Below are positions 1 to 64,000 of a stretch of 64,000 bases of DNA, piece by piece. The stretch's first letter is position 1, and the number at the start of each line of letters is the position of its first letter. The stretch covers positions 34,563 to 98,562 of the forward strand of contig VFGV01000020.1 of the NCBI GenBank assembly GCA_009392275.1, in the 5' to 3' direction. This DNA comes from SAR202 cluster bacterium. GTDB taxonomy: Bacteria > Chloroflexota > Dehalococcoidia > Lucifugimonadales > UBA2962. The notes beneath the pieces are model-generated. The model was not told the DNA's origin. It ran no database searches and saw nothing but the letters and a program-made list of their open reading frames with translations. The translations under genes and the position numbers were made by a program.

Positions 1-270
1 GTATGCTTATCAATAATCTCTAAATATAAATCTCACCCTAATTCCTATTTAAAGTTTGTAATAGTTGATGAGCAAGATGTGTATGAATCAATCAGCTTTG
101 CAAAATCAGTTGACTTTCCAGTCAAACGGTTAATACTAATGCCAGAAGGCAGTAAGGCCTCCAATTTAATTAGTAAGAGTAGTTGGCTTAGCGACTATTG
201 TATAAAAAATGGTTTACGATATTCATCTCGTTTACATGTTTTACTTTGGCAAGGTGTTAGAGGAAAATAA
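1..270 (+). CDS. queE: 7-carboxy-7-deazaguanine synthase QueE, C-terminal part (truncated by window start)
   Basis: Frame 1 is open from base 1: ...FVIVDEQDVYESISFAKSVDFPVKRLILMPEGSKASNLISKSSWLSDYCIKNGLRYSSRLHVLLWQGVRGK*; the LMPEG...RYSxRLHxxLWxGxRG ending resembles QueE radical-SAM C-termini. Confidence 0.75.
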   Translation, partial: VCLSIISKYKSHPNSYLKFVIVDEQDVYESISFAKSVDFPVKRLILMPEGSKASNLISKSSWLSDYCIKNGLRYSSRLHVLLWQGVRGK

Positions 271-327
271 ATAGTATTGTTAAAACGAAAACACAACAAC
301 TAACATTTAAAGTAGGAGGAAAGGAAG

Positions 328-1080
328 TTGAAATTTGCACGATATGAATTAGATGGGGCAGTCCATTATGGCATCGTATCAGGAGATACTGTAAATAGAA
401 TTACTGGGAACCCATGGGAGAAATATGAGGTTGCTAAAGAGTCAGAATCTATTTCATCAATTAAAATACTGGCTCCTACTGCCCCGTCGAAAATAATTGC
501 AATTGGCCTCAACTATAAAAGCCACCTAGGTGATAAAACTGCGCCTTCCGTTCCTGAACCATTTATCAAAACACCTTCGTGTATTGTTGGACCAAACGAT
601 TGTATTGTCTTACCTACAGATTCAACCATAGTTCAAGAGGAAGCTGAGTTAGCAATAATATTTGGTAAAACCTGCCGAAATGCCACAAAGCAAAATGCGC
701 TCGATTATGTTTTCGGGTATACGTGCGCTAATGACGTTAGCGAAAGAGATTGGCAAAAGAATGATCTTCAGTGGACTAGAGCTAAATCATCGGACACATT
801 CGGTCCAATTGGACCATTTATAGTAACGGGACTAGACCCATCTAATTTAGCTATAAGTGCCAGATTAAATGGTCAAACAGTTCAGTCTAGTAATACTTCA
901 GATTTATTGTTTGATGTGCCATCAATAATCGAATGGGTTAGTAAATTTATCACAATGGAACCTGGTGATTTAATTTTGACGGGAACGCCTGGAACTACTG
1001 CAACATTAAATGATGGAGATACTATAGAAATTGAGGTTGAGGGAATCGGAGTGTTATCGAATTGTGTTAAAGCAGAATGA
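328..1080 (+). CDS. Fumarylacetoacetate hydrolase (FAH) family protein
   Basis: ORF; KIIAIGLNYKSHLGD, EEAELAIIFGK, GYTCANDVSERDWQ, GDLILTGTPGT motifs. Confidence 0.9.
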   Translation: MKFARYELDGAVHYGIVSGDTVNRITGNPWEKYEVAKESESISSIKILAPTAPSKIIAIGLNYKSHLGDKTAPSVPEPFIKTPSCIVGPNDCIVLPTDSTIVQEEAELAIIFGKTCRNATKQNALDYVFGYTCANDVSERDWQKNDLQWTRAKSSDTFGPIGPFIVTGLDPSNLAISARLNGQTVQSSNTSDLLFDVPSIIEWVSKFITMEPGDLILTGTPGTTATLNDGDTIEIEVEGIGVLSNCVKAE

Positions 1081-1086
1081 TTGAAC

Positions 1087-1833
1087 TTAGAAAATTTGCT
1101 CTAATCTCAAGAACAGCAAGTCGCTACCATCACCAATAGACCAATAGTAAATTAGGTATACACCCGCCCCTACCATAGCTAGATTTCCTATTGGTTCAAC
1201 TAATGGAAATATTCTTCGCAATATTTTACGAACCAGCTCTTTGAAGAAAACGGCTCCAATGGCAACTGCAATCATTACCACCCCCATTCCAACTCCATAG
1301 CTAAGGGAACTAATTATTGTCTCTATTATGCTATAAGTTGTAACTGCTTTCCCCGTCACTATGCCTACTGTGGCTAAGAATATCGGCAACGCACAACTGA
1401 CCGATGCAACCGCATAACCAACCCCAAACAAGAATACGTTTCTAAGCCCTTTACCCTGTCCCAGATTCACTCTACTTGCCGCAATAAATCCTAATTTCTT
1501 CTTAAATACAATCAAGGAAATCCCAAATGAAGTGATAATTATGCCTACGATCAGCCCAGCTAAAGGTAAATATTGCCCTATCACAGATCCTCCGGCTGCC
1601 ACGATTAAGCCAACAATTCCAAAAACGACGATGAATCCAATGGTAGTCACTAAGCCAACCAATATTGCCCTAGAGCTATCGACTAATAAGTTGTTTGAGT
1701 CTGAATCTCCAGACAATTGATATCCGACATAAGCTGGAAACATAGCTGCTCCACATGGGTTAAAAGCAGCGACCATGCCAGCAGAGAAAGCAAATAGCAA
1801 CGGCACATCTATCATCAAAGTACTCCAAAACAA
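1087..1833 (-). CDS. CcdA/DsbD-like cytochrome c biogenesis transmembrane protein
   Basis: ORF; multiple TM segments, FNPCG near N-terminus and GYAVASVSCALP. Confidence 0.8.
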   Translation of the reverse strand: MFWSTLMIDVPLLFAFSAGMVAAFNPCGAAMFPAYVGYQLSGDSDSNNLLVDSSRAILVGLVTTIGFIVVFGIVGLIVAAGGSVIGQYLPLAGLIVGIIITSFGISLIVFKKKLGFIAASRVNLGQGKGLRNVFLFGVGYAVASVSCALPIFLATVGIVTGKAVTTYSIIETIISSLSYGVGMGVVMIAVAIGAVFFKELVRKILRRIFPLVEPIGNLAMVGAGVYLIYYWSIGDGSDLLFLRLEQIF

Positions 1834-2010
1834 CTTGTTAAATTCATTTTATTAAAGTGTGAAATTAATTTCTTTATAGGTTAACTTACAATTGCATGTT
1901 AAATGACTTCGGTTTAGTATTAATCTAATTGTGATAATAATCTGATGAAAATTTGGTAAAACTACTTAATTTTTCAAACTTAAACACATCAGCAGCACAA
2001 CAGAAATATT

Positions 2011-3777
2011 ATGACTCAAATTCACGACAAAACAAGCAAAGACAGGGTGATTCCAATTCTTCCAGAAGAACTAGAAGAATTCGAACATGAGGTAAAGCGA
2101 TTTCAAGCAGGCGAATGGAATACAGAACATGAATTTATGGCTTTTCGGCTACGCCAAGGAGTATATGGACAGCGTCAGCCGGATGTTCAAATGGTTCGAG
2201 TCAAAGCACCTTTTGGTGGATTAACGGCTGATCAACTAGATGCTCTATCCATATTTGCGGACAGGTATACACCGCTTCGTAAAGGACATATAACTACTAG
2301 AGAGAATATCCAATTCCATCACGTTAAACTTGAAGACGCAGCTGCAGGGTTGCACATTTTGGCCAAAGCCGGATTGAGCACCAGAGAAGCCTGCGGTAAC
2401 ACTGTTAGAAACGTTACAGGTTGCCCAATGGCAGGTGTATGCGGTGATGAACCGTTCGATGTAACCCCTTATGCAGCAGCGTACGCGAGGTATTTTGTGA
2501 GGCATCCGTTTAGCCAATCAATGCCCAGAAAAATCAAATCAGCATTTTCTGGTTGTGAAAGTGACTGTGCAATCACACCCATCCATGATGTAGGCTTTGT
2601 GCCTAAAATCAAAGACGGTGTCAAAGGATTCAAAATGTTTATGGGTGGCGGCACATCAATTATGCCTCGGCTTGCACCGACCCTGTATGAATTCGTTAGC
2701 GAAAATGAATATCTAAAGGTTACAGAGGCTGCAATTAGGGTTTTCCATAAATCTAATGAATTGAGACGAAACCGTATGAAGGCACGGGTGAAGTTTCTAA
2801 TTGACCGAATAGGTATTGATGACTTTAGAGTTTTGGTTGAAAAAGAAATGGAGGGTGATTGGGCAAAAAAATCGTTTGATCCAACAAATCTGCTTTTTAT
2901 TGAAGATGAACTAGCAGATGCTCCGAATCAAGATGCAGATTTCAAACAACCCAAGTCATTAGATCCAAAATTCGATCAGTGGTGTGAATCTAACGTGGAG
3001 ACTCAAAAACAGACGGGATATCACACTGCTACAGTTAAGGTAAAACTTGGTGATCTAGATGTAGGTCAATTCCAAAGATTGGCCGATTTGTCACGGAGAT
3101 TTGCTGGAGGCCGGTGTCGAATTACCCATCAGCAAAACCTAACCTTTAGATGGGTTCCTAAAAATGCACTTTATGAATTATGGAGTGAACTGGAAACAAT
3201 TGGATTGGGCAATAGCGGTGTTCATCAAATCAGCGATGTAGTTTCATGCCCTGGAACCGATAGCTGCAAACTAGGAATAACCTCCTCAATGGGCCTTGCA
3301 CGTGCGCTTGAAAGTATAATTGAAGAGCTAAACATCGACGATCCTTTGGTTAAAAAGATGCATGTCAAAATGAGTGGTTGTCCAAATGGATGTGGACAAC
3401 ATCATATAGCTGATATCGGATTTCATGGAGCAGCCGCTAAAGCCCCAGGAGGACAAGTACCTGCATATGAATTATTCTTAGGTGGAAGTTATGCGGCTAA
3501 TGATGCACGTTTTGGAATTAGAGTTAAAGCCAAAATACCCGCTAAGAATGCTCCAGATGCTTTGAAAAAAATAATTCAAACATATATGTCAAAAAGAAAT
3601 GACAATGAAGAATTTAAGGATTTTGCAGTAAGGTTTGGATCAGAAAATTTTGAAGAAGTGCTACAGGAGTTTAAAGATGTCGGCGAATTGAATCGCGACA
3701 CCTTACCAAAATATATGGACTGGGATAAAACAATTAAATACGTTCTAGAAAGAGGCGAGGGAGAGTGCATGGTCTAG
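2011..3777 (+). CDS. Ferredoxin-type nitrite/sulfite reductase (siroheme, 4Fe-4S)
   Basis: ORF; TTRENIQFHHV, NVTGCPMAGVC, CPGTDSCKLG...SGCPNGCGQHHIADIGF siroheme/4Fe-4S motifs. Confidence 0.92.
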   Translation: MTQIHDKTSKDRVIPILPEELEEFEHEVKRFQAGEWNTEHEFMAFRLRQGVYGQRQPDVQMVRVKAPFGGLTADQLDALSIFADRYTPLRKGHITTRENIQFHHVKLEDAAAGLHILAKAGLSTREACGNTVRNVTGCPMAGVCGDEPFDVTPYAAAYARYFVRHPFSQSMPRKIKSAFSGCESDCAITPIHDVGFVPKIKDGVKGFKMFMGGGTSIMPRLAPTLYEFVSENEYLKVTEAAIRVFHKSNELRRNRMKARVKFLIDRIGIDDFRVLVEKEMEGDWAKKSFDPTNLLFIEDELADAPNQDADFKQPKSLDPKFDQWCESNVETQKQTGYHTATVKVKLGDLDVGQFQRLADLSRRFAGGRCRITHQQNLTFRWVPKNALYELWSELETIGLGNSGVHQISDVVSCPGTDSCKLGITSSMGLARALESIIEELNIDDPLVKKMHVKMSGCPNGCGQHHIADIGFHGAAAKAPGGQVPAYELFLGGSYAANDARFGIRVKAKIPAKNAPDALKKIIQTYMSKRNDNEEFKDFAVRFGSENFEEVLQEFKDVGELNRDTLPKYMDWDKTIKYVLERGEGECMV

Positions 3778-3936
3778 AACCTGGTTAAGGTTAATTGTTT
3801 CCTTTTACATCTGTAAATATAGTTGCTAGTTAAGCATTACGAGCAGCCATATTACAAAAATAATTCCTTGCGAGCCTTGCTATGTTGTAAATTTCGCCTC
3901 TATAAATAATCTAAAGAAACAAAATATCTAATTCTA

Positions 3937-5595
3937 TTGAAAAATAAAAATGAAAGTGAGGCTAGTAATTTGAACGTAGATACCGCAATTTGCCGAATAT
4001 TAAAGGCTGAAGGAATCGACTGGATAGCAGCTTTTCCCCATCAATCCATAATAGACGTTGCCGCCAAAGAAGGAATCAAGCCAGTCATTGTTAGACAAGA
4101 ACGAGCGGGCGTTAATATGGCAGATGCACTAAGCCGTGTTACCAATGGTAAAACTATCGGTGTATTTACAATGCAGTACGGACCAGGTGCAGAAAATGCA
4201 TTTAGTGGAGTAGCACAAGCCTACGCTGACAATGTGCCAATACTGTTACTTCCAGGAGGTAACCCACAAGACCGAGTTGGAGTTCACCCAAGTTTCGATT
4301 CTTTAGATCATTACAAAGGAATAACAAAATGGGCATCATATATTATGTCTGCCGATCGAACTGTTGACGTTATGAGGTCTGCTTTTAGTAATTTGAGAAA
4401 TGGTAGGCCAGGTCCTGTACTAGTTGAAATACCTGTAGACGTGGCTACCCATGAAGTAAAAAACTTTAACTATACGCCTGTAAAGCAAACCCGGTCCGAG
4501 GCTGACCCTCAAGATGTGTCCGATATAGTTGGAGCTATTGAAGCATCAAGTAATCCAGTAATTACTGCTGGACAAGGAATAATGTACTCAGACGCTTCAT
4601 CAGAGCTAATCGAACTAGCCGAATTAACAGGTATACCAGTAGTAACCACGCTAGCTGGGAAAAGTGGCTTCCCTGAAAATCATCCACTATCTTTAGGCTG
4701 TGCTGCTAGAACCGCTACTGGCATGTCAGCCCACTTTTTAAATGAAACTGACATGATGATTGGTATAGGCACAAGTTTCACTAAGTCTATATTTGGCTCC
4801 CCTGTTCCAGATAAAGCAGAAATCATACAAATAACCAACCATAGCGAGGACCTACATAAGGATTATTCAATAAATTATGGAGCAGTCGGAGACGCAAAGC
4901 TTGTTATTAAACAAATTATCCAAGAATTAAGAAATAGAAATGTTAAACCCAGACAAGGAACTGCTGAGCATATAGAAGAGCAGAGAAAACAATGGATGAA
5001 GAAATGGGAACCTAAGTTGTCTTCAAATGAAATCCCGATAAGCCCTTATAGGGTATTCAGAGAGATTGAAAAAACTGTTGATGTATCAAACACAATAGTG
5101 ACACATGACTCTGGCTATCCAAGAGATCAACTTGTGCCATTTTGGAAACCTGTTGAACAACACGGCTATATTGGTTGGGGTAAATCCACTCAATTAGGCT
5201 ATGGCCTCGGACTAGCAATAGGAGCTAAGCTTGCCAAACCAGAAAAAACAGTAATTAATTTTATGGGAGATGCAGCATTTGGAATGGCTGGTCTCGACAT
5301 AGAGACTGCTACTCGCAACAAGATTGGTATAACTACCATTGTTTTACATAACGGAGTGATGACTGGATATGCAGCTAACTATATGCCAGTTGCAGCGGAC
5401 ACATATGGAAGCAATCAATTAGAAGGCGACTATGCTACTGTGGCAAAAGGACTGGGAGCGCACGGAGAAAGAATTGAAAAAATCGAGGACATTTCCGCAG
5501 GAATGGAACGCGCTTTAGCAGCAAATAAAAATGGTCAACCTGCACTTTTAGAAATTATGACCAAGGAAGAGCCAGAAGTATCTAAATACTGGTAA
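3937..5595 (+). CDS. Thiamine pyrophosphate-requiring enzyme (acetolactate synthase-like)
   Basis: ORF; VRQERAGVNMADALSRVT...YGPGAENAFSG and GDAAFGMAGLDIETATRNKI TPP motif; initiator TTG as given, internal ATG at 3949 possible. Confidence 0.87.
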   Translation: MKNKNESEASNLNVDTAICRILKAEGIDWIAAFPHQSIIDVAAKEGIKPVIVRQERAGVNMADALSRVTNGKTIGVFTMQYGPGAENAFSGVAQAYADNVPILLLPGGNPQDRVGVHPSFDSLDHYKGITKWASYIMSADRTVDVMRSAFSNLRNGRPGPVLVEIPVDVATHEVKNFNYTPVKQTRSEADPQDVSDIVGAIEASSNPVITAGQGIMYSDASSELIELAELTGIPVVTTLAGKSGFPENHPLSLGCAARTATGMSAHFLNETDMMIGIGTSFTKSIFGSPVPDKAEIIQITNHSEDLHKDYSINYGAVGDAKLVIKQIIQELRNRNVKPRQGTAEHIEEQRKQWMKKWEPKLSSNEIPISPYRVFREIEKTVDVSNTIVTHDSGYPRDQLVPFWKPVEQHGYIGWGKSTQLGYGLGLAIGAKLAKPEKTVINFMGDAAFGMAGLDIETATRNKIGITTIVLHNGVMTGYAANYMPVAADTYGSNQLEGDYATVAKGLGAHGERIEKIEDISAGMERALAANKNGQPALLEIMTKEEPEVSKYW

Positions 5596-5624
5596 ATCAT
5601 ATATTTTAAGGAATATTAATAACA

Positions 5625-7013
5625 ATGAAAATCACTAGCTTTGTAATTTTAGTAGTGTTGTCAGTCCTAATCACAGCATGTGGAACAACTGAAGTTACAA
5701 GTAACGAAACAAGTGCCAACGCGGAAGAACCTGACATCGAAGTGGTAATCTCTGAACCAATAGAAGACTCTGTTCCTGCAACACCAATACCCGAGGATAC
5801 GCCTGTTCCTGAGAATACTCCTACGCCGATACCGCCTACCGCAATACCTGCAACTCCTACTTTGGAGCCAGTAGAGGAAATTGTCGAGCCAGTAGAGGAA
5901 ATTGTCGAGCCAGATATTTCCGATGATACTACTAATAATACTGATGCTGATACGTCCACCTCATCTCCGATGGAAATAAATGAATGCTCTGATATTCCTG
6001 ATATGACTCAAAGAAGCATGTGTGAAATGGCAGAAAAGATGGGAATGAGTATGGAAGACATGATGGAAATGGCAGAAGAGATGGGCATGTTAGATGACAT
6101 GGATACGGGTGAGGATGATGTGATGACTATGGATATTGCAGATATGGAGGGAATGGGCGGCATTAACCCATGTCTCGAAGTAGAGGAGGAATATAGATCC
6201 CGATGTGAAGAATCCATTAGAAGAGAAGTTAAGCAAAATACTGAAGGAGAGAATCAGGAATCAGACGGATATTATATAGACGGGGATTTTGACCCCAACA
6301 ATTTACCTAAGGTGGCTAAGTCTAATTTTGTGGAACTCGACAAAATAGGACGAACTTCGAAACTTCGATCCGGTGTTGGTCATGATTATGCATTTAATAC
6401 ATCTGAATATGACCCCACTGGAGCAAGCTGCAGAAGCATGAAGCACTATATGATTCCTATCGGAGTGCCACTAGAAAATTCTTTATATTCGATAACTCCA
6501 CACACATTTGAGTGGATGTCGATAAAATTCTTTTCTCCGGTAGATGGAGTTGTGCAAGATGTAGTATATAGTTATAACTCTTACGGTCCTGAGGCTCAAT
6601 TCACTATAAGTTCTGATGACCATGCTGGATATTACTTCAATTTCTACCATGTAAATCTTGATCCAAGCTTAGTATTGGGAACTAAAGTAACGGCCGGTCA
6701 ATATATAGGACATTTAGGTAGCGAGGAAGCTTGGGTAGAAATCGGTGTTGAGGTTAGGGTAAATTCAAGGGAATCGCATTTGGTATCTTTTATACAAGTA
6801 GCTACAGATGAAGTTCTATCAGAATATCAATCCCGTGGACTAAATTCGTCGGCAGATGTAATAGTCACCAAAGAAGAGAGAGATGCTAAGCCGCTGGCAT
6901 GTGACAGGAACTCAGAGGCTGGGTGGTTTGAAGGTGGTGGCAGCTATAAGCCAACAGAATCATTTATGATATGGCAATTTGAGAGCGATGAAAATTGGTT
7001 CTTTTTCAACTAA
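5625..7013 (+). CDS. Lipoprotein with Pro/Glu-rich and Met/Asp-rich linkers and a degenerate M23-like C-terminal domain
   Basis: ORF; lipobox LITAC; GVVQDVVYSYNSYGPEAQFTISSD...YHVNLDPSLVLGTKVTAGQYIGHLG resembles the LytM/M23 barrel. Confidence 0.65.
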   Translation: MKITSFVILVVLSVLITACGTTEVTSNETSANAEEPDIEVVISEPIEDSVPATPIPEDTPVPENTPTPIPPTAIPATPTLEPVEEIVEPVEEIVEPDISDDTTNNTDADTSTSSPMEINECSDIPDMTQRSMCEMAEKMGMSMEDMMEMAEEMGMLDDMDTGEDDVMTMDIADMEGMGGINPCLEVEEEYRSRCEESIRREVKQNTEGENQESDGYYIDGDFDPNNLPKVAKSNFVELDKIGRTSKLRSGVGHDYAFNTSEYDPTGASCRSMKHYMIPIGVPLENSLYSITPHTFEWMSIKFFSPVDGVVQDVVYSYNSYGPEAQFTISSDDHAGYYFNFYHVNLDPSLVLGTKVTAGQYIGHLGSEEAWVEIGVEVRVNSRESHLVSFIQVATDEVLSEYQSRGLNSSADVIVTKEERDAKPLACDRNSEAGWFEGGGSYKPTESFMIWQFESDENWFFFN

Positions 7014-7017
7014 ATCT

Positions 7018-9327
7018 TTAAATTATCGCGTCAATTTTTTTTAACGATTCTATTTTCTTGATTGAATAGCCAAGTTCTGTTAACAATTCCTCAGAATGCT
7101 CTCCGAAATCAGGAGCCGAACGAATATTGGCGACCCTATTCGAATCAAAAATAAAAGGGGTGCCCATATGCTTTACAGAACCAACAAAAGTATGCGATTC
7201 AACGCTTAGTCCAGTCTTGATTGCATGAATATCTGAATGGATATCGATGGTATGGGACGATGCGGAGCACTCAACATCAACAAATTTTAAAACATTTAAG
7301 ACTTCATCTGTTTCAAGTTCTCCAATAACTTTTTCGAACTCTTCTGCAATTATCTTGTCATTTGTCTCTCTAAGTTTAAAATCACTATATTTTCGAGAAA
7401 GTGTATCCAATCCTAACGCCACACATGCACGTTTAAAACTATTGTCATCATGGCAAGATAGAAAAATATATCCATCTACTGTCTTATACAGCCGATATGT
7501 TGCGCATGGGCCATGTATGCTCACAGAACCTGTGGTTGATGTCCGATTAAAAAACTTCTGGAATTCTCCAGCCTGAATAGCTACAGCACCGTGTAGGAGA
7601 GATGTTTCAATATGTTGACCTAGGCCCGTTTTATTCTTCTCAACTAGAGCTGAAATTACGCCAAAGCTTGCTAACATTGCAGATGCATAATCTGCCATCG
7701 CTAACTTCAGGAAAACTGGATCACTTAAGCTTCCAGATTGCTCTATCATTGCACCAGACATAGCCTGAATTAAAGGATCAAATGCTGCTTTATCCTTCAT
7801 TGGACCTAACGAGCCGAAACCGGTCAAAGACAAATATATTAAACTAGGGTTTATTCTTACCAGGGTCTGATAGTCGATATTTAAAACCTTGGGAACTCCG
7901 GGACGATAGTTTTCCATAACTACATCTGCTTGTTTAACTAAATCATATAAAACAGATTTGCCTTGTTGGATTTTTAAATCAATTACAATTCCACGTTTAC
8001 CATGATTCCAAGTTTGAAAAGAACCACCTAAGGCTCGAAATCCGTCACCTGCTGGGGATTCAACTTTGACTACATCTGCTCCAAGTCGAGCTAAAATACT
8101 GGCCGCATAGGATCCGGAAATATAACCAGTCAAATCTATTATTTTTATATCTTTCAGCGGGCCTTGTTTTTTAAAATCATGTAAATGTTTCGATCCACTT
8201 TCCGGGGTAATCAACCGTTCTGCAATTGTAGAAACGGCCTCTTTAAAGCTTGTCTTTATAGGCCGACCACCAATCCGTCCAGGAGTGCGTTGAAACTTTA
8301 ATGGTAATCCTATTGTTTTTTTGTTGTTTGAGTTTAAATCAAACAAATCGTTCGCTACAATTTGGGGGTGGTCAACAAATACCTTTTTTGTGGAAGCTAT
8401 TATGCTGGGGACATCATATTGCTCGAATTGTTTCAGCCAATGTTCAGAGTCTCTCGTTATAACCACATCTTGAATCAGCTTTATTAAAATATCTCTATTA
8501 GCAAGCTGAAGGTTCCATGGAGCTCCATCAAATTTCGGATCACTTGCCCAATCTAATCTATCCAGAGCAATACAAAGTTTATTCCAGAATGTTTCGTTAC
8601 CACAAGCAATAAATATCCATTCACTATCAGCGCACTGGTAAAGTCTATAAACGGGATTTGCGCCTTTTTGATCTTTTGCATATCTTATCCAAGGAGTGAC
8701 ATTCGGTGACAAAACCATAGAACCACTAAACATAGCTATGGCCGAGTCATATAAAGATATATTTAATTTAAGACCCGATTGGCGTTTACTTCTTGACCAA
8801 AGTGCGGCTCCGATCCCATTTATACTAAGAAATGCAGCTCCATAGTTTGCTACCGGCAGATGAATAAAAACTGGAGATTGCTCCCACCCTCCCTGATCTC
8901 CATATAAACCAACATGATTGGATACAACACCCTCACCACCGGAGTTCTTAGCAAGTGGTCCAGTTTCACCAAATGGAGATATTACGCAATAAACTACATT
9001 ACTTTGTTTTAGTGCTAGTAAGTCGAAGTCAATAGGTTGATTAGTTTTTAGACTGGGCCGATATGTGTTAATCACGACATCGGAACTACACGCTAGTCTC
9101 AATATGTTTTCAATATCTGTTTTAGAAGTTGAGTCAGCATCAATGTAACACTTACCTCTATTCCACAGGTCAAACATCGAATCATTAAAATCAATCTCAG
9201 AAAACCCTAAGTTAATTCTTGTTACATCTGCACCCATGTCTGCCAGCATCATGCTTGCATAGGATCCGGCTAAGTCAGAATCCAAATCTAACACTTTTAA
9301 TCCTACATATGGCCCTGAATTTGACAT
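7018..9327 (-). CDS. Tandem-fused type III CoA-transferase (CaiB/BaiF) protein
   Basis: 769-aa ORF; two repeats each starting GLKVLDLDSDLAGSYASMMLADMGADV / DIKIIDLTGYISGSYAASILARLGADVVKVE. Confidence 0.9.
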   Translation of the reverse strand: MSNSGPYVGLKVLDLDSDLAGSYASMMLADMGADVTRINLGFSEIDFNDSMFDLWNRGKCYIDADSTSKTDIENILRLACSSDVVINTYRPSLKTNQPIDFDLLALKQSNVVYCVISPFGETGPLAKNSGGEGVVSNHVGLYGDQGGWEQSPVFIHLPVANYGAAFLSINGIGAALWSRSKRQSGLKLNISLYDSAIAMFSGSMVLSPNVTPWIRYAKDQKGANPVYRLYQCADSEWIFIACGNETFWNKLCIALDRLDWASDPKFDGAPWNLQLANRDILIKLIQDVVITRDSEHWLKQFEQYDVPSIIASTKKVFVDHPQIVANDLFDLNSNNKKTIGLPLKFQRTPGRIGGRPIKTSFKEAVSTIAERLITPESGSKHLHDFKKQGPLKDIKIIDLTGYISGSYAASILARLGADVVKVESPAGDGFRALGGSFQTWNHGKRGIVIDLKIQQGKSVLYDLVKQADVVMENYRPGVPKVLNIDYQTLVRINPSLIYLSLTGFGSLGPMKDKAAFDPLIQAMSGAMIEQSGSLSDPVFLKLAMADYASAMLASFGVISALVEKNKTGLGQHIETSLLHGAVAIQAGEFQKFFNRTSTTGSVSIHGPCATYRLYKTVDGYIFLSCHDDNSFKRACVALGLDTLSRKYSDFKLRETNDKIIAEEFEKVIGELETDEVLNVLKFVDVECSASSHTIDIHSDIHAIKTGLSVESHTFVGSVKHMGTPFIFDSNRVANIRSAPDFGEHSEELLTELGYSIKKIESLKKIDAII

Positions 9328-9455
9328 ATAAACTCTAGTATGTCAGCTTATAACAACGTCGTACCGCTTCGCAAAAGAATTGCAAACAGGAATAACAGAA
9401 ACTGTTTATAAAGATATACAATTGCTAAAAAGAGCATCTTTAATACAATAATTTC

Positions 9456-9686
9456 ATGAGCACAGCGTACATATTAATGGCATTTTTATCTGTCTGGATA
9501 AGCATTGAAATCTTGTTTTATACTGCTACACGCTTAGCGATATCCGAGCCATCTCAAACTGATTATAAACGTTTTATCTGGCCTGTTAGAAGTCTTACGT
9601 TAATCTTGCTTATATTTGCGTTTTTAGTCGTAAATTTATCAAACCAATTGGATTTTGTTGATCTAATTTTTATTTGCACTTTTTAA
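9456..9686 (+). CDS. Small hydrophobic membrane protein
   Basis: 76-aa ORF with two hydrophobic stretches immediately upstream of an MFS gene; no family recognised. Confidence 0.5.
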   Translation: MSTAYILMAFLSVWISIEILFYTATRLAISEPSQTDYKRFIWPVRSLTLILLIFAFLVVNLSNQLDFVDLIFICTF

Positions 9687-9696
9687 TACTATTACA

Positions 9697-10923
9697 TTGA
9701 GTCTAAATACAAGGAAAACTAATCTCACTATAATCCTGGTTCTCATTTCTGCAGGAACTTTGATCCTGATAGAAAGAGGTGGGAATTTTAGTCTTGGGCT
9801 TTTTCTTATACCAATCAGTGATCATTTAAATCTTGGTAGAGAAGTATTTAGCTTTGGCATCGCTTTGCAAGTGTTACTTAGCGGGTTAGGCGCTCCTATT
9901 TTTGGTGGACTTGCAGACAGGTACGGACCGGCTAAAGCCCTAGCCGCTGGCGTTACACTTCAGATAATAAGCCAATATTGGCTGGCTAACGTTTCAAATT
10001 CATTTGATTTAGTTGGATCATTATCACTAAGTGGCTTTGGAGCGGCAGGATTTGTAGGTATAACGATGACAGTGGTCGGCAAAAATGTAAGCCCCAATAA
10101 TAAATCGTTGTTTTTTGGTTTAGTGATGGCTGCTGGAGGACTTGGACAATTTATTATAGTACCTTCAATTAATGCGCTAATTATAAATTATGGTTGGTTG
10201 ACTGCTTTGTACGGCTTATTAATTCTAAGTGCTGCCCTATTCATATTTTCGTACTTAATAAGTTTCTCACAAAACACTAATGAACTTGCAGATGATTTTA
10301 AACAAACCATAAAAGAGGCTCTTGGAGAGGCGGTTAAAAACAAAAATTTCAATCTTTTAACCCTTGGTTTCTTTGTATGTGGTTTTCAGGTGACTTTCAT
10401 TGCCACACACTTTCCGGCATATCTTGAAGACGAAGGATTAAAGTCGTTAGCGGGATGGTCTTTAGCCCTGATCGGACTATTTAATATTATTGGAACACTA
10501 ATGTATGGATTCTTAGGAGATCATATATCCAAGAAAAATCTACTTGTCAGCATTTACTCTTTTAGGTCCCTTGTATTTCTAGTCTTTATATTTGTTCCCA
10601 AAAACGAATTCACTGTGTTAACTTTTGCCGGAGTGCTTGGACTTTTGTGGCTATCCACAGTACCTCTAACCACTGGACTTATATCAGATATTTTTGGGCA
10701 ATCGTATACCTCAATGTTGTTTGGAATCACTTTGCTTTCTCATAACATAGGGTCCTTTTTGGGATCTTGGTTAGGAGGAAGGATTTTTGACCAATATCAA
10801 TCTTATGACGCGATGTGGATTGCTTGTATCGTTCTGGGCTTGGTTTCGGCAGTAATACATTTCCCTATTAGAGCGATCGCGGTACCAAGGTTAAAAGTTA
10901 CACGAGCAAAACAAACGCTTTAA
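9697..10923 (+). CDS. Major facilitator superfamily transporter
   Basis: ORF; GGLADRYGPAKALAAG, about 12 hydrophobic segments, GFLGDHISKKNLL repeat motif. Confidence 0.88.
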   Translation: MSLNTRKTNLTIILVLISAGTLILIERGGNFSLGLFLIPISDHLNLGREVFSFGIALQVLLSGLGAPIFGGLADRYGPAKALAAGVTLQIISQYWLANVSNSFDLVGSLSLSGFGAAGFVGITMTVVGKNVSPNNKSLFFGLVMAAGGLGQFIIVPSINALIINYGWLTALYGLLILSAALFIFSYLISFSQNTNELADDFKQTIKEALGEAVKNKNFNLLTLGFFVCGFQVTFIATHFPAYLEDEGLKSLAGWSLALIGLFNIIGTLMYGFLGDHISKKNLLVSIYSFRSLVFLVFIFVPKNEFTVLTFAGVLGLLWLSTVPLTTGLISDIFGQSYTSMLFGITLLSHNIGSFLGSWLGGRIFDQYQSYDAMWIACIVLGLVSAVIHFPIRAIAVPRLKVTRAKQTL

Positions 10924-10965
10924 ATTTGTAAACCCAGTATTATGAAGTGCATTTTCACTGATTTA

Positions 10966-12576
10966 CTAAGTAGTCTTGTATTCTTCCTCAGATGCAACTT
11001 TTATATCTAACACAGGCTTAGCATTTTTTACTAGCCTCAATGAATCATGCCCCAGGTTTTTAAGCTCGAGAGTTTTGCCTATTTTGTTATATTTGGATAT
11101 TTGAGAATTTATTGCTTCTAATGCCGAAGAGTCAGCTAACTTTGCATTGCTACAATCAATAACCACATCTTCTTCCTCAAATCTTTGCGGCAATATTATG
11201 CTTTTAAATTTCCACACACTACCGAAAAATAAAACTCCATTGAGAAAATGTGATTTGGTTCCATCTTCATTATTTATTGTTTTAATTTCTATTTGTTGGC
11301 TAGATTTCCAAGCATAAACTAAACAGGATACTAATACGCCGATAACAACGGCAACTGCTAAGTCCTGCGCTACCGTGACCACAGTAACTAGTATTATTAC
11401 AAAAGCATCTAATTTAGGTATTCTGGTCAGTAGTTTAAGTGACGGCCACGCGAAAGTCCCAATAACAACCATCATCATAATACCAGTAAGCGCAGCTAAA
11501 GGTATCATTTCAATTAAAGTTGAAAAAAACAAAATGAATCCTAGTAAGAAAATAGCAGATGATATACCGGACAATCTTCCACGACCTCCTGATTCGATGT
11601 TTATCATTGTTTGCCCAATCATTGCACACCCACCCATTGCTTTAAAAAACCCACAAACAAAATTAGCTATGCCCTGACCAACGCATTCTTGATTTGGATT
11701 TCCTTTAGTGTCCGTTATTTCGTCTACCAAAGTTAGCGTTAATAAGCTTTCAATAATGCCAATTCCTGCAATAGTTAATGAGAAGGGAAGAATGATAAGT
11801 AATGTAGAGAAATTTAAAGGAACCGATGGTATATGAAAACTAGGTAGGCCTCCAGATACGCTTGCTAAGTCGCCTACGCTTCGTGTGTCTAAATTTAAAG
11901 CTACAGATACGATAGATATTAATATTATGGAGGCCAAAGGCGCGGGTATGACTTTCCCAAATTTAGGTATTTTGGGTAATAACCATATTATTAACATTGT
12001 TAACAAAGTGAGTCCGATCATTATCAACAAATTTGAACCTTCCATCCAGCCACCATTAAATAAAACGTCAATAGCACTGTGCCCTTGGTCTATATCGATA
12101 GACTCCTGAGATTTATGGCCAGAAAAGATTTTAAACTGACCAAGCTGTGCTAAAAATATGACTATAGCAAGTCCATTAACAAAGCCAAGCATTACCGTAT
12201 ATGGAACTAGTTTTATAAATTTGCCTAATTTAAATAATCCTGTTGCAATTTGTATTATTCCTGTTAAAACCAATGCTGCAAACAAATATTCGACACCGTG
12301 AATCACGACTAATCCAACCATTGCCACAGCAGTAGCTCCTGTAGCACCCGATATCATTCCACTTCTTCCTCCAACTGCAGAAGTAATTAACCCTAGAAAA
12401 AATGCAGCGTAAAGGCCAGCTATAGGAGCTATTTGGGCGACAAAAGCAAAAGCGATGGCCTCAGGAACAAGTGCGAGAGCTACAGTCAAACCAGACAGAA
12501 TATCTGCTTTAGGATTTTTAGTTAGGTTGTAACTTTCAAAAAATGAAAATAATTTGATCTTGGAATCAGATATCAA
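10966..12576 (-). CDS. SulP family anion/sulfate permease with C-terminal STAS domain
   Basis: ORF; DILSGLTVALALVPEAIAFAFVA...AGLYAAF, GGRSGMISGATGA, VVIDCSNAKLADSSALEAI (STAS). Confidence 0.9.
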   Translation of the reverse strand: MISDSKIKLFSFFESYNLTKNPKADILSGLTVALALVPEAIAFAFVAQIAPIAGLYAAFFLGLITSAVGGRSGMISGATGATAVAMVGLVVIHGVEYLFAALVLTGIIQIATGLFKLGKFIKLVPYTVMLGFVNGLAIVIFLAQLGQFKIFSGHKSQESIDIDQGHSAIDVLFNGGWMEGSNLLIMIGLTLLTMLIIWLLPKIPKFGKVIPAPLASIILISIVSVALNLDTRSVGDLASVSGGLPSFHIPSVPLNFSTLLIILPFSLTIAGIGIIESLLTLTLVDEITDTKGNPNQECVGQGIANFVCGFFKAMGGCAMIGQTMINIESGGRGRLSGISSAIFLLGFILFFSTLIEMIPLAALTGIMMMVVIGTFAWPSLKLLTRIPKLDAFVIILVTVVTVAQDLAVAVVIGVLVSCLVYAWKSSQQIEIKTINNEDGTKSHFLNGVLFFGSVWKFKSIILPQRFEEEDVVIDCSNAKLADSSALEAINSQISKYNKIGKTLELKNLGHDSLRLVKNAKPVLDIKVASEEEYKTT

Positions 12577-12971
12577 TTAGACAGTTTAACCTTATAGTTT
12601 TTACATAGTACCAATTAGTACTATTACTATTCGGGCCTATCTAATTCAATAGTAGATACTTGTGAAAGAAATAACTATATATAATCGGATATTATTTTAC
12701 TGAAAAAGCAAATCAATATGAACCAACAATTTGGATAATTAGATAATTCCCATTAACCCGCGCATATATTTATTTTAGTAAATCGTTAATTTACGTGTTG
12801 AAAAGATATATGACTCCATTTATCATGCCCTGAGATACGCTTTTAGTTTATAAGGAAAGTGATTGTTTCGAATTAAGATTTAATTTGTAATCCGAAATTA
12901 CGAAATATGGGTTTGATATTTACTAACGATAAAGCAACAAAGTATAAATTTTATTACTGGCGGTTAAAATT

Positions 12972-14186
12972 ATGAGCACTAAAGAAAAAATTTTATGCGT
13001 TTTATATGACGATCCTGTAACTGGAATTCCAAAACAGTATGCTCGAAATAGTATTCCAAAATTAGATAAATATCCTGATGGTCAGTCTATGCCATCCCCA
13101 AACAGCATAGATTTCACACCAGGAGAGTTATTAGGTTCTATTTCTGGGGAACTGGGCCTTCGAAAATATATTGAAAGCTCTGGGCATGAATTGGTTGTCA
13201 CCTCTGACAAAGATGCAAGAAATTCTGTTTTTGACCAACATCTACCTGATGCAACAATAGTAATATCTCAACCATTTTGGCCTGCTTATCTCACAGCAGA
13301 GCGAATAGCAAAAGCTCCAAATTTAAAATTAGCAATCACAGCTGGCATAGGTTCAGACCACGTTGATTTGCAATCAGCAATTGAAAACAATATCACTGTT
13401 TGTGAGGTGACTTACTGCAATAGTATAAGTGTAGCGGAGCATGCGGTAATGCAAATATTATCTTTAGTTCGCGATTACATACCCCAGTATAAATGGGTTA
13501 CATCAGGAGGATGGAATATTGCTGATGCTGTATCTCGATCTTACGACATTGAAGGCATGGATGTTGGAGTTCTTGCTGCAGGCAGAATTGGTCTCGCAGT
13601 TCTTAAACGAATGAAACCATTTGATGTAAAACTTCATTATTCAGACAGGCATCGTCTACCAGAATCTGTAGAAACAGATTTAGGGTTGACTTTCCATGAC
13701 AATGTTGAATCTTTAGTGAAAAATTGTGATGTGGTTAGCATACATTGCCCCTTACATCCCGAGACAGAACATTTATTTAATGAAAAATTAATTTCAAAAA
13801 TGCGACGCGGATCTTATATTGTAAATACAGCCAGAGGCAAAATTTGTGATAAAGATGCAATAACTCAAGCTTTGGAAAGCGGGCAATTAGCAGGGTATGC
13901 TGGCGATGTTTGGTTTCCTCAACCTCCACCTAATGATCATACATGGAGAACTGCACCAAATCATGCTTTAACTCCTCACACATCTGGAACAACACTATCT
14001 GCACAAGCAAGGTATGCTTCTGGTGTACGAGAAATATTAGAATGCTGGTTTAATGGTAAGTCTATTCGTGATGAGTATTTAATCGTACAAGGTGGAGCAT
14101 TAGCTGGCACAGGAGCACATTCATACAGCGCAGGAAATACTACAAAAGGATCCGATGAAGCATCTGAATTTAAATCTTCTACTTGA
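12972..14186 (+). CDS. fdh: NAD-dependent formate dehydrogenase
   Basis: ORF collinear over full length with classic NAD-FDH: CVLYDDPVTGIPKQYAR, GELGLRKYIESSGHELVVTSDKD, QPFWPAYLTAERIA, AGIGSDHVDLQSAI, EVTYCNSISVAEH, GYAGDVWFPQPPPNDH. Confidence 0.96.
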   Translation: MSTKEKILCVLYDDPVTGIPKQYARNSIPKLDKYPDGQSMPSPNSIDFTPGELLGSISGELGLRKYIESSGHELVVTSDKDARNSVFDQHLPDATIVISQPFWPAYLTAERIAKAPNLKLAITAGIGSDHVDLQSAIENNITVCEVTYCNSISVAEHAVMQILSLVRDYIPQYKWVTSGGWNIADAVSRSYDIEGMDVGVLAAGRIGLAVLKRMKPFDVKLHYSDRHRLPESVETDLGLTFHDNVESLVKNCDVVSIHCPLHPETEHLFNEKLISKMRRGSYIVNTARGKICDKDAITQALESGQLAGYAGDVWFPQPPPNDHTWRTAPNHALTPHTSGTTLSAQARYASGVREILECWFNGKSIRDEYLIVQGGALAGTGAHSYSAGNTTKGSDEASEFKSST

Positions 14187-14305
14187 TATCTATAATCATA
14201 ATATCTTGATCCATGTATCACAAAACTAAATTTTTCAATAATTGGGATTTAGATATTTGTTGCCAAAATATGTTACGATAAATCAGTCTATTTCAAGTAT
14301 AAAAT

Positions 14306-14381
14306 GGGGCTGTAGCTCAGTTGGGAGAGCGCTTCAATGGCATTGAAGAGGTCAGGAGTTCGAGCCTCCTCAGCTCCACCA
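14306..14381 (+). tRNA. tRNA-Ala (anticodon GGC)
   Basis: GGGGCTG/CAGCTCC acceptor stem with one G-U, TAGCTCAGTTGGGAGAGC D-arm, CTTCA-ATGGCAT-TGAAG anticodon arm, AGGAGTTCGAGCCTCCT T-arm, encoded CCA. Confidence 0.95.
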
Positions 14382-14513
14382 ATGAGAAATATATTATTAC
14401 CTAAATAAATATATGAAATATAGAACGGGATCATACTAGGTCCATCCCTTTCGTAGTTATAGTAATCTAAAAATTTGATATAGAATCAAGTAAATTAATC
14501 CTGAGGTAATTTA

Positions 14514-15875
14514 ATGATCGATTTATTATCCATTGCACGAACAGAAGCTGATGGCGGAGATCTTTTTAAAGTAATTTCCAATATGTTTGACAAGACCGAC
14601 GTAAAACCAAACGGTTACCCAGAAGCAATTGTTTGGAAGGGAGGCAATCATGATAGAGATATAAATCCGGTGACCCATTCACTTACCGATGCGTATGCAT
14701 TAATCGGTACTCTTGCCGCAATAGACATAATGGGGCTTCCTTTTTACGCTGTACCAATGTGGTCACAATACAGGCATGATACTAAATTGGCTTGTCTTAG
14801 CTGGTTCGGCAATATGCCATCTACTTCAATAAAATGGTCCACAGCCGGCGATGCATACGTCAACGATGAAAGCGGAAATAGAGTTGTTGTATTGGGTAAA
14901 TCTGGCAACGCTCCTCTTAGGACACAAGCTGGAGTATATTGTAATGTAAGGCCTTATGGCCCAATCACAGTAGTAAGAAGTATGCCCTGCCTGCCCTACT
15001 CTCAAGACAAGTCCAAATTTACAGTTAACGAAAATGGAATTGTTCACTCAGAAATGAATACTCCTGGTATTCAAATGGCTTATTCAAACAGGTTATTTCT
15101 CAAGATGGTCCATGAAACTGGCAGCATAGGTCGCGTTGCCATGAAACCAACTCAAGCTATGGAAGATGGCATTAATGCGGGACTACACTCTTGGATGATT
15201 AAAGGAACGAAATTTGAAGTTGGGCGAAAATACGCAGTTGATCCTTATGAGGAGCATAAAGAAATAATCGATAAAATCACTGCGTTACTCCCAGAAGATT
15301 TTAAAAACGGAATGGAAAGCTGGGGTGGCAGAATTGAGCAACATATATCAGATACTAATTATGGCCTACTTATATGGGACCTTATCGAAAAACAAAACAC
15401 AATTGTTTTAGCTACAGATTTAGACGGGGATCGGTTAACCGACTTACTTGCAGATATTTCTGACCCACTTAGAGCATTTGGAAACTCGATAGCAAAACAC
15501 CTTGGTCATAATATTAATATGTCAGAGATATGGTCTGAGATGGGATATGTTACAGGGAATGGTAGAGATATGACATCAGTGATGTACAGAATGGATGGTC
15601 CCCCGATCCATGAACAAACTTTAGGGTCAGCCGACGCCATGCTTCTAAGGCTACTAGATGGCGACGAATCAATGGGTGGCACTAAACGACCTTACGATCC
15701 AAGAATTCATTTTGTATTAATACGAGATGCCTATATGGATGCCAACCCTGGTAATACAGAGCTTGCCAATTGGCTTGATAATTGTTTGAAGATATTTGAT
15801 GAAGTATACAGTGGTGAGCGCCCTGGATTCTTAGACGGCTATAAATCATTAAAATCCGCTATCAAACCTTGGTGA
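14514..15875 (+). CDS. Hypothetical protein (453 aa), no recognised family
   Basis: Long ORF with normal composition; no motif recognised by eye. Confidence 0.8.
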   Translation: MIDLLSIARTEADGGDLFKVISNMFDKTDVKPNGYPEAIVWKGGNHDRDINPVTHSLTDAYALIGTLAAIDIMGLPFYAVPMWSQYRHDTKLACLSWFGNMPSTSIKWSTAGDAYVNDESGNRVVVLGKSGNAPLRTQAGVYCNVRPYGPITVVRSMPCLPYSQDKSKFTVNENGIVHSEMNTPGIQMAYSNRLFLKMVHETGSIGRVAMKPTQAMEDGINAGLHSWMIKGTKFEVGRKYAVDPYEEHKEIIDKITALLPEDFKNGMESWGGRIEQHISDTNYGLLIWDLIEKQNTIVLATDLDGDRLTDLLADISDPLRAFGNSIAKHLGHNINMSEIWSEMGYVTGNGRDMTSVMYRMDGPPIHEQTLGSADAMLLRLLDGDESMGGTKRPYDPRIHFVLIRDAYMDANPGNTELANWLDNCLKIFDEVYSGERPGFLDGYKSLKSAIKPW

Positions 15876-15910
15876 GATTAAATATTAGTTAATCTTTGGA
15901 AAGTTAAAAA

Positions 15911-16507
15911 ATGGTTAACCAGATTAAAGAAGCTTTGAGAGATAAATCTCGAGATAATTTAGTGAATACACTAATCAAGCTTGGCATTAATGCTCAAATG
16001 GCTGAACGTGGACTAGAACAAGAAAAAATTGGAGATGAATGGTACACAAAAAAACTTGGGATTATCAACGTACAGGATCAGCCTATCAAATGGATAAATA
16101 TATGCATAAAGCCTCGCTCCAAAGATAGTCCTCCAAATTGGAAGTATATTTTTATAGTCCCGGATGAAAGACTTGTTTCCGGAAAAGACGAAATTAAAAT
16201 AAAGACAATCCGAAAAAAATCATTCCCGATTTTTGGTAAAGTTATCGACACAACTTGGAAGGGAAATGACGGTAGTGGATTAGCCTATACTCTTTCTAAT
16301 GACATAGAAATAAAAAGCTTAGCAAAAAGTATAGGTGACATTCACCTGGAGAGCTTTTTTGACCCGATACCTGGATGGTTTTTTCGAGTAGGTCATACGC
16401 AACACTTGGATGGTCAAAGTAACTGGCACAATCGAATGACAAAAGAAACGTGGGAGCAATTAACACTGTTATCAAACTATCTACTTTCTTCTCCGCGCAT
16501 TCTATAA
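15911..16507 (+). CDS. Hypothetical protein (198 aa)
   Basis: ORF co-directional 35 bp after previous gene; no family recognised. Confidence 0.7.
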   Translation: MVNQIKEALRDKSRDNLVNTLIKLGINAQMAERGLEQEKIGDEWYTKKLGIINVQDQPIKWINICIKPRSKDSPPNWKYIFIVPDERLVSGKDEIKIKTIRKKSFPIFGKVIDTTWKGNDGSGLAYTLSNDIEIKSLAKSIGDIHLESFFDPIPGWFFRVGHTQHLDGQSNWHNRMTKETWEQLTLLSNYLLSSPRIL

Positions 16508-16579
16508 AACCAGTACTCCGGCATGCATAATATATTCGCTTCTTCCTTATCACTGGTTTGTCGCCTATAATCCACTATT

Positions 16580-17008
16580 ATGAGTAAATATATTCCAAGT
16601 CCATTAAAGTACGTCAGAGATCAAGTCGAACTATATGAAAAAAGTGGAGGAACTGAAGGCACAACCATGCAAGGCCTGCCTGTAGTTATCGTCACCCATA
16701 GGGGTTGGAAAACAGATGCTATTAGAAAAACTCCGTTAATGACCGTTAAAGATGGTCCAAATTACGTCCTCATAGCATCCCAGGGCGGGGCCCCAAAACA
16801 CCCTCTTTGGTATCACAACTTTAAAGCAAATCCTGAGGTTGAGATACAAGACGGACCAAGTGTGATACCCATGACGGTCGAAGAAATAGAAAACCCTATG
16901 GAAAGAAAGCGGCTATGGGATTTGTCTGTTGAAGCATATCCTCCATATGACGAATATCAACAAAAAACTGACAGATTAATTCCTGTTTTTCTGGCAACAC
17001 CAAACTAG
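16580..17008 (+). CDS. Deazaflavin (F420)-dependent nitroreductase family protein (DDN-like)
   Basis: ORF; GLPVVIVTHRGWKTDAIRKTPLM...YVLIASQGGAPKHPLWYHNFKANPEVEIQDG signature. Confidence 0.9.
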   Translation: MSKYIPSPLKYVRDQVELYEKSGGTEGTTMQGLPVVIVTHRGWKTDAIRKTPLMTVKDGPNYVLIASQGGAPKHPLWYHNFKANPEVEIQDGPSVIPMTVEEIENPMERKRLWDLSVEAYPPYDEYQQKTDRLIPVFLATPN

Positions 17009-17226
17009 TAAATTCTAAACCTGTTTTCATCTAGAATAGATTGCTACAACAATAGATACTCTAATAGATTATATTCTACATACTATTTGTTTTTGTAGTT
17101 TATATTTGACAATCGTTGTCTCACTAAGTAGACTGTAATAGTGTCGAATATATAACACATTGCTTCATCAATTGTGGTTTATATAGTTTAGGCATAGCTC
17201 TAAATCAAACTTAAGGAGATTACAAT

Positions 17227-18273
17227 TTGATGAGTATTAATTTTTTCCAACAGTGGATCAATTATCGAAATACTAAAGCCCTAGTAATTATGGGAATCTT
17301 AGCAATTCTCGGCTCCATTTTAGTGGCCTGTAGCGAAGAGGCTGCTACTGAAGAAATGGTGGAGCAGGAAACGATGGTTGAACAAGAAATGGCTGTGGAG
17401 GCAACTGTCGTAGTTGAGGAAGTAGTCGAAGAAGTAAGCAAAACCATTGTAGATATAGCTGTCGAAGACGGCAGATTCACTACACTGGTAGCAGCATTAC
17501 AAGCAGCAGAACTTGATTCTGTGTTAGCTGGAGAGGGTCCATTTACCGTATTCGCTCCAACCGATGATGCTTTCGCCAAATTACCTGAGGGTACAGTTGC
17601 CTCTCTGCTGGAAACAATACCAGCATTGAAAGACATCCTGTTATATCACGTGGTAAGCGGTGATGTGCTTGCTGCAGACGTAGTTACGCTTGAATCAGCT
17701 ACAACCTTACAAGGTCAAACTGTTTCTATTTCCGCGATGGGAGATGTTGTGAAAATCAATGATTCCCAAGTCATAATCACTGACATCCAGGGTAGCAACG
17801 GAACAATCCATGTGATTGATACCGTACTTCTGCCTCCAGCTGAGGAAGTAGTCGAAGAAGTAAGCAAAACCATTGTAGATATAGCTGTCGAAGACGGCAG
17901 ATTCACTACACTGGTAGCAGCATTACAAGCAGCAGAACTTGATTCTGTGTTAGCTGGAGAGGGTCCATTTACCGTATTCGCTCCAACCGATGATGCTTTC
18001 GCCAAATTACCTGAGGGTACAGTTGCCTCTCTGCTGGAAACAATACCAGCATTGAAAGACATCCTGTTATATCACGTGGTAAGCGGTGATGTGCTTGCTG
18101 CAGACGTAGTTACGCTTGAATCAGCTACAACCTTACAAGGTCAAACTGTTTCTATTTCCGCGATGGGAGATGTTGTGAAAATCAATGATTCCCAAGTCAT
18201 AATCACTGACATCCAGGGTAGCAACGGAACAATCCATGTGATTGATACCGTACTTCTGCCTCCAGCTGAGTAA
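17227..18273 (+). CDS. Lipoprotein with two tandem fasciclin (FAS1) domains
   Basis: ORF; lipobox SILVACSEE; two copies of TIVDIAVEDGRFTTLVAALQAAELDSVL...GPFTVFAPTDDAFAKLPEG...LLYHVVSGDVLAADVV. Confidence 0.95.
   Translation: MMSINFFQQWINYRNTKALVIMGILAILGSILVACSEEAATEEMVEQETMVEQEMAVEATVVVEEVVEEVSKTIVDIAVEDGRFTTLVAALQAAELDSVLAGEGPFTVFAPTDDAFAKLPEGTVASLLETIPALKDILLYHVVSGDVLAADVVTLESATTLQGQTVSISAMGDVVKINDSQVIITDIQGSNGTIHVIDTVLLPPAEEVVEEVSKTIVDIAVEDGRFTTLVAALQAAELDSVLAGEGPFTVFAPTDDAFAKLPEGTVASLLETIPALKDILLYHVVSGDVLAADVVTLESATTLQGQTVSISAMGDVVKINDSQVIITDIQGSNGTIHVIDTVLLPPAE
17415..18270 (+). repeat. Apparently exact 426-bp tandem duplication (142 aa = one FAS1 domain plus linker)
   Basis: 17415-17840 and 17841-18266 align by eye with no difference seen; the third unit begins TGAG and stops. 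Confidence 0.95.
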
Positions 18274-18306
18274 CCCTGGATAACCTTCTCGGCATTAAAT
18301 TGCCGG

Positions 18307-18343
18307 AAAAGGATCGGGAGGCCTAATGTCTCCCGATCCTTTT
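18307..18343 (+). terminator. Rho-independent terminator after FAS1 gene
   Basis: AAAAGGATCGGGAG-GCCTAATGT-CTCCCGATCCTTTT perfect 14-bp stem with T-run. Confidence 0.9.
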
Positions 18344-18364
18344 CTTAATCACAGAGAGATTCTT

Positions 18365-19282
18365 TTATAAACTGGATTGCTGGTCTGGATGACTGGGATC
18401 GAACCAGCGACCTCCTGGTTTTAGTCCTAGGTTTAGAGCTTTATATATTCTCAATACTGCCCCAAAAGTTACATTCTGCTTGCCTTGCTCTAAAGCACTT
18501 ATATATGTCCGATCAAGTTCAGAAGCATTCGCAAGATCTTGCTGTGTCATCTGTTTCTCTAACCTTGCAGCCCTGATTCTAGATCCAAGGGCAGCTAAAT
18601 GTTCCTCCAAAGTGAATCCCCCATCGGTAATTCCGACCAAACTTCTAGCCTGCGTTACGCCTTCGAAAATATTTAATGCCACTGCGTCACAGTTAAGGGA
18701 ATTTAGTTCAACCTCCCCACTAGTCAAAGCTAGGCCACCGATCAATATTTTAGGACTGGGGCTTATCGATTTCAAAGCACGTATTATAGATTTAGCATTG
18801 TTTATATAAGTTGGTATTGTGACAGAAATACCCACCATATCCACAGATCTGTTCTTAACAAACTCAACAAGATCTTTCCCTGGGGTAGGGCCTCCCATAA
18901 AATCAACTTCCCATCCATCAATAATCAAAAAATCACTTAGCATCCTGGATCCCACCATATGAGTATCTCCCTCAACAGGTACAACAACTGCCCTAAATCC
19001 ATTAGATTTACGCATCGTACTGGCCTGTGCTCTCAACTCGCTCATTATTTCTAGAGTAATTACCGTGCCCAGGTGTTCGACTCCGATATTAATTTCTCCA
19101 TCATGCCACATTTGCCCTATAACAGATTGGGAATAAGCTAATAGGTCAACATAAACAGCCTGAATTTCAAGTCCTCTATTCTGAGCATCGGACACAGCTC
19201 GCCTGGCCTTATCTGCATCTCCACCTAGTAATGCAGCAACATACCGATTTCTCAAAATTTCCAAATCTTGACTTGTACCCAT
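18365..19282 (-). CDS. Cobalamin-binding (CarH/LitR-like) photosensor domain fused to C-terminal XRE-type HTH regulator
   Basis: ORF; W-x9-EH (WHDGEINIGVEH), EGDTHMVGSRML and SVTIPTYI...LIGGLAL B12-binding motifs; C-terminal LGSRIRAARLEKQMTQQDLANASELDRTYISALEQGKQNVTFGAVLRIYKAL HTH_3. Confidence 0.88.
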   Translation of the reverse strand: MGTSQDLEILRNRYVAALLGGDADKARRAVSDAQNRGLEIQAVYVDLLAYSQSVIGQMWHDGEINIGVEHLGTVITLEIMSELRAQASTMRKSNGFRAVVVPVEGDTHMVGSRMLSDFLIIDGWEVDFMGGPTPGKDLVEFVKNRSVDMVGISVTIPTYINNAKSIIRALKSISPSPKILIGGLALTSGEVELNSLNCDAVALNIFEGVTQARSLVGITDGGFTLEEHLAALGSRIRAARLEKQMTQQDLANASELDRTYISALEQGKQNVTFGAVLRIYKALNLGLKPGGRWFDPSHPDQQSSL

Positions 19283-19317
19283 AAAAGGACTCCCGTTATA
19301 AATTATCTATTTTGTAG

Positions 19318-19353
19318 AATATAGTTGACATCTCTTTGTTGTCATGTTACATT
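19318..19353. promoter_or_regulatory. Overlapping divergent promoters sharing an inverted repeat
   Basis: Plus: TTGACA(19325-19330)-N17-TACATT(19348-19353). Minus: ATGACA(19345-19340)-N16-TATATT(19323-19318). TGACA-N9-TGTCA inverted repeat at 19326-19344. Confidence 0.55.
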
Positions 19354-19470
19354 TATACCATATTAATGTAGATTATATGAGACATTGATATTCATACGAG
19401 CTATAAATAAGCTACACATAAGCATATCAGATGTCAAATATTAACGACAAACTGACATGGAGTAAACGAA

Positions 19471-19659
19471 ATGATTTTGTTAAAGGGCTGCGGTAGGTGT
19501 GACGGTGACATTGTGATGAGGGGTGATATACATGGCAAATACCTGCAATGCTTGATGTGCAGCCGAGTAAAATATATAGAGACTACGCCAGAGATTAGTG
19601 CTCGTCGTAGCCACACTCGCCGTAGGTTATTTAAACCAACCGACTTTGTTGCGATATAG
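19471..19659 (+). CDS. Small zinc-ribbon-like protein (62 aa)
   Basis: ORF with upstream GGAG; CGRCDGDIVMRGDIHGKYLQCLMC CxxC...CxxC. Confidence 0.6.
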   Translation: MILLKGCGRCDGDIVMRGDIHGKYLQCLMCSRVKYIETTPEISARRSHTRRRLFKPTDFVAI

Positions 19660-19850
19660 CAATCAAACTTGTTAACAGATCTTCATGGGATGACGAAAAT
19701 TTAACTAACAGTTAAACAAGTTGTAATCATCAGATAACAGTAATCATGTTGGTTTATGTTGTACTGGATAGGTGGACTCTCTCACATACGTCGTTTGCCT
19801 GTCTAAACATCTAAGACAATCATCAAATTTTAAATAAAGTAGAGAGTATT

Positions 19851-20972
19851 ATGCATTGGGCAATAGAAAAAGAAGATAGAACAGATAGTGATCCAACAGG
19901 AGTTGACGGCTTCGTGAAGCGCATGGAGAGTGAGCTTCGAGGAGACGGACCTCCTATGGAGGGTTTCCACTTCCTTAATACTCCTATGGACATGTTAACG
20001 TTCACACGAGAAATCGAGGACGAAATTCGGTCTAGGGAGCAGGGAGCTGATCTATACGTTGGATTTCAAACAGCTGAAAAGATGATCATTGAGGGCAAGC
20101 GGTACCAAAAAATCGATCAGGCTGGGGCTAAGGTAGTCGCTTTTGGACAGGGGGTACCGCCCGAAACGGTTATCCCTTCCGACATGCAATGGGTAACTCT
20201 TGAACGGAGTACAACCGCGCTAGCGAATCAGTGGTACTTAATTTCCACCAGACCTACACCGATTGGATTTGTAGCATGGGAAACCTCGGCTGAAGACCGG
20301 TTCGCCAAAGGAGGACTGTCCGAACCAGGCAAAATGTTCAAAGGATTTGCTACCAATGACACACGAGTCATAAATGCAATTGTTAGCCACCTGGAAGACT
20401 TGAACCAACAAAATCTGTCATTAGAAAGTGCTCGAACTGCTCTGAAAACGCAATTGAAAACTCCGATAAAAAAGATCATGACGCTAACGGAAAGATCAGA
20501 ATCAGTTCTTATGAAACTTTTAAGAAGCCAGGCAGCACAACTTGCTAATTCTAATGCAGCGGAATTGATTTTATTTGAATTAACTGCTGCATCATACTTG
20601 GCAAGCCCGTACCCAGAAGAGGATCGAAGCAAGTGGATCCGAATACTAAATGAACGTGACTTAATGCTGTTCGGTCGGTCGCCGATCGCAAAACAGCTAA
20701 ATCAACTCGAAACCAGTGGAATTTCAGCTGGAGCAATCCTCCCGACAACTCATGGATTTAGACATCTTGCCGAATGGGCTGAAAAAGAGAATATTGACGT
20801 GATTATCATACCTTTTTCATTAGTAGATCCAGGATTACTGGAAAGATTGCGTGGATATAGTCTTAGGCAGTTGCTTGAAAACACATCAAAGCAAGTAGTG
20901 GTAGTAGATGAAGATGGCACGATGTGGCATGCAAATCCCGGATCACTTCCTGCTGGCGACCAAGTTGCTTAA
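19851..20972 (+). CDS. DICT-like sensory domain protein with USP-like C-terminal region
   Basis: ORF; MLTFTREIEDEIRSREQGADLYVGFQTAEKMIIEGKRYQKIDQAGAKVVAFG resembles DICT; C-terminal IDVIIIPFSLVDPGLLERLRGYSLRQLLENTSKQVVVV resembles a USP fold. Confidence 0.65.
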   Translation: MHWAIEKEDRTDSDPTGVDGFVKRMESELRGDGPPMEGFHFLNTPMDMLTFTREIEDEIRSREQGADLYVGFQTAEKMIIEGKRYQKIDQAGAKVVAFGQGVPPETVIPSDMQWVTLERSTTALANQWYLISTRPTPIGFVAWETSAEDRFAKGGLSEPGKMFKGFATNDTRVINAIVSHLEDLNQQNLSLESARTALKTQLKTPIKKIMTLTERSESVLMKLLRSQAAQLANSNAAELILFELTAASYLASPYPEEDRSKWIRILNERDLMLFGRSPIAKQLNQLETSGISAGAILPTTHGFRHLAEWAEKENIDVIIIPFSLVDPGLLERLRGYSLRQLLENTSKQVVVVDEDGTMWHANPGSLPAGDQVA

Positions 20973-21004
20973 TTAAATTATTAGATAACTACCGGATCAA
21001 AATA

Positions 21005-22459
21005 ATGACTTATTCAACAAACCCAACAGTAGTATGGTTCAGACGAGATCTACGTTTATCAGACAACAGAGCTCTAACTGAAGCGGTAACCAAGCATGCT
21101 CCTATTCTCCCAATATACATATGGGGATATGAGGGTGATTTGACCGCATCAAACAAAACTAGATCAGTTTGGTGGCTTTTAAAGTCTCTTCGAAACCTAG
21201 ATCATGACTTAAAGTTAGTTGGCTCAAAATTAGTGATACTCAAGGGAAACCCTTTAGGTGTTATTTCTAAACTTGCGTATCAAATATCGCCTCGAGCCAT
21301 ATACTGGAACAAAGTCTACGAGCCAAACCGAATATCACTCGACAGAAAGATTTCTCTTCGTCTAGATAATCTCAATATAGAACACAGTTCGTTTGAGGGA
21401 CACCTGTTATGGAACCCGGAGGAAATAAGAAATGTTGACGGTGGCCATTACCAAACTTTTACTGCTTTCTGGAATAAAGCAAACAAATTACCTATGTTTG
21501 GAGCCAGTTCGCAAAAACCCAATGTTTTACCTATGCCCTTGTTTGATCACGACAGTATTTCTATAGATGAGCTCGAGAGAAACACGACGGCCAGCAGGAA
21601 TAAGAACTTAGTAAATTACTGGTCTCCAAGCGAAGATAGTGCAAACCAACTTTTGGGCAACTTTATCTCAACGAAACTAGAGGTATATGAAAAGACTCGA
21701 AACATACCTCACATCAGCAATTCAAAGTTATCACCATATATCCACTTCGGCCAGGTAAGCCCTTTTACGATTTGGTCAAGAACTATATCTGAGCTAGAAA
21801 ACATAGATGCTCAAAATCAATTTTTGAAACAACTTGCTTGGCGTGACTTTGCCCACTATGTGCTAATCCATAATCCCGGGGCAATCAATAACCCAATCAA
21901 ACCACAATTTCAGCGGTTTCCTTGGGTAAATGACCCCAAAGGTTTCAGCTCTTGGAAATTAGGTGAAACAGGTTACCCAATAGTTGATGCTGGTTTGAGG
22001 GAACTATCTGAAACTGGATTCATGCATAATCGGGTGAGAATGGTCGCAGCTTCATTTTTAACCAAACACCTGTTAATTCACTGGAATAAAGGAGCCAGAC
22101 ACTTTGAAGATATGTTGGTTGATGCCGATCTGGCAAACAACATTATGGGTTGGCAATGGGTTGCAGGAACTGGAACTGACTCGATGCCTTACTTCCGCAT
22201 ATTTAATCCAACACTTCAAGGAAAACGTTTTGATCCACACGGAAAGTATGTGAAACGATGGATACCAGAACTATCCAAAATTCCGCAAGTTTGGGTGCAC
22301 CAGCCTTGGCAGAGCCCTGAGAGAACGCTAAGCATGGTTGGAATTAAATTAGGTAAAACATACCCATTCCCCATTATTGATCACGATATGGCCAGAGTTA
22401 GGGCTCTTGACGCATACAAAGTAACGCAATTAACAAACAAAGTTAGTCAATTAATTTAG
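21005..22459 (+). CDS. phr: Deoxyribodipyrimidine photo-lyase / cryptochrome family
   Basis: ORF (ATG at 21005 preferred over 20924); VVWFRRDLRLSDNRAL, LAWRDFAHYVL, FPWVNDPKGFSSWKLGETGYPIVDAGLREL, HNRVRMVAASFLTKHLLIHW, NNIMGWQWVAGTGTDSMPYFRIFNP. Confidence 0.97.
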   Translation: MTYSTNPTVVWFRRDLRLSDNRALTEAVTKHAPILPIYIWGYEGDLTASNKTRSVWWLLKSLRNLDHDLKLVGSKLVILKGNPLGVISKLAYQISPRAIYWNKVYEPNRISLDRKISLRLDNLNIEHSSFEGHLLWNPEEIRNVDGGHYQTFTAFWNKANKLPMFGASSQKPNVLPMPLFDHDSISIDELERNTTASRNKNLVNYWSPSEDSANQLLGNFISTKLEVYEKTRNIPHISNSKLSPYIHFGQVSPFTIWSRTISELENIDAQNQFLKQLAWRDFAHYVLIHNPGAINNPIKPQFQRFPWVNDPKGFSSWKLGETGYPIVDAGLRELSETGFMHNRVRMVAASFLTKHLLIHWNKGARHFEDMLVDADLANNIMGWQWVAGTGTDSMPYFRIFNPTLQGKRFDPHGKYVKRWIPELSKIPQVWVHQPWQSPERTLSMVGIKLGKTYPFPIIDHDMARVRALDAYKVTQLTNKVSQLI

Positions 22460-22484
22460 AAAACATTTATAAAGGAGGTCCAAA

Positions 22485-22688
22485 ATGGACAACGAAAAAA
22501 CAACTTGGATAAATATTGCAGAAGGTCTGTATGAATTTTTAAATCGCAACCAAACCACAATACAATACACATTCAAAGACATGACGGTTGCTGTTCCACA
22601 AGACACTGGCGATAATGCGCCATCTGCCAAATGGCATATTGATGGAACGATAAGGGTAAACACTTGGGAAGGCAATGCATCAGAGTAA
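22485..22688 (+). CDS. Small uncharacterised protein (67 aa)
   Basis: ORF preceded by strong RBS AAAGGAGGTCCAAAATG. Confidence 0.65.
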   Translation: MDNEKTTWINIAEGLYEFLNRNQTTIQYTFKDMTVAVPQDTGDNAPSAKWHIDGTIRVNTWEGNASE

Positions 22689-23055
22689 TGTGCCTGATCA
22701 ACTGACAAAGATAGTTCTGTCTGGAATACTCGATGTACAAATTGGCAAGGCAACTGCCAAAATTCAAGCAGAGGGAGACGTTATTACAGTTGAGCTGAAT
22801 AGTTTTTTCAATTGGATTCCGTTGCTAAGATCACCGGCATTGAAAACATTATTTCAACTAAAACGATTACCTTCATTCCTTGAAAACCTTGGCATTACAA
22901 TCAACATTAATCATGGGCGAACTCCGATTGTGTCTATAGGGTCACGTGTTAATGCAGATAACCAAAACGTAAAAATAATTGGTCCAAATATAGCAATCAA
23001 TAATTCAATTTGGTGGCTCAGAACTGTATCAAATATCTTTAAAGGCCAGCTGTAA
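22675..23055 (+). CDS. Small uncharacterised protein (126 aa), overlaps preceding ORF
   Basis: ORF overlapping previous by 14 nt and ending just before the next gene; no family recognised. Confidence 0.6.
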   Translation: MHQSNVPDQLTKIVLSGILDVQIGKATAKIQAEGDVITVELNSFFNWIPLLRSPALKTLFQLKRLPSFLENLGITININHGRTPIVSIGSRVNADNQNVKIIGPNIAINNSIWWLRTVSNIFKGQL

Positions 23056-23056
23056 T

Positions 23057-24541
23057 ATGAGTAGTTCTCAACAAACTCAGACTGCAAATAAATCAAAACA
23101 AATTGTTTTGATCACCGGTGCCACTGGTTATGTTGGAGGTCGTCTGCTGAAAAGATTGGAGGGTAGAAAACTATCAATTAGATGTATTGCTCGTAATCCT
23201 GAGTACCTAATGCCTCGAATCGATTCAAATACCGAAGTAATTCCAGGAGATGTATTAGACTCACAAACTCTGGGATTAGTTATGAAAAACGTCACAACGG
23301 CTTTTTATCTAATTCACGCTATGGGTAAATCGAAAAACTTTGAGCACGACGAACTTTTGGGCGCTCGTAATTTTGGATATGCAGCGAAACAAGCAGGTGT
23401 AAAAAGAATCATATATCTTGGCGGCATAATAAATCAGGATGAACAATTGTCACCGCACCTGAGAAGTCGTAAAGCCGTTGGTGAAGCGCTTAGAGAATCG
23501 GGAGTTGAGATTATTGAGCTGAGAGCCTCCATAATAATTGGTGCAGGAAGCGCTTCATTTGACATGATAAGAGCTTTAGTTGAACGCCTCCCAATAATGC
23601 TGATGCCTAGATGGGTCTCAACACCTGCTCAACCAATTGGTATTAAAGACGTTCTAGACTACCTTGAGGAATCCATCGAGATTGACACACAAGGGCGAAC
23701 TATTTTTGAGATTGGCGGCTCTAAAGCTTTGTCATACCGAAGCATGATGGAAGAGTACGGTTTGCAACGTGGTTTGCGTCGACTGATGATTCCTGTGCCT
23801 GTACTGACTCCAAGGCTATCTAGCCTGTGGCTTGGTTTAGTTACTCCATTGTATGCCAGGGTTGGACGAACTCTGATTGATAGCATAAAACACTCAACAG
23901 TAGTTCGTGATCACGCGGCCAGATCTATATTTAAAATCACCCCTATGTCACCTGAAGACGCTATTCGCCTTGCTTTAAAACATGAGAGGGAAGAAATAGA
24001 GCAAAGTAATTGGGCTGATGCTGTGTCATCATCTGGAATTCCAATGCGTTGGGGGGGGGTCCGCCTCGGATCAAGAATAGTAGACATGCGTAAAATTAAT
24101 GTAAACGCTTCTCGAGAACAAGCTTTTCGGCCAATTAGGCTAATTGGTGGAGATTCAGGATGGTACTATGGCAACTGGCTATGGCGCCTCAGAGGATGGA
24201 TGGATCTCCTCGTCGGCGGAGTCGGTCTGCGGAGAGGAAGAAGATACCCAAACAAGATAACTACTGGAGACTACCTTGACTGGTGGAGAGTGAATCTTTA
24301 TGAGAAAGATCATCGGCTAGTTTTAGAAGCTGAAATGAAAACCCCGGGGCGTGCCTGGCTAAGCTTCGAAGTGAAACAAACAAATCAAGGGTGCCAAATT
24401 ATCCAAACTGCCGCATTTCAACCGGTTGGTTTGCTAGGTTTGGCATATTGGTATTGCCTGTACCCAATTCATTCTGTGATGTTTAGAGGAATGTTAAATG
24501 GTATCGCCAGGCAAGCACTATCACCGGTAACACGAATTTAA
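23057..24541 (+). CDS. NAD(P)H-binding SDR-type epimerase with C-terminal DUF2867-like domain
   Basis: ORF; VLITGATGYVGGRLLKRLEGR (N-term), RLIGGDSGWYYGNWLWRLRGWMDLLVGGVGLRRGRR...GDYLDWWRV (C-term). Confidence 0.85.
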   Translation: MSSSQQTQTANKSKQIVLITGATGYVGGRLLKRLEGRKLSIRCIARNPEYLMPRIDSNTEVIPGDVLDSQTLGLVMKNVTTAFYLIHAMGKSKNFEHDELLGARNFGYAAKQAGVKRIIYLGGIINQDEQLSPHLRSRKAVGEALRESGVEIIELRASIIIGAGSASFDMIRALVERLPIMLMPRWVSTPAQPIGIKDVLDYLEESIEIDTQGRTIFEIGGSKALSYRSMMEEYGLQRGLRRLMIPVPVLTPRLSSLWLGLVTPLYARVGRTLIDSIKHSTVVRDHAARSIFKITPMSPEDAIRLALKHEREEIEQSNWADAVSSSGIPMRWGGVRLGSRIVDMRKINVNASREQAFRPIRLIGGDSGWYYGNWLWRLRGWMDLLVGGVGLRRGRRYPNKITTGDYLDWWRVNLYEKDHRLVLEAEMKTPGRAWLSFEVKQTNQGCQIIQTAAFQPVGLLGLAYWYCLYPIHSVMFRGMLNGIARQALSPVTRI

Positions 24542-24582
24542 CACTATCCGGGTACTAACCAGAACAAAAAGGATAAACTAAA

Positions 24583-25347
24583 TTGATTAATGAAAAACGT
24601 AATTACGTTGTATTTGGAGCTACTGGCACGATAGCTTCTGCGCTATCAGCAAAACTCAGAGATCAAGGTCACCAATTATTTTTGACTGGCAGGAATACCG
24701 ATAAAATAAGGACTTTATCAGACTCGTTAAAAAGCCCTGTGGCGGTATGTGATGCTACCAGCAATGAAGATGTGGCTAAAATAATGGAGCAGGCTCTTGA
24801 AGAATTGGGAACTATTCATGGAGTAGTAAACTGTGTAGGGTCTCTTCTAATTAAGCCCGCTCACCTGACAACTGAAGATGAATGGCAAAATACAATAGAT
24901 ACTAATCTGAAATCAGCCTTTCTAATCATAAGAAATGCTTCCAAATCAATGATGAGGACAGGCGGCTCCATTGTGTTGTTGTCGTCGGCAGCCGGAAGAT
25001 ATGGAATGTCAAATCATGAAGCGATCGCTGCTTCAAAAGCCGGTGTTATAGGACTTACAAAATCAGCTGCGTCTACATACGCTTCTCGTGGCATTAGAGT
25101 CAATTGCGTCGCGCCAGGATTTGTTGAAACGCAGATGACTGCGGAGATTGCGGCAAACGAAACCACTATGCAAGCCATTACCTATATGCATCCGCTAGGA
25201 AAAACAGGCACCCCAGTAAATATTGCATCTGCAATAGGATGGCTATTGGATGAGGAGCAAAACTGGATTACTGGTCAGGTTATAGGGGTAGACGGCGGCC
25301 TTTCAACTGTGCAACCAAGACTAAGAGTCAGCAGCACAGCAAAGTGA
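24583..25347 (+). CDS. SDR family oxidoreductase
   Basis: ORF; VVFGATGTIASALSAKL, SIVLLSSAAGRYGMSNHEAIAASKAGVIGLTKS, RVNCVAPGFVET; initiator TTG. Confidence 0.9.
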   Translation: MINEKRNYVVFGATGTIASALSAKLRDQGHQLFLTGRNTDKIRTLSDSLKSPVAVCDATSNEDVAKIMEQALEELGTIHGVVNCVGSLLIKPAHLTTEDEWQNTIDTNLKSAFLIIRNASKSMMRTGGSIVLLSSAAGRYGMSNHEAIAASKAGVIGLTKSAASTYASRGIRVNCVAPGFVETQMTAEIAANETTMQAITYMHPLGKTGTPVNIASAIGWLLDEEQNWITGQVIGVDGGLSTVQPRLRVSSTAK

Positions 25348-25522
25348 ACAGAATGATCTCTCTAGTTTTTATTACCAGCCATTAAAAAAAACACCAACAC
25401 ATTCACTACTAATCTACTAAACTAGACAAGAGTTTAAACTAAAATAAATTATTCTTTAATCAGTTATATGTTAGAGGTAAAGAGTGTTTGGGCCAATATA
25501 AATAGTTTCAACTAAAGTAACT

Positions 25523-25996
25523 ATGAGTAAATCAGAATCACAATTCAAAATAAGAAAAGCCACTAATGAAGATATAGATATACTCGCGATTTTTTCGTTA
25601 GCGGTGATAAAAGAGGGCGATGGGGTTTCTATACCTTCTGAACACGTCAAACCCGGAATTGAAGCCGTCCTTAAAGATGAGAGTAAGGGCTTTTATTTGG
25701 TAGCTACTGCGGATGACAATTCCGATCCCATCGGATGCCTTATGGTAACCTTCGAATGGAGTGATGTGAACAATGGCTTTTACTGGTGGATTCAAAGCGT
25801 ATACGTTGATCCAAAATGGAGGCGCAAGGGTGTATATTCTGCTTTGCACAACCGAATAATAAAATTAGCAAAATCAACTGCAAACGTCACAAGAATAAAG
25901 CTATATGTCCATGAAACAAACATAACAGCGCAAACGACATACATGGCACAAGGCATGAAAGAAGCTCCTCACAAAATTTTTGAATTCTACCTTTAA
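25523..25996 (+). CDS. GNAT family N-acetyltransferase
   Basis: ORF; VYVDPKWRRKGVYSALHNRIIKLAK acetyl-CoA binding motif. Confidence 0.88.
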   Translation: MSKSESQFKIRKATNEDIDILAIFSLAVIKEGDGVSIPSEHVKPGIEAVLKDESKGFYLVATADDNSDPIGCLMVTFEWSDVNNGFYWWIQSVYVDPKWRRKGVYSALHNRIIKLAKSTANVTRIKLYVHETNITAQTTYMAQGMKEAPHKIFEFYL

Positions 25997-26001
25997 CAGA
26001 A

Positions 26002-26463
26002 TTAAATTTTAAATTCATACATAAAATTCGAAGTGTCTATCATGCCCAATCTTTTGTAAATTTTTTGCGCATTTAGATTGTCGTCATTTACATGGATCTT
26101 TATAGTACAAACATTACCTTTGTCTTTAGCCATCTTGATAGTATGTTTGTATAGGGCTTGGAATACACCTTTTCTCCTCCAATTACTATCAACAAACACC
26201 TCTTGTATCCACCAGGTGAACGCATTGTTACCTGGATCCCATTCATATGTAATCATCAGGCAGCCAATAAGGGTTGAATTATCTGATTCTGTGGCAACTA
26301 AATACATGCCTTTAGATCGATCTTTGATAGGTGCAGATACTCCAGACAACAGTTTATCTGAATGCACGGACATATCTAATGATTTCCTGAGCAACTCACA
26401 AAACTCTGCAAGTTTTTTAGCATCCTCTATGCGAGCTAATCGTATAGCAAATTTATTATCCAT
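26002..26463 (-). CDS. GNAT family N-acetyltransferase (paralog of the adjacent convergent gene)
   Basis: ORF; VFVDSNWRRKGVFQALYKHTIKMAK; clear similarity to 25523-25996. Confidence 0.88.
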   Translation of the reverse strand: MDNKFAIRLARIEDAKKLAEFCELLRKSLDMSVHSDKLLSGVSAPIKDRSKGMYLVATESDNSTLIGCLMITYEWDPGNNAFTWWIQEVFVDSNWRRKGVFQALYKHTIKMAKDKGNVCTIKIHVNDDNLNAQKIYKRLGMIDTSNFMYEFKI

Positions 26464-26539
26464 TGTGTTGTTAGAAATTTATTGTAGAAGATTTTATATA
26501 ATCAAACAAAGGAATATTCATTATTTACGAAATTAACGC

Positions 26540-28027
26540 ATGGCAAAAAATAAACATATATACATAATTGGAGCCGGGCCAGGAGGACTAGCCACAGGTA
26601 TTCTCTTGTCCAAATCAGGTGTAGATATAACTATATTAGAAAGGTCAAACACTGTAGGAGGTCGAACTTCATCAATATCAGAAAATGGCTTTAAATTCGA
26701 CCTGGGACCCACATTTTTTCTCTATCCGCAAGCTCTTGAAAAGATTTTTCAATCCGTTGGTCTTAATCTAATGGATGAAATAGAGATGGAACGACTTGAC
26801 CCTCAATACAGAATAATCTTTAAATCGGGCGGGCACATTGATGCTACAAACGACATAAAACTAATGAGCGATCAAATAAAGAATTTCGCTCCTGAAGATG
26901 CAAATGGCTTTAGTAAATTTATGGACGAAAACCGTGAAAAACTTGTAAAAATGGAACCATGTCTTACTAATCCATTTTTAAATATATTTTCATTAATTTC
27001 TCCACGTTTACTAAAACTACTGCCAATGGTTAAACCAAACCAAAGCCTTGATACATACTTGAAACGATTTTTTAAAGATCCACGTATAAGACTAGCTTTC
27101 AGTTTTCAGTCTAAATATTTAGGAATGTCTCCGTTCGTATGTCCTAGTTTATTTTCTATACTTTCATTCATTGAATATGAATATGGTATATATCATCCGA
27201 CAGGTGGCTGTAATGAAATCACCAAAGTCATGGCGCGGATAGCCAAGGAAAATGGAGTTGAAATCAAACTAAACGAGCCGGTCGAAGAAATACTTTTTGA
27301 TAAAAACAAAGCCACCGGGGTAAGAACAAATAAAGGAAATTATAGGGCCGATGCAATAGTGATGAATGCAGATTTCGCACGTGCGGCAAAGACTCTAATT
27401 CCAAACAGGAAAAGAAAACGATGGACAGATCAAAAAATCAGTAATAAAAACTTTTCGTGTTCGACATTTATGTTGTATCTAGGTATAGAAGGCCTTTATG
27501 ATGTCCCTCATCATAATATATATATTTCTGAAGATTACCAAAGCAATTTAGAAGATATAGAACGTCGGCATGTACTTAGTAAATTACCTTCATTTTACGT
27601 TCAAAATGCATGTGTAACTGATCCTTCATTAGCCCCTAAAGGAAATAGCACTTTATATGTATTAGTCCCAGTATCACATGAACATGAAAATATAGACTGG
27701 ACCGCAAATACAAGTAGTTATAGAAATCTGATAATACAAGAGTTAGAAAAGGTTGGGTTTACTAACTTAAAAAATAGAATTATTTATGAAAAAATAATTA
27801 CGCCTGCAAATTGGTCAAATCAGTACAACATTCACCTGGGTGCCACTTTTAATTTATCTCACAATTTGAAGCAAATGCTGTATCTCAGACCAAGAAACAG
27901 ATTTGAGGACTGTGAAGGAATATACCTTGTCGGCGGTGGAACTCACCCAGGCAGTGGATTACCAGTAATATTCGAGTCTGCTGGAATTACAAGTAAATTG
28001 ATAGCTGAAGATATCATCTTGAATTAG
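26540..28027 (+). CDS. Phytoene desaturase / CrtI-type carotenoid oxidoreductase family
   Basis: ORF; IYIIGAGPGGLATGILLSKSGVDITILERSNTVGGRTSS...FDLGPTFF and GIYLVGGGTHPGSGLPVIFESAGITSKLI. Confidence 0.9.
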   Translation: MAKNKHIYIIGAGPGGLATGILLSKSGVDITILERSNTVGGRTSSISENGFKFDLGPTFFLYPQALEKIFQSVGLNLMDEIEMERLDPQYRIIFKSGGHIDATNDIKLMSDQIKNFAPEDANGFSKFMDENREKLVKMEPCLTNPFLNIFSLISPRLLKLLPMVKPNQSLDTYLKRFFKDPRIRLAFSFQSKYLGMSPFVCPSLFSILSFIEYEYGIYHPTGGCNEITKVMARIAKENGVEIKLNEPVEEILFDKNKATGVRTNKGNYRADAIVMNADFARAAKTLIPNRKRKRWTDQKISNKNFSCSTFMLYLGIEGLYDVPHHNIYISEDYQSNLEDIERRHVLSKLPSFYVQNACVTDPSLAPKGNSTLYVLVPVSHEHENIDWTANTSSYRNLIIQELEKVGFTNLKNRIIYEKIITPANWSNQYNIHLGATFNLSHNLKQMLYLRPRNRFEDCEGIYLVGGGTHPGSGLPVIFESAGITSKLIAEDIILN

Positions 28028-29231
28028 ATTTCCCATCTAATTTTACGAACTCTTTTATAAATGGCTTTATATCCTCCATTAAATTTGCTGAAGGATGAGA
28101 CCTCAAAACCATTCCATCCAGATACATCATACTTTTAATAATCGGGTACATACCTTTTGGGAAACTCATTCCAGCATTAACCGCTGCTTTTATAGTTTCC
28201 ATCATCTTTTGAGTAAAACTAGCTTCTTCAGCGGTAGCAATTTCAAATCCATAATAAATCCGTTCTAATCTTTTTTGTAATTCAACCGTATCAATTGTGA
28301 TTGATGACATACTTGCTAGTGAATTAACTGCGTTTTCATAATCATATTGACTAATAGAATCGAAGAATTTCAAGAGGCCTCCGCTCACAATTTTGTCTAC
28401 TCTTCCAATAACGCCTGTATCTAGAAACCAAATCTTATTTTTACTCAACATGATATTCCCACTGTGTGGATCACCGTGAAAAACTCCTGCGCCAAATATA
28501 AAAGATCCTACTGCCTGAAACACCCTAAGCATATCTTCATATTCTAATTTGCCAGCGATAATCAATTGCTCTACTGTCATTCCTTCAATTTTCTCCGAGA
28601 CCATAACTCTGGCATTAGAAAGATCCTTGTATATATGTGGAAATGCAACATGATCTAGATTTACTTGTTGACTCAAGATTTTAGATGCTGAAATTAGATT
28701 CGCTTGACCCTCTATTTCATTATTTAAATCCAGTTCAGATAATGTGTTCAGTTCTATTGCTTTCAATGCTCCTAATGGATCTGCGACTTGTTGCAATTTA
28801 GGCCTGACCAACAAAATGCTTTTTAATATTCGCTCTGCAGCAAGTATGTCCCGCCTGAAAGACTTTTCCCAATCATCTCGTACCAACTTAATTACTACTT
28901 GCTCTCCTGTTTTAAGAGTTGCTTCATGAACTTGCCCAATTGACGCCGATGCTAAAGGTAATCCACTAATGTGCTGGAAACTACTATGCCATCCTGAATT
29001 GACACTCTTTGTAAGCAGGTCTTTAAAGGTCTTTTTGTCTAACGACTTGGTATTAGAAAATAATTTTGATAACTCTTGACACCGCTCAAATGGAAGAACA
29101 TCAGGTCTTAATGCAAAAGTTTGAGCAACTTTCATAGACAGAAGACCTTGTCTCTGTATTCGGTCAGCATCAACGGGATGATGAAAGAAAATATTGTATA
29201 AAGTTTTTATTAATTTTATTTCTTGAATCAA
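28014..29231 (-). CDS. ABC1/AarF/UbiB-family atypical kinase
   Basis: ORF; PLASASIGQVHEATLKTGEQVVIKLVRDD, VFHGDPHSGNIMLSKNKIWFLDTG. Confidence 0.9.
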   Translation of the reverse strand: MIQEIKLIKTLYNIFFHHPVDADRIQRQGLLSMKVAQTFALRPDVLPFERCQELSKLFSNTKSLDKKTFKDLLTKSVNSGWHSSFQHISGLPLASASIGQVHEATLKTGEQVVIKLVRDDWEKSFRRDILAAERILKSILLVRPKLQQVADPLGALKAIELNTLSELDLNNEIEGQANLISASKILSQQVNLDHVAFPHIYKDLSNARVMVSEKIEGMTVEQLIIAGKLEYEDMLRVFQAVGSFIFGAGVFHGDPHSGNIMLSKNKIWFLDTGVIGRVDKIVSGGLLKFFDSISQYDYENAVNSLASMSSITIDTVELQKRLERIYYGFEIATAEEASFTQKMMETIKAAVNAGMSFPKGMYPIIKSMMYLDGMVLRSHPSANLMEDIKPFIKEFVKLDGKSNSR

Positions 29232-29316
29232 TTGTAATTAGCTAGTGATAAAGTCCTATAAATATTATTAATTGGAGTCAGGCTTAATAAGTTCATTTAC
29301 AATTAAATTATGACGA

Positions 29317-30411
29317 TTAGATCGTGGAGAGATTTGGTATGATTTGTTTAGAAAGAACTTCATGAGAGTTTTTCCAAAATCCCTTCGGGTTCCATTCATG
29401 CCCTATCGTAATTAGATATCCAAAACCACCGACATCCGAATATAATTTTCGAATTTTTTCTTCTACTTCATCTGCACTACCGACCAGCCATATATTGTCT
29501 ACTAAATATTGCAATGTAACATCTCGGTCTGGCATTTCTGGGTCGATTTTAAGTTGCTGAATCCGACCTGGAATTTTGGATAAAATCCGCAGAAAATATT
29601 CTTCATATGCAACTCCGATTGAACCTTCGATAGCTTCTTTTCGAGCTTCTTTTGTTGTATCACCGATGAGAACATCCCGAGCTATTCTCCAAGTTGATCT
29701 GCTTGGTGGATCTTTCCCCACATCCCGCGCACCTTTCTCAACAGATAACCATTGTGCTTTAAGCGAAGTCATTGGCAAAAAGTTAATCGACATTGGAATC
29801 CAACCTCTCCTACCTGCCATCTCTAAGGTCTTAGAATCTGGCCTAGAGCCGGCAACAGCAATCGGAGGGTGGGGTTGTTGATATGGTTTGACATGAAATG
29901 ACATACCAATTTCTTCCAATGGCTCGGTAATAGTAAAATCCCAAAACTCGGTTTTATACCGACCAGGATCAGGTTTATCCCACAGTTGAAGCACTGTATC
30001 TATTGCTTGTGCCGTCATTTTGCGATGATCTGTAGAATCAAGTTCAAACCCAGCAGCTTGAATATCTCCTGGAAATCCACCCGGCCCAACACCCCACATG
30101 AACCTACCCTTTAACATCTGATCTAATTGAGCTATACGGTGTGCGAGATGAAACGGATTGTGATTAGGCATGCAAGTAACCCCAGTACATAGTTTCATCG
30201 TTTTAGTTTCAGGAATAAGTCTGGCAATAATTAAATCTGGTGCCGGGATGTTTTCCCATCTAGAAGTATAATGCTCTCCCAACCATGTTTCACTATAACC
30301 AAGCTCATCCAATATTGAAAGTCGCTCTATGTCCATATCCAAAGTATCACTCCAGGCAGACACACCTGGTCGGTGAAGTGGCATTGTGAAATCACCTAAC
30401 AAAATGGACAT
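29317..30411 (-). CDS. LLM class (luciferase-like) flavin-dependent oxidoreductase
   Basis: ORF; LDELGYSETWLGEHYTSRWENIPAPDLI, GVTCMPNHNPFHLAHRIAQLDQMLKGRFMWGVGPG. Confidence 0.93.
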   Translation of the reverse strand: MSILLGDFTMPLHRPGVSAWSDTLDMDIERLSILDELGYSETWLGEHYTSRWENIPAPDLIIARLIPETKTMKLCTGVTCMPNHNPFHLAHRIAQLDQMLKGRFMWGVGPGGFPGDIQAAGFELDSTDHRKMTAQAIDTVLQLWDKPDPGRYKTEFWDFTITEPLEEIGMSFHVKPYQQPHPPIAVAGSRPDSKTLEMAGRRGWIPMSINFLPMTSLKAQWLSVEKGARDVGKDPPSRSTWRIARDVLIGDTTKEARKEAIEGSIGVAYEEYFLRILSKIPGRIQQLKIDPEMPDRDVTLQYLVDNIWLVGSADEVEEKIRKLYSDVGGFGYLITIGHEWNPKGFWKNSHEVLSKQIIPNLSTI

Positions 30412-30544
30412 TATAAATTTACTTCCTTTATTATTCCCCCACAGGCTTAATTTAATTGTATATCAATAAAGTTACTAATGATGTTTATATGGATCTTTTA
30501 TTCCAAGGTTCAAAATTAATTCTTCTTTAATATGGGAGTAAAAA

Positions 30545-31291
30545 ATGAGACTTAGAGAGAAAGTGGCAATAATTACAGGAGGATCGAGGGGGCAGGGCGC
30601 AGCTGAGGCAAAGCTTTTTGCAAAAGAGGGGGCATCTGTAATTATTGGAGATATTTTAGACAATGAAGGTAAAAAAGTTGCAGATGAAATAAAAAACAAC
30701 GGTGGTTCTGCAAAATATATCAGATTGGACGTTCAGAAAGAACTCGATTGGAACAATGCTGTCAAACTAGCTATTGAAACATATGGGAAACTAGATATAT
30801 TGGTTAATAACGCTGCTATTCTTACTTTGAGCACCATAGAAGAGACTACCAAAGAAGAGTGGGACAAAGTTATGGACATAAACATGTGGGGAATTGTTCT
30901 TGGTACGAAAGCTGTTTTGTCTGAAATGCGTAAAAGTGGTGGTGGATCAATAGTAAACATCTCGTCACTTTCAGCAATAATTGCTCAACCGTGGGCTGCT
31001 GCCTATCACGCATCTAAGGGTGCTGTCAGAATTCATACAAAAGAAGCTGCTCTAGAATTTGCGAAGGATAATATCCGGGTAAATTCTATACACCCAGGAG
31101 CTATCGATACGGATATGATCAGAGATGCTTACGGTATGGAGAGAGTATCTGAATATTTGGAACTTATTCCCTTAGGTCGCATGGGAAATTCTGAAGATAT
31201 TGCTAAAGGAGTTTTATTTCTAGCATCAGATGACTCTAGTTATATTACTGGCGCCGAACTTACTATCGATGGCGGCATATTAATTAAATAA
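30545..31291 (+). CDS. SDR family oxidoreductase
   Basis: ORF; AIITGGSRGQGAAEAKLFAKEGA, LDILVNNAAI, YHASKGAVRIHTKEAALEFA. Confidence 0.93.
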   Translation: MRLREKVAIITGGSRGQGAAEAKLFAKEGASVIIGDILDNEGKKVADEIKNNGGSAKYIRLDVQKELDWNNAVKLAIETYGKLDILVNNAAILTLSTIEETTKEEWDKVMDINMWGIVLGTKAVLSEMRKSGGGSIVNISSLSAIIAQPWAAAYHASKGAVRIHTKEAALEFAKDNIRVNSIHPGAIDTDMIRDAYGMERVSEYLELIPLGRMGNSEDIAKGVLFLASDDSSYITGAELTIDGGILIK

Positions 31292-31312
31292 ATCATTTTA
31301 GGAGTCATTCAT

Positions 31313-33007
31313 ATGGTAGAAGTATTTAAACCGGCTCAGTTAAGGGTTGAGTATGACGTTAAAACAAAAATGCGAGACGATGTAAGTCTCTCTTCAGACA
31401 TATATTTTCCAATTGGCAGCGGTCCGTGGCCAGTCATACTCATAAGAACTCCCTACAATAATCAAATGCCCGAGCTAATTATTGAAAGCGCAACATATTT
31501 TGCGCAAAACGGGTATGTTGTCATATCTCAAGACGTCCGAGGTAGATTTGATTCCGATGGTAAGTTTGAGCCTTGGGTTAACGAATTTAACGATGGATAT
31601 GACACTATAGAGTGGATAGGTAAGCAAACTTGGTGCAACGGGAATGTTGGAATGCATGGCCCCTCATATGTGGGTAATGTTCAATGGCAAGCTGCAGCTA
31701 TGAATAGTGAATATTTGAAAGCTATTGTGCCGCGTGTTATTGGAGATAACTTACATGAAGCACCGCATTACCAGGGTGGAGCCTTACAACTCGGTTGGAC
31801 TGCTACTTGGTCATTTCGAATGGGTGGAAGAACTGCTCAAGACATAGATATTTATGACTGGACACAAGTTTTTCATACTCTTCCATTAAAAGATATACCC
31901 AAAACTTCAGGGAAAAATCTTAGTTTTTTCGATGATTGGATGAAACATCCCAGTTATGATGAATATTGGAAAACACTTGCCATAAAAGAAAGGTATTCTG
32001 ATATCAAAATACCAATACTGCAGATTGGTGGTTGGTATGATTTTTTTACCGCTGGTACTCTTAATAACTTCGTTGGAATGAAAGAAAATGGTGGGTCAGA
32101 ACTTGCACGGAAATACCAACGAGCAATAATGGGTCCATGGACCCATAGTTTTGTTGGAAAACTGACCTATGCCGGAAATACAGACTATAGTTCCACAGCT
32201 TCAATAGACCTATTGGAAATAGAATTGGCTTGGTTTGACCATTGGCTGAAAGAAGTGCAAAACGAAGCTGAGCTAGAGCCCCCACTAAAGCTTTTTATTA
32301 TGGGGTCAAATAAATGGCGTGATGAGTTCGAATGGCCATTAAAACGGACAAGTTTTACATCTTGGTATTTCCATTCAAATGGCAATGCTAATTCAGCAGC
32401 TGGCTTCGGTACTTTGTCTGCTGAGAAGCCAGATAAAGAAACGCCTGACCATTTTACTTATAATCCTATGTTTCCTGTACCAACTAAAGGAGGTTGCAAC
32501 TGTTGTGACCCACACATTATTCCGTGGGGGTCGTATGATCAAAGAGATGTGGAAGCCAGGTCTGATGTGCTCGTATACACTTCAGCCGAGTTAGATAAAC
32601 CCATGGAGGTCACAGGACCAATAACAGTTAAACTTTTTGCATCTAGTGACTGCCTAGACACAGATTTCACAGCTAAACTTGTCGATGTTTACCCTGATGG
32701 TAGAGCATTGAATTTATGCGATGGTATTATAAGGGCACGTTATAGAAACAGCACAGAGACAGCAGAGCTACTAGAACCAAATAAAATATACGAATTCACG
32801 ATCGACCTATGGCCAACAAGTAACTTATTTAAAAAGGGCCATAAGATCAGAGTTGATATATCATCCTCAAATTTCCCGAGATTTGATAGAAATACTAATA
32901 CCGGACTCGACAATAATAGCGACAGCGAATTGAAAATTGCTAAACAAACTGTCTATCATGAAACCGGATTATTATCGCAAATAATCTTGCCCGTAATCCC
33001 GAATTAA
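31313..33007 (+). CDS. CocE/NonD family hydrolase (X-Pro dipeptidyl-peptidase S15-like)
   Basis: ORF; VILIRTPYNNQ, VSQDVRGRFDSDGKFEPWVNEFNDGYDTIEWIGKQTWCNGNVGMHGPSYVGNVQW, IGGWYDFF, GPWTH. Confidence 0.93.
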   Translation: MVEVFKPAQLRVEYDVKTKMRDDVSLSSDIYFPIGSGPWPVILIRTPYNNQMPELIIESATYFAQNGYVVISQDVRGRFDSDGKFEPWVNEFNDGYDTIEWIGKQTWCNGNVGMHGPSYVGNVQWQAAAMNSEYLKAIVPRVIGDNLHEAPHYQGGALQLGWTATWSFRMGGRTAQDIDIYDWTQVFHTLPLKDIPKTSGKNLSFFDDWMKHPSYDEYWKTLAIKERYSDIKIPILQIGGWYDFFTAGTLNNFVGMKENGGSELARKYQRAIMGPWTHSFVGKLTYAGNTDYSSTASIDLLEIELAWFDHWLKEVQNEAELEPPLKLFIMGSNKWRDEFEWPLKRTSFTSWYFHSNGNANSAAGFGTLSAEKPDKETPDHFTYNPMFPVPTKGGCNCCDPHIIPWGSYDQRDVEARSDVLVYTSAELDKPMEVTGPITVKLFASSDCLDTDFTAKLVDVYPDGRALNLCDGIIRARYRNSTETAELLEPNKIYEFTIDLWPTSNLFKKGHKIRVDISSSNFPRFDRNTNTGLDNNSDSELKIAKQTVYHETGLLSQIILPVIPN

Positions 33008-33107
33008 GATTTCTATGAACTACAAATAACATCAAAATTTAATATCTGAGGTGTTTTGTTGTAGAATTTGCCTTCGAACAAAAACTAAACTCGAGGAACT
33101 TGATTTG

Positions 33108-34295
33108 ATGCGAGCAATCTTACTTTTCACAATACTCATTATATCTATGATCACCATGCTTAATTGCGGCGGATCAGACTCTAGTGGAACTGAAAATTCA
33201 AATAATAAAGATGACTCTATAGAGACGTCAGCAGACCGGTTTAAAGACGAACCAACAGATGCAGCTGTTAGTATGTCTCCTGGTGAATTTGTCAGAGTGG
33301 AAGATACTAAGGCAAAGAGAGCAGGATTAACTTCAGTTTTACTGAAAGACGGAACTGCAATGATATTTGGAGGTCGTACAGACGGAAGTGGAGGATTTTG
33401 GCTAAACTACAATTTCAGTACAGAAATGTTCAATGCTGAAACTGGTTCATGGACACTAAGCGGAGAAATGAATACTGCTCGTGCAGGGGCAATCGGCATA
33501 GTTTTTGAAAACGGAAGCGTACTGGCTGCGGGAGGAGAAGGTGAGCAGAATAAAGCGATTGGGTCTACTGAGCTTTGGGATCCTGCAACTGGAGAATGGT
33601 CTGAGATCGGAGCACTAAACGAAGAACGAGACACTACGGACGGTGTATTACTAAATAATGGGACCGTTTTAGTGGCAGGTGGCCGCAGTGAAGCTTACAG
33701 TCTTATGAATTCAGTTGAGATATTTGATCCTTCAACTAATCAATGGACTTTGATAAACCCCATGGCTGAAGCTAGAATTGGCCATACAACAACATTGCTT
33801 CAAGATGGACGCGTACTAGTTACTGGAGGAGGAAAAAAAGATGGACCATACCTTAAATCCGCTGAAATATATGATCCTTCTACAGGAGAATGGTCAGCTG
33901 GTGGGGAAATGAATTTAAGCAGAAGATCTCACACAGCTAGTTTACTGCAAGATGGTCGAGTACTAATATCGGGTGGTAGTGGAAAAAGAATGATTGCCGA
34001 AATCTGGGATCCAGCCGATATGTCATTCACCAAAACAGGAACTCTTAACATACCCAGAGCAGATCATGAAGCAGTAGTTTTGCAAGATGGTAGAGTATTG
34101 GTCTTGGGCGGAATTGGCAACCGTGATTCGGGCGAATTATGGGATGCTGAAACAGGGGAATGGATGATGTCTGGCGAGATGGAAGTAGGTAGATATGAAT
34201 TTGGGGCGACAATACTTCCGGATGGAACAGTTATAGTGGCAGGCGGTAATAGTTCTGAAGGAATGACAGCATCAGCAGAGATGTTCAAGCCATAG
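33108..34295 (+). CDS. Kelch-repeat lipoprotein
   Basis: ORF (ATG 33108 preferred); lipobox MLNCGG; repeated TTLLQDGRVLVTGGG..SAEIYDPSTGEWS units. Confidence 0.88.
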   Translation: MRAILLFTILIISMITMLNCGGSDSSGTENSNNKDDSIETSADRFKDEPTDAAVSMSPGEFVRVEDTKAKRAGLTSVLLKDGTAMIFGGRTDGSGGFWLNYNFSTEMFNAETGSWTLSGEMNTARAGAIGIVFENGSVLAAGGEGEQNKAIGSTELWDPATGEWSEIGALNEERDTTDGVLLNNGTVLVAGGRSEAYSLMNSVEIFDPSTNQWTLINPMAEARIGHTTTLLQDGRVLVTGGGKKDGPYLKSAEIYDPSTGEWSAGGEMNLSRRSHTASLLQDGRVLISGGSGKRMIAEIWDPADMSFTKTGTLNIPRADHEAVVLQDGRVLVLGGIGNRDSGELWDAETGEWMMSGEMEVGRYEFGATILPDGTVIVAGGNSSEGMTASAEMFKP

Positions 34296-34350
34296 TCTAA
34301 TTACTCTGTTTCCATCATACATTCAATACAATTTAACTTTTTGAAACAAA

Positions 34351-34395
34351 TTAAACGCTAAGGCAAAATTGATTGTTTTTTGCCTTAGCGTTTAA
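34351..34395. terminator. Bidirectional intrinsic terminator between convergent genes
   Basis: TTAAACGCTAAGGCAAAA ... TTTTTGCCTTAGCGTTTAA long stem. Confidence 0.8.
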
Positions 34396-34736
34396 TTTCT
34401 TCTTAATAAGATATGCTTACGATTTTTAGTGTACGGCCTAACTTCATTAGCCCAACGACCTTTTTCAACAGCATCACTCCATTCCCGACTTATTAAAACT
34501 TCAGGACTTTCAACTTCATATATTGCTGTATGTTTAGGTTGATTGTCCACAACAATATTTTTGATATCGCCTCCAATAGCTAGTCTCAATTCCTCTGTTT
34601 TAAACCGAGCAATTGATATGACACCCGGAACTTCAGCTAAAAATGGAACATGCTCCGTGTCATACACCTCGTCAAAAACCTGCTGCTTATCAGATTCGAT
34701 ATTCATACTCGCCATAAATAAGTATTTGCTATTCAT
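34392..34736 (-). CDS. Small ferredoxin-like-fold (dimeric alpha/beta barrel) protein, 114 aa
   Basis: ORF; YLFMASMNIESDKQQVFDEVYDTEHVPFLAEVPGVISIARF resembles EthD/stress-responsive barrel proteins. Confidence 0.6.
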   Translation of the reverse strand: MNSKYLFMASMNIESDKQQVFDEVYDTEHVPFLAEVPGVISIARFKTEELRLAIGGDIKNIVVDNQPKHTAIYEVESPEVLISREWSDAVEKGRWANEVRPYTKNRKHILLRRN

Positions 34737-34786
34737 TAATCATTCTCCATAATTTTGTTTAATCATTTTGAGAGAACCTTGAATCT

Positions 34787-37700
34787 TTATATTCTCCCCT
34801 TAGTCGTACCTTGTGTCTGTTTAGAAACCAAGTTGGCATATAAACCGCTTGCACTTAATAGAACATCATGAGTTCCTTGTTCTACTACCTTGCCTTGATC
34901 CAATACAACAATATTGTCAGCTGATTTAATCGTAGATAGACGATGAGCAATTATTATTGTTGATCTTCCTGACATCAAAGTATTAAGTGATTGATGAATT
35001 AAAGATTCACTTTCAGCATCTAGGTGAGATGTAGCTTCATCCAATATAAGCACAGGTGCATTTTTTAAAAAAGCTCTGGCAATTGCTATTCGTTGTCGCT
35101 GGCCCCCAGACAATTGAAACCCTCTTTCGCCTGCAACAGTATCGTATTTGTGAGGTAAATCCATTATAAATTCATGAGCAGATGCGCTTTTTGCTGCTTC
35201 TATGATTTCATTTTCAGTTGCGTCAGGCCGAGCCATTACCAAATTTTCTTTTATTGACGTATTGAACAAATATGTATCTTGAGATACCAAAGCGATTTGA
35301 TCTCTTAAATCATTCAACTTGTAATTACGTATATCCACATCGTTTAAACATATTTCTCCATTTTGGGGATCCCAAAAACGCAAAATTAGATGTGCTGCAG
35401 TAGTCTTACCAGCACCTGATCGACCTATTAATGCAAGGCTCTCTCCTGGATTTAACACGAAATTGACATCTTGCAAAACAGGCTCCAATTCAGATAGATA
35501 ACTAAATGATACATTTTTAAACTTCAACTCCCCTCGATATCGCAGTTTGGGTGTTTGATTATTCAAATTAAGCTGCATGGGCCCATCTAATATTTTTACC
35601 GGTTCATCATGTATTCTAAATATCCGACGAGCACTGCCAATTGTGTCGGATAATTGACGACCAACTTGGGCTACCTCTGAAATTGGTAAAAATGCAGTGT
35701 ATGCGATGATCGATACTAAGGGTAAAAATGAAACTGACATGTCTCCAATTGTTACTAAATATGCACCCAAACCAAGAACTAAAATTCCTCCCAGGCCCAT
35801 AGCAGATTCAATTAATGCTCTTTGAATAGTTAAGATTTTGAAAAACTTTATTCTTAAAGCTGCATATCTATTCTGATTTTGATCTACCTCTTCCAGTCTT
35901 AAAGAAGACCTCCCGAATGAAACAATTTCTTTAATTCCCTGTATTCCGTCCACCATATGTGCATTAACTTCTCCTAATTGCTCACGTGATTTGAACCCCA
36001 ACATATCAAGCTTGTCTCTAACACGAAATGGCATATAAGCAATCAATATAAGTAAAGGCATAAGAATCAAAGCTAATAACCATTCGATTGAACCTATAAT
36101 CAACAATACAGACAGCGGTACGGCTATAGCAACAAAGGCAGGTGCTACAGTGTGCGCAAAGAATAACTCAACAGTTTCTACATCAGTTGTTACAGCAGAT
36201 ATTATGTCACCTGATCTGTGTCTAACCAAATATGCAGGAGCAAGCTTATCTAATTTCTTATATAGATCAATTCTCATTTCTGCCAGCAACCTAAATGCTA
36301 AATCATGTGCAATCCAAGACTCAGCCCATTGAAACACTGGTGTTAGTACAGCAAGTACACCTAATGCTGCTAATAAACCATAAATTGCATTTCCATTTGC
36401 CACTTGAGCCACAAGGTATGCACTGACAATACCCAGTCCAAGCAAAACAGCAACTCGACCTACGCCTAACAAAAAAGTGAGTATGAGTTCATTACGCCAT
36501 GGCTCTATTAAATTAAATAAACGCGCAAAAACCTCTTTCAAATTTATATTTGCTTGTTGGATATTAATGGGTTCTAATGAAGCTCTCTTTTGGTTATTAT
36601 TGGTTGACTCGCGTGTCTTAATCACCTCAATTTTGTCGGATTCAAACTTAGAGTTATCAAACTCTAGTTGATCCATCATAAGTTTCAAATACATACCTTT
36701 ATTAGAAATCAACTCATCATGAGAACCTTCCTGTACAACCTCTCCTTGATCAATCACCAAAATCCTGTCAGCACCAATAACACTGGAGAGACGATGTGCA
36801 ACGATCAGCGTTGTTCGATCAACCATTAATTGATCAAGAGCAGCCTGAATCAAAAACTCATTTTCCGCATCAACACTAGATAATGCTTCATCTAATATCA
36901 AAATTGGAGCATCTTTTAAAAGCGCTCTTGCAATAGCTATACGCTGTTTCTGCCCACCAGAAAGCTTAATTCCACGCTCACCAAGTAAAGTATCAAACCC
37001 TTGTGGTAATGCTTTAATAAAATCCAAGGCATTTGCTGCTGCTGCTGCTTGCTCCAGTTCCTCATCAGTCGCATCTAATTTCCCGTACCTTAAGTTTTCA
37101 GCAACACTTCCAAAGAATATATATGTTTCCTGAGAAACTATACTGATATGTTCCCTAGCAAAATCCAAAGGTATGTCTTGAAGATTACTTGACCCAATCT
37201 TAACTGACCCAAAAGACGGATCAAAGAATCGCATCAACAATGAAACAATAGTAGTCTTACCGGCTCCACTTGGGCCTACAATCGCAAGACGCTCTCCCAT
37301 TGACACTGAGAAGGAGACATTATTTAAAACAATATCTTCTCGGCCAGGATAAGAAAATGATACGTCTTGGAAATGGACGGTTGGATCTAAATGCTTAAAA
37401 GGTCTTGATACCTTTCTATTATCACTAACTAATGGTTCAGCATCCATAATCTCCAACACAGAAGTTGCTGACGCCATACCAACCATTCCATGATGATATA
37501 ACAAGGTGAGCTCACGTAATGGCCTGAACACCTCTACTCCAAGCATTACCACAATCAATAGTGTCGACAAATCAAGTTCTCCAGAACTAACCCTCAAAGC
37601 CCCTAAACCTAAAGCGAGAGCGGCTCCTCCAGATATCCCCAGCCATGTAACACCAATCGTTGCCTGGTTAGTAGCTAGAATTGCCATTGTAGATCGAAAT

Positions 37701-38383
37701 ACCCTTCTAGCCTTCTCTGCGAGGTCATCTCCTTTAATGTCACTTTGACCAAAAGACTTGAGAGTTGCAAGTCCTTGTACAGAATCTAAAAATTCAGCAC
37801 TTAAATCATGGTAAGCATCCCTCCTAAAAAGAGAACTTTTCTCATTCCAGCGATGAAAAGCCAATGGGGCGATTAAGGTAATTAATGCAAAAATCAAATA
37901 TATTAGCGCGGTGTAAATATCAAGAAATGCCATAAAGAAGAATAGGCCAATTGGGGTAATCAAACCTACAAACATCTGTGGAAGATATTCTCCAAAATAA
38001 CTTTCAAGAACCTCAATCCCTTCAACAAGAGATACTAATACATCACCAGTTCTTCTACGAAGAAGTACTGCAGGCCCTAAATGCAAGATTTTTTCAAATA
38101 AGCGACGCCTCAGCTGCTTCTGTATTTTCAAAGCATTACGGTGCCCAGTCATTTCTTTGAAATACTGGAAGACACACCTAGATATTATTGCCAGAATAAC
38201 TCCGAGAATTGACAGCGTAATCTTACTGAACGATTCTTCTTGAAACACCATTGCAACCACATAACCTGACATAACTAGCCTGCTTACACCAGCTACGGCT
38301 GTCAAAACTCCAAACACAACACCTAGCATAATCCTCAATCTAAAACCGGAGGTGAATTCCCAAAGCCTCGTATTAAAATACAT
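34787..38383 (-). CDS. Full-length fused ABC exporter (TMD-NBD-TMD-NBD, 1198 aa)
   Basis: ORF; two NBDs with GPSGAGKT/LSGGQKQRIAIARALL/ILILDEALSSVD and [36 protein letters not shown]. Confidence 0.95.
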   Translation of the reverse strand: MYFNTRLWEFTSGFRLRIMLGVVFGVLTAVAGVSRLVMSGYVVAMVFQEESFSKITLSILGVILAIISRCVFQYFKEMTGHRNALKIQKQLRRRLFEKILHLGPAVLLRRRTGDVLVSLVEGIEVLESYFGEYLPQMFVGLITPIGLFFFMAFLDIYTALIYLIFALITLIAPLAFHRWNEKSSLFRRDAYHDLSAEFLDSVQGLATLKSFGQSDIKGDDLAEKARRVFRSTMAILATNQATIGVTWLGISGGAALALGLGALRVSSGELDLSTLLIVVMLGVEVFRPLRELTLLYHHGMVGMASATSVLEIMDAEPLVSDNRKVSRPFKHLDPTVHFQDVSFSYPGREDIVLNNVSFSVSMGERLAIVGPSGAGKTTIVSLLMRFFDPSFGSVKIGSSNLQDIPLDFAREHISIVSQETYIFFGSVAENLRYGKLDATDEELEQAAAAANALDFIKALPQGFDTLLGERGIKLSGGQKQRIAIARALLKDAPILILDEALSSVDAENEFLIQAALDQLMVDRTTLIVAHRLSSVIGADRILVIDQGEVVQEGSHDELISNKGMYLKLMMDQLEFDNSKFESDKIEVIKTRESTNNNQKRASLEPINIQQANINLKEVFARLFNLIEPWRNELILTFLLGVGRVAVLLGLGIVSAYLVAQVANGNAIYGLLAALGVLAVLTPVFQWAESWIAHDLAFRLLAEMRIDLYKKLDKLAPAYLVRHRSGDIISAVTTDVETVELFFAHTVAPAFVAIAVPLSVLLIIGSIEWLLALILMPLLILIAYMPFRVRDKLDMLGFKSREQLGEVNAHMVDGIQGIKEIVSFGRSSLRLEEVDQNQNRYAALRIKFFKILTIQRALIESAMGLGGILVLGLGAYLVTIGDMSVSFLPLVSIIAYTAFLPISEVAQVGRQLSDTIGSARRIFRIHDEPVKILDGPMQLNLNNQTPKLRYRGELKFKNVSFSYLSELEPVLQDVNFVLNPGESLALIGRSGAGKTTAAHLILRFWDPQNGEICLNDVDIRNYKLNDLRDQIALVSQDTYLFNTSIKENLVMARPDATENEIIEAAKSASAHEFIMDLPHKYDTVAGERGFQLSGGQRQRIAIARAFLKNAPVLILDEATSHLDAESESLIHQSLNTLMSGRSTIIIAHRLSTIKSADNIVVLDQGKVVEQGTHDVLLSASGLYANLVSKQTQGTTKGRI

Positions 38384-38437
38384 TTATTGCAGCCAAATCA
38401 GTCAATTTTATAAATATCATCAAATGAAATCTTTTGA

Positions 38438-39196
38438 TTAATCTTTCCTTGCAATAACTATCATACGTTTACCTGATATATTAAACGGGCTTTCATCATA
38501 TCCACCATAAACATTCTGCATAGATAAACCCGCTTTTTCTAACATATATTTGAATTCCGTAGCCACATAAAGACGTATATGGTGGCCAGTTTTAGTTAAA
38601 GATCCATCAGGGCCAATAATTTTAAAATTGATATGGCTTCTACCTTCTATAGAATCCCATTCTCTTTCTTCTAAATATATAGCCTCTTTGTTGTTTTCTC
38701 TCCATTCTCTTTCTATGTGATTAGCCACAACCCAATCTCTATTAAGCATATCGAATAAAGCTAAACCGTCTTTTTTCAAACTTTTGGATACTGCATTAAG
38801 AACTTTTTGATCTTCAATATCAGATTCAAAATAACCCAATGCAGTAAAAATATTTATAACAGCATCGAACTTATTCTCAAATGGAATATCTCTCATGTCA
38901 GCTTCAACTGTACTGATTTCTACGCCTGATTTTGATGCTTTCGCTTTAGCCAAAGACAATAACTCGTTCGAAAAATCTAAACCTGTAACCTTGACGCCAT
39001 TTCTTGCAAGAGGAACTGATATACGACCCTGTCCACAACACAGATCCAAAACTTCATCGCCCTTTTTGAGACTTAATACTTTTTCCACAAACTTTGCCTG
39101 TCGTTCTGACTCTTTATCGCCAAAAACATGTGCGTAAATGTTTAAGTACTCAGGTCCAAAAAAAGATTTATACCACTCCGGATCATAATCTGACAT
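38438..39196 (-). CDS. Class I SAM-dependent methyltransferase
   Basis: ORF; GDEVLDLCCGQGRISVPLARNGVKVTGLDFSNELL. Confidence 0.92.
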   Translation of the reverse strand: MSDYDPEWYKSFFGPEYLNIYAHVFGDKESERQAKFVEKVLSLKKGDEVLDLCCGQGRISVPLARNGVKVTGLDFSNELLSLAKAKASKSGVEISTVEADMRDIPFENKFDAVINIFTALGYFESDIEDQKVLNAVSKSLKKDGLALFDMLNRDWVVANHIEREWRENNKEAIYLEEREWDSIEGRSHINFKIIGPDGSLTKTGHHIRLYVATEFKYMLEKAGLSMQNVYGGYDESPFNISGKRMIVIARKD

Positions 39197-39323
39197 GTTT
39201 TTAATACCTCCAGAAAATTTTATCAGTATTTACTTAATAGATGTTTTTAAAAAATTCTTTACCTTGTGTTTTTTAAACCATGTTACAATCGAACTATATT
39301 AACCTGTAACGGAGATCTGAGTT

Positions 39324-40085
39324 TTGATAAATCTACAAGGGAAAAACGCGATAATTGTTGGAGCACGCAGAATAGGTACAGTGGTAGCTCGCCGCATGGC
39401 AGCTGCTGGGATAGACATGGCTGTGGTGTATCGGAATTCCGAATATGAAGCAAAATCCCTAGTAGATGACTTACTTCTTCAAAAAGTGAATGCAATTACA
39501 ATTAAATGCGATCTTTCAGATGAAGATCAGGTCTTAAACATGTTGAATACAGCTAAAAGGGATCTAGGTGCGATACATTTCGGAATTAATCTGGCATCCG
39601 GTTTTCCACGCGATCCGTTTATGACCTTAAACTCAGATTCATGGGATGAATCTATTGGGGATGCAAAAGGCACATTTTTATTTGGGGTTAATTTATCCCG
39701 AGAAATGATGTCCAATCCCGAGCCAACAAAAGGTCATATTGTTTTTTTCTCGGACTGGGCTGCGATTCATGCTCCTTATAAAAATTACTTACCTTACATG
39801 GCGTCAAAAGCTTCAATTGATTTTATGACCAGAGCCTTTGCAATTGAACTGTCTGACAGTGGAATTCTGGTGAATGCAATTGCTCCAGGTCCCACGATGC
39901 GACCACCTGATATAACTGAATCTTCATGGAAGAAAAAGGTGGTTTCTAAGGCGCCATTACAGAGAGAGTCATCCGCTAATGAAATAGCTGAAATGGTTGT
40001 CACTTTACTACAGAGCGAAACAATTACCGGCGAAACTATTAGAATAGATTCAGGAAGACATCTCGCGGGGCCAGGTATTAACTAA
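39324..40085 (+). CDS. SDR family protein, pteridine-reductase-like
   Basis: ORF; AIIVGARRIGTVVARRMAAAGIDMAVVYRNS with an ARRIG motif as in pteridine reductases; overlaps queD start by 1 nt. Confidence 0.8.
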   Translation: MINLQGKNAIIVGARRIGTVVARRMAAAGIDMAVVYRNSEYEAKSLVDDLLLQKVNAITIKCDLSDEDQVLNMLNTAKRDLGAIHFGINLASGFPRDPFMTLNSDSWDESIGDAKGTFLFGVNLSREMMSNPEPTKGHIVFFSDWAAIHAPYKNYLPYMASKASIDFMTRAFAIELSDSGILVNAIAPGPTMRPPDITESSWKKKVVSKAPLQRESSANEIAEMVVTLLQSETITGETIRIDSGRHLAGPGIN

Positions 40086-40492
40086 TGCATTCTGTCACAA
40101 AAACAATAGATTTCTGTTATGGACATCGACTGCTGAATTACGAAGGCCAATGTAAATACCTTCACGGACATAATGGGATCCTAGAAATCGATGTCGAGTC
40201 GACTCTATTGGATGACAAAGGCATGGTTATTGATTTCACCGTAATTAAGCAAACGGTGAAAACATGGATAGATTCAGAGCTAGATCACCGAATGATTTTA
40301 GCCAAAGAAGATCCATTAATACCGATATTAAAAGATGCGGGGCAGCCAATTTATATTATGGACGATAACCCAACAGCTGAAAATATAGCGAGGCTTGTAT
40401 ATGAGCAAGTCAAGTCGAAAGGCATAGAAGTTAAGAAAATAAGATTATGGGAAACTCCAACAAGCTATGCCTCTTATTCTGAGTCAAGCTGA
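40085..40492 (+). CDS. queD: 6-carboxytetrahydropterin synthase QueD / 6-PTPS
   Basis: ORF; CKYLHGHNGILEIDV, VIDFTVIKQTVKTWIDSELDHRMIL, NPTAENIARLVYEQV, VRLWETPTSYASY-like ending. Confidence 0.92.
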   Translation: MHSVTKTIDFCYGHRLLNYEGQCKYLHGHNGILEIDVESTLLDDKGMVIDFTVIKQTVKTWIDSELDHRMILAKEDPLIPILKDAGQPIYIMDDNPTAENIARLVYEQVKSKGIEVKKIRLWETPTSYASYSESS

Positions 40493-40500
40493 GTAAAAAC

Positions 40501-41160
40501 TTGAATGAAATTGCTGTATTAACTAGTGGAGGTTTAGATAGCGCTATTTTGTTGGCTGACCTTGCCGCAACCAACAAAACTTACCCTATATACGTGAGAT
40601 CAGGATTAAGGTGGGAAAACGAAGAGATGCGCTCATTAAAAAATTTTATTGATTCTCTTGAAAACCCCCTGATATCTGAGATTGTCACATTATCAATAGA
40701 TGGCTCAGTATTATATGGCCTAGATCATTGGAGTCTTAAAGGAAGGGTGCCAACATATGATGCCCCGGATAAAGAGGTATACATACCTGGCAGAAACCTT
40801 ATACTAATCGGCCTCGCCGCCATATGGTGTAGCACACATAATATCTCATCGATATTCTTAGGATCACTTAAGGATAATCCCTTCCCGGATGCAAGTGATG
40901 AGTTCATAGGCAATTATTCAAAAGTTTTGAAAGACGGCTTAAATATAAATATTTCTGTTAAAGCTCCATATAAAGGGAAAAGCAAGGTGGATTTAATCAA
41001 AAAGTTTGATCACCTACCGTTACATAAAACTATTACATGCATGCAGCCTGTGGGCATGATCCACTGCAATGCATGCAATAAATGCAAAGAACGCCGGGAT
41101 GCTTTTGCAAAGGCCGGAATACAAGATAAAACTAAATATAATCACGAGGGAAGTTTATGA
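40501..41160 (+). CDS. queC: 7-cyano-7-deazaguanine synthase QueC
   Basis: ORF (TTG start); AVLTSGGLDSAILLADL PP-loop; C-terminal CMQPVGMIHCNACNKCKERRDAF. Confidence 0.9.
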   Translation: MNEIAVLTSGGLDSAILLADLAATNKTYPIYVRSGLRWENEEMRSLKNFIDSLENPLISEIVTLSIDGSVLYGLDHWSLKGRVPTYDAPDKEVYIPGRNLILIGLAAIWCSTHNISSIFLGSLKDNPFPDASDEFIGNYSKVLKDGLNINISVKAPYKGKSKVDLIKKFDHLPLHKTITCMQPVGMIHCNACNKCKERRDAFAKAGIQDKTKYNHEGSL

Positions 41161-41807
41161 GCAATAATAGTTATCCTACTAGGGATCCCAAAGAACATTC
41201 TGAAAGAGTAAAAAATATCGTACCGTTATTGAAGAATGTTTTAGAGCTTCTTGGAGAAGATATAGAACGTGAGGGCATAGTGAAGACACCGGAGCGATGG
41301 GCTAAAGCACTTCTAGACTATACCAAAGGCATGGAGCAAGATCCTAAGGAGCACCTACAAGTTATATTCAAGCTAGATGAAGATAACTATCCGAATAACG
41401 CTGAAGATATGATCATTGTTCATAACATCAACTTTACGTCGACGTGTGAACATCACTTGGCTCCATTTAGAGGAACAGCTCATATAGCTTACATTCCTAA
41501 TCCCCAAAGCAAAACGATTACTGGATTATCTAAGCTATCCAGGGTTGTTGAATTATTTGCTAAACGACTTCAAGTACAAGAACGTATGACACAACAAATT
41601 ACTAAAGCAATTGAAGATCACCTAAATCCCGCCGGAGTAATTACCGTAACTCAGGCTACGCATTATTGTATGGTGCAGCGTGGAGTGGAACAGACATCCA
41701 CATCAACTACATCCACATCTAGGAGAGGAGTGTTTTTAACTAATCCTGTACTGGAAAGTAAATTTCAAGACTATTTAAGAATAGAGCTAGATAACGCAAA
41801 ATATTGA
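41157..41807 (+). CDS. folE: GTP cyclohydrolase I
   Basis: ORF; GEDIEREGIVKTPERWAKAL, STCEHHLAPFRGTAHIAYIPN, GLSKLSRVVELFAKRLQVQERMTQQI, HYCMVQRGVEQ. Confidence 0.94.
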   Translation: MSNNSYPTRDPKEHSERVKNIVPLLKNVLELLGEDIEREGIVKTPERWAKALLDYTKGMEQDPKEHLQVIFKLDEDNYPNNAEDMIIVHNINFTSTCEHHLAPFRGTAHIAYIPNPQSKTITGLSKLSRVVELFAKRLQVQERMTQQITKAIEDHLNPAGVITVTQATHYCMVQRGVEQTSTSTTSTSRRGVFLTNPVLESKFQDYLRIELDNAKY

Positions 41808-41845
41808 TTTATAAACACATGCTAAATTAGGTTGGTTAGTATAAG

Positions 41846-42928
41846 TTAATTTAGATCAGATAAGCTGGGGATTACTTCGTGAGCAAGAATAGTCATTGAA
41901 TTAATCCACTTGTCACGTGGTTCCCATTCATGTGAATAAGCTAGGAGCGTTCCAAACCCTCCTGTATCACTGTGTAATTCACGTATTTTCCCTTCCACTT
42001 CTTCACGACTTCCAACTATCCATATATTATCCACCATATATTCCAAATCTACAGCTTCATCTGGCATATCAGGATCAATTTTCATAAGATCCAAAAAGCC
42101 AAGCTTATCCATCACTAATCTAAAATACGTAACAAAATCTCGAGCCATTACTCCATTGAATGCAAAATCTCGAGCTTCCTCGGTAGTGTCTGCAATATAA
42201 ACATTTCTACAAATTCTCCAGTCACCTCTATTAGATGAGCGCCCAGTAGTCAATGCCGCTTCTTCGTAAACATCCCATTGAGATTTAAGAGTATTAGAAG
42301 GTACAAAATCAATACTTAATGGCCACCAGCCGTTTTGACCAGCTTTAATTAAAGAATCAGAGCGAGCGCCTAGTCCAGCCACAGCAATAGGTGGGTGTGG
42401 TTTTTGAAAAGGCTGCATATGTACATAGAAGCCCAGCTCATCCATAGGTTCAGGAATGGTAAATTGCCAAAACTTATTTTCATAAATGCCTGGTTCTAAG
42501 CCATCCCATATCTTAAGGACCATTTCTAAGGTTTCCCAAGTCAATTCACGGTGTTCATTACTAGAAGCATCTATACCAAATGCCTGAAAATCAAGAGGAG
42601 TGGCTCCACTACCAATACCCCACATAAATCGACCTTCAGCTTGATGATCAAGTTGGGCAATTCTATGAGCTATATGAAATGGATTATGATTGGGAAGACA
42701 ATGTACTCCGGTGCCAAGTTTAATATTTTTAGTCATAGCTATAGCTTGAGCTATAAAAATATCGGGTGCGGGTATGTTTTCCCAAGCTGCTGTGTAGTGC
42801 TCAGCGACCCATGCTTCGGAATAACCTAATTCGTCAAGAACTTTAAGTTGATCTAAATCATGATGGATAGTCTTTGTGAAATCGCTACCTGCAGGATGCA
42901 GAGGGTCTACAAAATAGCCTAAATCCAT
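41846..42928 (-). CDS. LLM class (luciferase-like) flavin-dependent oxidoreductase
   Basis: ORF; homologous to 29317-30411: LDELGYSEAWVAEHYTAAWENIPAPDIF, GVHCLPNHNPFHIAHRIAQLDHQAEGRFMWGIGSG. Confidence 0.93.
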   Translation of the reverse strand: MDLGYFVDPLHPAGSDFTKTIHHDLDQLKVLDELGYSEAWVAEHYTAAWENIPAPDIFIAQAIAMTKNIKLGTGVHCLPNHNPFHIAHRIAQLDHQAEGRFMWGIGSGATPLDFQAFGIDASSNEHRELTWETLEMVLKIWDGLEPGIYENKFWQFTIPEPMDELGFYVHMQPFQKPHPPIAVAGLGARSDSLIKAGQNGWWPLSIDFVPSNTLKSQWDVYEEAALTTGRSSNRGDWRICRNVYIADTTEEARDFAFNGVMARDFVTYFRLVMDKLGFLDLMKIDPDMPDEAVDLEYMVDNIWIVGSREEVEGKIRELHSDTGGFGTLLAYSHEWEPRDKWINSMTILAHEVIPSLSDLN

Positions 42929-42967
42929 CAGCTGTTACACCTTTAAGTTTTCTAATAAAGATTCTTT

Positions 42968-44014
42968 CTAACCGCAATTAACACAACATGCATCAACCCA
43001 GTGATCAGCCTTTACTTCTACTAGATGCATTTGATCTTCACCTTCTGTACATTGATTACTTGGTTCAGGGCACCTAGTTTTAAAAACACAGCCAACAGGA
43101 GGGTTTGAGGGGCTTGGTACATCTCCCTCTAACACTATTCTATCTCTAGTTGCTTCAAGTACAGGATCCGGAATAGGAATTGCCGATAAAAGTGCCTTTG
43201 TGTAAGGATGTTGTGGGTTCTCATAAAGTTCTACCCTATCAGCTATCTCTACAATATGACCTAAGTACATTACAGCTATGCGATCTGATATATGTCGAAC
43301 AACAGACAAATCATGTGCAATAAACAGGTATGTAAGATCATACTGTTCCTGCAAGTCTTCCATTAGATTTATCACTTGAGCTTGAATAGAAACATCTAGA
43401 GCGGATACTGGTTCATCACATACTATGAAACTTGGGTTTACAGCTATAGCTCGAGCGATACCGATTCTTTGCCTCTGTCCTCCGCTAAATTCATGTGGAT
43501 AACGATCTGCCATAAATGGATTCAATCCAACATTTTCAAGCAAGTGAGCAATACGCTCTCGATATTCATTTTTGCTATCTGTCAAACCATGCACAATTAG
43601 CGGCTCTCCAATAATCGAACCAGCACTCATTCTTGGGTTTAACGAACTATAGGGATCCTGAAATATAAGTTGCATCTGCCTTCTTAAAGGCCTCATCTGG
43701 TTAACATTCCAGTTAGCAATATTTTCCCCATTAAATATTACTTCCCCAGCAGTAGGATTATTTAACTGCAAAATAGATCTGCCAGTAGTTGATTTGCCGC
43801 AGCCCGATTCACCTACTAGACCAAGCGTCTCTCCCCTACGGATAGTGAAGCTTATATCATCAACAGCTTTAACATCCGCGACATGTCGCTGCAGTAATAT
43901 TCCCGATGTTATTGGAAAATACTGTTTAAGATTATTAACTTCCAGGATATTATCATATCCATCAGAAGATTTACTTTCTTTCGTTTCTTCAGTTGTTTTA
44001 GTTTCTTGTACCAT
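42968..44014 (-). CDS. Oligopeptide/dipeptide ABC transporter ATP-binding protein (OppF/DppF-like)
   Basis: [63 protein letters not shown]. Confidence 0.94.
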
Positions 44015-44060
44015 CTGTTACCTCATCCGCTGATATTTAGTCCAGCAGCTTCAATATCTT

Positions 44061-45065
44061 CTATTTTTTTGCCAATTCATGTAACTCTGATGCTACATAG
44101 CAACGAGCCATATGGCCTGGACTTATCTCTTCTAACTCAGGCATTTTTTCATTACATTTATCTATAGCAAATTTACATCTAGGTGCAAACGCGCAAGCAT
44201 CTGGCAAATCAATTACCAAAGGCGGAAGTCCTTCGATAGCCTCTAACTTCTCTGGTATGGCTTCATCTAGCCTTGGCACAGACCTGAGCAATCCTAGCGT
44301 GTAAGGGTGCCTTGGATCATTATAAACATCTTCAGATGATCCACTTTCAATTATTTTGCCAGCATACATCACTATCACACGTTCAGCATAACGAGCCACA
44401 ACACCAAGGTTATGGGTAATCATGACCAAAGCAGTTCCATACTCTTTAGCCATATTCCTCATTACTTCTAGTACCTGAGCCTGAATAGTGACATCCAAAG
44501 CAGTTGTAGGTTCATCAGCAATTATCATCCTAGGATTACAGCTAACCGCAAGAGCTATCATAACTCTCTGCCTCATACCACCACTGAACTGGTGAGGGTA
44601 GTCCTTTAGCCTCCTATGAGCGTCAGGTATGCCGACCTGCTCTAAGAGATTGCCAGCTCTTTCTAGAGCTTGTTTGTGATTTAAATCCATATGAAGCTTT
44701 AATGCTTCAGTCAATTGATACCCAATAGTTAATACAGGGTTAAGTGAAGTCATGGGCTCCTGAAACACCATTGAAATGTCGTTACCTCGGACATCTCTCA
44801 TCTCTGCTTCACTTAGCTTAAGAATATCAGTACCTTCAAAAATGACTTCGCCATGAACAATTCTACCTGGTGGACTTGCTATGAGCCTCATAATAGATAA
44901 CGCGCTTACGCTTTTACCACAACCAGATTCACCTACAATTGCTACTGACTCACCTTCATCTATATGATAGGTAACACCATCAACCGCTTTTACTACGCCA
45001 TCAGCCGTAAAAAAATATGTTGCTAAATCGTTTACTTCAAGTAGTCTTTCAGCCATTAATACCAC
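44061..45065 (-). CDS. Oligopeptide/dipeptide ABC transporter ATP-binding protein (OppD/DppD-like)
   Basis: [66 protein letters not shown]. Confidence 0.94.
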   Translation of the reverse strand: MVLMAERLLEVNDLATYFFTADGVVKAVDGVTYHIDEGESVAIVGESGCGKSVSALSIMRLIASPPGRIVHGEVIFEGTDILKLSEAEMRDVRGNDISMVFQEPMTSLNPVLTIGYQLTEALKLHMDLNHKQALERAGNLLEQVGIPDAHRRLKDYPHQFSGGMRQRVMIALAVSCNPRMIIADEPTTALDVTIQAQVLEVMRNMAKEYGTALVMITHNLGVVARYAERVIVMYAGKIIESGSSEDVYNDPRHPYTLGLLRSVPRLDEAIPEKLEAIEGLPPLVIDLPDACAFAPRCKFAIDKCNEKMPELEEISPGHMARCYVASELHELAKK

Positions 45066-45329
45066 TCCTCCCGAGTGTTCTTAATTAATGTAAAACACCG
45101 CTATTTATTAATCGGAAAACAAATACATAGATTCACTTTCAGTGATTTTACATGTAGGCAGACATTATAGAGTGCGATTAAAGAAAAAACCACTCTATAT
45201 GAAAATCTTTAAGCAATTCTTATCAAAAACTGGTTAATATTAGTTATTTTATGTACAAAACAATTGTGAAGTCGTTAACATGATGTTCATTAAAACATTG
45301 TATGGGATCAATTGATAAGTTTATAAGTA

Positions 45330-46124
45330 ATGGAATACAAACGACTTAAAGATAAAGTAGCTATTATTACAGGTGGAGCTACTGGCGTGCTCGGAAAAGT
45401 TATGGGTATAGGAGGAGCTACTGCATGGGCATTTGTTGAGCAAGGAGCCAAAGTAATCATTGCTGACATTGACCAAGAAAATGGTTATTTAACTGCCTCT
45501 CAAATTAACCAAAAAACAAACTCTGTGAACACAGCATCATTTATGAAAGTAGATGTAAAAACTGAAACAGATTGGGAACATTTGATTAGCTATACTGAGA
45601 GTGAATTTGGGAAAATAGATATTCTAGTTCACGCTGCTGGAAAAGCAATTGCAGGCGATATAGATAAAACGCAAGTAGGCCAGTGGGACGAAATGATGGA
45701 TATCCACAGCAAAGGTGTTTTTCTTGGAACTAAATGTGTCATTCCGGTAATGCGAAAGTCAGAACACGGATCGATAGTAATCGTATCTTCAATAGATTCT
45801 CATGTTGGTGGATCGGGAACAGCATATTCGGCTGCAAAAGGATCTGGTAGAACATTTGCTAAAGTTTCTGCAATTCAGCTTGCAAAAGACAATATCCGTG
45901 TAAACTCTATTCATCCAGGATATACTGACACGCCTTTATCACGTAAGCTGGTAGCAGAGATCACTTCAGATGGATCTCCTGACCCGAGAATACCTAGAAT
46001 TCCGTTAGGGCGAGTAGCCCACTCAGATGAAATTGCCAAATTAATTTTGTTTTTGGCCTCTGATGAATCTTCATATATAACAGGTACTGAAGTGATTATC
46101 GATGGAGGAGTAACTAGTCAATAA
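45330..46124 (+). CDS. SDR family oxidoreductase
   Basis: ORF; AIITGGATGVLGKVMGIGGATAWAFVEQGAKVIIADID, YSAAKGSGRTFAKVSAIQLAKDNIRVNSIHPGY. Confidence 0.93.
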   Translation: MEYKRLKDKVAIITGGATGVLGKVMGIGGATAWAFVEQGAKVIIADIDQENGYLTASQINQKTNSVNTASFMKVDVKTETDWEHLISYTESEFGKIDILVHAAGKAIAGDIDKTQVGQWDEMMDIHSKGVFLGTKCVIPVMRKSEHGSIVIVSSIDSHVGGSGTAYSAAKGSGRTFAKVSAIQLAKDNIRVNSIHPGYTDTPLSRKLVAEITSDGSPDPRIPRIPLGRVAHSDEIAKLILFLASDESSYITGTEVIIDGGVTSQ

Positions 46125-46132
46125 TCGCTCTT

Positions 46133-47410
46133 CTACAATATAACTCCCTTATCCTGCAAGTCAGCAATATCATCCCAAGAATAACCGGTTTCTAGCAATA
46201 TTTCTTCAGTATGTTCCCCTATCTCTGGTGCCACTCTACGAATTGAACTAGGAGTTTCACTATACTGAATTGGATGATTTGCTAGTTTTACTTTCCCTAA
46301 AGTTGGATGATTAGTTTCTACTATGTATTTGTTGGCTTGAACTTGCGGATCATCCCAAAGTTCCATGAGTTGCTGAACGGGTGCGTAAATAAAGTCGCCT
46401 GCAGAAGACAGTATCTGGTCCCATTCAGCATATGTTTTCGATTCAAATGTCTGATCAAGTAACTTAATCAACTCTTGATTATTTTTTGCTCTTGATTCAG
46501 TATCAATGAATTTCTCATCTGTAGCTAAAGCCTCCATCCCTAATGCACTAGCAAATGTTGGCCAATACCTATCCGCTTCCAGATTCGCCAACATCAACCA
46601 GCGCCCGTCCTTGCATTTATAATAATTTGATATGGGATTATATGCGTTATCTCTAGATGGCTTCGCTGTTAAATTTGCTTCCGAAGCAGGCTTATGAGCT
46701 GTTAGCATACTCATAGATACCCCTAGTCCCTGAAGCCAAATAGAACTACCTAAATGTGATGCGTCAACTCGTTGACCGACACCTGTGTCCTGGCGCGCGT
46801 AAAGAGCAGCCAGTACGCCCCAACTAAGCATAATGCCTCCTATTTGGTCAGCTACAACGCCCTGGATTGGATAAGGATCGTCTCCATCAGATCCTGTAGC
46901 ATACATTAAGCCTGACCGCGCTTGTCCCACAGTATCTAAAGCCGGTTTATAAGCATCAGGTCCGTCTGGACCATAGCCGCTGCCAGAGCCATAAATTATT
47001 TGATCATTAATTAGTTTAAGGTCTTCATAACCCAACCCCAGTCTTTCCGCCACACCCTTTCTATAATTTTGCAAGAAAATATCTGCTCCACTAACCAAAT
47101 TACGTACTACTTCAACTCCCTCAGGTTGCTTCAAATCTAAAGCGATCGATCTCTTATTTCGTTGGTTCGCTTCAAAATATGAATTTCGACCACCAGGCAA
47201 GCTACGATCAATACCGCTGAGAGTAAACATAGCCCTTCCTTGCTCACCGGATAATGCCTCAACTTTAATTACATCTGCCCCCAAATCGCCAAGCATCATG
47301 GCTGCAACTGGACCAAATTGCCAGAGTGTCCAATCAATTACCTTTATACCGCTCAAAGGACCTTTCGGTGTTCCGTTTTGCAAAGAATGAGTGTTACTGT
47401 CTTTATCCAT
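46133..47410 (-). CDS. Type III CoA-transferase (CaiB/BaiF family)
   Basis: ORF; GIKVIDWTLWQFGPVAAMMLGDLGADVIKVE, VVADQIGG catalytic Asp region. Confidence 0.93.
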   Translation of the reverse strand: MDKDSNTHSLQNGTPKGPLSGIKVIDWTLWQFGPVAAMMLGDLGADVIKVEALSGEQGRAMFTLSGIDRSLPGGRNSYFEANQRNKRSIALDLKQPEGVEVVRNLVSGADIFLQNYRKGVAERLGLGYEDLKLINDQIIYGSGSGYGPDGPDAYKPALDTVGQARSGLMYATGSDGDDPYPIQGVVADQIGGIMLSWGVLAALYARQDTGVGQRVDASHLGSSIWLQGLGVSMSMLTAHKPASEANLTAKPSRDNAYNPISNYYKCKDGRWLMLANLEADRYWPTFASALGMEALATDEKFIDTESRAKNNQELIKLLDQTFESKTYAEWDQILSSAGDFIYAPVQQLMELWDDPQVQANKYIVETNHPTLGKVKLANHPIQYSETPSSIRRVAPEIGEHTEEILLETGYSWDDIADLQDKGVIL

Positions 47411-47533
47411 AACTGCAGTTTAGCATTATGTGGTTGACAACGTGAAGATTGAAAATAAAAATGACAACCACAAAGTTAATACAAGATTTTCATATATTAA
47501 TTTAATCAAACAACCAATACCAAAGGAAAAGAT

Positions 47534-48775
47534 ATGCCTAGTGCTGAAATTATTTCAATAGGATCAGAGCTTTTACTAGGTCAGATTGTAGATACTAATG
47601 CCACATGGATGGCGCAACGTTTAACTGAAATAGGAATTAATCTGTATAGAAAAACAGTTGTCGGTGATAACAAATCAAGAATGTATGATGTAATAAATCA
47701 GGCTCTTGATCGATCTGATGTCGTAATCTGTGGTGGAGGATTAGGCCCAACCCAAGATGATATAACCCGAGAAGTTATAGCAGAAGTCACAAATAGAAAA
47801 CTCATCTTAGATGAAGAATTGTTGAATACTATAGATACCATGTTTCGCAGTCGTGGATTTCTAATGACTCAAAATAATGAAAGACAGGCTTATATACCTG
47901 CTGATTCAATAAAGATACATAATCCTAATGGAACAGCTCCATCCTTTGCTGTCGAAGATCCTAGAGGGGTTATATTTGCTTTGCCAGGAGTCCCTTTTGA
48001 ACTTAAGTGGCTATTTACACATGAAGTTGTTCCTTACCTGAAAGAAAAATTTACACTTTCTGATGTAATAAGTTACAAAATACTCAAAGTAGCCGAATTA
48101 GGTGAAAGTAATGTTGACCATTTAATTGGAGATTTAATCGCTAAGTCAAGCAACCCTACCGTTGGCGTACTAGCACATCCTGGACAAGTGGATGTCCGTA
48201 TTACAGCAAAAGCGGGTTCAAAAGAGGAAGCAAATGTCTTGATCGAGCCAATGGAACAAAAAGTGCGGTCATTGCTTGGCAAGCATATTTTCGCTACTGA
48301 TGATGAAACTATGGAGACGGTTTTAGGTGAATTGCTAGCGAAAGACAATATCAACATTTGTTCATACGAAGATGTAACACAAGGAATGCTATCCGATAGG
48401 TTGCAAAGATCATCTCTAGATCATTTTATTGAAGGGATAGTCGGTAATGGTATCGAAACTATCGACCGACTTAATCAAACCCATACCAAGAATACAAATA
48501 CAACGCAAAATTCTGTAGAAACATTAGCTTTAAAGATTCTAAAAGATTGTGAGGCAGACTTAAGTGTGGTTTTACATGGCGCCCCAGACATATCAGATGG
48601 AGCTGAAAACTTAGCTAGAGGTCAGACTTTCATTACTGTAACTGATGGGAAAAATTTTAAGAATAGAAATTTAAATGTTTCGGGCAGGGGTAATCCTGAC
48701 AGGATTAGGACTAGCTTTGAAGCCTTAAACCTAATACGTTCTGTGGTTGAAGAAGGATTTGCTGAGAATAAATAG
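47534..48775 (+). CDS. cinA: CinA family protein (intact N-terminal domain, divergent C-terminal domain)
   Basis: ORF; AEIISIGSELLLGQIVDTNATWMAQRLTEIGINLYRKTVVGD, ICGGGLGPTQDDITREV, ALPGVPFELKWLF. Confidence 0.88.
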   Translation: MPSAEIISIGSELLLGQIVDTNATWMAQRLTEIGINLYRKTVVGDNKSRMYDVINQALDRSDVVICGGGLGPTQDDITREVIAEVTNRKLILDEELLNTIDTMFRSRGFLMTQNNERQAYIPADSIKIHNPNGTAPSFAVEDPRGVIFALPGVPFELKWLFTHEVVPYLKEKFTLSDVISYKILKVAELGESNVDHLIGDLIAKSSNPTVGVLAHPGQVDVRITAKAGSKEEANVLIEPMEQKVRSLLGKHIFATDDETMETVLGELLAKDNINICSYEDVTQGMLSDRLQRSSLDHFIEGIVGNGIETIDRLNQTHTKNTNTTQNSVETLALKILKDCEADLSVVLHGAPDISDGAENLARGQTFITVTDGKNFKNRNLNVSGRGNPDRIRTSFEALNLIRSVVEEGFAENK

Positions 48776-48890
48776 GCCCCACCGAAAGTGAGGCCTATTA
48801 CGAGAGGTGTTCCGATGAACACCTAACTGGAACACCTCCAACTACTGTTAATGTCCAATTCACATAACCTCCTTTCTGGAGAATTCAACC
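48771..48890 (-). other. Hairpin-rich intergenic element; candidate small RNA or 21-codon mini-ORF on minus strand
   Basis: Minus strand: CTCC-AGAAA-GGAG hairpin containing AAGGAGG, GTG ORF 48863-48798 (MNWTLTVVGGVPVRCSSEHLS*), competing hairpins from GAGGTGTTCC with GAACACC or GGAACACCTC, then AATAGGCC...GGCCTATT stem. Confidence 0.4.
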
Positions 48891-49039
48891 TACCACCTAT
48901 TCAAAAAAACTGACACCCCGCGTCTCCAGATTTGATTATAAACAGGTAATTAAAAATAGTGTATATATTGTTTGGCAACAATCTGGTTTTCAAATGAATA
49001 TTTGATAATAAAAATAATTTTGAATAATTAGTTTTTTAT

Positions 49040-50443
49040 CTATAGGTTCGGTCTAAGCTTATAAAAACAGGTCTCTTGTTCATATATATGCGCTAATTCC
49101 AACAACTTATCTTCTTTAAAATAACTTGCAGCGAACTGGATACCTACAGGTAAACCTCCTTGTGTGAAGCCTGCTGGCACCGATATCGCGGGTAGCCCAG
49201 TTAGATTGTATGGGCCTGTAAAACTGGGCATATGACTTATTGCACTAGGTGCAGGAACCACGTTAGATGGAGCAGCTATTGCAAAAGTAGGTGATACAAA
49301 AAAGTCATATGATTTAAAAGCTTTTAAGTACTGCTCAATCAACCTAGTCCGGACACGTTGAGCATTAATATACTCAGTATTTGAGAATAAACCACCCACT
49401 CTTAATTCAAGTAGGTTGAGTTCCCCATAAAGTTCTGTTTTTTTGAGAATATTATGTTGATGCACCGCGTATCCCTCTCCCAGAAGTATCACTAAAGCAG
49501 CGGCATCTGCGTATTCCAATGCGGGTATATTAATCTCTTCAATAATCGCTCCGAGTTGCTGTAATTTTGCCAGAGCATCTTCAGCTATTTTTATAACTTC
49601 GGAATCAACTTTAGGCAGGGATTTATTAAAAAAGTAGTGTTTAGGTACAGCAATTTTAACTCCATCCAACCGATGCCGCGATGGAATTTCAAAAGTTGTT
49701 GACTTATTTTTACTGCTCGTCCAATCATTTTTGTCATACCCGGAAATCGCTTCAAGCATAATCGCAGCATCAGCAACTCTATATGTCATAGGGCCAACAT
49801 GATCTAAAGTCCAGCTTAAAGGTAATACTCCATACCTAGAAACACGCCCATAAGTTGGCTTTAAACCGACCACATTACAAAATGACGCAGGAGCACGGAT
49901 TGACCCTCGAGTACAAGAACCCATAGTAGCCATAGCCATTCCCGCTGCTACCGCTACCGCAGAACCATTGCTTGACCCTCCAGCAGTTTTCGACTTATCC
50001 CAAGGATTCTTTGGATCTTTAAAACCTATGCCTGTTCCAGCGATAGCATTTTCACTCATTGCTAGTTTGCCCAAAACAACTGCTCCAGATTCCATTAGCC
50101 GAGCAGCGACTGTGGAATCTCTTTCAGGAATCCTGTCTTCAAAGAGCTTGGATCCAGAAGTCGTTTTGACTCCCGCCGTATCAAATAAATCCTTTAGAGC
50201 GATTGGTATTCCGTGCAGACTACCTTTATATAGACCTGATAGGATTTCTTGCTCAGCTGCGCGCGCCTGTATAAATGCTAAATCTTCCGTGACGGTAATG
50301 TATGCATTTAAAGAAGGGTTTTGATCTTTTATGCGATCAATAAAGGCTTCAGTCAGCTCAACAGGTGAAAGGTCTCGATTTCGTATCAGTTGAGATGCTT
50401 CTAGAATTGATAAATTGTATAAACGGTCTGAATTATCATCCAT
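49040..50443 (-). CDS. Amidase signature family protein (GatA-like)
   Basis: ORF; GIPIALKDLFDTAGVKTTSGSKLF, GGSSNGSAVAVAAGMAMATMGSCTRGSIRAPASFCNVVGLKPTYGRVSRYG. Confidence 0.93.
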   Translation of the reverse strand: MDDNSDRLYNLSILEASQLIRNRDLSPVELTEAFIDRIKDQNPSLNAYITVTEDLAFIQARAAEQEILSGLYKGSLHGIPIALKDLFDTAGVKTTSGSKLFEDRIPERDSTVAARLMESGAVVLGKLAMSENAIAGTGIGFKDPKNPWDKSKTAGGSSNGSAVAVAAGMAMATMGSCTRGSIRAPASFCNVVGLKPTYGRVSRYGVLPLSWTLDHVGPMTYRVADAAIMLEAISGYDKNDWTSSKNKSTTFEIPSRHRLDGVKIAVPKHYFFNKSLPKVDSEVIKIAEDALAKLQQLGAIIEEINIPALEYADAAALVILLGEGYAVHQHNILKKTELYGELNLLELRVGGLFSNTEYINAQRVRTRLIEQYLKAFKSYDFFVSPTFAIAAPSNVVPAPSAISHMPSFTGPYNLTGLPAISVPAGFTQGGLPVGIQFAASYFKEDKLLELAHIYEQETCFYKLRPNL

Positions 50444-50453
50444 TAAGTTTATT

Positions 50454-50642
50454 TTAATCCCTGATTTCTGGATAAAACTTAAGAATCATTTCTGTGTCTG
50501 TAAGATCAATCTCGTTAAGAGGTTGAATTATATGGCAAGCATCCTCAAAGGCGGATTTCAGATTTATAAACTCACTTTCATTAAGATCGTATCCAGCCTG
50601 GATACAAATAGTTTTGAAGCCCGATTGATCTATGTTATGCAT
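50454..50642 (-). CDS. Small GatC/AtzG-like amidase accessory protein (62 aa)
   Basis: ORF (ATG at 50642 with upstream GAGGTG) 10 bp upstream of the amidase; LNESEFINLKSAFEDACHIIQPLNEIDLTDTEMILKFYPE. Confidence 0.5.
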   Translation of the reverse strand: MHNIDQSGFKTICIQAGYDLNESEFINLKSAFEDACHIIQPLNEIDLTDTEMILKFYPEIRD

Positions 50643-50710
50643 AATAACAGTCACCTCTGTTTTTATAAAAACCAAACAAGTCGGAGATTAACACAACGAA
50701 AAGCAAAATA

Positions 50711-50740
50711 AAAAGGGTCCTTTATGAAAAGGACCCTTTT
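50711..50740 (-). terminator. Rho-independent terminator of ribosomal operon
   Basis: AAAAGGGTCCTTT-ATGA-AAAGGACCCTTTT perfect stem flanked by A/T runs, downstream of rpsI. Confidence 0.9.
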
Positions 50741-50759
50741 TATTTCAAATCTAATTAAT

Positions 50760-51158
50760 TTAGCGTTTTGTATATTGTGGAGCTTTACGCGCCTTTTTCA
50801 ATCCATATTTTTTGCTTTCTTTTACCCTGGAATCTCTAGTTAAAAGACCTGCTTTTTTTAGAGAAGCTCTTAAATCAGGATTGGCGACACATAAAGCTCT
50901 GGATATCCCATGACTTAATGCTCCTGCCTGGCCTGTTAAACCCCCACCTGACACTTTAGCTACAACTCGATATTCGTTGCTAACTCCCGCAACTTTGAAG
51001 GGATGGTTAATGGTTGTTTGCAAAGCATCTACTGAATAAATTTCTTGGATCGGCTTGCCATTGACAACTATAGGGCCTCTTTCTTTGTACAATCGAACCC
51101 GCGCCACGGCAGATTTCCTTCGTCCTGTTCCATAATAATACTGCTGTTGTTCTACCAT
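50760..51158 (-). CDS. rpsI: 30S ribosomal protein S9
   Basis: ORF; YYGTGRRKSAVARVRLY...SGGGLTGQAGALSHGISRAL...DSRVKESKKYGLKKARKAPQYTKR. Confidence 0.98.
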   Translation of the reverse strand: MVEQQQYYYGTGRRKSAVARVRLYKERGPIVVNGKPIQEIYSVDALQTTINHPFKVAGVSNEYRVVAKVSGGGLTGQAGALSHGISRALCVANPDLRASLKKAGLLTRDSRVKESKKYGLKKARKAPQYTKR

Positions 51159-51188
51159 CCTTTTCTCCTCATTGCGTACGCGATTTCA

Positions 51189-51938
51189 CTAATCTGCTTT
51201 GCTAATTATTTCAATAATGTCTGCTTTGCGAGCCTTACTAGGGATAGCAAGCCCTTTGCTACTCGCCAATTCTTTCAACTTTGGAACTGTTAAAGTGGCC
51301 AAATTAACTTTTTCTGCCTTAGGCTTAGCTTCTGCCTTAGGCTTAGCTTCTGCCTTAGGCTTAGCTTCTGCCTTAGGCTTAGCTTCTGCCTTAGGCTTAG
51401 CTTCTGCCTTAGGCTTAGCTTCTGCCTTAGGCTTAGCTTCTGCCTTAGGCTTAGCTTCTGCCTTAGGTTTAGCTTCTACCTTAGGCTTAGCTTCTTGTGA
51501 AAGGCCTTCACTCTCTCTAATTTGTGCTTCATGTGGATGTTGATCTCCGGTATAGACTTTAAGCCTTAACAACATCTTTCTTCCTAGCTTATTTTTCGGA
51601 AGCATGCCTTTTACTGATTGAGTGATTACCCTCTCAGGAAATTTATCTAACATGTCCTCCATAGTCTGCTCAGTCAAACCACCTATATAACCACTATGCC
51701 GGTAGTATTTTTTTGATAGAAGCTTGTTTCCTGTAACTTTGAATTTGCCTCCATTAGTTACTACAACAAAATCCCCCGTCAATAAATTATGTGCATAAGA
51801 TGGTTTATGTTTACCTTGGAGTAATGTTGCTATTTTGCTGGATAGCCTTCCCAATGTTTGATCCGTTGCATCAATCACATGCCATTTCGGCTTTAAATCG
51901 TCTTTAGTTGTATTGTAATTTTTTATATGTGTAGTCAT
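51189..51938 (-). CDS. rplM: 50S ribosomal protein L13 with repetitive C-terminal extension ending in a SAP/Rho-N-like motif
   Basis: ORF (ATG at 51938, MTTHIKNY...); KWHVIDATDQTLGRLSSKIATLLQGKHKPSYAHN; extension (AEAKPK)n then LATLTVPKLKELASSKGLAIPSKARKADIIEIISKAD. Confidence 0.95.
   Translation of the reverse strand: MTTHIKNYNTTKDDLKPKWHVIDATDQTLGRLSSKIATLLQGKHKPSYAHNLLTGDFVVVTNGGKFKVTGNKLLSKKYYRHSGYIGGLTEQTMEDMLDKFPERVITQSVKGMLPKNKLGRKMLLRLKVYTGDQHPHEAQIRESEGLSQEAKPKVEAKPKAEAKPKAEAKPKAEAKPKAEAKPKAEAKPKAEAKPKAEAKPKAEAKPKAEKVNLATLTVPKLKELASSKGLAIPSKARKADIIEIISKAD
51312..51491. repeat. 18-bp tandem repeat, 10 units, in rplM 3' end
   Basis: TTCTGCCTTAGGCTTAGC x10, with variants in units 9 (GGTTTAGC) and 10 (TTCTACC). 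Confidence 0.95.
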
Positions 51939-51940
51939 TT

Positions 51941-52717
51941 TTATTGTCCCGATGGTGGAAACGTTTTGTAAGACACTGCTACAAGACATAGGCCCTGTGG
52001 CGGCATACTTTTGGTCTTGGTTTTAATTTTTTTATTTTTACTATCAAGCATCATATTAATATAATCAACTGATATTTTTCCGAGACCAACATCAATTATT
52101 GCTCCAACCATTCTCCTTACTTGATGCGGAAGAAATGCATTACCTTCCACCTCAATTTCTATTTTTTCTCCTATCATTGTTATTTCCAACTTACTTATAT
52201 TACGTATAGTGCTATCAGTGCTTTTAGGTAGAGCACCCGCGAAAGCACCAAAGTCATGTGTACCTAACATTACTTCTGCGGCATGACGCATTTCCTCTAT
52301 ATCGAGACTCTCTCGTATCAAAGTAGAGTATCTTAGCTGCAAAGGTGATCTAACTTTCCGGTTTAATATTGAATATTTATATATCCGGCTAACTGCCATT
52401 CGTCTCGGATCAAAATCTTTATCTACCTCATAGGCAGTTTTTACAACAATATCTCTAGGTAAATAATGATTAAGGCCCATTAAAACCTGGTTTGCCATCA
52501 AATCAGTGTTTAAATTGAAGGCTATCACTTGGCCTAAAGCATGAACTCCTGCATCAGTTCTACCGGCTCCACTAATCTTTATATTTTGACTAGTTAATTT
52601 CTCTAAAGCCGCTTCAACCTCTTCCTGAATAGAAGAATGGTTTTTCTGATACTGAAAACCTCTGTAACAACTACCATCATATTCTATTATTAAGGCCATC
52701 CTCACTTCGGTGGCCAT
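51941..52717 (-). CDS. truA: tRNA pseudouridine(38-40) synthase TruA
   Basis: ORF; ALIIEYDGSCYRGFQYQKNHSSIQEEVEAAL, ISGAGRTDAGVHALGQVIAF. Confidence 0.96.
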   Translation of the reverse strand: MATEVRMALIIEYDGSCYRGFQYQKNHSSIQEEVEAALEKLTSQNIKISGAGRTDAGVHALGQVIAFNLNTDLMANQVLMGLNHYLPRDIVVKTAYEVDKDFDPRRMAVSRIYKYSILNRKVRSPLQLRYSTLIRESLDIEEMRHAAEVMLGTHDFGAFAGALPKSTDSTIRNISKLEITMIGEKIEIEVEGNAFLPHQVRRMVGAIIDVGLGKISVDYINMMLDSKNKKIKTKTKSMPPQGLCLVAVSYKTFPPSGQ

Positions 52718-52727
52718 ATACTAACCA

Positions 52728-53081
52728 CTATTCCACTAATTCTAATAATGCCATCTCAGCAGCATCACCTTGTCGCTGACCAATTTTTATCAAACGCGTA
52801 TATCCTCCTGGCCTATCAGAGTAGCGAGGTGCTATCTCATCAAACAGTTTTTTTACCACATCTTCATCTAATAAGAAGGCTGAGGCCTGTCTCCTTTGAT
52901 GAAGTGTGCCTTTCTTACCACGCGATATTGTTTTTTCAGCTAAACGCCTAATTTCTTTAGCCTTCGCCTGGGTCGTTTTAATACTACCATTACGCAATAA
53001 ATCGGTAACAGCGCCCCTTAGCATCAACATTCTATGTGCTGTAGGACGACTTAATGCTGACCCTGCAACTTGATGCCTCAT
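52728..53081 (-). CDS. rplQ: 50S ribosomal protein L17
   Basis: [44 protein letters not shown]. Confidence 0.97.
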
Positions 53082-54121
53082 TTTGATTCATCCTCTTCCG
53101 GTTCGTTTTGATCAACTTCATGTTCAGATTTTTCTGCCGAATTTTCCTCAACAGGCAAACCTAACTCGGCAAACTTTTCATACAGTTCTCTCATAGATTT
53201 CTCACCAAAATTACGTATCTTCAACAGATCCGATTTTTCGTACTGCAAAGCTTCTCCAACTTTATGGATATCTGCACGTTTCAAACAATTGAGTGTTCTA
53301 GACGAAAGATCCAAGCTTTCAACAGTCATATTGTATTGCTCGGGAGTTATGTTTAATGCCGTTGATGAAGCCTCAATGCTGTCAACATCTCCATCTTGAA
53401 CATTAGCAAACATGAAAAACTTGTTAACTAGGATATCTCCAGCGACTTTTAAAGAGTCTAAAGGAGTAATTGATCCATCAGTCCATATCTCCATGGTCAA
53501 CTTTTCAAAGTCAGTTCGACCCCCAACTCGTGTAGGCTCAACCGTGTAATTAACCTTCCTAATCGGCGTAAAGATTGCATCGACAGGTAATGTTCCGATC
53601 GGCATATCATTATCATTAACACCAGGCCTGAAACCTACTCCTCTTTCAACGTTAAATTCAACATTTAAAGTTGCCTGATCAGAGTCTAGAGTTGCTATAT
53701 GTGATTCGGGATTGACGACATGAAAGTCGGATGAAGCCATTATGTCTCCGGCACATACTTTACCTTGACCCGCAACCTCAAGCCTCAATTTGCCTGGTCT
53801 ATCAACGTCTGATTTAAGTCGAATATTTTTTATATTCAATAGGAATTCTGAAATTTCTTCCTTTACATGTGGTAATGTTGTGTACTCATGTAGGGCACCA
53901 TCAATCTTGACCCATGTAACAGCTGTACCAGTGAGTGATTCATATAAAACTCTACGAAGTGAATTGCCTAAGGTCGTACCATAACCCCGCTCAAGAGGCT
54001 CTGCAACAAACTTACCGTAGTTTCCTTCTTCTTCTAGAACTTTTACGGACGCATCAGGTATAACTTCTTTTTCCTGAATTGGTAATTCTTCTGGAACCAA
54101 TGTTTGGAATTCAAGTACCAT
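53078..54121 (-). CDS. rpoA: DNA-directed RNA polymerase subunit alpha
   Basis: [52 protein letters not shown]-terminal [23 protein letters not shown]. Confidence 0.98.
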
Positions 54122-54169
54122 GATTTTTTTCTCCTATACGTTTACGTTATCTCGCGATTTCAAATATGT

Positions 54170-54799
54170 TTACTTCGAATAAAACTCAACAATCAACCTA
54201 ACATCTATGTCACTTTCAATAGCACCCAATGTAGGTTCTCCTAAAACCTCTGCCTGCCCCTTATCAGGGTCTACCTTTAGCCAACCTGGAGTTGATAATC
54301 TGCCACCTGACTCCATTATGGTCTTGCCAAATTCAGGGATACTTCCATTTGCACCCTTCCATTTAACGACGTCACCAGTTTCAACCAAATATGAAGGTAT
54401 ATCCATTTTTTTATCATTAACTGTAAAGTGTCCATGAGTAACTAGTTGTCTACCCTGCTTACGTGATCCAGCAAATGCCAACCTATAAACCACGTTGTCA
54501 AGCCTACGCTCTAGATATTGCAGTAAATTGTCTCCAGTTACACCAGGGCGTTCACGAGCCATATCAAAATACTTGCGAAACTGTCTCTCTAGAACACCAT
54601 AACTAAATCGAGCTTTTTGCTTCTCTCTCAATTGAAGTGACCAATCTGAGGCCCTTCTTCTTTTTAAGCTCCTATCTCCAGGAGGATTTTTTCGACGTTC
54701 TACAGCGCATCGAGGCGTGTAGCATCGTTCTCCTTTTAGAAAAAGCTTTTCTCCTATCCGACGGCATTGCCGACAACTTGCATCTGTGTACCTTGCCAT
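54170..54799 (-). CDS. rpsD: 30S ribosomal protein S4
   Basis: ORF; MARYTDASCRQCRRIGEKLFLKGERCYTPRCAVERR, LEVRLDNVVYRLAFA-like region, GHFTVNDKKMDIPSYLV. Confidence 0.97.
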   Translation of the reverse strand: MARYTDASCRQCRRIGEKLFLKGERCYTPRCAVERRKNPPGDRSLKRRRASDWSLQLREKQKARFSYGVLERQFRKYFDMARERPGVTGDNLLQYLERRLDNVVYRLAFAGSRKQGRQLVTHGHFTVNDKKMDIPSYLVETGDVVKWKGANGSIPEFGKTIMESGGRLSTPGWLKVDPDKGQAEVLGEPTLGAIESDIDVRLIVEFYSK

Positions 54800-54829
54800 T
54801 AGTAAATCAGCATTTAAACTTTTTAATTA

Positions 54830-55618
54830 TCAATGAATAATTTCATCTGACAATCGTTCAAAGCTGAAATCCTCCTTCCTATATCTTAGATCGTAATAAA
54901 TAACTGTTAAAAATATATATATTGGGGGTATAGTCAATGTTCCTCCAACATATACGCCGATTTGCTGAATTATTCCACGTAATTCGGATCCTTCTGATAA
55001 AACTAAAGAAAATAAATAAAATGGAAGCCAAGATAAAACGAACGTACCTATGGCACAAAGAATAAATATGGCTGTAGCGCCGAATACACGCCACCAATGA
55101 CCCCGAACCAGGTTAAGACTCCGTTTAAATGCATCAACTGGCTTGAGTCGCTCAATCACTACTACCGGTTGACTTACCATAAAGTAAATCATGTAAAGAA
55201 GCGCTCCAATAAAAGGAAATATTAACAACGGGAGGACTACTCCGAAAGTCATCAATATTGCTAATATGATTTGCAAACCTAAAGTGACACCGAGCAATTT
55301 AAAATACACTGCTTGCGAAGCTTTTAAAGATTCACGCAAATTAACCGTGCGATTAATGCAATAGTAGGGTACAGAATATATGAAAGCTCCTGCTAAAGTT
55401 GTCACTATTAGTATTTCGATAAATGAAAGTAGTACTAAGCCAGTAACACTACCACTAATAAAATATGATATTAACAGCACCGGCAACATAGCGGTTACAG
55501 TTAATATCAAAAATTGAATTAAGTTATTTCGATATATAGAAAATACCTGCGCTGTTATACCTCGCAAGTCTTGTTCCCTCAATATAGGAGAATTTCTGTC
55601 ATCCATAATCGTTTGCAT
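54830..55618 (-). CDS. Polytopic membrane protein (GPDP-membrane-domain-like) inserted between rpsK and rpsD
   Basis: ORF; ATG at 55618 lies 14 bp after rpsK stop; several TM segments, RSLNLVRGHWWRVFGATAIFIL motif. Confidence 0.8.
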   Translation of the reverse strand: MQTIMDDRNSPILREQDLRGITAQVFSIYRNNLIQFLILTVTAMLPVLLISYFISGSVTGLVLLSFIEILIVTTLAGAFIYSVPYYCINRTVNLRESLKASQAVYFKLLGVTLGLQIILAILMTFGVVLPLLIFPFIGALLYMIYFMVSQPVVVIERLKPVDAFKRSLNLVRGHWWRVFGATAIFILCAIGTFVLSWLPFYLFSLVLSEGSELRGIIQQIGVYVGGTLTIPPIYIFLTVIYYDLRYRKEDFSFERLSDEIIH

Positions 55619-55631
55619 AATACTCAATTTA

Positions 55632-56018
55632 CTAAACTCTACGCCTCTTCTTAGGTCTGCATCCATTGTGTGGTATCGGAGTAATATCTCTAATTGATGC
55701 TACAGTTATGCCTTGGCCCACCATAGCTCTTATTGCAGCTTCTCTACCAGCACCTGAACCAGAAACTAATACATCTACTTCTCTCAACCCTTGTTCTTTA
55801 CCTTTACGCGTAGCATCTTCTGCAGCTCGCTGTGCTGCAAAAGCTGTAGATTTTCTTGATCCTTTGTATCCTACAGTTCCTGAACTACCCCAACATATAA
55901 CACCGCCTTCTAAGTCTGTAATAGTTACTATAGTGTTATTAAAGGTCGACTGTATATATACTCGACCTTTTGGTACTGAACGTCGATCTTTTCTTCTTGT
56001 TCTTGATCTTTTAGCCAT
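55632..56018 (-). CDS. rpsK: 30S ribosomal protein S11
   Basis: [49 protein letters not shown]...[12 protein letters not shown]. Confidence 0.98.
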
Positions 56019-56019
56019 A

Positions 56020-56403
56020 TTACTTGGTCTTTCCTTTTTGACCCCTGCCTGCTACAGGCATCCTAGGTCCACGTTTTGCACGCGCATTGGTACGTGTTCT
56101 TTGTCCCCTCGCAGGTAGTCCACGCCGATGTCGCTGTCCTTTATAAGAGCCTATATCAATCAGTCTTCGTATATTTAAATTGACCTCTCTTCTAAGGTCT
56201 CCCTCGACTGTTTTTTCTTTTTCAACGATTTCGCGTATGTTTACCAAATCTGTTTCCGATAAATCCTTAACCCTCGGGTTATCAGTAACACCTACACGAG
56301 ACAAGACTTCTTTTGCTTGCTTTGGTCCAATGCCATATATACGCGTCAATGAGAATTCAACGCGTTTATCATCGGGAATGTTTACACCTGCTACAAGTAC
56401 CAT
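56020..56403 (-). CDS. rpsM: 30S ribosomal protein S13
   Basis: [34 protein letters not shown]...[22 protein letters not shown]. Confidence 0.98.
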
Positions 56404-56404
56404 A

Positions 56405-56518
56405 TTAACCCTGCCTTTGTTTATGTCTTTGATTTTCGCAAATTATGTGCACGCGCCCTTTACGTCGAATCACTCGACACTTTGCACATCTTTTTTTCAC
56501 TGAAGCTGAAACTTTCAT
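56405..56518 (-). CDS. rpmJ: 50S ribosomal protein L36 (absent from supplied ORF track)
   Basis: Translated directly: [37 protein letters not shown]. Confidence 0.97.
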
Positions 56519-56584
56519 TTTTTACCTTAATTACTTCTTTACTTTTTCGATCTTCGTTTTCAAGTACTGATTTAATTAACTAAG

Positions 56585-56806
56585 TTATCTAAATCGATAC
56601 GTGATCCTACCTCTTGTAAGATCATATGGAGACAACTCAACTAATACTCTGTCTCCAGGCAATACCCTTATATAATTTTTTCTGATCTTGCCTGATATAT
56701 ATGCGTGAACTGCGTGGCCATTTGCTAGCTCTACCGTAAACGTAGCATTAGGAAGAGCTTCTTTAACCAAGCCTTCTACTTCTATAGACTCCTTTTTATT
56801 AGTCAA
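56585..56806 (-). CDS. infA: Translation initiation factor IF-1
   Basis: [69 protein letters not shown]. Confidence 0.97.
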
Positions 56807-56835
56807 TTACACCTCTTAAATCTATCGACATTAAA

Positions 56836-57600
56836 TTAGCACCGAGTAGTGACTTCCGGTCCTTCATTTGTTATTAATACAGTATGTTCAAAATGGGCAG
56901 ACAACTCTCCATCATCGGTGGACACTGTCCATCCATCACTCAACACTTTTGTTCTATGATTTCCTATATTCAACATTGGTTCAATTGCAATAGCCATTCC
57001 CTCTTTTAATAACGGTCCTAGCCCTGGCTCCATACCCCAATTTGGAACTTGGGGATCCTCATGCATGCTATAACCTATCCCATGCCCAACATAATGACGC
57101 ACTAGGGAATACCCTTGAGCCTCTGCATATGTCTGTATAGCCGAGCATACATCACCAATACGATTTCCGATTACAGCTTTCTCTATCCCCTTTTCTAAAG
57201 ACAAGCTAGTGACTTTAATTAATTCAGCTGCTTCTTTACTAATATTTCCTACACCCGATGTGAAAGCACTATCAGCGTGTAATCCATTCCATATTGCTCC
57301 ACAATCCACACTAATTATGTCTCCATCATCAAGCACCCTATTACCTGGTATACCATGAACTATTTCATCGTTAATAGACGCGCATATTGATGCTGGAAAT
57401 GGATTATGAGGATCTCCGTACCCCTTAAAAGATGGTATGGCTCCCTCAGACCTTATAACTCTCTCAGCAATTTGGTCTAGAGCGCTGGTTGTAACTCCCG
57501 GCTTTATAGCATTGGCAACCTCGAGCTTTGCTAATCCCACAATCCTTCCAGCCTCTCTCATTAAATCAAACTCACTTGAGGATTTAATTGTGATACCCAT
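56836..57600 (-). CDS. map: Type I methionyl aminopeptidase
   Basis: ORF; SSEFDLMREAGRIVGLAKLEV, VSVDCGAIWNGLHADSAFT-like, HYVGHGIGYSMHEDPQVPNWG. Confidence 0.97.
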   Translation of the reverse strand: MGITIKSSSEFDLMREAGRIVGLAKLEVANAIKPGVTTSALDQIAERVIRSEGAIPSFKGYGDPHNPFPASICASINDEIVHGIPGNRVLDDGDIISVDCGAIWNGLHADSAFTSGVGNISKEAAELIKVTSLSLEKGIEKAVIGNRIGDVCSAIQTYAEAQGYSLVRHYVGHGIGYSMHEDPQVPNWGMEPGLGPLLKEGMAIAIEPMLNIGNHRTKVLSDGWTVSTDDGELSAHFEHTVLITNEGPEVTTRC

Positions 57601-57669
57601 TGGTTTTTGGCTAGCTAGGCCTATATTGCGTTCGATTACTGTCCTCCTATGTACAATTATAGGTGAAGT

Positions 57670-58314
57670 TCACGCAAGAACCTCTTGTATTGATGTCCTA
57701 ACTTCATCAATTTGCCCAAGTCCATCAACCTTAGTTAATAATCCTGAACCTACATAGTATTCGACCAAAGGAGCAGTTTGCTCCTCATACACTGCTAATC
57801 TTTTCTTAACTGCATCTGACCTATCATCGTCTCTTTGATAGATTGGTGCGCTGCAATCATCACACTGATTTTTAATTAATGGAGGAGATGACACGATATG
57901 ATACGGCTTTTGGCATTTTGTACAAATATACCTCCCGCTTAAACGATCAATTAACTCGCTAACCGGAACCACTATATGTATAACCAGATCCAATCCTCCA
58001 GTTCCATTATTTAACACATTGTCTAAGGCCTGGGCCTGAGCTATAGTTCTTGGAAACCCATCCAGAACAAACCCGCTACTTTGTTCTGGCATATTCAACC
58101 ATTCGGTTACCATTCCAATCGTAATCTCATCCGGAACAAGTTCTCCAACTGACATATATGACTTAGCTTGTAACCCAAGTTCACTTTCTCTGGATAGATG
58201 ATCTCTAAACAAATCTCCGGATGCCATGCAATTGACGTCAAGATACTTTGCCACTTGAGCAGCCTGAGTTCCTTTTCCAACGCCGGGTGCGCCTAGTAAA
58301 ACTACCTTCTTCAT
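57670..58314 (-). CDS. adk: Adenylate kinase (zinc-lid type)
   Basis: ORF; VLLGAPGVGKGTQAAQVAKYL, GFVLDGFPRTIAQAQAL, CTKCQKPYHIVSSPPLIKNQCDDC. Confidence 0.97.
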   Translation of the reverse strand: MKKVVLLGAPGVGKGTQAAQVAKYLDVNCMASGDLFRDHLSRESELGLQAKSYMSVGELVPDEITIGMVTEWLNMPEQSSGFVLDGFPRTIAQAQALDNVLNNGTGGLDLVIHIVVPVSELIDRLSGRYICTKCQKPYHIVSSPPLIKNQCDDCSAPIYQRDDDRSDAVKKRLAVYEEQTAPLVEYYVGSGLLTKVDGLGQIDEVRTSIQEVLA

Positions 58315-58354
58315 TAAACCAACCCACCATGCTTTACTATTAAATCGTATTGAA

Positions 58355-59695
58355 TCATTTTATAAACCCTTCATAATTACGCATCAACAATTGGGATTCA
58401 AGTTGTCTCATCGTATCTAACGCAACACCAACCATTATTAAAAGACTAACGCTACTAATGGTTAACGCTCTGATATCTGTAATTATGGTAATTAGAAATG
58501 GAAGAACAGCTATCGCTCCTAGAAATATTGCTCCACCCCAGGTTATTCTCATTATGACTCTATTTAGATATTCTTGAGTAGGGCTCCCAGGTCTTATGCC
58601 AGGTATAAAACCATTATTCCTCTGTAAGTTCTCTGCGAGTCGCTGCTGTTGGAAAATAACTAATGTATAGAAAAACGCAAATATAACAACCAAAAAGAAC
58701 ACAACAAGCCAGTAAGGCCACCGGTCTGGGCTAAATGTATCGGAAATAAAACGCGCAGCAATTGCTATGAAGCTGTCGCTCAACGGATCCCTGAAATAAC
58801 TTGCTATAGTGGTTGGCAAAATGATGATTGAAAACGCAAAGATCAAAGGAATCATACCTGCGGAATTCACTCGCAAAGGAAGAAATGAAGACCCGGTTTG
58901 CCTTTGCATTCTTCCACCTCTAAAAACACTTCTTCCATACTGCACTGGTACCCTTCGCTGTGCTTCGTTAAATAGTACTATTAAATATATTATTGCAAGA
59001 CCAAATAAGGCTAGTAATAGAATTCCACCTGCATCATCTCTTGATAAAAATCCTTGGCCGATTAAGTTAGGTAGATTAGCGACGATCCCTCCAAATATAA
59101 TCAATGAGATTCCATTACCTAACCCTTTTTCAGTAATTAACTCTCCTAGCCAAACAAGAAACATTGTTCCTGCAACCATAGATATAATGATGGCTAGAGT
59201 ACCTAAATTTAAACCAAAATCGACCCCAGGCAATACACCAGACTGACGGAGTAAAGTTAATTGACCCCAACTTTGTAACACTGCTATTGGCACAGTTAAC
59301 CAATGAGTAAATTGATTGATTCTCTGCCGACCATAATCGCCTTCTTGAGATAATGCTTTTAATGAAGGTATCACCGGAGTTAAAATCTGCATTACGATGG
59401 ACGAGGTGATATACGGGTATACACCTAGTGCAGCTACACTTAAATTAGCTAATGCACCTCCACTAAACAAATCGAGGAATCCTAATAAAGCATTTTGTTC
59501 AAATGCCCTGCCAAGTGCGCCTACGTCAACCCCAGGCACAGGTACGTGCGCTACAAATCGAAACACTACAAGCATTGCCAAAGTAAATAAGATCTTAGCC
59601 CTAAGATCTGGAACCCTAAGCGCGTCAATCATTGATTGAATTAACTGCGGCCTGGAACTCTCTTGCTGTCTTGCAGCAGAACCTCGCTGAACCAC
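58355..59695 (-). CDS. secY: Preprotein translocase subunit SecY
   Basis: ORF; RFVAHVPVPGVD, YPYITSSIVMQILTPVIPSL, LFNEAQRRVPVQYGRSVF, GFIPGIRPGSPTQEYLNRV. Confidence 0.98.
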   Translation of the reverse strand: MVQRGSAARQQESSRPQLIQSMIDALRVPDLRAKILFTLAMLVVFRFVAHVPVPGVDVGALGRAFEQNALLGFLDLFSGGALANLSVAALGVYPYITSSIVMQILTPVIPSLKALSQEGDYGRQRINQFTHWLTVPIAVLQSWGQLTLLRQSGVLPGVDFGLNLGTLAIIISMVAGTMFLVWLGELITEKGLGNGISLIIFGGIVANLPNLIGQGFLSRDDAGGILLLALFGLAIIYLIVLFNEAQRRVPVQYGRSVFRGGRMQRQTGSSFLPLRVNSAGMIPLIFAFSIIILPTTIASYFRDPLSDSFIAIAARFISDTFSPDRWPYWLVVFFLVVIFAFFYTLVIFQQQRLAENLQRNNGFIPGIRPGSPTQEYLNRVIMRITWGGAIFLGAIAVLPFLITIITDIRALTISSVSLLIMVGVALDTMRQLESQLLMRNYEGFIK

Positions 59696-60159
59696 TAAAT
59701 TACCTCACGAGCGGTGCCACCGGCTTCTTCAATTTTTTTTCTGGCTGAATCGGAAAAACGGGTTGCTTGAACGTTAATCGGTTTTTCACAATCGCCACGC
59801 CCCAAAATTTTAACCAACTTTGATGCATCTTTTATCAAGCCCACTTTCTCAAGCATTGCTGCATTTATTTCAGACCCAGCGTCGAACAGCATTAGCTGGT
59901 CTAAATTTACAAGCTGGTAAGACTTATGATTTCTAGCAGTGAATCCTCGAATCATAGGCAATGATTTTATTAGAGCTAATTGTCCACCCTGGAATCCAAC
60001 CCTGACTCCGCCTCCAGAACGAGACTTCTGCCCTTTCATACCTTTACCGGAGAAACTGCCATGACCACTACCGTCTCCACGCCCTACTCTCTTCCTTGGG
60101 CGTTTTGAACCTTTCGGAGCGCTTAATTTTTCTAATTTTAAAGATGATTTTTCAGACAA
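59695..60159 (-). CDS. rplO: 50S ribosomal protein L15
   Basis: ORF; KRVGRGDGSGHGSFSGKGMKGQKSRSGGGVRVGFQGGQ. Confidence 0.97.
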   Translation of the reverse strand: MSEKSSLKLEKLSAPKGSKRPRKRVGRGDGSGHGSFSGKGMKGQKSRSGGGVRVGFQGGQLALIKSLPMIRGFTARNHKSYQLVNLDQLMLFDAGSEINAAMLEKVGLIKDASKLVKILGRGDCEKPINVQATRFSDSARKKIEEAGGTAREVI

Positions 60160-60178
60160 TTTAAAACCTTTCTAAAAT

Positions 60179-60364
60179 CTAACCCGATATTTCTTCAACG
60201 CGGACAAGATGCCTTACTTTATGAACCATTCCTCGGATCGACGCGTTGTCATCCTTGATAACTGTTTGATGCAACTTACGTAGACCAAGCACTCGAACGG
60301 TATCTCGTTGATCCTGTTTATTACCTATTACGCTATTGATTAATGTAATTGAAAGCTTAGACAT
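60179..60364 (-). CDS. rpmD: 50S ribosomal protein L30
   Basis: [35 protein letters not shown]. Confidence 0.96.
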
Positions 60365-60375
60365 TGATAACTCGC

Positions 60376-60942
60376 TTAAACTTTTACGCTCTGTTCACTA
60401 TTAGCCATTTCGACTCCCGCATCAATTACTGCCTGCCGACGTGCTTTTTCTATTTCAGGATCTTTAAGCATGGACAAGGCCTTAAAAGTTGCTTTGACTA
60501 AATTAATTGGGTTAGTGCTATGTGTTGCTTTAGTTAATATATCTTTGATTCCCGCTAACTCAACAACAGCCCTAACAGATCCACCCGCTATCACACCAGT
60601 ACCTGGAGCGGCTGGCCTTAGCATAACCTCAGCCCCACAATATTTAACCTTAATTTCATGTGTAATAGTAGTTTTAGATAACGGTACATTTACCATGTTC
60701 CTACGAGCATAATATCCACCTTTTTTTACTGCATCGGGAACTGCATCAGCTTTTCCAAGGCCTACACCAACTTTTCCTTGAGAATCTCCAACTACAACCA
60801 TAGCGCTAAAGCTCAAATGTCTACCACCTTTAACCACTTTAGCTACTCTGGAAATTTTGACAACTCTTTCCTCCATACCATCATCTGGCCCTCGATCTCC
60901 GTCTCTGTTTCGTCTTTCACGTCTTGGCTTTTCCGAAGTCAA
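60376..60942 (-). CDS. rpsE: 30S ribosomal protein S5
   Basis: [47 protein letters not shown]. Confidence 0.98.
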
Positions 60943-61307
60943 ATGACTAGACCTCCTTCTCTAACTGCATCTGCTAATGCTTTTACTCTTCCATGATATT
61001 TATTACCACCTCTATCAAACACCACATTTGATATACCATGAGTTTTAGCACGCTTGGCCATTAGAGCTCCTACTAACTTGGATATTTCTGTTTTACTCTG
61101 TTTCGATATCTCTTTTTTTAAGTCACCTTCCACACTCGAAGCGGAGGCTATAGTTACACCCAGATCATCATCTATAAGTTGCGCATATACATGATTTAGG
61201 CTCCTATATACCGCCAACCTTGGTCGGGCTGCAGTGCCTCTTATTTTTTTTCTCAATCGAACATGCCTTAATGTTGCACGTTGCTTTATTGTTTTACGGC
61301 CTGCCAA
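60939..61307 (-). CDS. rplR: 50S ribosomal protein L18
   Basis: [45 protein letters not shown]. Confidence 0.97.
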
Positions 61308-61341
61308 TTTAATTTTCTCCCCAATAGTTCATTTTTGTTAA

Positions 61342-61884
61342 TTAAACGCTACGACCAGCTTTACCAGCTTTTAACTTAACCTGCTCACCCTGATAACGAA
61401 TTCCTTTACCGGTATAAGGGTTAGGTGGCCTAACCTTCCTGATTTGTGCAGCAATTTGACCAACTTTTTGCTTGTCAATTCCAGAAATAGTAATTAAATT
61501 CTGGCCTTCTACTTGAATCTGCACTCCTTCTGGAGGCAATATAGTAACGTTATGGCTAAGCATCACACTTAATTGAACTCCTGCCGCTTGCTGCTGCGCT
61601 CTATAACCTACTCCTACCAATTCCAGGTTTCGCGTGAATCCATCACTTACCCCTATAACCATATTGGCTACAAGGCTTCTAGTCAGTCCATGAAGGGCTT
61701 TATGATGGTTATCATCCGATGATCTTTTAACAATAATCGTGTCGCCCTCAGTATTAACATTCATACTCTCGTCAACCTTAATTGATAGCTTACCTTTCGG
61801 GCCCTTAACTGTAACATCTAAACCTTCAACAGATATATTTACTCCCTGAGGGAGCGTTATTGGTTTATTTCCTACTCGAGACAT
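61342..61884 (-). CDS. rplF: 50S ribosomal protein L6
   Basis: ORF; SRVGNKPITLPQGVNISVEGLDVTVKGPKGKLS...NPYTGKGIRYQGEQVKLKAGKAG. Confidence 0.98.
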   Translation of the reverse strand: MSRVGNKPITLPQGVNISVEGLDVTVKGPKGKLSIKVDESMNVNTEGDTIIVKRSSDDNHHKALHGLTRSLVANMVIGVSDGFTRNLELVGVGYRAQQQAAGVQLSVMLSHNVTILPPEGVQIQVEGQNLITISGIDKQKVGQIAAQIRKVRPPNPYTGKGIRYQGEQVKLKAGKAGRSV

Positions 61885-61899
61885 TAATCAATTACTTCT

Positions 61900-62301
61900 T
61901 TACCAAACATAGCAAAGAAGCTCTCCTCCTATACCGTTTTTCCATGCATCTTTACCAGTCATGATGCCTTTAGATGTAGAAAGTACTGATACACCGATAC
62001 CAGCAAAGTATCTTGGTATTTCTCCTTTACGAACATATACACGAAGACCTGGGCTGCTTACGCGTTTTAGACCAGTAATCGCGGGATCATTTCTATCATG
62101 ATAATAAAGATAAATTTTGAGGCTCTTTTTAGGAGTATCTACATCAATCAGCTCATACCCTTTTATAAAGCCTTCATTCTTAAATAATTCTGCTATAGCT
62201 AATTTTGTTTTAGATGCAGGCACCAAAACAAAATCATGCCTAGCCATAACGGCATTTCGTATCCTAGTTAGCATATCTGATATTGGATCTGTAATAGCCA
62301 T
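61900..62301 (-). CDS. rpsH: 30S ribosomal protein S8
   Basis: ORF; DPISDMLTRIRNAVMARHDFVLVPASKTKLAIAELFKNEGFI...VSVLSTSKGIMTGKDAWKNGIGGELLCYVW. Confidence 0.98.
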   Translation of the reverse strand: MAITDPISDMLTRIRNAVMARHDFVLVPASKTKLAIAELFKNEGFIKGYELIDVDTPKKSLKIYLYYHDRNDPAITGLKRVSSPGLRVYVRKGEIPRYFAGIGVSVLSTSKGIMTGKDAWKNGIGGELLCYVW

Positions 62302-62313
62302 ATTGTTTCCCTT

Positions 62314-63024
62314 CTACGCCGCGTTCACATTTTCTAGCTGGACAAAAGGCATGCCTAATAGCTCCAGAAGCCTAAGTCCTTCTTCATCATTCACTGCAGT
62401 AGTACATATTACAATCTGCAAACCTCTAAATTTATCAACTGAGTTATATTCAATCTCTGGAAATATCACTTGTTCTTTCAAGCCCACAGAGTAATTCCCT
62501 CTACCGTCAAAGGATTTTCTTGGAACACCACGAAAATCTCTGATCCTAGGCAACGCAGATGCTACTAACCGGTCATAAAATTCCCACATCCTTGCTTTTC
62601 GAAGCGTAACGCTAACACCTATAGGCATACCTTCTCTTAATTTAAAGTTTGCGATCGACTTTTTTGCCCGGTTAACAATTGGTTTCTGGCCCGTAATCAA
62701 CCCTAGGTCGTTTGAAGCAGATTCAACTGCACGTGAATTAGTTAACGCTTCACCAAGACCAATATTAACCACAATTTTGTCTAAAGTTGGTGCCTGCATA
62801 GATGATTTATATGAAAACTCTTTAATCAAGGCATCCCTAACTTCTGACTGATAAAGCTCTTGAATCCGAGGTTTGTTTTGAACAGGTTCAATCTTCTTGT
62901 CCTGTACTTTTTTTTCTACAGACACCTTAGGCTTAGCTTCAGCCCGAGCAGCACGCCTCGTAACCCGTTTTTTTGGTGCACTCTTTGCTTTTGCTGATTT
63001 TTTTTCTTTGTTTTCTTGAGTCAT
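62314..63024 (-). CDS. rplE: 50S ribosomal protein L5 with basic N-terminal extension (about 50 aa)
   Basis: [42 protein letters not shown] extension then L5 core [41 protein letters not shown]. Confidence 0.96.
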
Positions 63025-63053
63025 TTTTACAATTCCAAATCAATAAACTTCAT

Positions 63054-63365
63054 TTATTCGATTATTTCCTCACATTTGGCACACAATCGGACGTTAGACC
63101 CGTCAGCTATTGATTTACCTTTCACCTTTGTCGGCTTATTACAAATAGGGCAGATTAAAACTACTTTGGCAACTGATAATGGCATTTCTTTTTCGATTAT
63201 CCCAGCTTGCCTAACGGTTGACGTGGCTTTAGCATGACGTTTTACTACATTCACGCCCTCTACCTGTACTCGATTATTTTTTGGAAAAGATTGGACAACA
63301 CGACCCTGTCGACCACGATCGCGGCCTTTTATAACTAGTACATTGTCACCTTTACGTATTTTCAT
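63054..63365 (-). CDS. rplX: 50S ribosomal protein L24
   Basis: ORF; IRKGDNVLVIKGRDRGRQGRVVQSFPKNNRVQVEGVNVVKRH. Confidence 0.97.
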   Translation of the reverse strand: MKIRKGDNVLVIKGRDRGRQGRVVQSFPKNNRVQVEGVNVVKRHAKATSTVRQAGIIEKEMPLSVAKVVLICPICNKPTKVKGKSIADGSNVRLCAKCEEIIE

Positions 63366-63388
63366 AACTAAAAATTAATACCTTTAAT

Positions 63389-63757
63389 TTATAAAACCTC
63401 GGGAGCTAGAGAAACGATCCTCATATAATTCTTGTCTCTCAGTTCTCTTGCCACTGGACCGAATATCCTTGTGCCGCGTGGAAGGTTATCTTGGTTTATC
63501 AAAACCGCGGCATTCTCATCAAATCGAATATGTGAACCATCTCTTCTTCTATAGCCTTTAGAAGTTCTGACAATAACCGCACGCACCACTTCTCCTTTCT
63601 TTACCGCTGCTGCTGGTGCAGCTTCTTTCACAGAAGCAATTATTAAATCTCCCAGCCCAGCATACTTTCTTCCACTTCCACCAGGCACTCCAATACAGCT
63701 GATAATCTTTGCTCCTGAATTGTCTGCTACTTTTAGTCGAGTATATTGTTGAATCAT
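63389..63757 (-). CDS. rplN: 50S ribosomal protein L14
   Basis: [49 protein letters not shown]. Confidence 0.98.
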
Positions 63758-64000
63758 TTTTTCTCAGCCTCATCATCTGGCTCTTCTTCGACCTCAGCAG
63801 CTGGCTCTTCTTCAGCCTCAGCAACTGGTGTTTCTTCAACCTCAGCAACTGGCTCTTCTTCAACCTCAGCAGATGGCTCTTCTTCAGCCTCAGCAACTGG
63901 TGTTTCTTCAACCTCAGCAACTGGCTCTTCTTCAACCTCAGCAGATGGCTCTTCTTCAGCCTCAGCAACTGGTGTTTCTTCAACCTCAGCAACTGGCTCT
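63754..64000 (-). CDS. rpsQ: Acidic repeat C-terminal tail of a CDS truncated by the window end, probably 30S ribosomal protein S17
   Basis: Frame ending TGA at 63754 (ATGA overlap with rplN start) reads ...[57 protein letters not shown]; rpsQ is the usual gene upstream of rplN. Confidence 0.6.
63776..64000. repeat. 24-bp tandem repeat organised as 72-bp higher-order units
   Basis: Variants of CTCTTCTTCAACCTCAGCAACTGG recur every 24 bp; the pattern CAACTGGTG/CAACTGGCTC/CAGATGGCTC repeats every 72 bp. Confidence 0.9.

Follow-up and report, generated by a model that had tools for sequence, protein, structure and literature searches.

The window, by which is meant the whole 64,000-nucleotide stretch of SAR202 DNA that was analysed, carries on its minus strand a regulator gene (18365..19282) in which a CarH-like cobalamin-binding domain (CBD) is joined to a C-terminal XRE/HTH_3 DNA-binding domain. 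The ORF encodes 305 amino acids from an ATG start and lies exactly where an earlier note, made from the letters of the DNA, had placed it. That note had described a protein that begins at the B12 helical bundle, lacks an N-terminal MerR domain and ends in an HTH_3/XRE domain, and had named a domain search, an AlphaFold model and a survey of the architecture as ways of checking the assignment; all three support it. In Pfam, a B12-binding_2 helical bundle spans residues 11-83 (19034..19252, minus strand; PF02607, 2.8e-9), a Rossmann-like B12-binding domain residues 97-201 (18680..18994, minus strand; PF02310, 1.4e-18) and the XRE/HTH_3 domain residues 236-286 (18425..18577, minus strand; PF01381, 4.6e-9), each above its gathering score (for HTH_3, 36.6 bits against a cut-off of 23). 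In the same search no MerR model matched the 305-residue protein, the N-terminus of which is the B12 bundle itself, and the NCBIfam CarH equivalog NF052513 gave 48.8 bits against a cut-off of 400, over the cobalamin part only. With no MerR domain and a score below the family cut-off, the regulator falls outside the MerR-type CarH/LitR family. Its AlphaFold model, built with 43 relatives, has a mean pLDDT of 89.5, and the cobalamin part finds its best Foldseek matches in photocobilin 8j2w, the CBD of CtMerR (8jbs; TMt 0.82) and TtCarH (5c8a; TMt 0.88), so that the domain, as modelled, matches CarH, CtMerR and photocobilin structures. Past the CBD, Pfam and the model find a linker and HTH_3 only, with no bilin-binding domain.

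The likeness to CarH extends to the residues that perceive light. In an explicit alignment to TtCarH, the reference sequence being that of Thermus thermophilus plasmid pTT27, G56, W59, H60, E69 and H70 of the window protein pair with G128, W131, H132, E141 and H142, and G105, H108, G130 and P134 with G174, H177, G199 and P203; G111, S153 and G182-183 likewise align. Every TtCarH photosensory residue checked (W131, H132, E141, H142 and H177) is present. In CarH these residues cap the adenosyl group and supply the lower ligand, and H132 is the bis-His ligand of the light state (PMC8156234). The first cluster forms the motif WH-x8-EH (W59, H60, E69, H70; 19073..19108, minus strand), and the W-x9-EH signature that the earlier note had read in the protein is indeed there, WHDGEINIGVEH being W59-x9-E69-H70 in register with W131, E141 and H142. 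The cobalamin motif proposed in the same note also exists, as G105-D-T-H108-M-V-G111 followed by S153-V-T and GG182-183, but its rendering as E-x-D-x-H is a poorer reading than the canonical D-x-H-x-x-G / GxxH. Further, the experimentally supported signature of light-responsive CBDs, GxxW, EH, GxxH and GxxxP (SignatureFinder, PMC11796333), is complete in the window protein as GQMW, EH, GDTH and GGPTP. All 44 aligned relatives have E69 and H108, 43 have H70, 42 have W59 and 39 have H60; W59, E69, H70 and H108 occur together in 41 and the full SignatureFinder set in 28. Given that E69 and H108 never vary, that W59 and H70 hardly do, and that B12-binding_2, B12-binding and HTH_3 are all matched in 44/44, the motif in the window protein is not a product of chance.

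Between the regulator and a divergent zinc-ribbon gene lie 188 bp of intergenic DNA, strongly conserved in the genus, in which an imperfect 18-bp palindrome occurs three times: TGTAGAATATAGTTGACA (19313..19330), TGTAGATTATATGAGACA (19367..19384) and TGTCAAATATTAACGACA (19432..19449, 21 bp 5' of the zinc-ribbon start codon). The earlier note had pointed to the intergenic DNA at 19.3 kb, and a conserved operator-like palindrome is present there, for which no binding data exist. A first operator guess, TACATT-N11-AATGTA (19348-19370), was rejected, with one exact genome match and, at one mismatch or fewer, 10 matches for the pattern against 16 for the control. Three further copies lie 5' of a plus-strand gene for a lipoprotein with two near-identical fasciclin (FAS1) domains, a putative regulated gene (17227..18273). 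These are AATAGATTATATTCTACA (17063..17080), TGTAGTTTATATTTGACA (17094..17111) and TGTCGAATATATAACACA (17142..17159); the sites played no part in building the matrix and are conserved in genome G002. There the fasciclin relative has a single FAS1 domain (206 aa), so that the tandem duplication in the window seems to be of recent date. Carotenoid binding under photo-oxidative stress is known for some FAS1 proteins of algae (AstaP; PMC10147662).

Both sets of palindromes meet promoter-like sequences. The last six bases of TGTAGAATATAGTTGACA are the -35 box of TTGACA-17-TACATT (19325..19353, plus strand), a consensus match only, directed toward the zinc ribbon, DICT and photolyase genes, and the TTGACA of TGTAGTTTATATTTGACA is the -35 of a plus-strand promoter before the fasciclin gene (17106-17134). 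Each is the best sigma-70-like sequence on its strand, with 10/12 matches, and at both the end of the palindrome falls exactly on the -35 hexamer; one palindrome also overlies the regulator's own -10-like hexamer. From this placement on the -35 hexamers, repression by polymerase blocking is predicted, as CarH does (PMC8156234).

The divergent gene run, all on the plus strand, comprises a small zinc-ribbon-like protein of 62 aa (19471..19659), conserved upstream of DICT or DUF2867 genes at three other loci (L055, L067 and L069); a DICT-domain protein (19851..20972), assigned by domain search and relatives; a DNA photolyase/cryptochrome (20924..22459), assigned by domain search and with its true start likely near 21005; a conserved hypothetical protein (22675..23055), also found in G002; and an NAD-binding and DUF2867 protein (23057..24541) of a kind that repeatedly adjoins photolyase near XRE-CBD regulators. 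The zinc-ribbon-like protein is at least 90% identical within the genus. DICT is a sensory domain with a predicted role in light response, a prediction quoted in PMC8612252.

The palindrome is not peculiar to the window. A first weight matrix, made from the three copies at the regulator alone, was applied to 43 regulators from outside the genus, in each case to the 300 bp upstream, and reached p<=0.05 at 20 of these loci (2.15 expected). The refined matrix, centred on approximately TGTMGAATATATTCKACA, reached p<=0.02 against dinucleotide shuffles at all 13 regulators among loci not used in building it, and in real upstream regions a score of at least 10 bits was found for 10/12 regulators as against 12/115 other ORFs of the same loci (Mann-Whitney 3.6e-7). 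Two of the 13 held-out loci are close relatives, the regulator shares some of the control regions, and the shuffle p-values treat related genomes as independent. Across genera, and in a Fraserbacteria genome, the site usually lies about 25-70 bp before the regulator start codon, the place expected for autoregulation. In the upstream scan it was weak or absent in one subclade (L074-L079 and L087-L092), which has a CMAS-DUF1365 neighbourhood. When the 64-kb window was scanned, six of the seven top sites were the three at the regulator and the three before the fasciclin gene; shuffled windows gave a mean of 0.17 sites of at least 14 bits. The same palindrome stands, in other genera, before zinc-ribbon/DICT genes (L067, L069) and before a zinc ribbon-DUF2867 run (L055).

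How far the regulon extends beyond these genes is a different matter. A whole-genome motif search gave 20 matches against 13 in the control, which is chance level outside the regulator and fasciclin clusters, and no wider regulon is therefore claimed. A crtI-family phytoene desaturase (26540..28027, plus strand) has a weak site at 26483-26500 that falls from 12.5 bits to 6.2 bits in G001, where it is not kept, so that crtI is only a possible target. An F420H2-dependent reductase (16580) has a site of 12.6 bits in the window and of 8.8-11.6 bits in relatives. Adjacent to one another at 25523-25996 and 26002-26463 are two mutually similar, convergent GNAT acetyltransferase genes, which are paired in G001 too.

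The XRE-CBD architecture is a widespread family and no one-off. It is complete in 14 of 60 order-mates, and a CBD and an HTH occur in a single protein in 69 of the 247 genomes of the order, a few of these proteins being fragments. One XRE peptide pattern, run against GTDB genomes, found 49 loci, mostly in SAR202 / Dehalococcoidia (Chloroflexota), with other hosts among Fraserbacteria, delta-proteobacterial or other proteobacterial MAGs and the planctomycete Uabimicrobium. When the CarH model was run against the 60 relatives, no MerR-CBD fusion appeared among the matches listed, only separate MerR or CBD matches. A CBD tree, with its long branches, did not resolve whether the XRE fusion arose once or descends from MerR-type CarH. 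In G002 the regulator (L002:1498-2415) has an in-frame TAG directly past the HTH domain that shortens only the non-conserved tail. Genome G086 has two regulator copies on contig C1, near 2045139 and 2688789, each about 5 kb from an equal-scoring photolyase, which suggests a duplicated segment.

The genomic context is linked to light. In 10 genomes of seven genera the start of a photolyase gene lies 1.3-7.2 kb from that of the regulator (the window and G002, G022 and G056, G086, G106, G134, G186 at L056, G195 and G243). The regulator occurs in 34 of the 41 genomes of the order that carry photolyase and in 35 of the 206 that do not (Fisher p ~5e-16), and at genus level the co-occurrence is 17/18 (p 5e-10). 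These p-values ignore phylogeny, and shared surface-ocean ancestry may partly explain the association; photolyase was undetected in 35 of the 69 regulator carriers. At L037/L038 and L134 the divergent operon encodes an FAD oxidoreductase, DUF1365, a polyketide-cyclase-like protein, photolyase and DUF2867, with an SDR as well at L037/L038. At L040, L042, L074, L076, L090 and L092 it encodes two CMAS-type methyltransferases, together with an FAD oxidoreductase and DUF1365 where the locus extends, and looks like a furan- or cyclopropane-lipid pathway. The latter operon also contains two uncharacterised proteins of about 360 and 180 aa and is divergent to an epimerase-DUF1731 fusion adjoining the regulator. 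At L055 the regulator is followed (6889-7869) by a 2-thiouracil desulfurase and DUF1722 protein, of a kind often encoded next to photolyase (ybgA-phr). Other members adjoin RND/MMPL transporters or cobT, not photolyase. The source genome itself encodes a cobalamin adenosyltransferase and two genes of the phytoene/squalene-synthase family.

Taken together, the domains, residue identities, fold, palindromes and their positions, neighbourhood and photolyase co-occurrence, all of which are observed, make it probable that the gene encodes a cobalamin-dependent photoreceptor that represses in the dark and is released by light. The earlier note had arrived at a B12-dependent, light-responsive repressor with an XRE head, and that proposal gains support from the same evidence. 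It remains a computational prediction, in which AdoCbl as the chromophore, its photolysis, the change of oligomer and the repression are all inferences. The CarH-type domain at the N-terminus would bind AdoCbl in the dark, with H108 as lower ligand and W59, E69 and H70 capping the adenosyl group, and the AdoCbl-bound domain would keep the protein oligomeric and so present paired C-terminal XRE heads. These heads are predicted to bind the 18-bp palindromes over the -35 boxes of the divergent zinc ribbon-DICT-photolyase-DUF2867 genes and the fasciclin gene, and at the regulator's own promoter, blocking RNA polymerase. Green or blue light would break the Co-C bond and rearrange the oligomer, possibly through H60/H108 bis-His ligation as in TtCarH, whereupon the DNA would be released and photoprotection genes expressed. 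One difficulty stands against the reading: TtCarH uses head-to-tail dimers on direct repeats, and it is unexplained how a CarH-type oligomer would occupy symmetric XRE sites.

The main rival is a sensor of cobalamin status, reporting the availability of B12 (AdoCbl) rather than light and controlling B12-related or transport genes. CBDs as a rule bind B12 without sensing light, and the efflux or transport genes near several family members fit such a role. A cobT-type phosphoribosyltransferase gene also lies beside or near the regulator at L036, L053, L089 and L148, hinting at a B12-related branch of the family. Against this, the W-x9-EH cap, which is specific to photoactive CBDs, and the lower His are retained nearly throughout, the co-occurrence and linkage with photolyase are very strong, and the palindromes of the window face photolyase/DICT and fasciclin genes, not B12 genes. 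The B12-status reading is thus unlikely, and disfavoured for the window's clade, while the use made of the protein in other subclades may have diverged. Nor is the direction of control beyond dispute, as the XRE head might instead recruit polymerase, binding in the light or when a certain form of cobalamin is present. XRE proteins, for example the controller proteins matched in the sequence search, can activate, and among three tandem palindromes activating positions are possible; an activator is nevertheless distinctly unlikely, given palindromes that end on TTGACA at two promoters and in one case cover the gene's own -10-like hexamer, which is the geometry of occlusion. That the palindrome belongs to another regulator, with the XRE-CBD protein acting elsewhere, cannot be countered with binding data, yet it is a rather remote prospect when the site is kept before the regulator itself in much of the family and across genera. 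An AerR-type redox/B12 co-regulator, with repression tuned by hydroxo- or methylcobalamin and no photolysis of AdoCbl, can hardly be maintained: AerR-related CBDs do occur in light and oxygen regulation and AerR 7te2 is a weak sequence match, but Novosphingobium AerR has V, T and E at the aligned E141, H142 and Pro columns; the window protein, by contrast, shows the photo-signature in full and carries its own DNA-binding domain.

A light-released dark repressor of this kind would have implications for SAR202 biology. The ocean holds large numbers of these bacteria, and light inhibits or kills the cultured strains, for reasons that are not understood (PMC10444878). The conserved B12 switch, together with its operator and target genes and with its light response inferred, offers a testable handle on how they deal with sunlight; its own target site and its link to genes for the repair of UV damage suggest, as a prediction, that it switches on sunlight-protection genes. 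For photobiology, the protein shows that an unrelated type of DNA-reading head can be joined to a CarH sensor at the opposite end, a pairing that provides a test of how oligomer changes in a CBD become DNA release. If its inferred light response holds, the protein also gives optogenetics a candidate green-light repressor whose operator is a short palindrome. Whether it stands for a separate class of B12 photoreceptor repressors is evenly balanced. Such a class would combine a CarH sensor, an XRE head, symmetric palindromes and a different oligomer geometry, and would be the main light switch of SAR202 Chloroflexota, controlling DICT-photolyase-DUF2867 genes, furan/cyclopropane-lipid operons and an exported fasciclin that may bind carotenoids. 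With symmetric palindromes in place of direct repeats, light would have to act in this class through that different geometry.

Among known systems, CarH/LitR proteins, with TtCarH as the example, are alike in the fold of the cobalamin domain, in every key photosensory residue (including, as in class I, a histidine beside the tryptophan, H60 corresponding to H132 of the bis-His light state) and in a gene divergent next to photolyase, and in Thermus to phytoene synthase as well. They differ in having an N-terminal MerR domain where this regulator has XRE at its C-terminus. Overlap of the palindromes with the -35 region suggests the repression by occlusion seen in CarH, but the operators differ, the putative one here, the conserved element found, being an 18-bp palindrome and that described for CarH 11-bp direct repeats, nAnnTnnACAn (PMC8156234). 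The light-induced LitR region of Pseudomonas comprises the phrB photolyase, an SDR, an FAD oxidoreductase and ufaM / furan-fatty-acid synthase (PMC9758184). These class II LitR/PplR operons resemble the surroundings of several family members, where FAD oxidoreductase, DUF1365, SDR, photolyase and CMAS-type methyltransferase recur; class II LitR itself is MerR-type with an only partly kept B12 domain, whereas the window regulator is XRE-type with an intact CBD. Photocobilins (8j2w/8j2x/8j2y) are its best PDB matches in sequence and fold and likewise consist of a CBD and then a further domain, but the window regulator has an XRE HTH as its C-terminal part and no bilin-binding domain. C.AhdI, C.BclI and SinR, XRE regulators of the controller/HipB-like group, in which palindromic operators are usual, share the HTH_3 domain and lack a cobalamin domain, while AerR-type co-regulators have a CBD without a DNA-binding domain of their own. 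The complete signature is shared with the light-responsive CBDs of SignatureFinder, of which the characterised CtMerR (8jbs) is a MerR protein and not XRE. Literature searches found nothing specific on XRE-type B12 photoreceptors, but light-signature CBDs fused to HTH domains at the N- or C-terminus were catalogued by database mining in 2024 (PMC11796333). The main text of that paper does not name XRE and gives no operator, regulon or taxon for the fusions (PMC11796333). The earlier note's claim of a distinct class consequently stands for the DNA-reading part and the operator and not for HTH fusion as such: the architecture is not wholly new, and what is new is the operator, the regulon and the distribution in SAR202.
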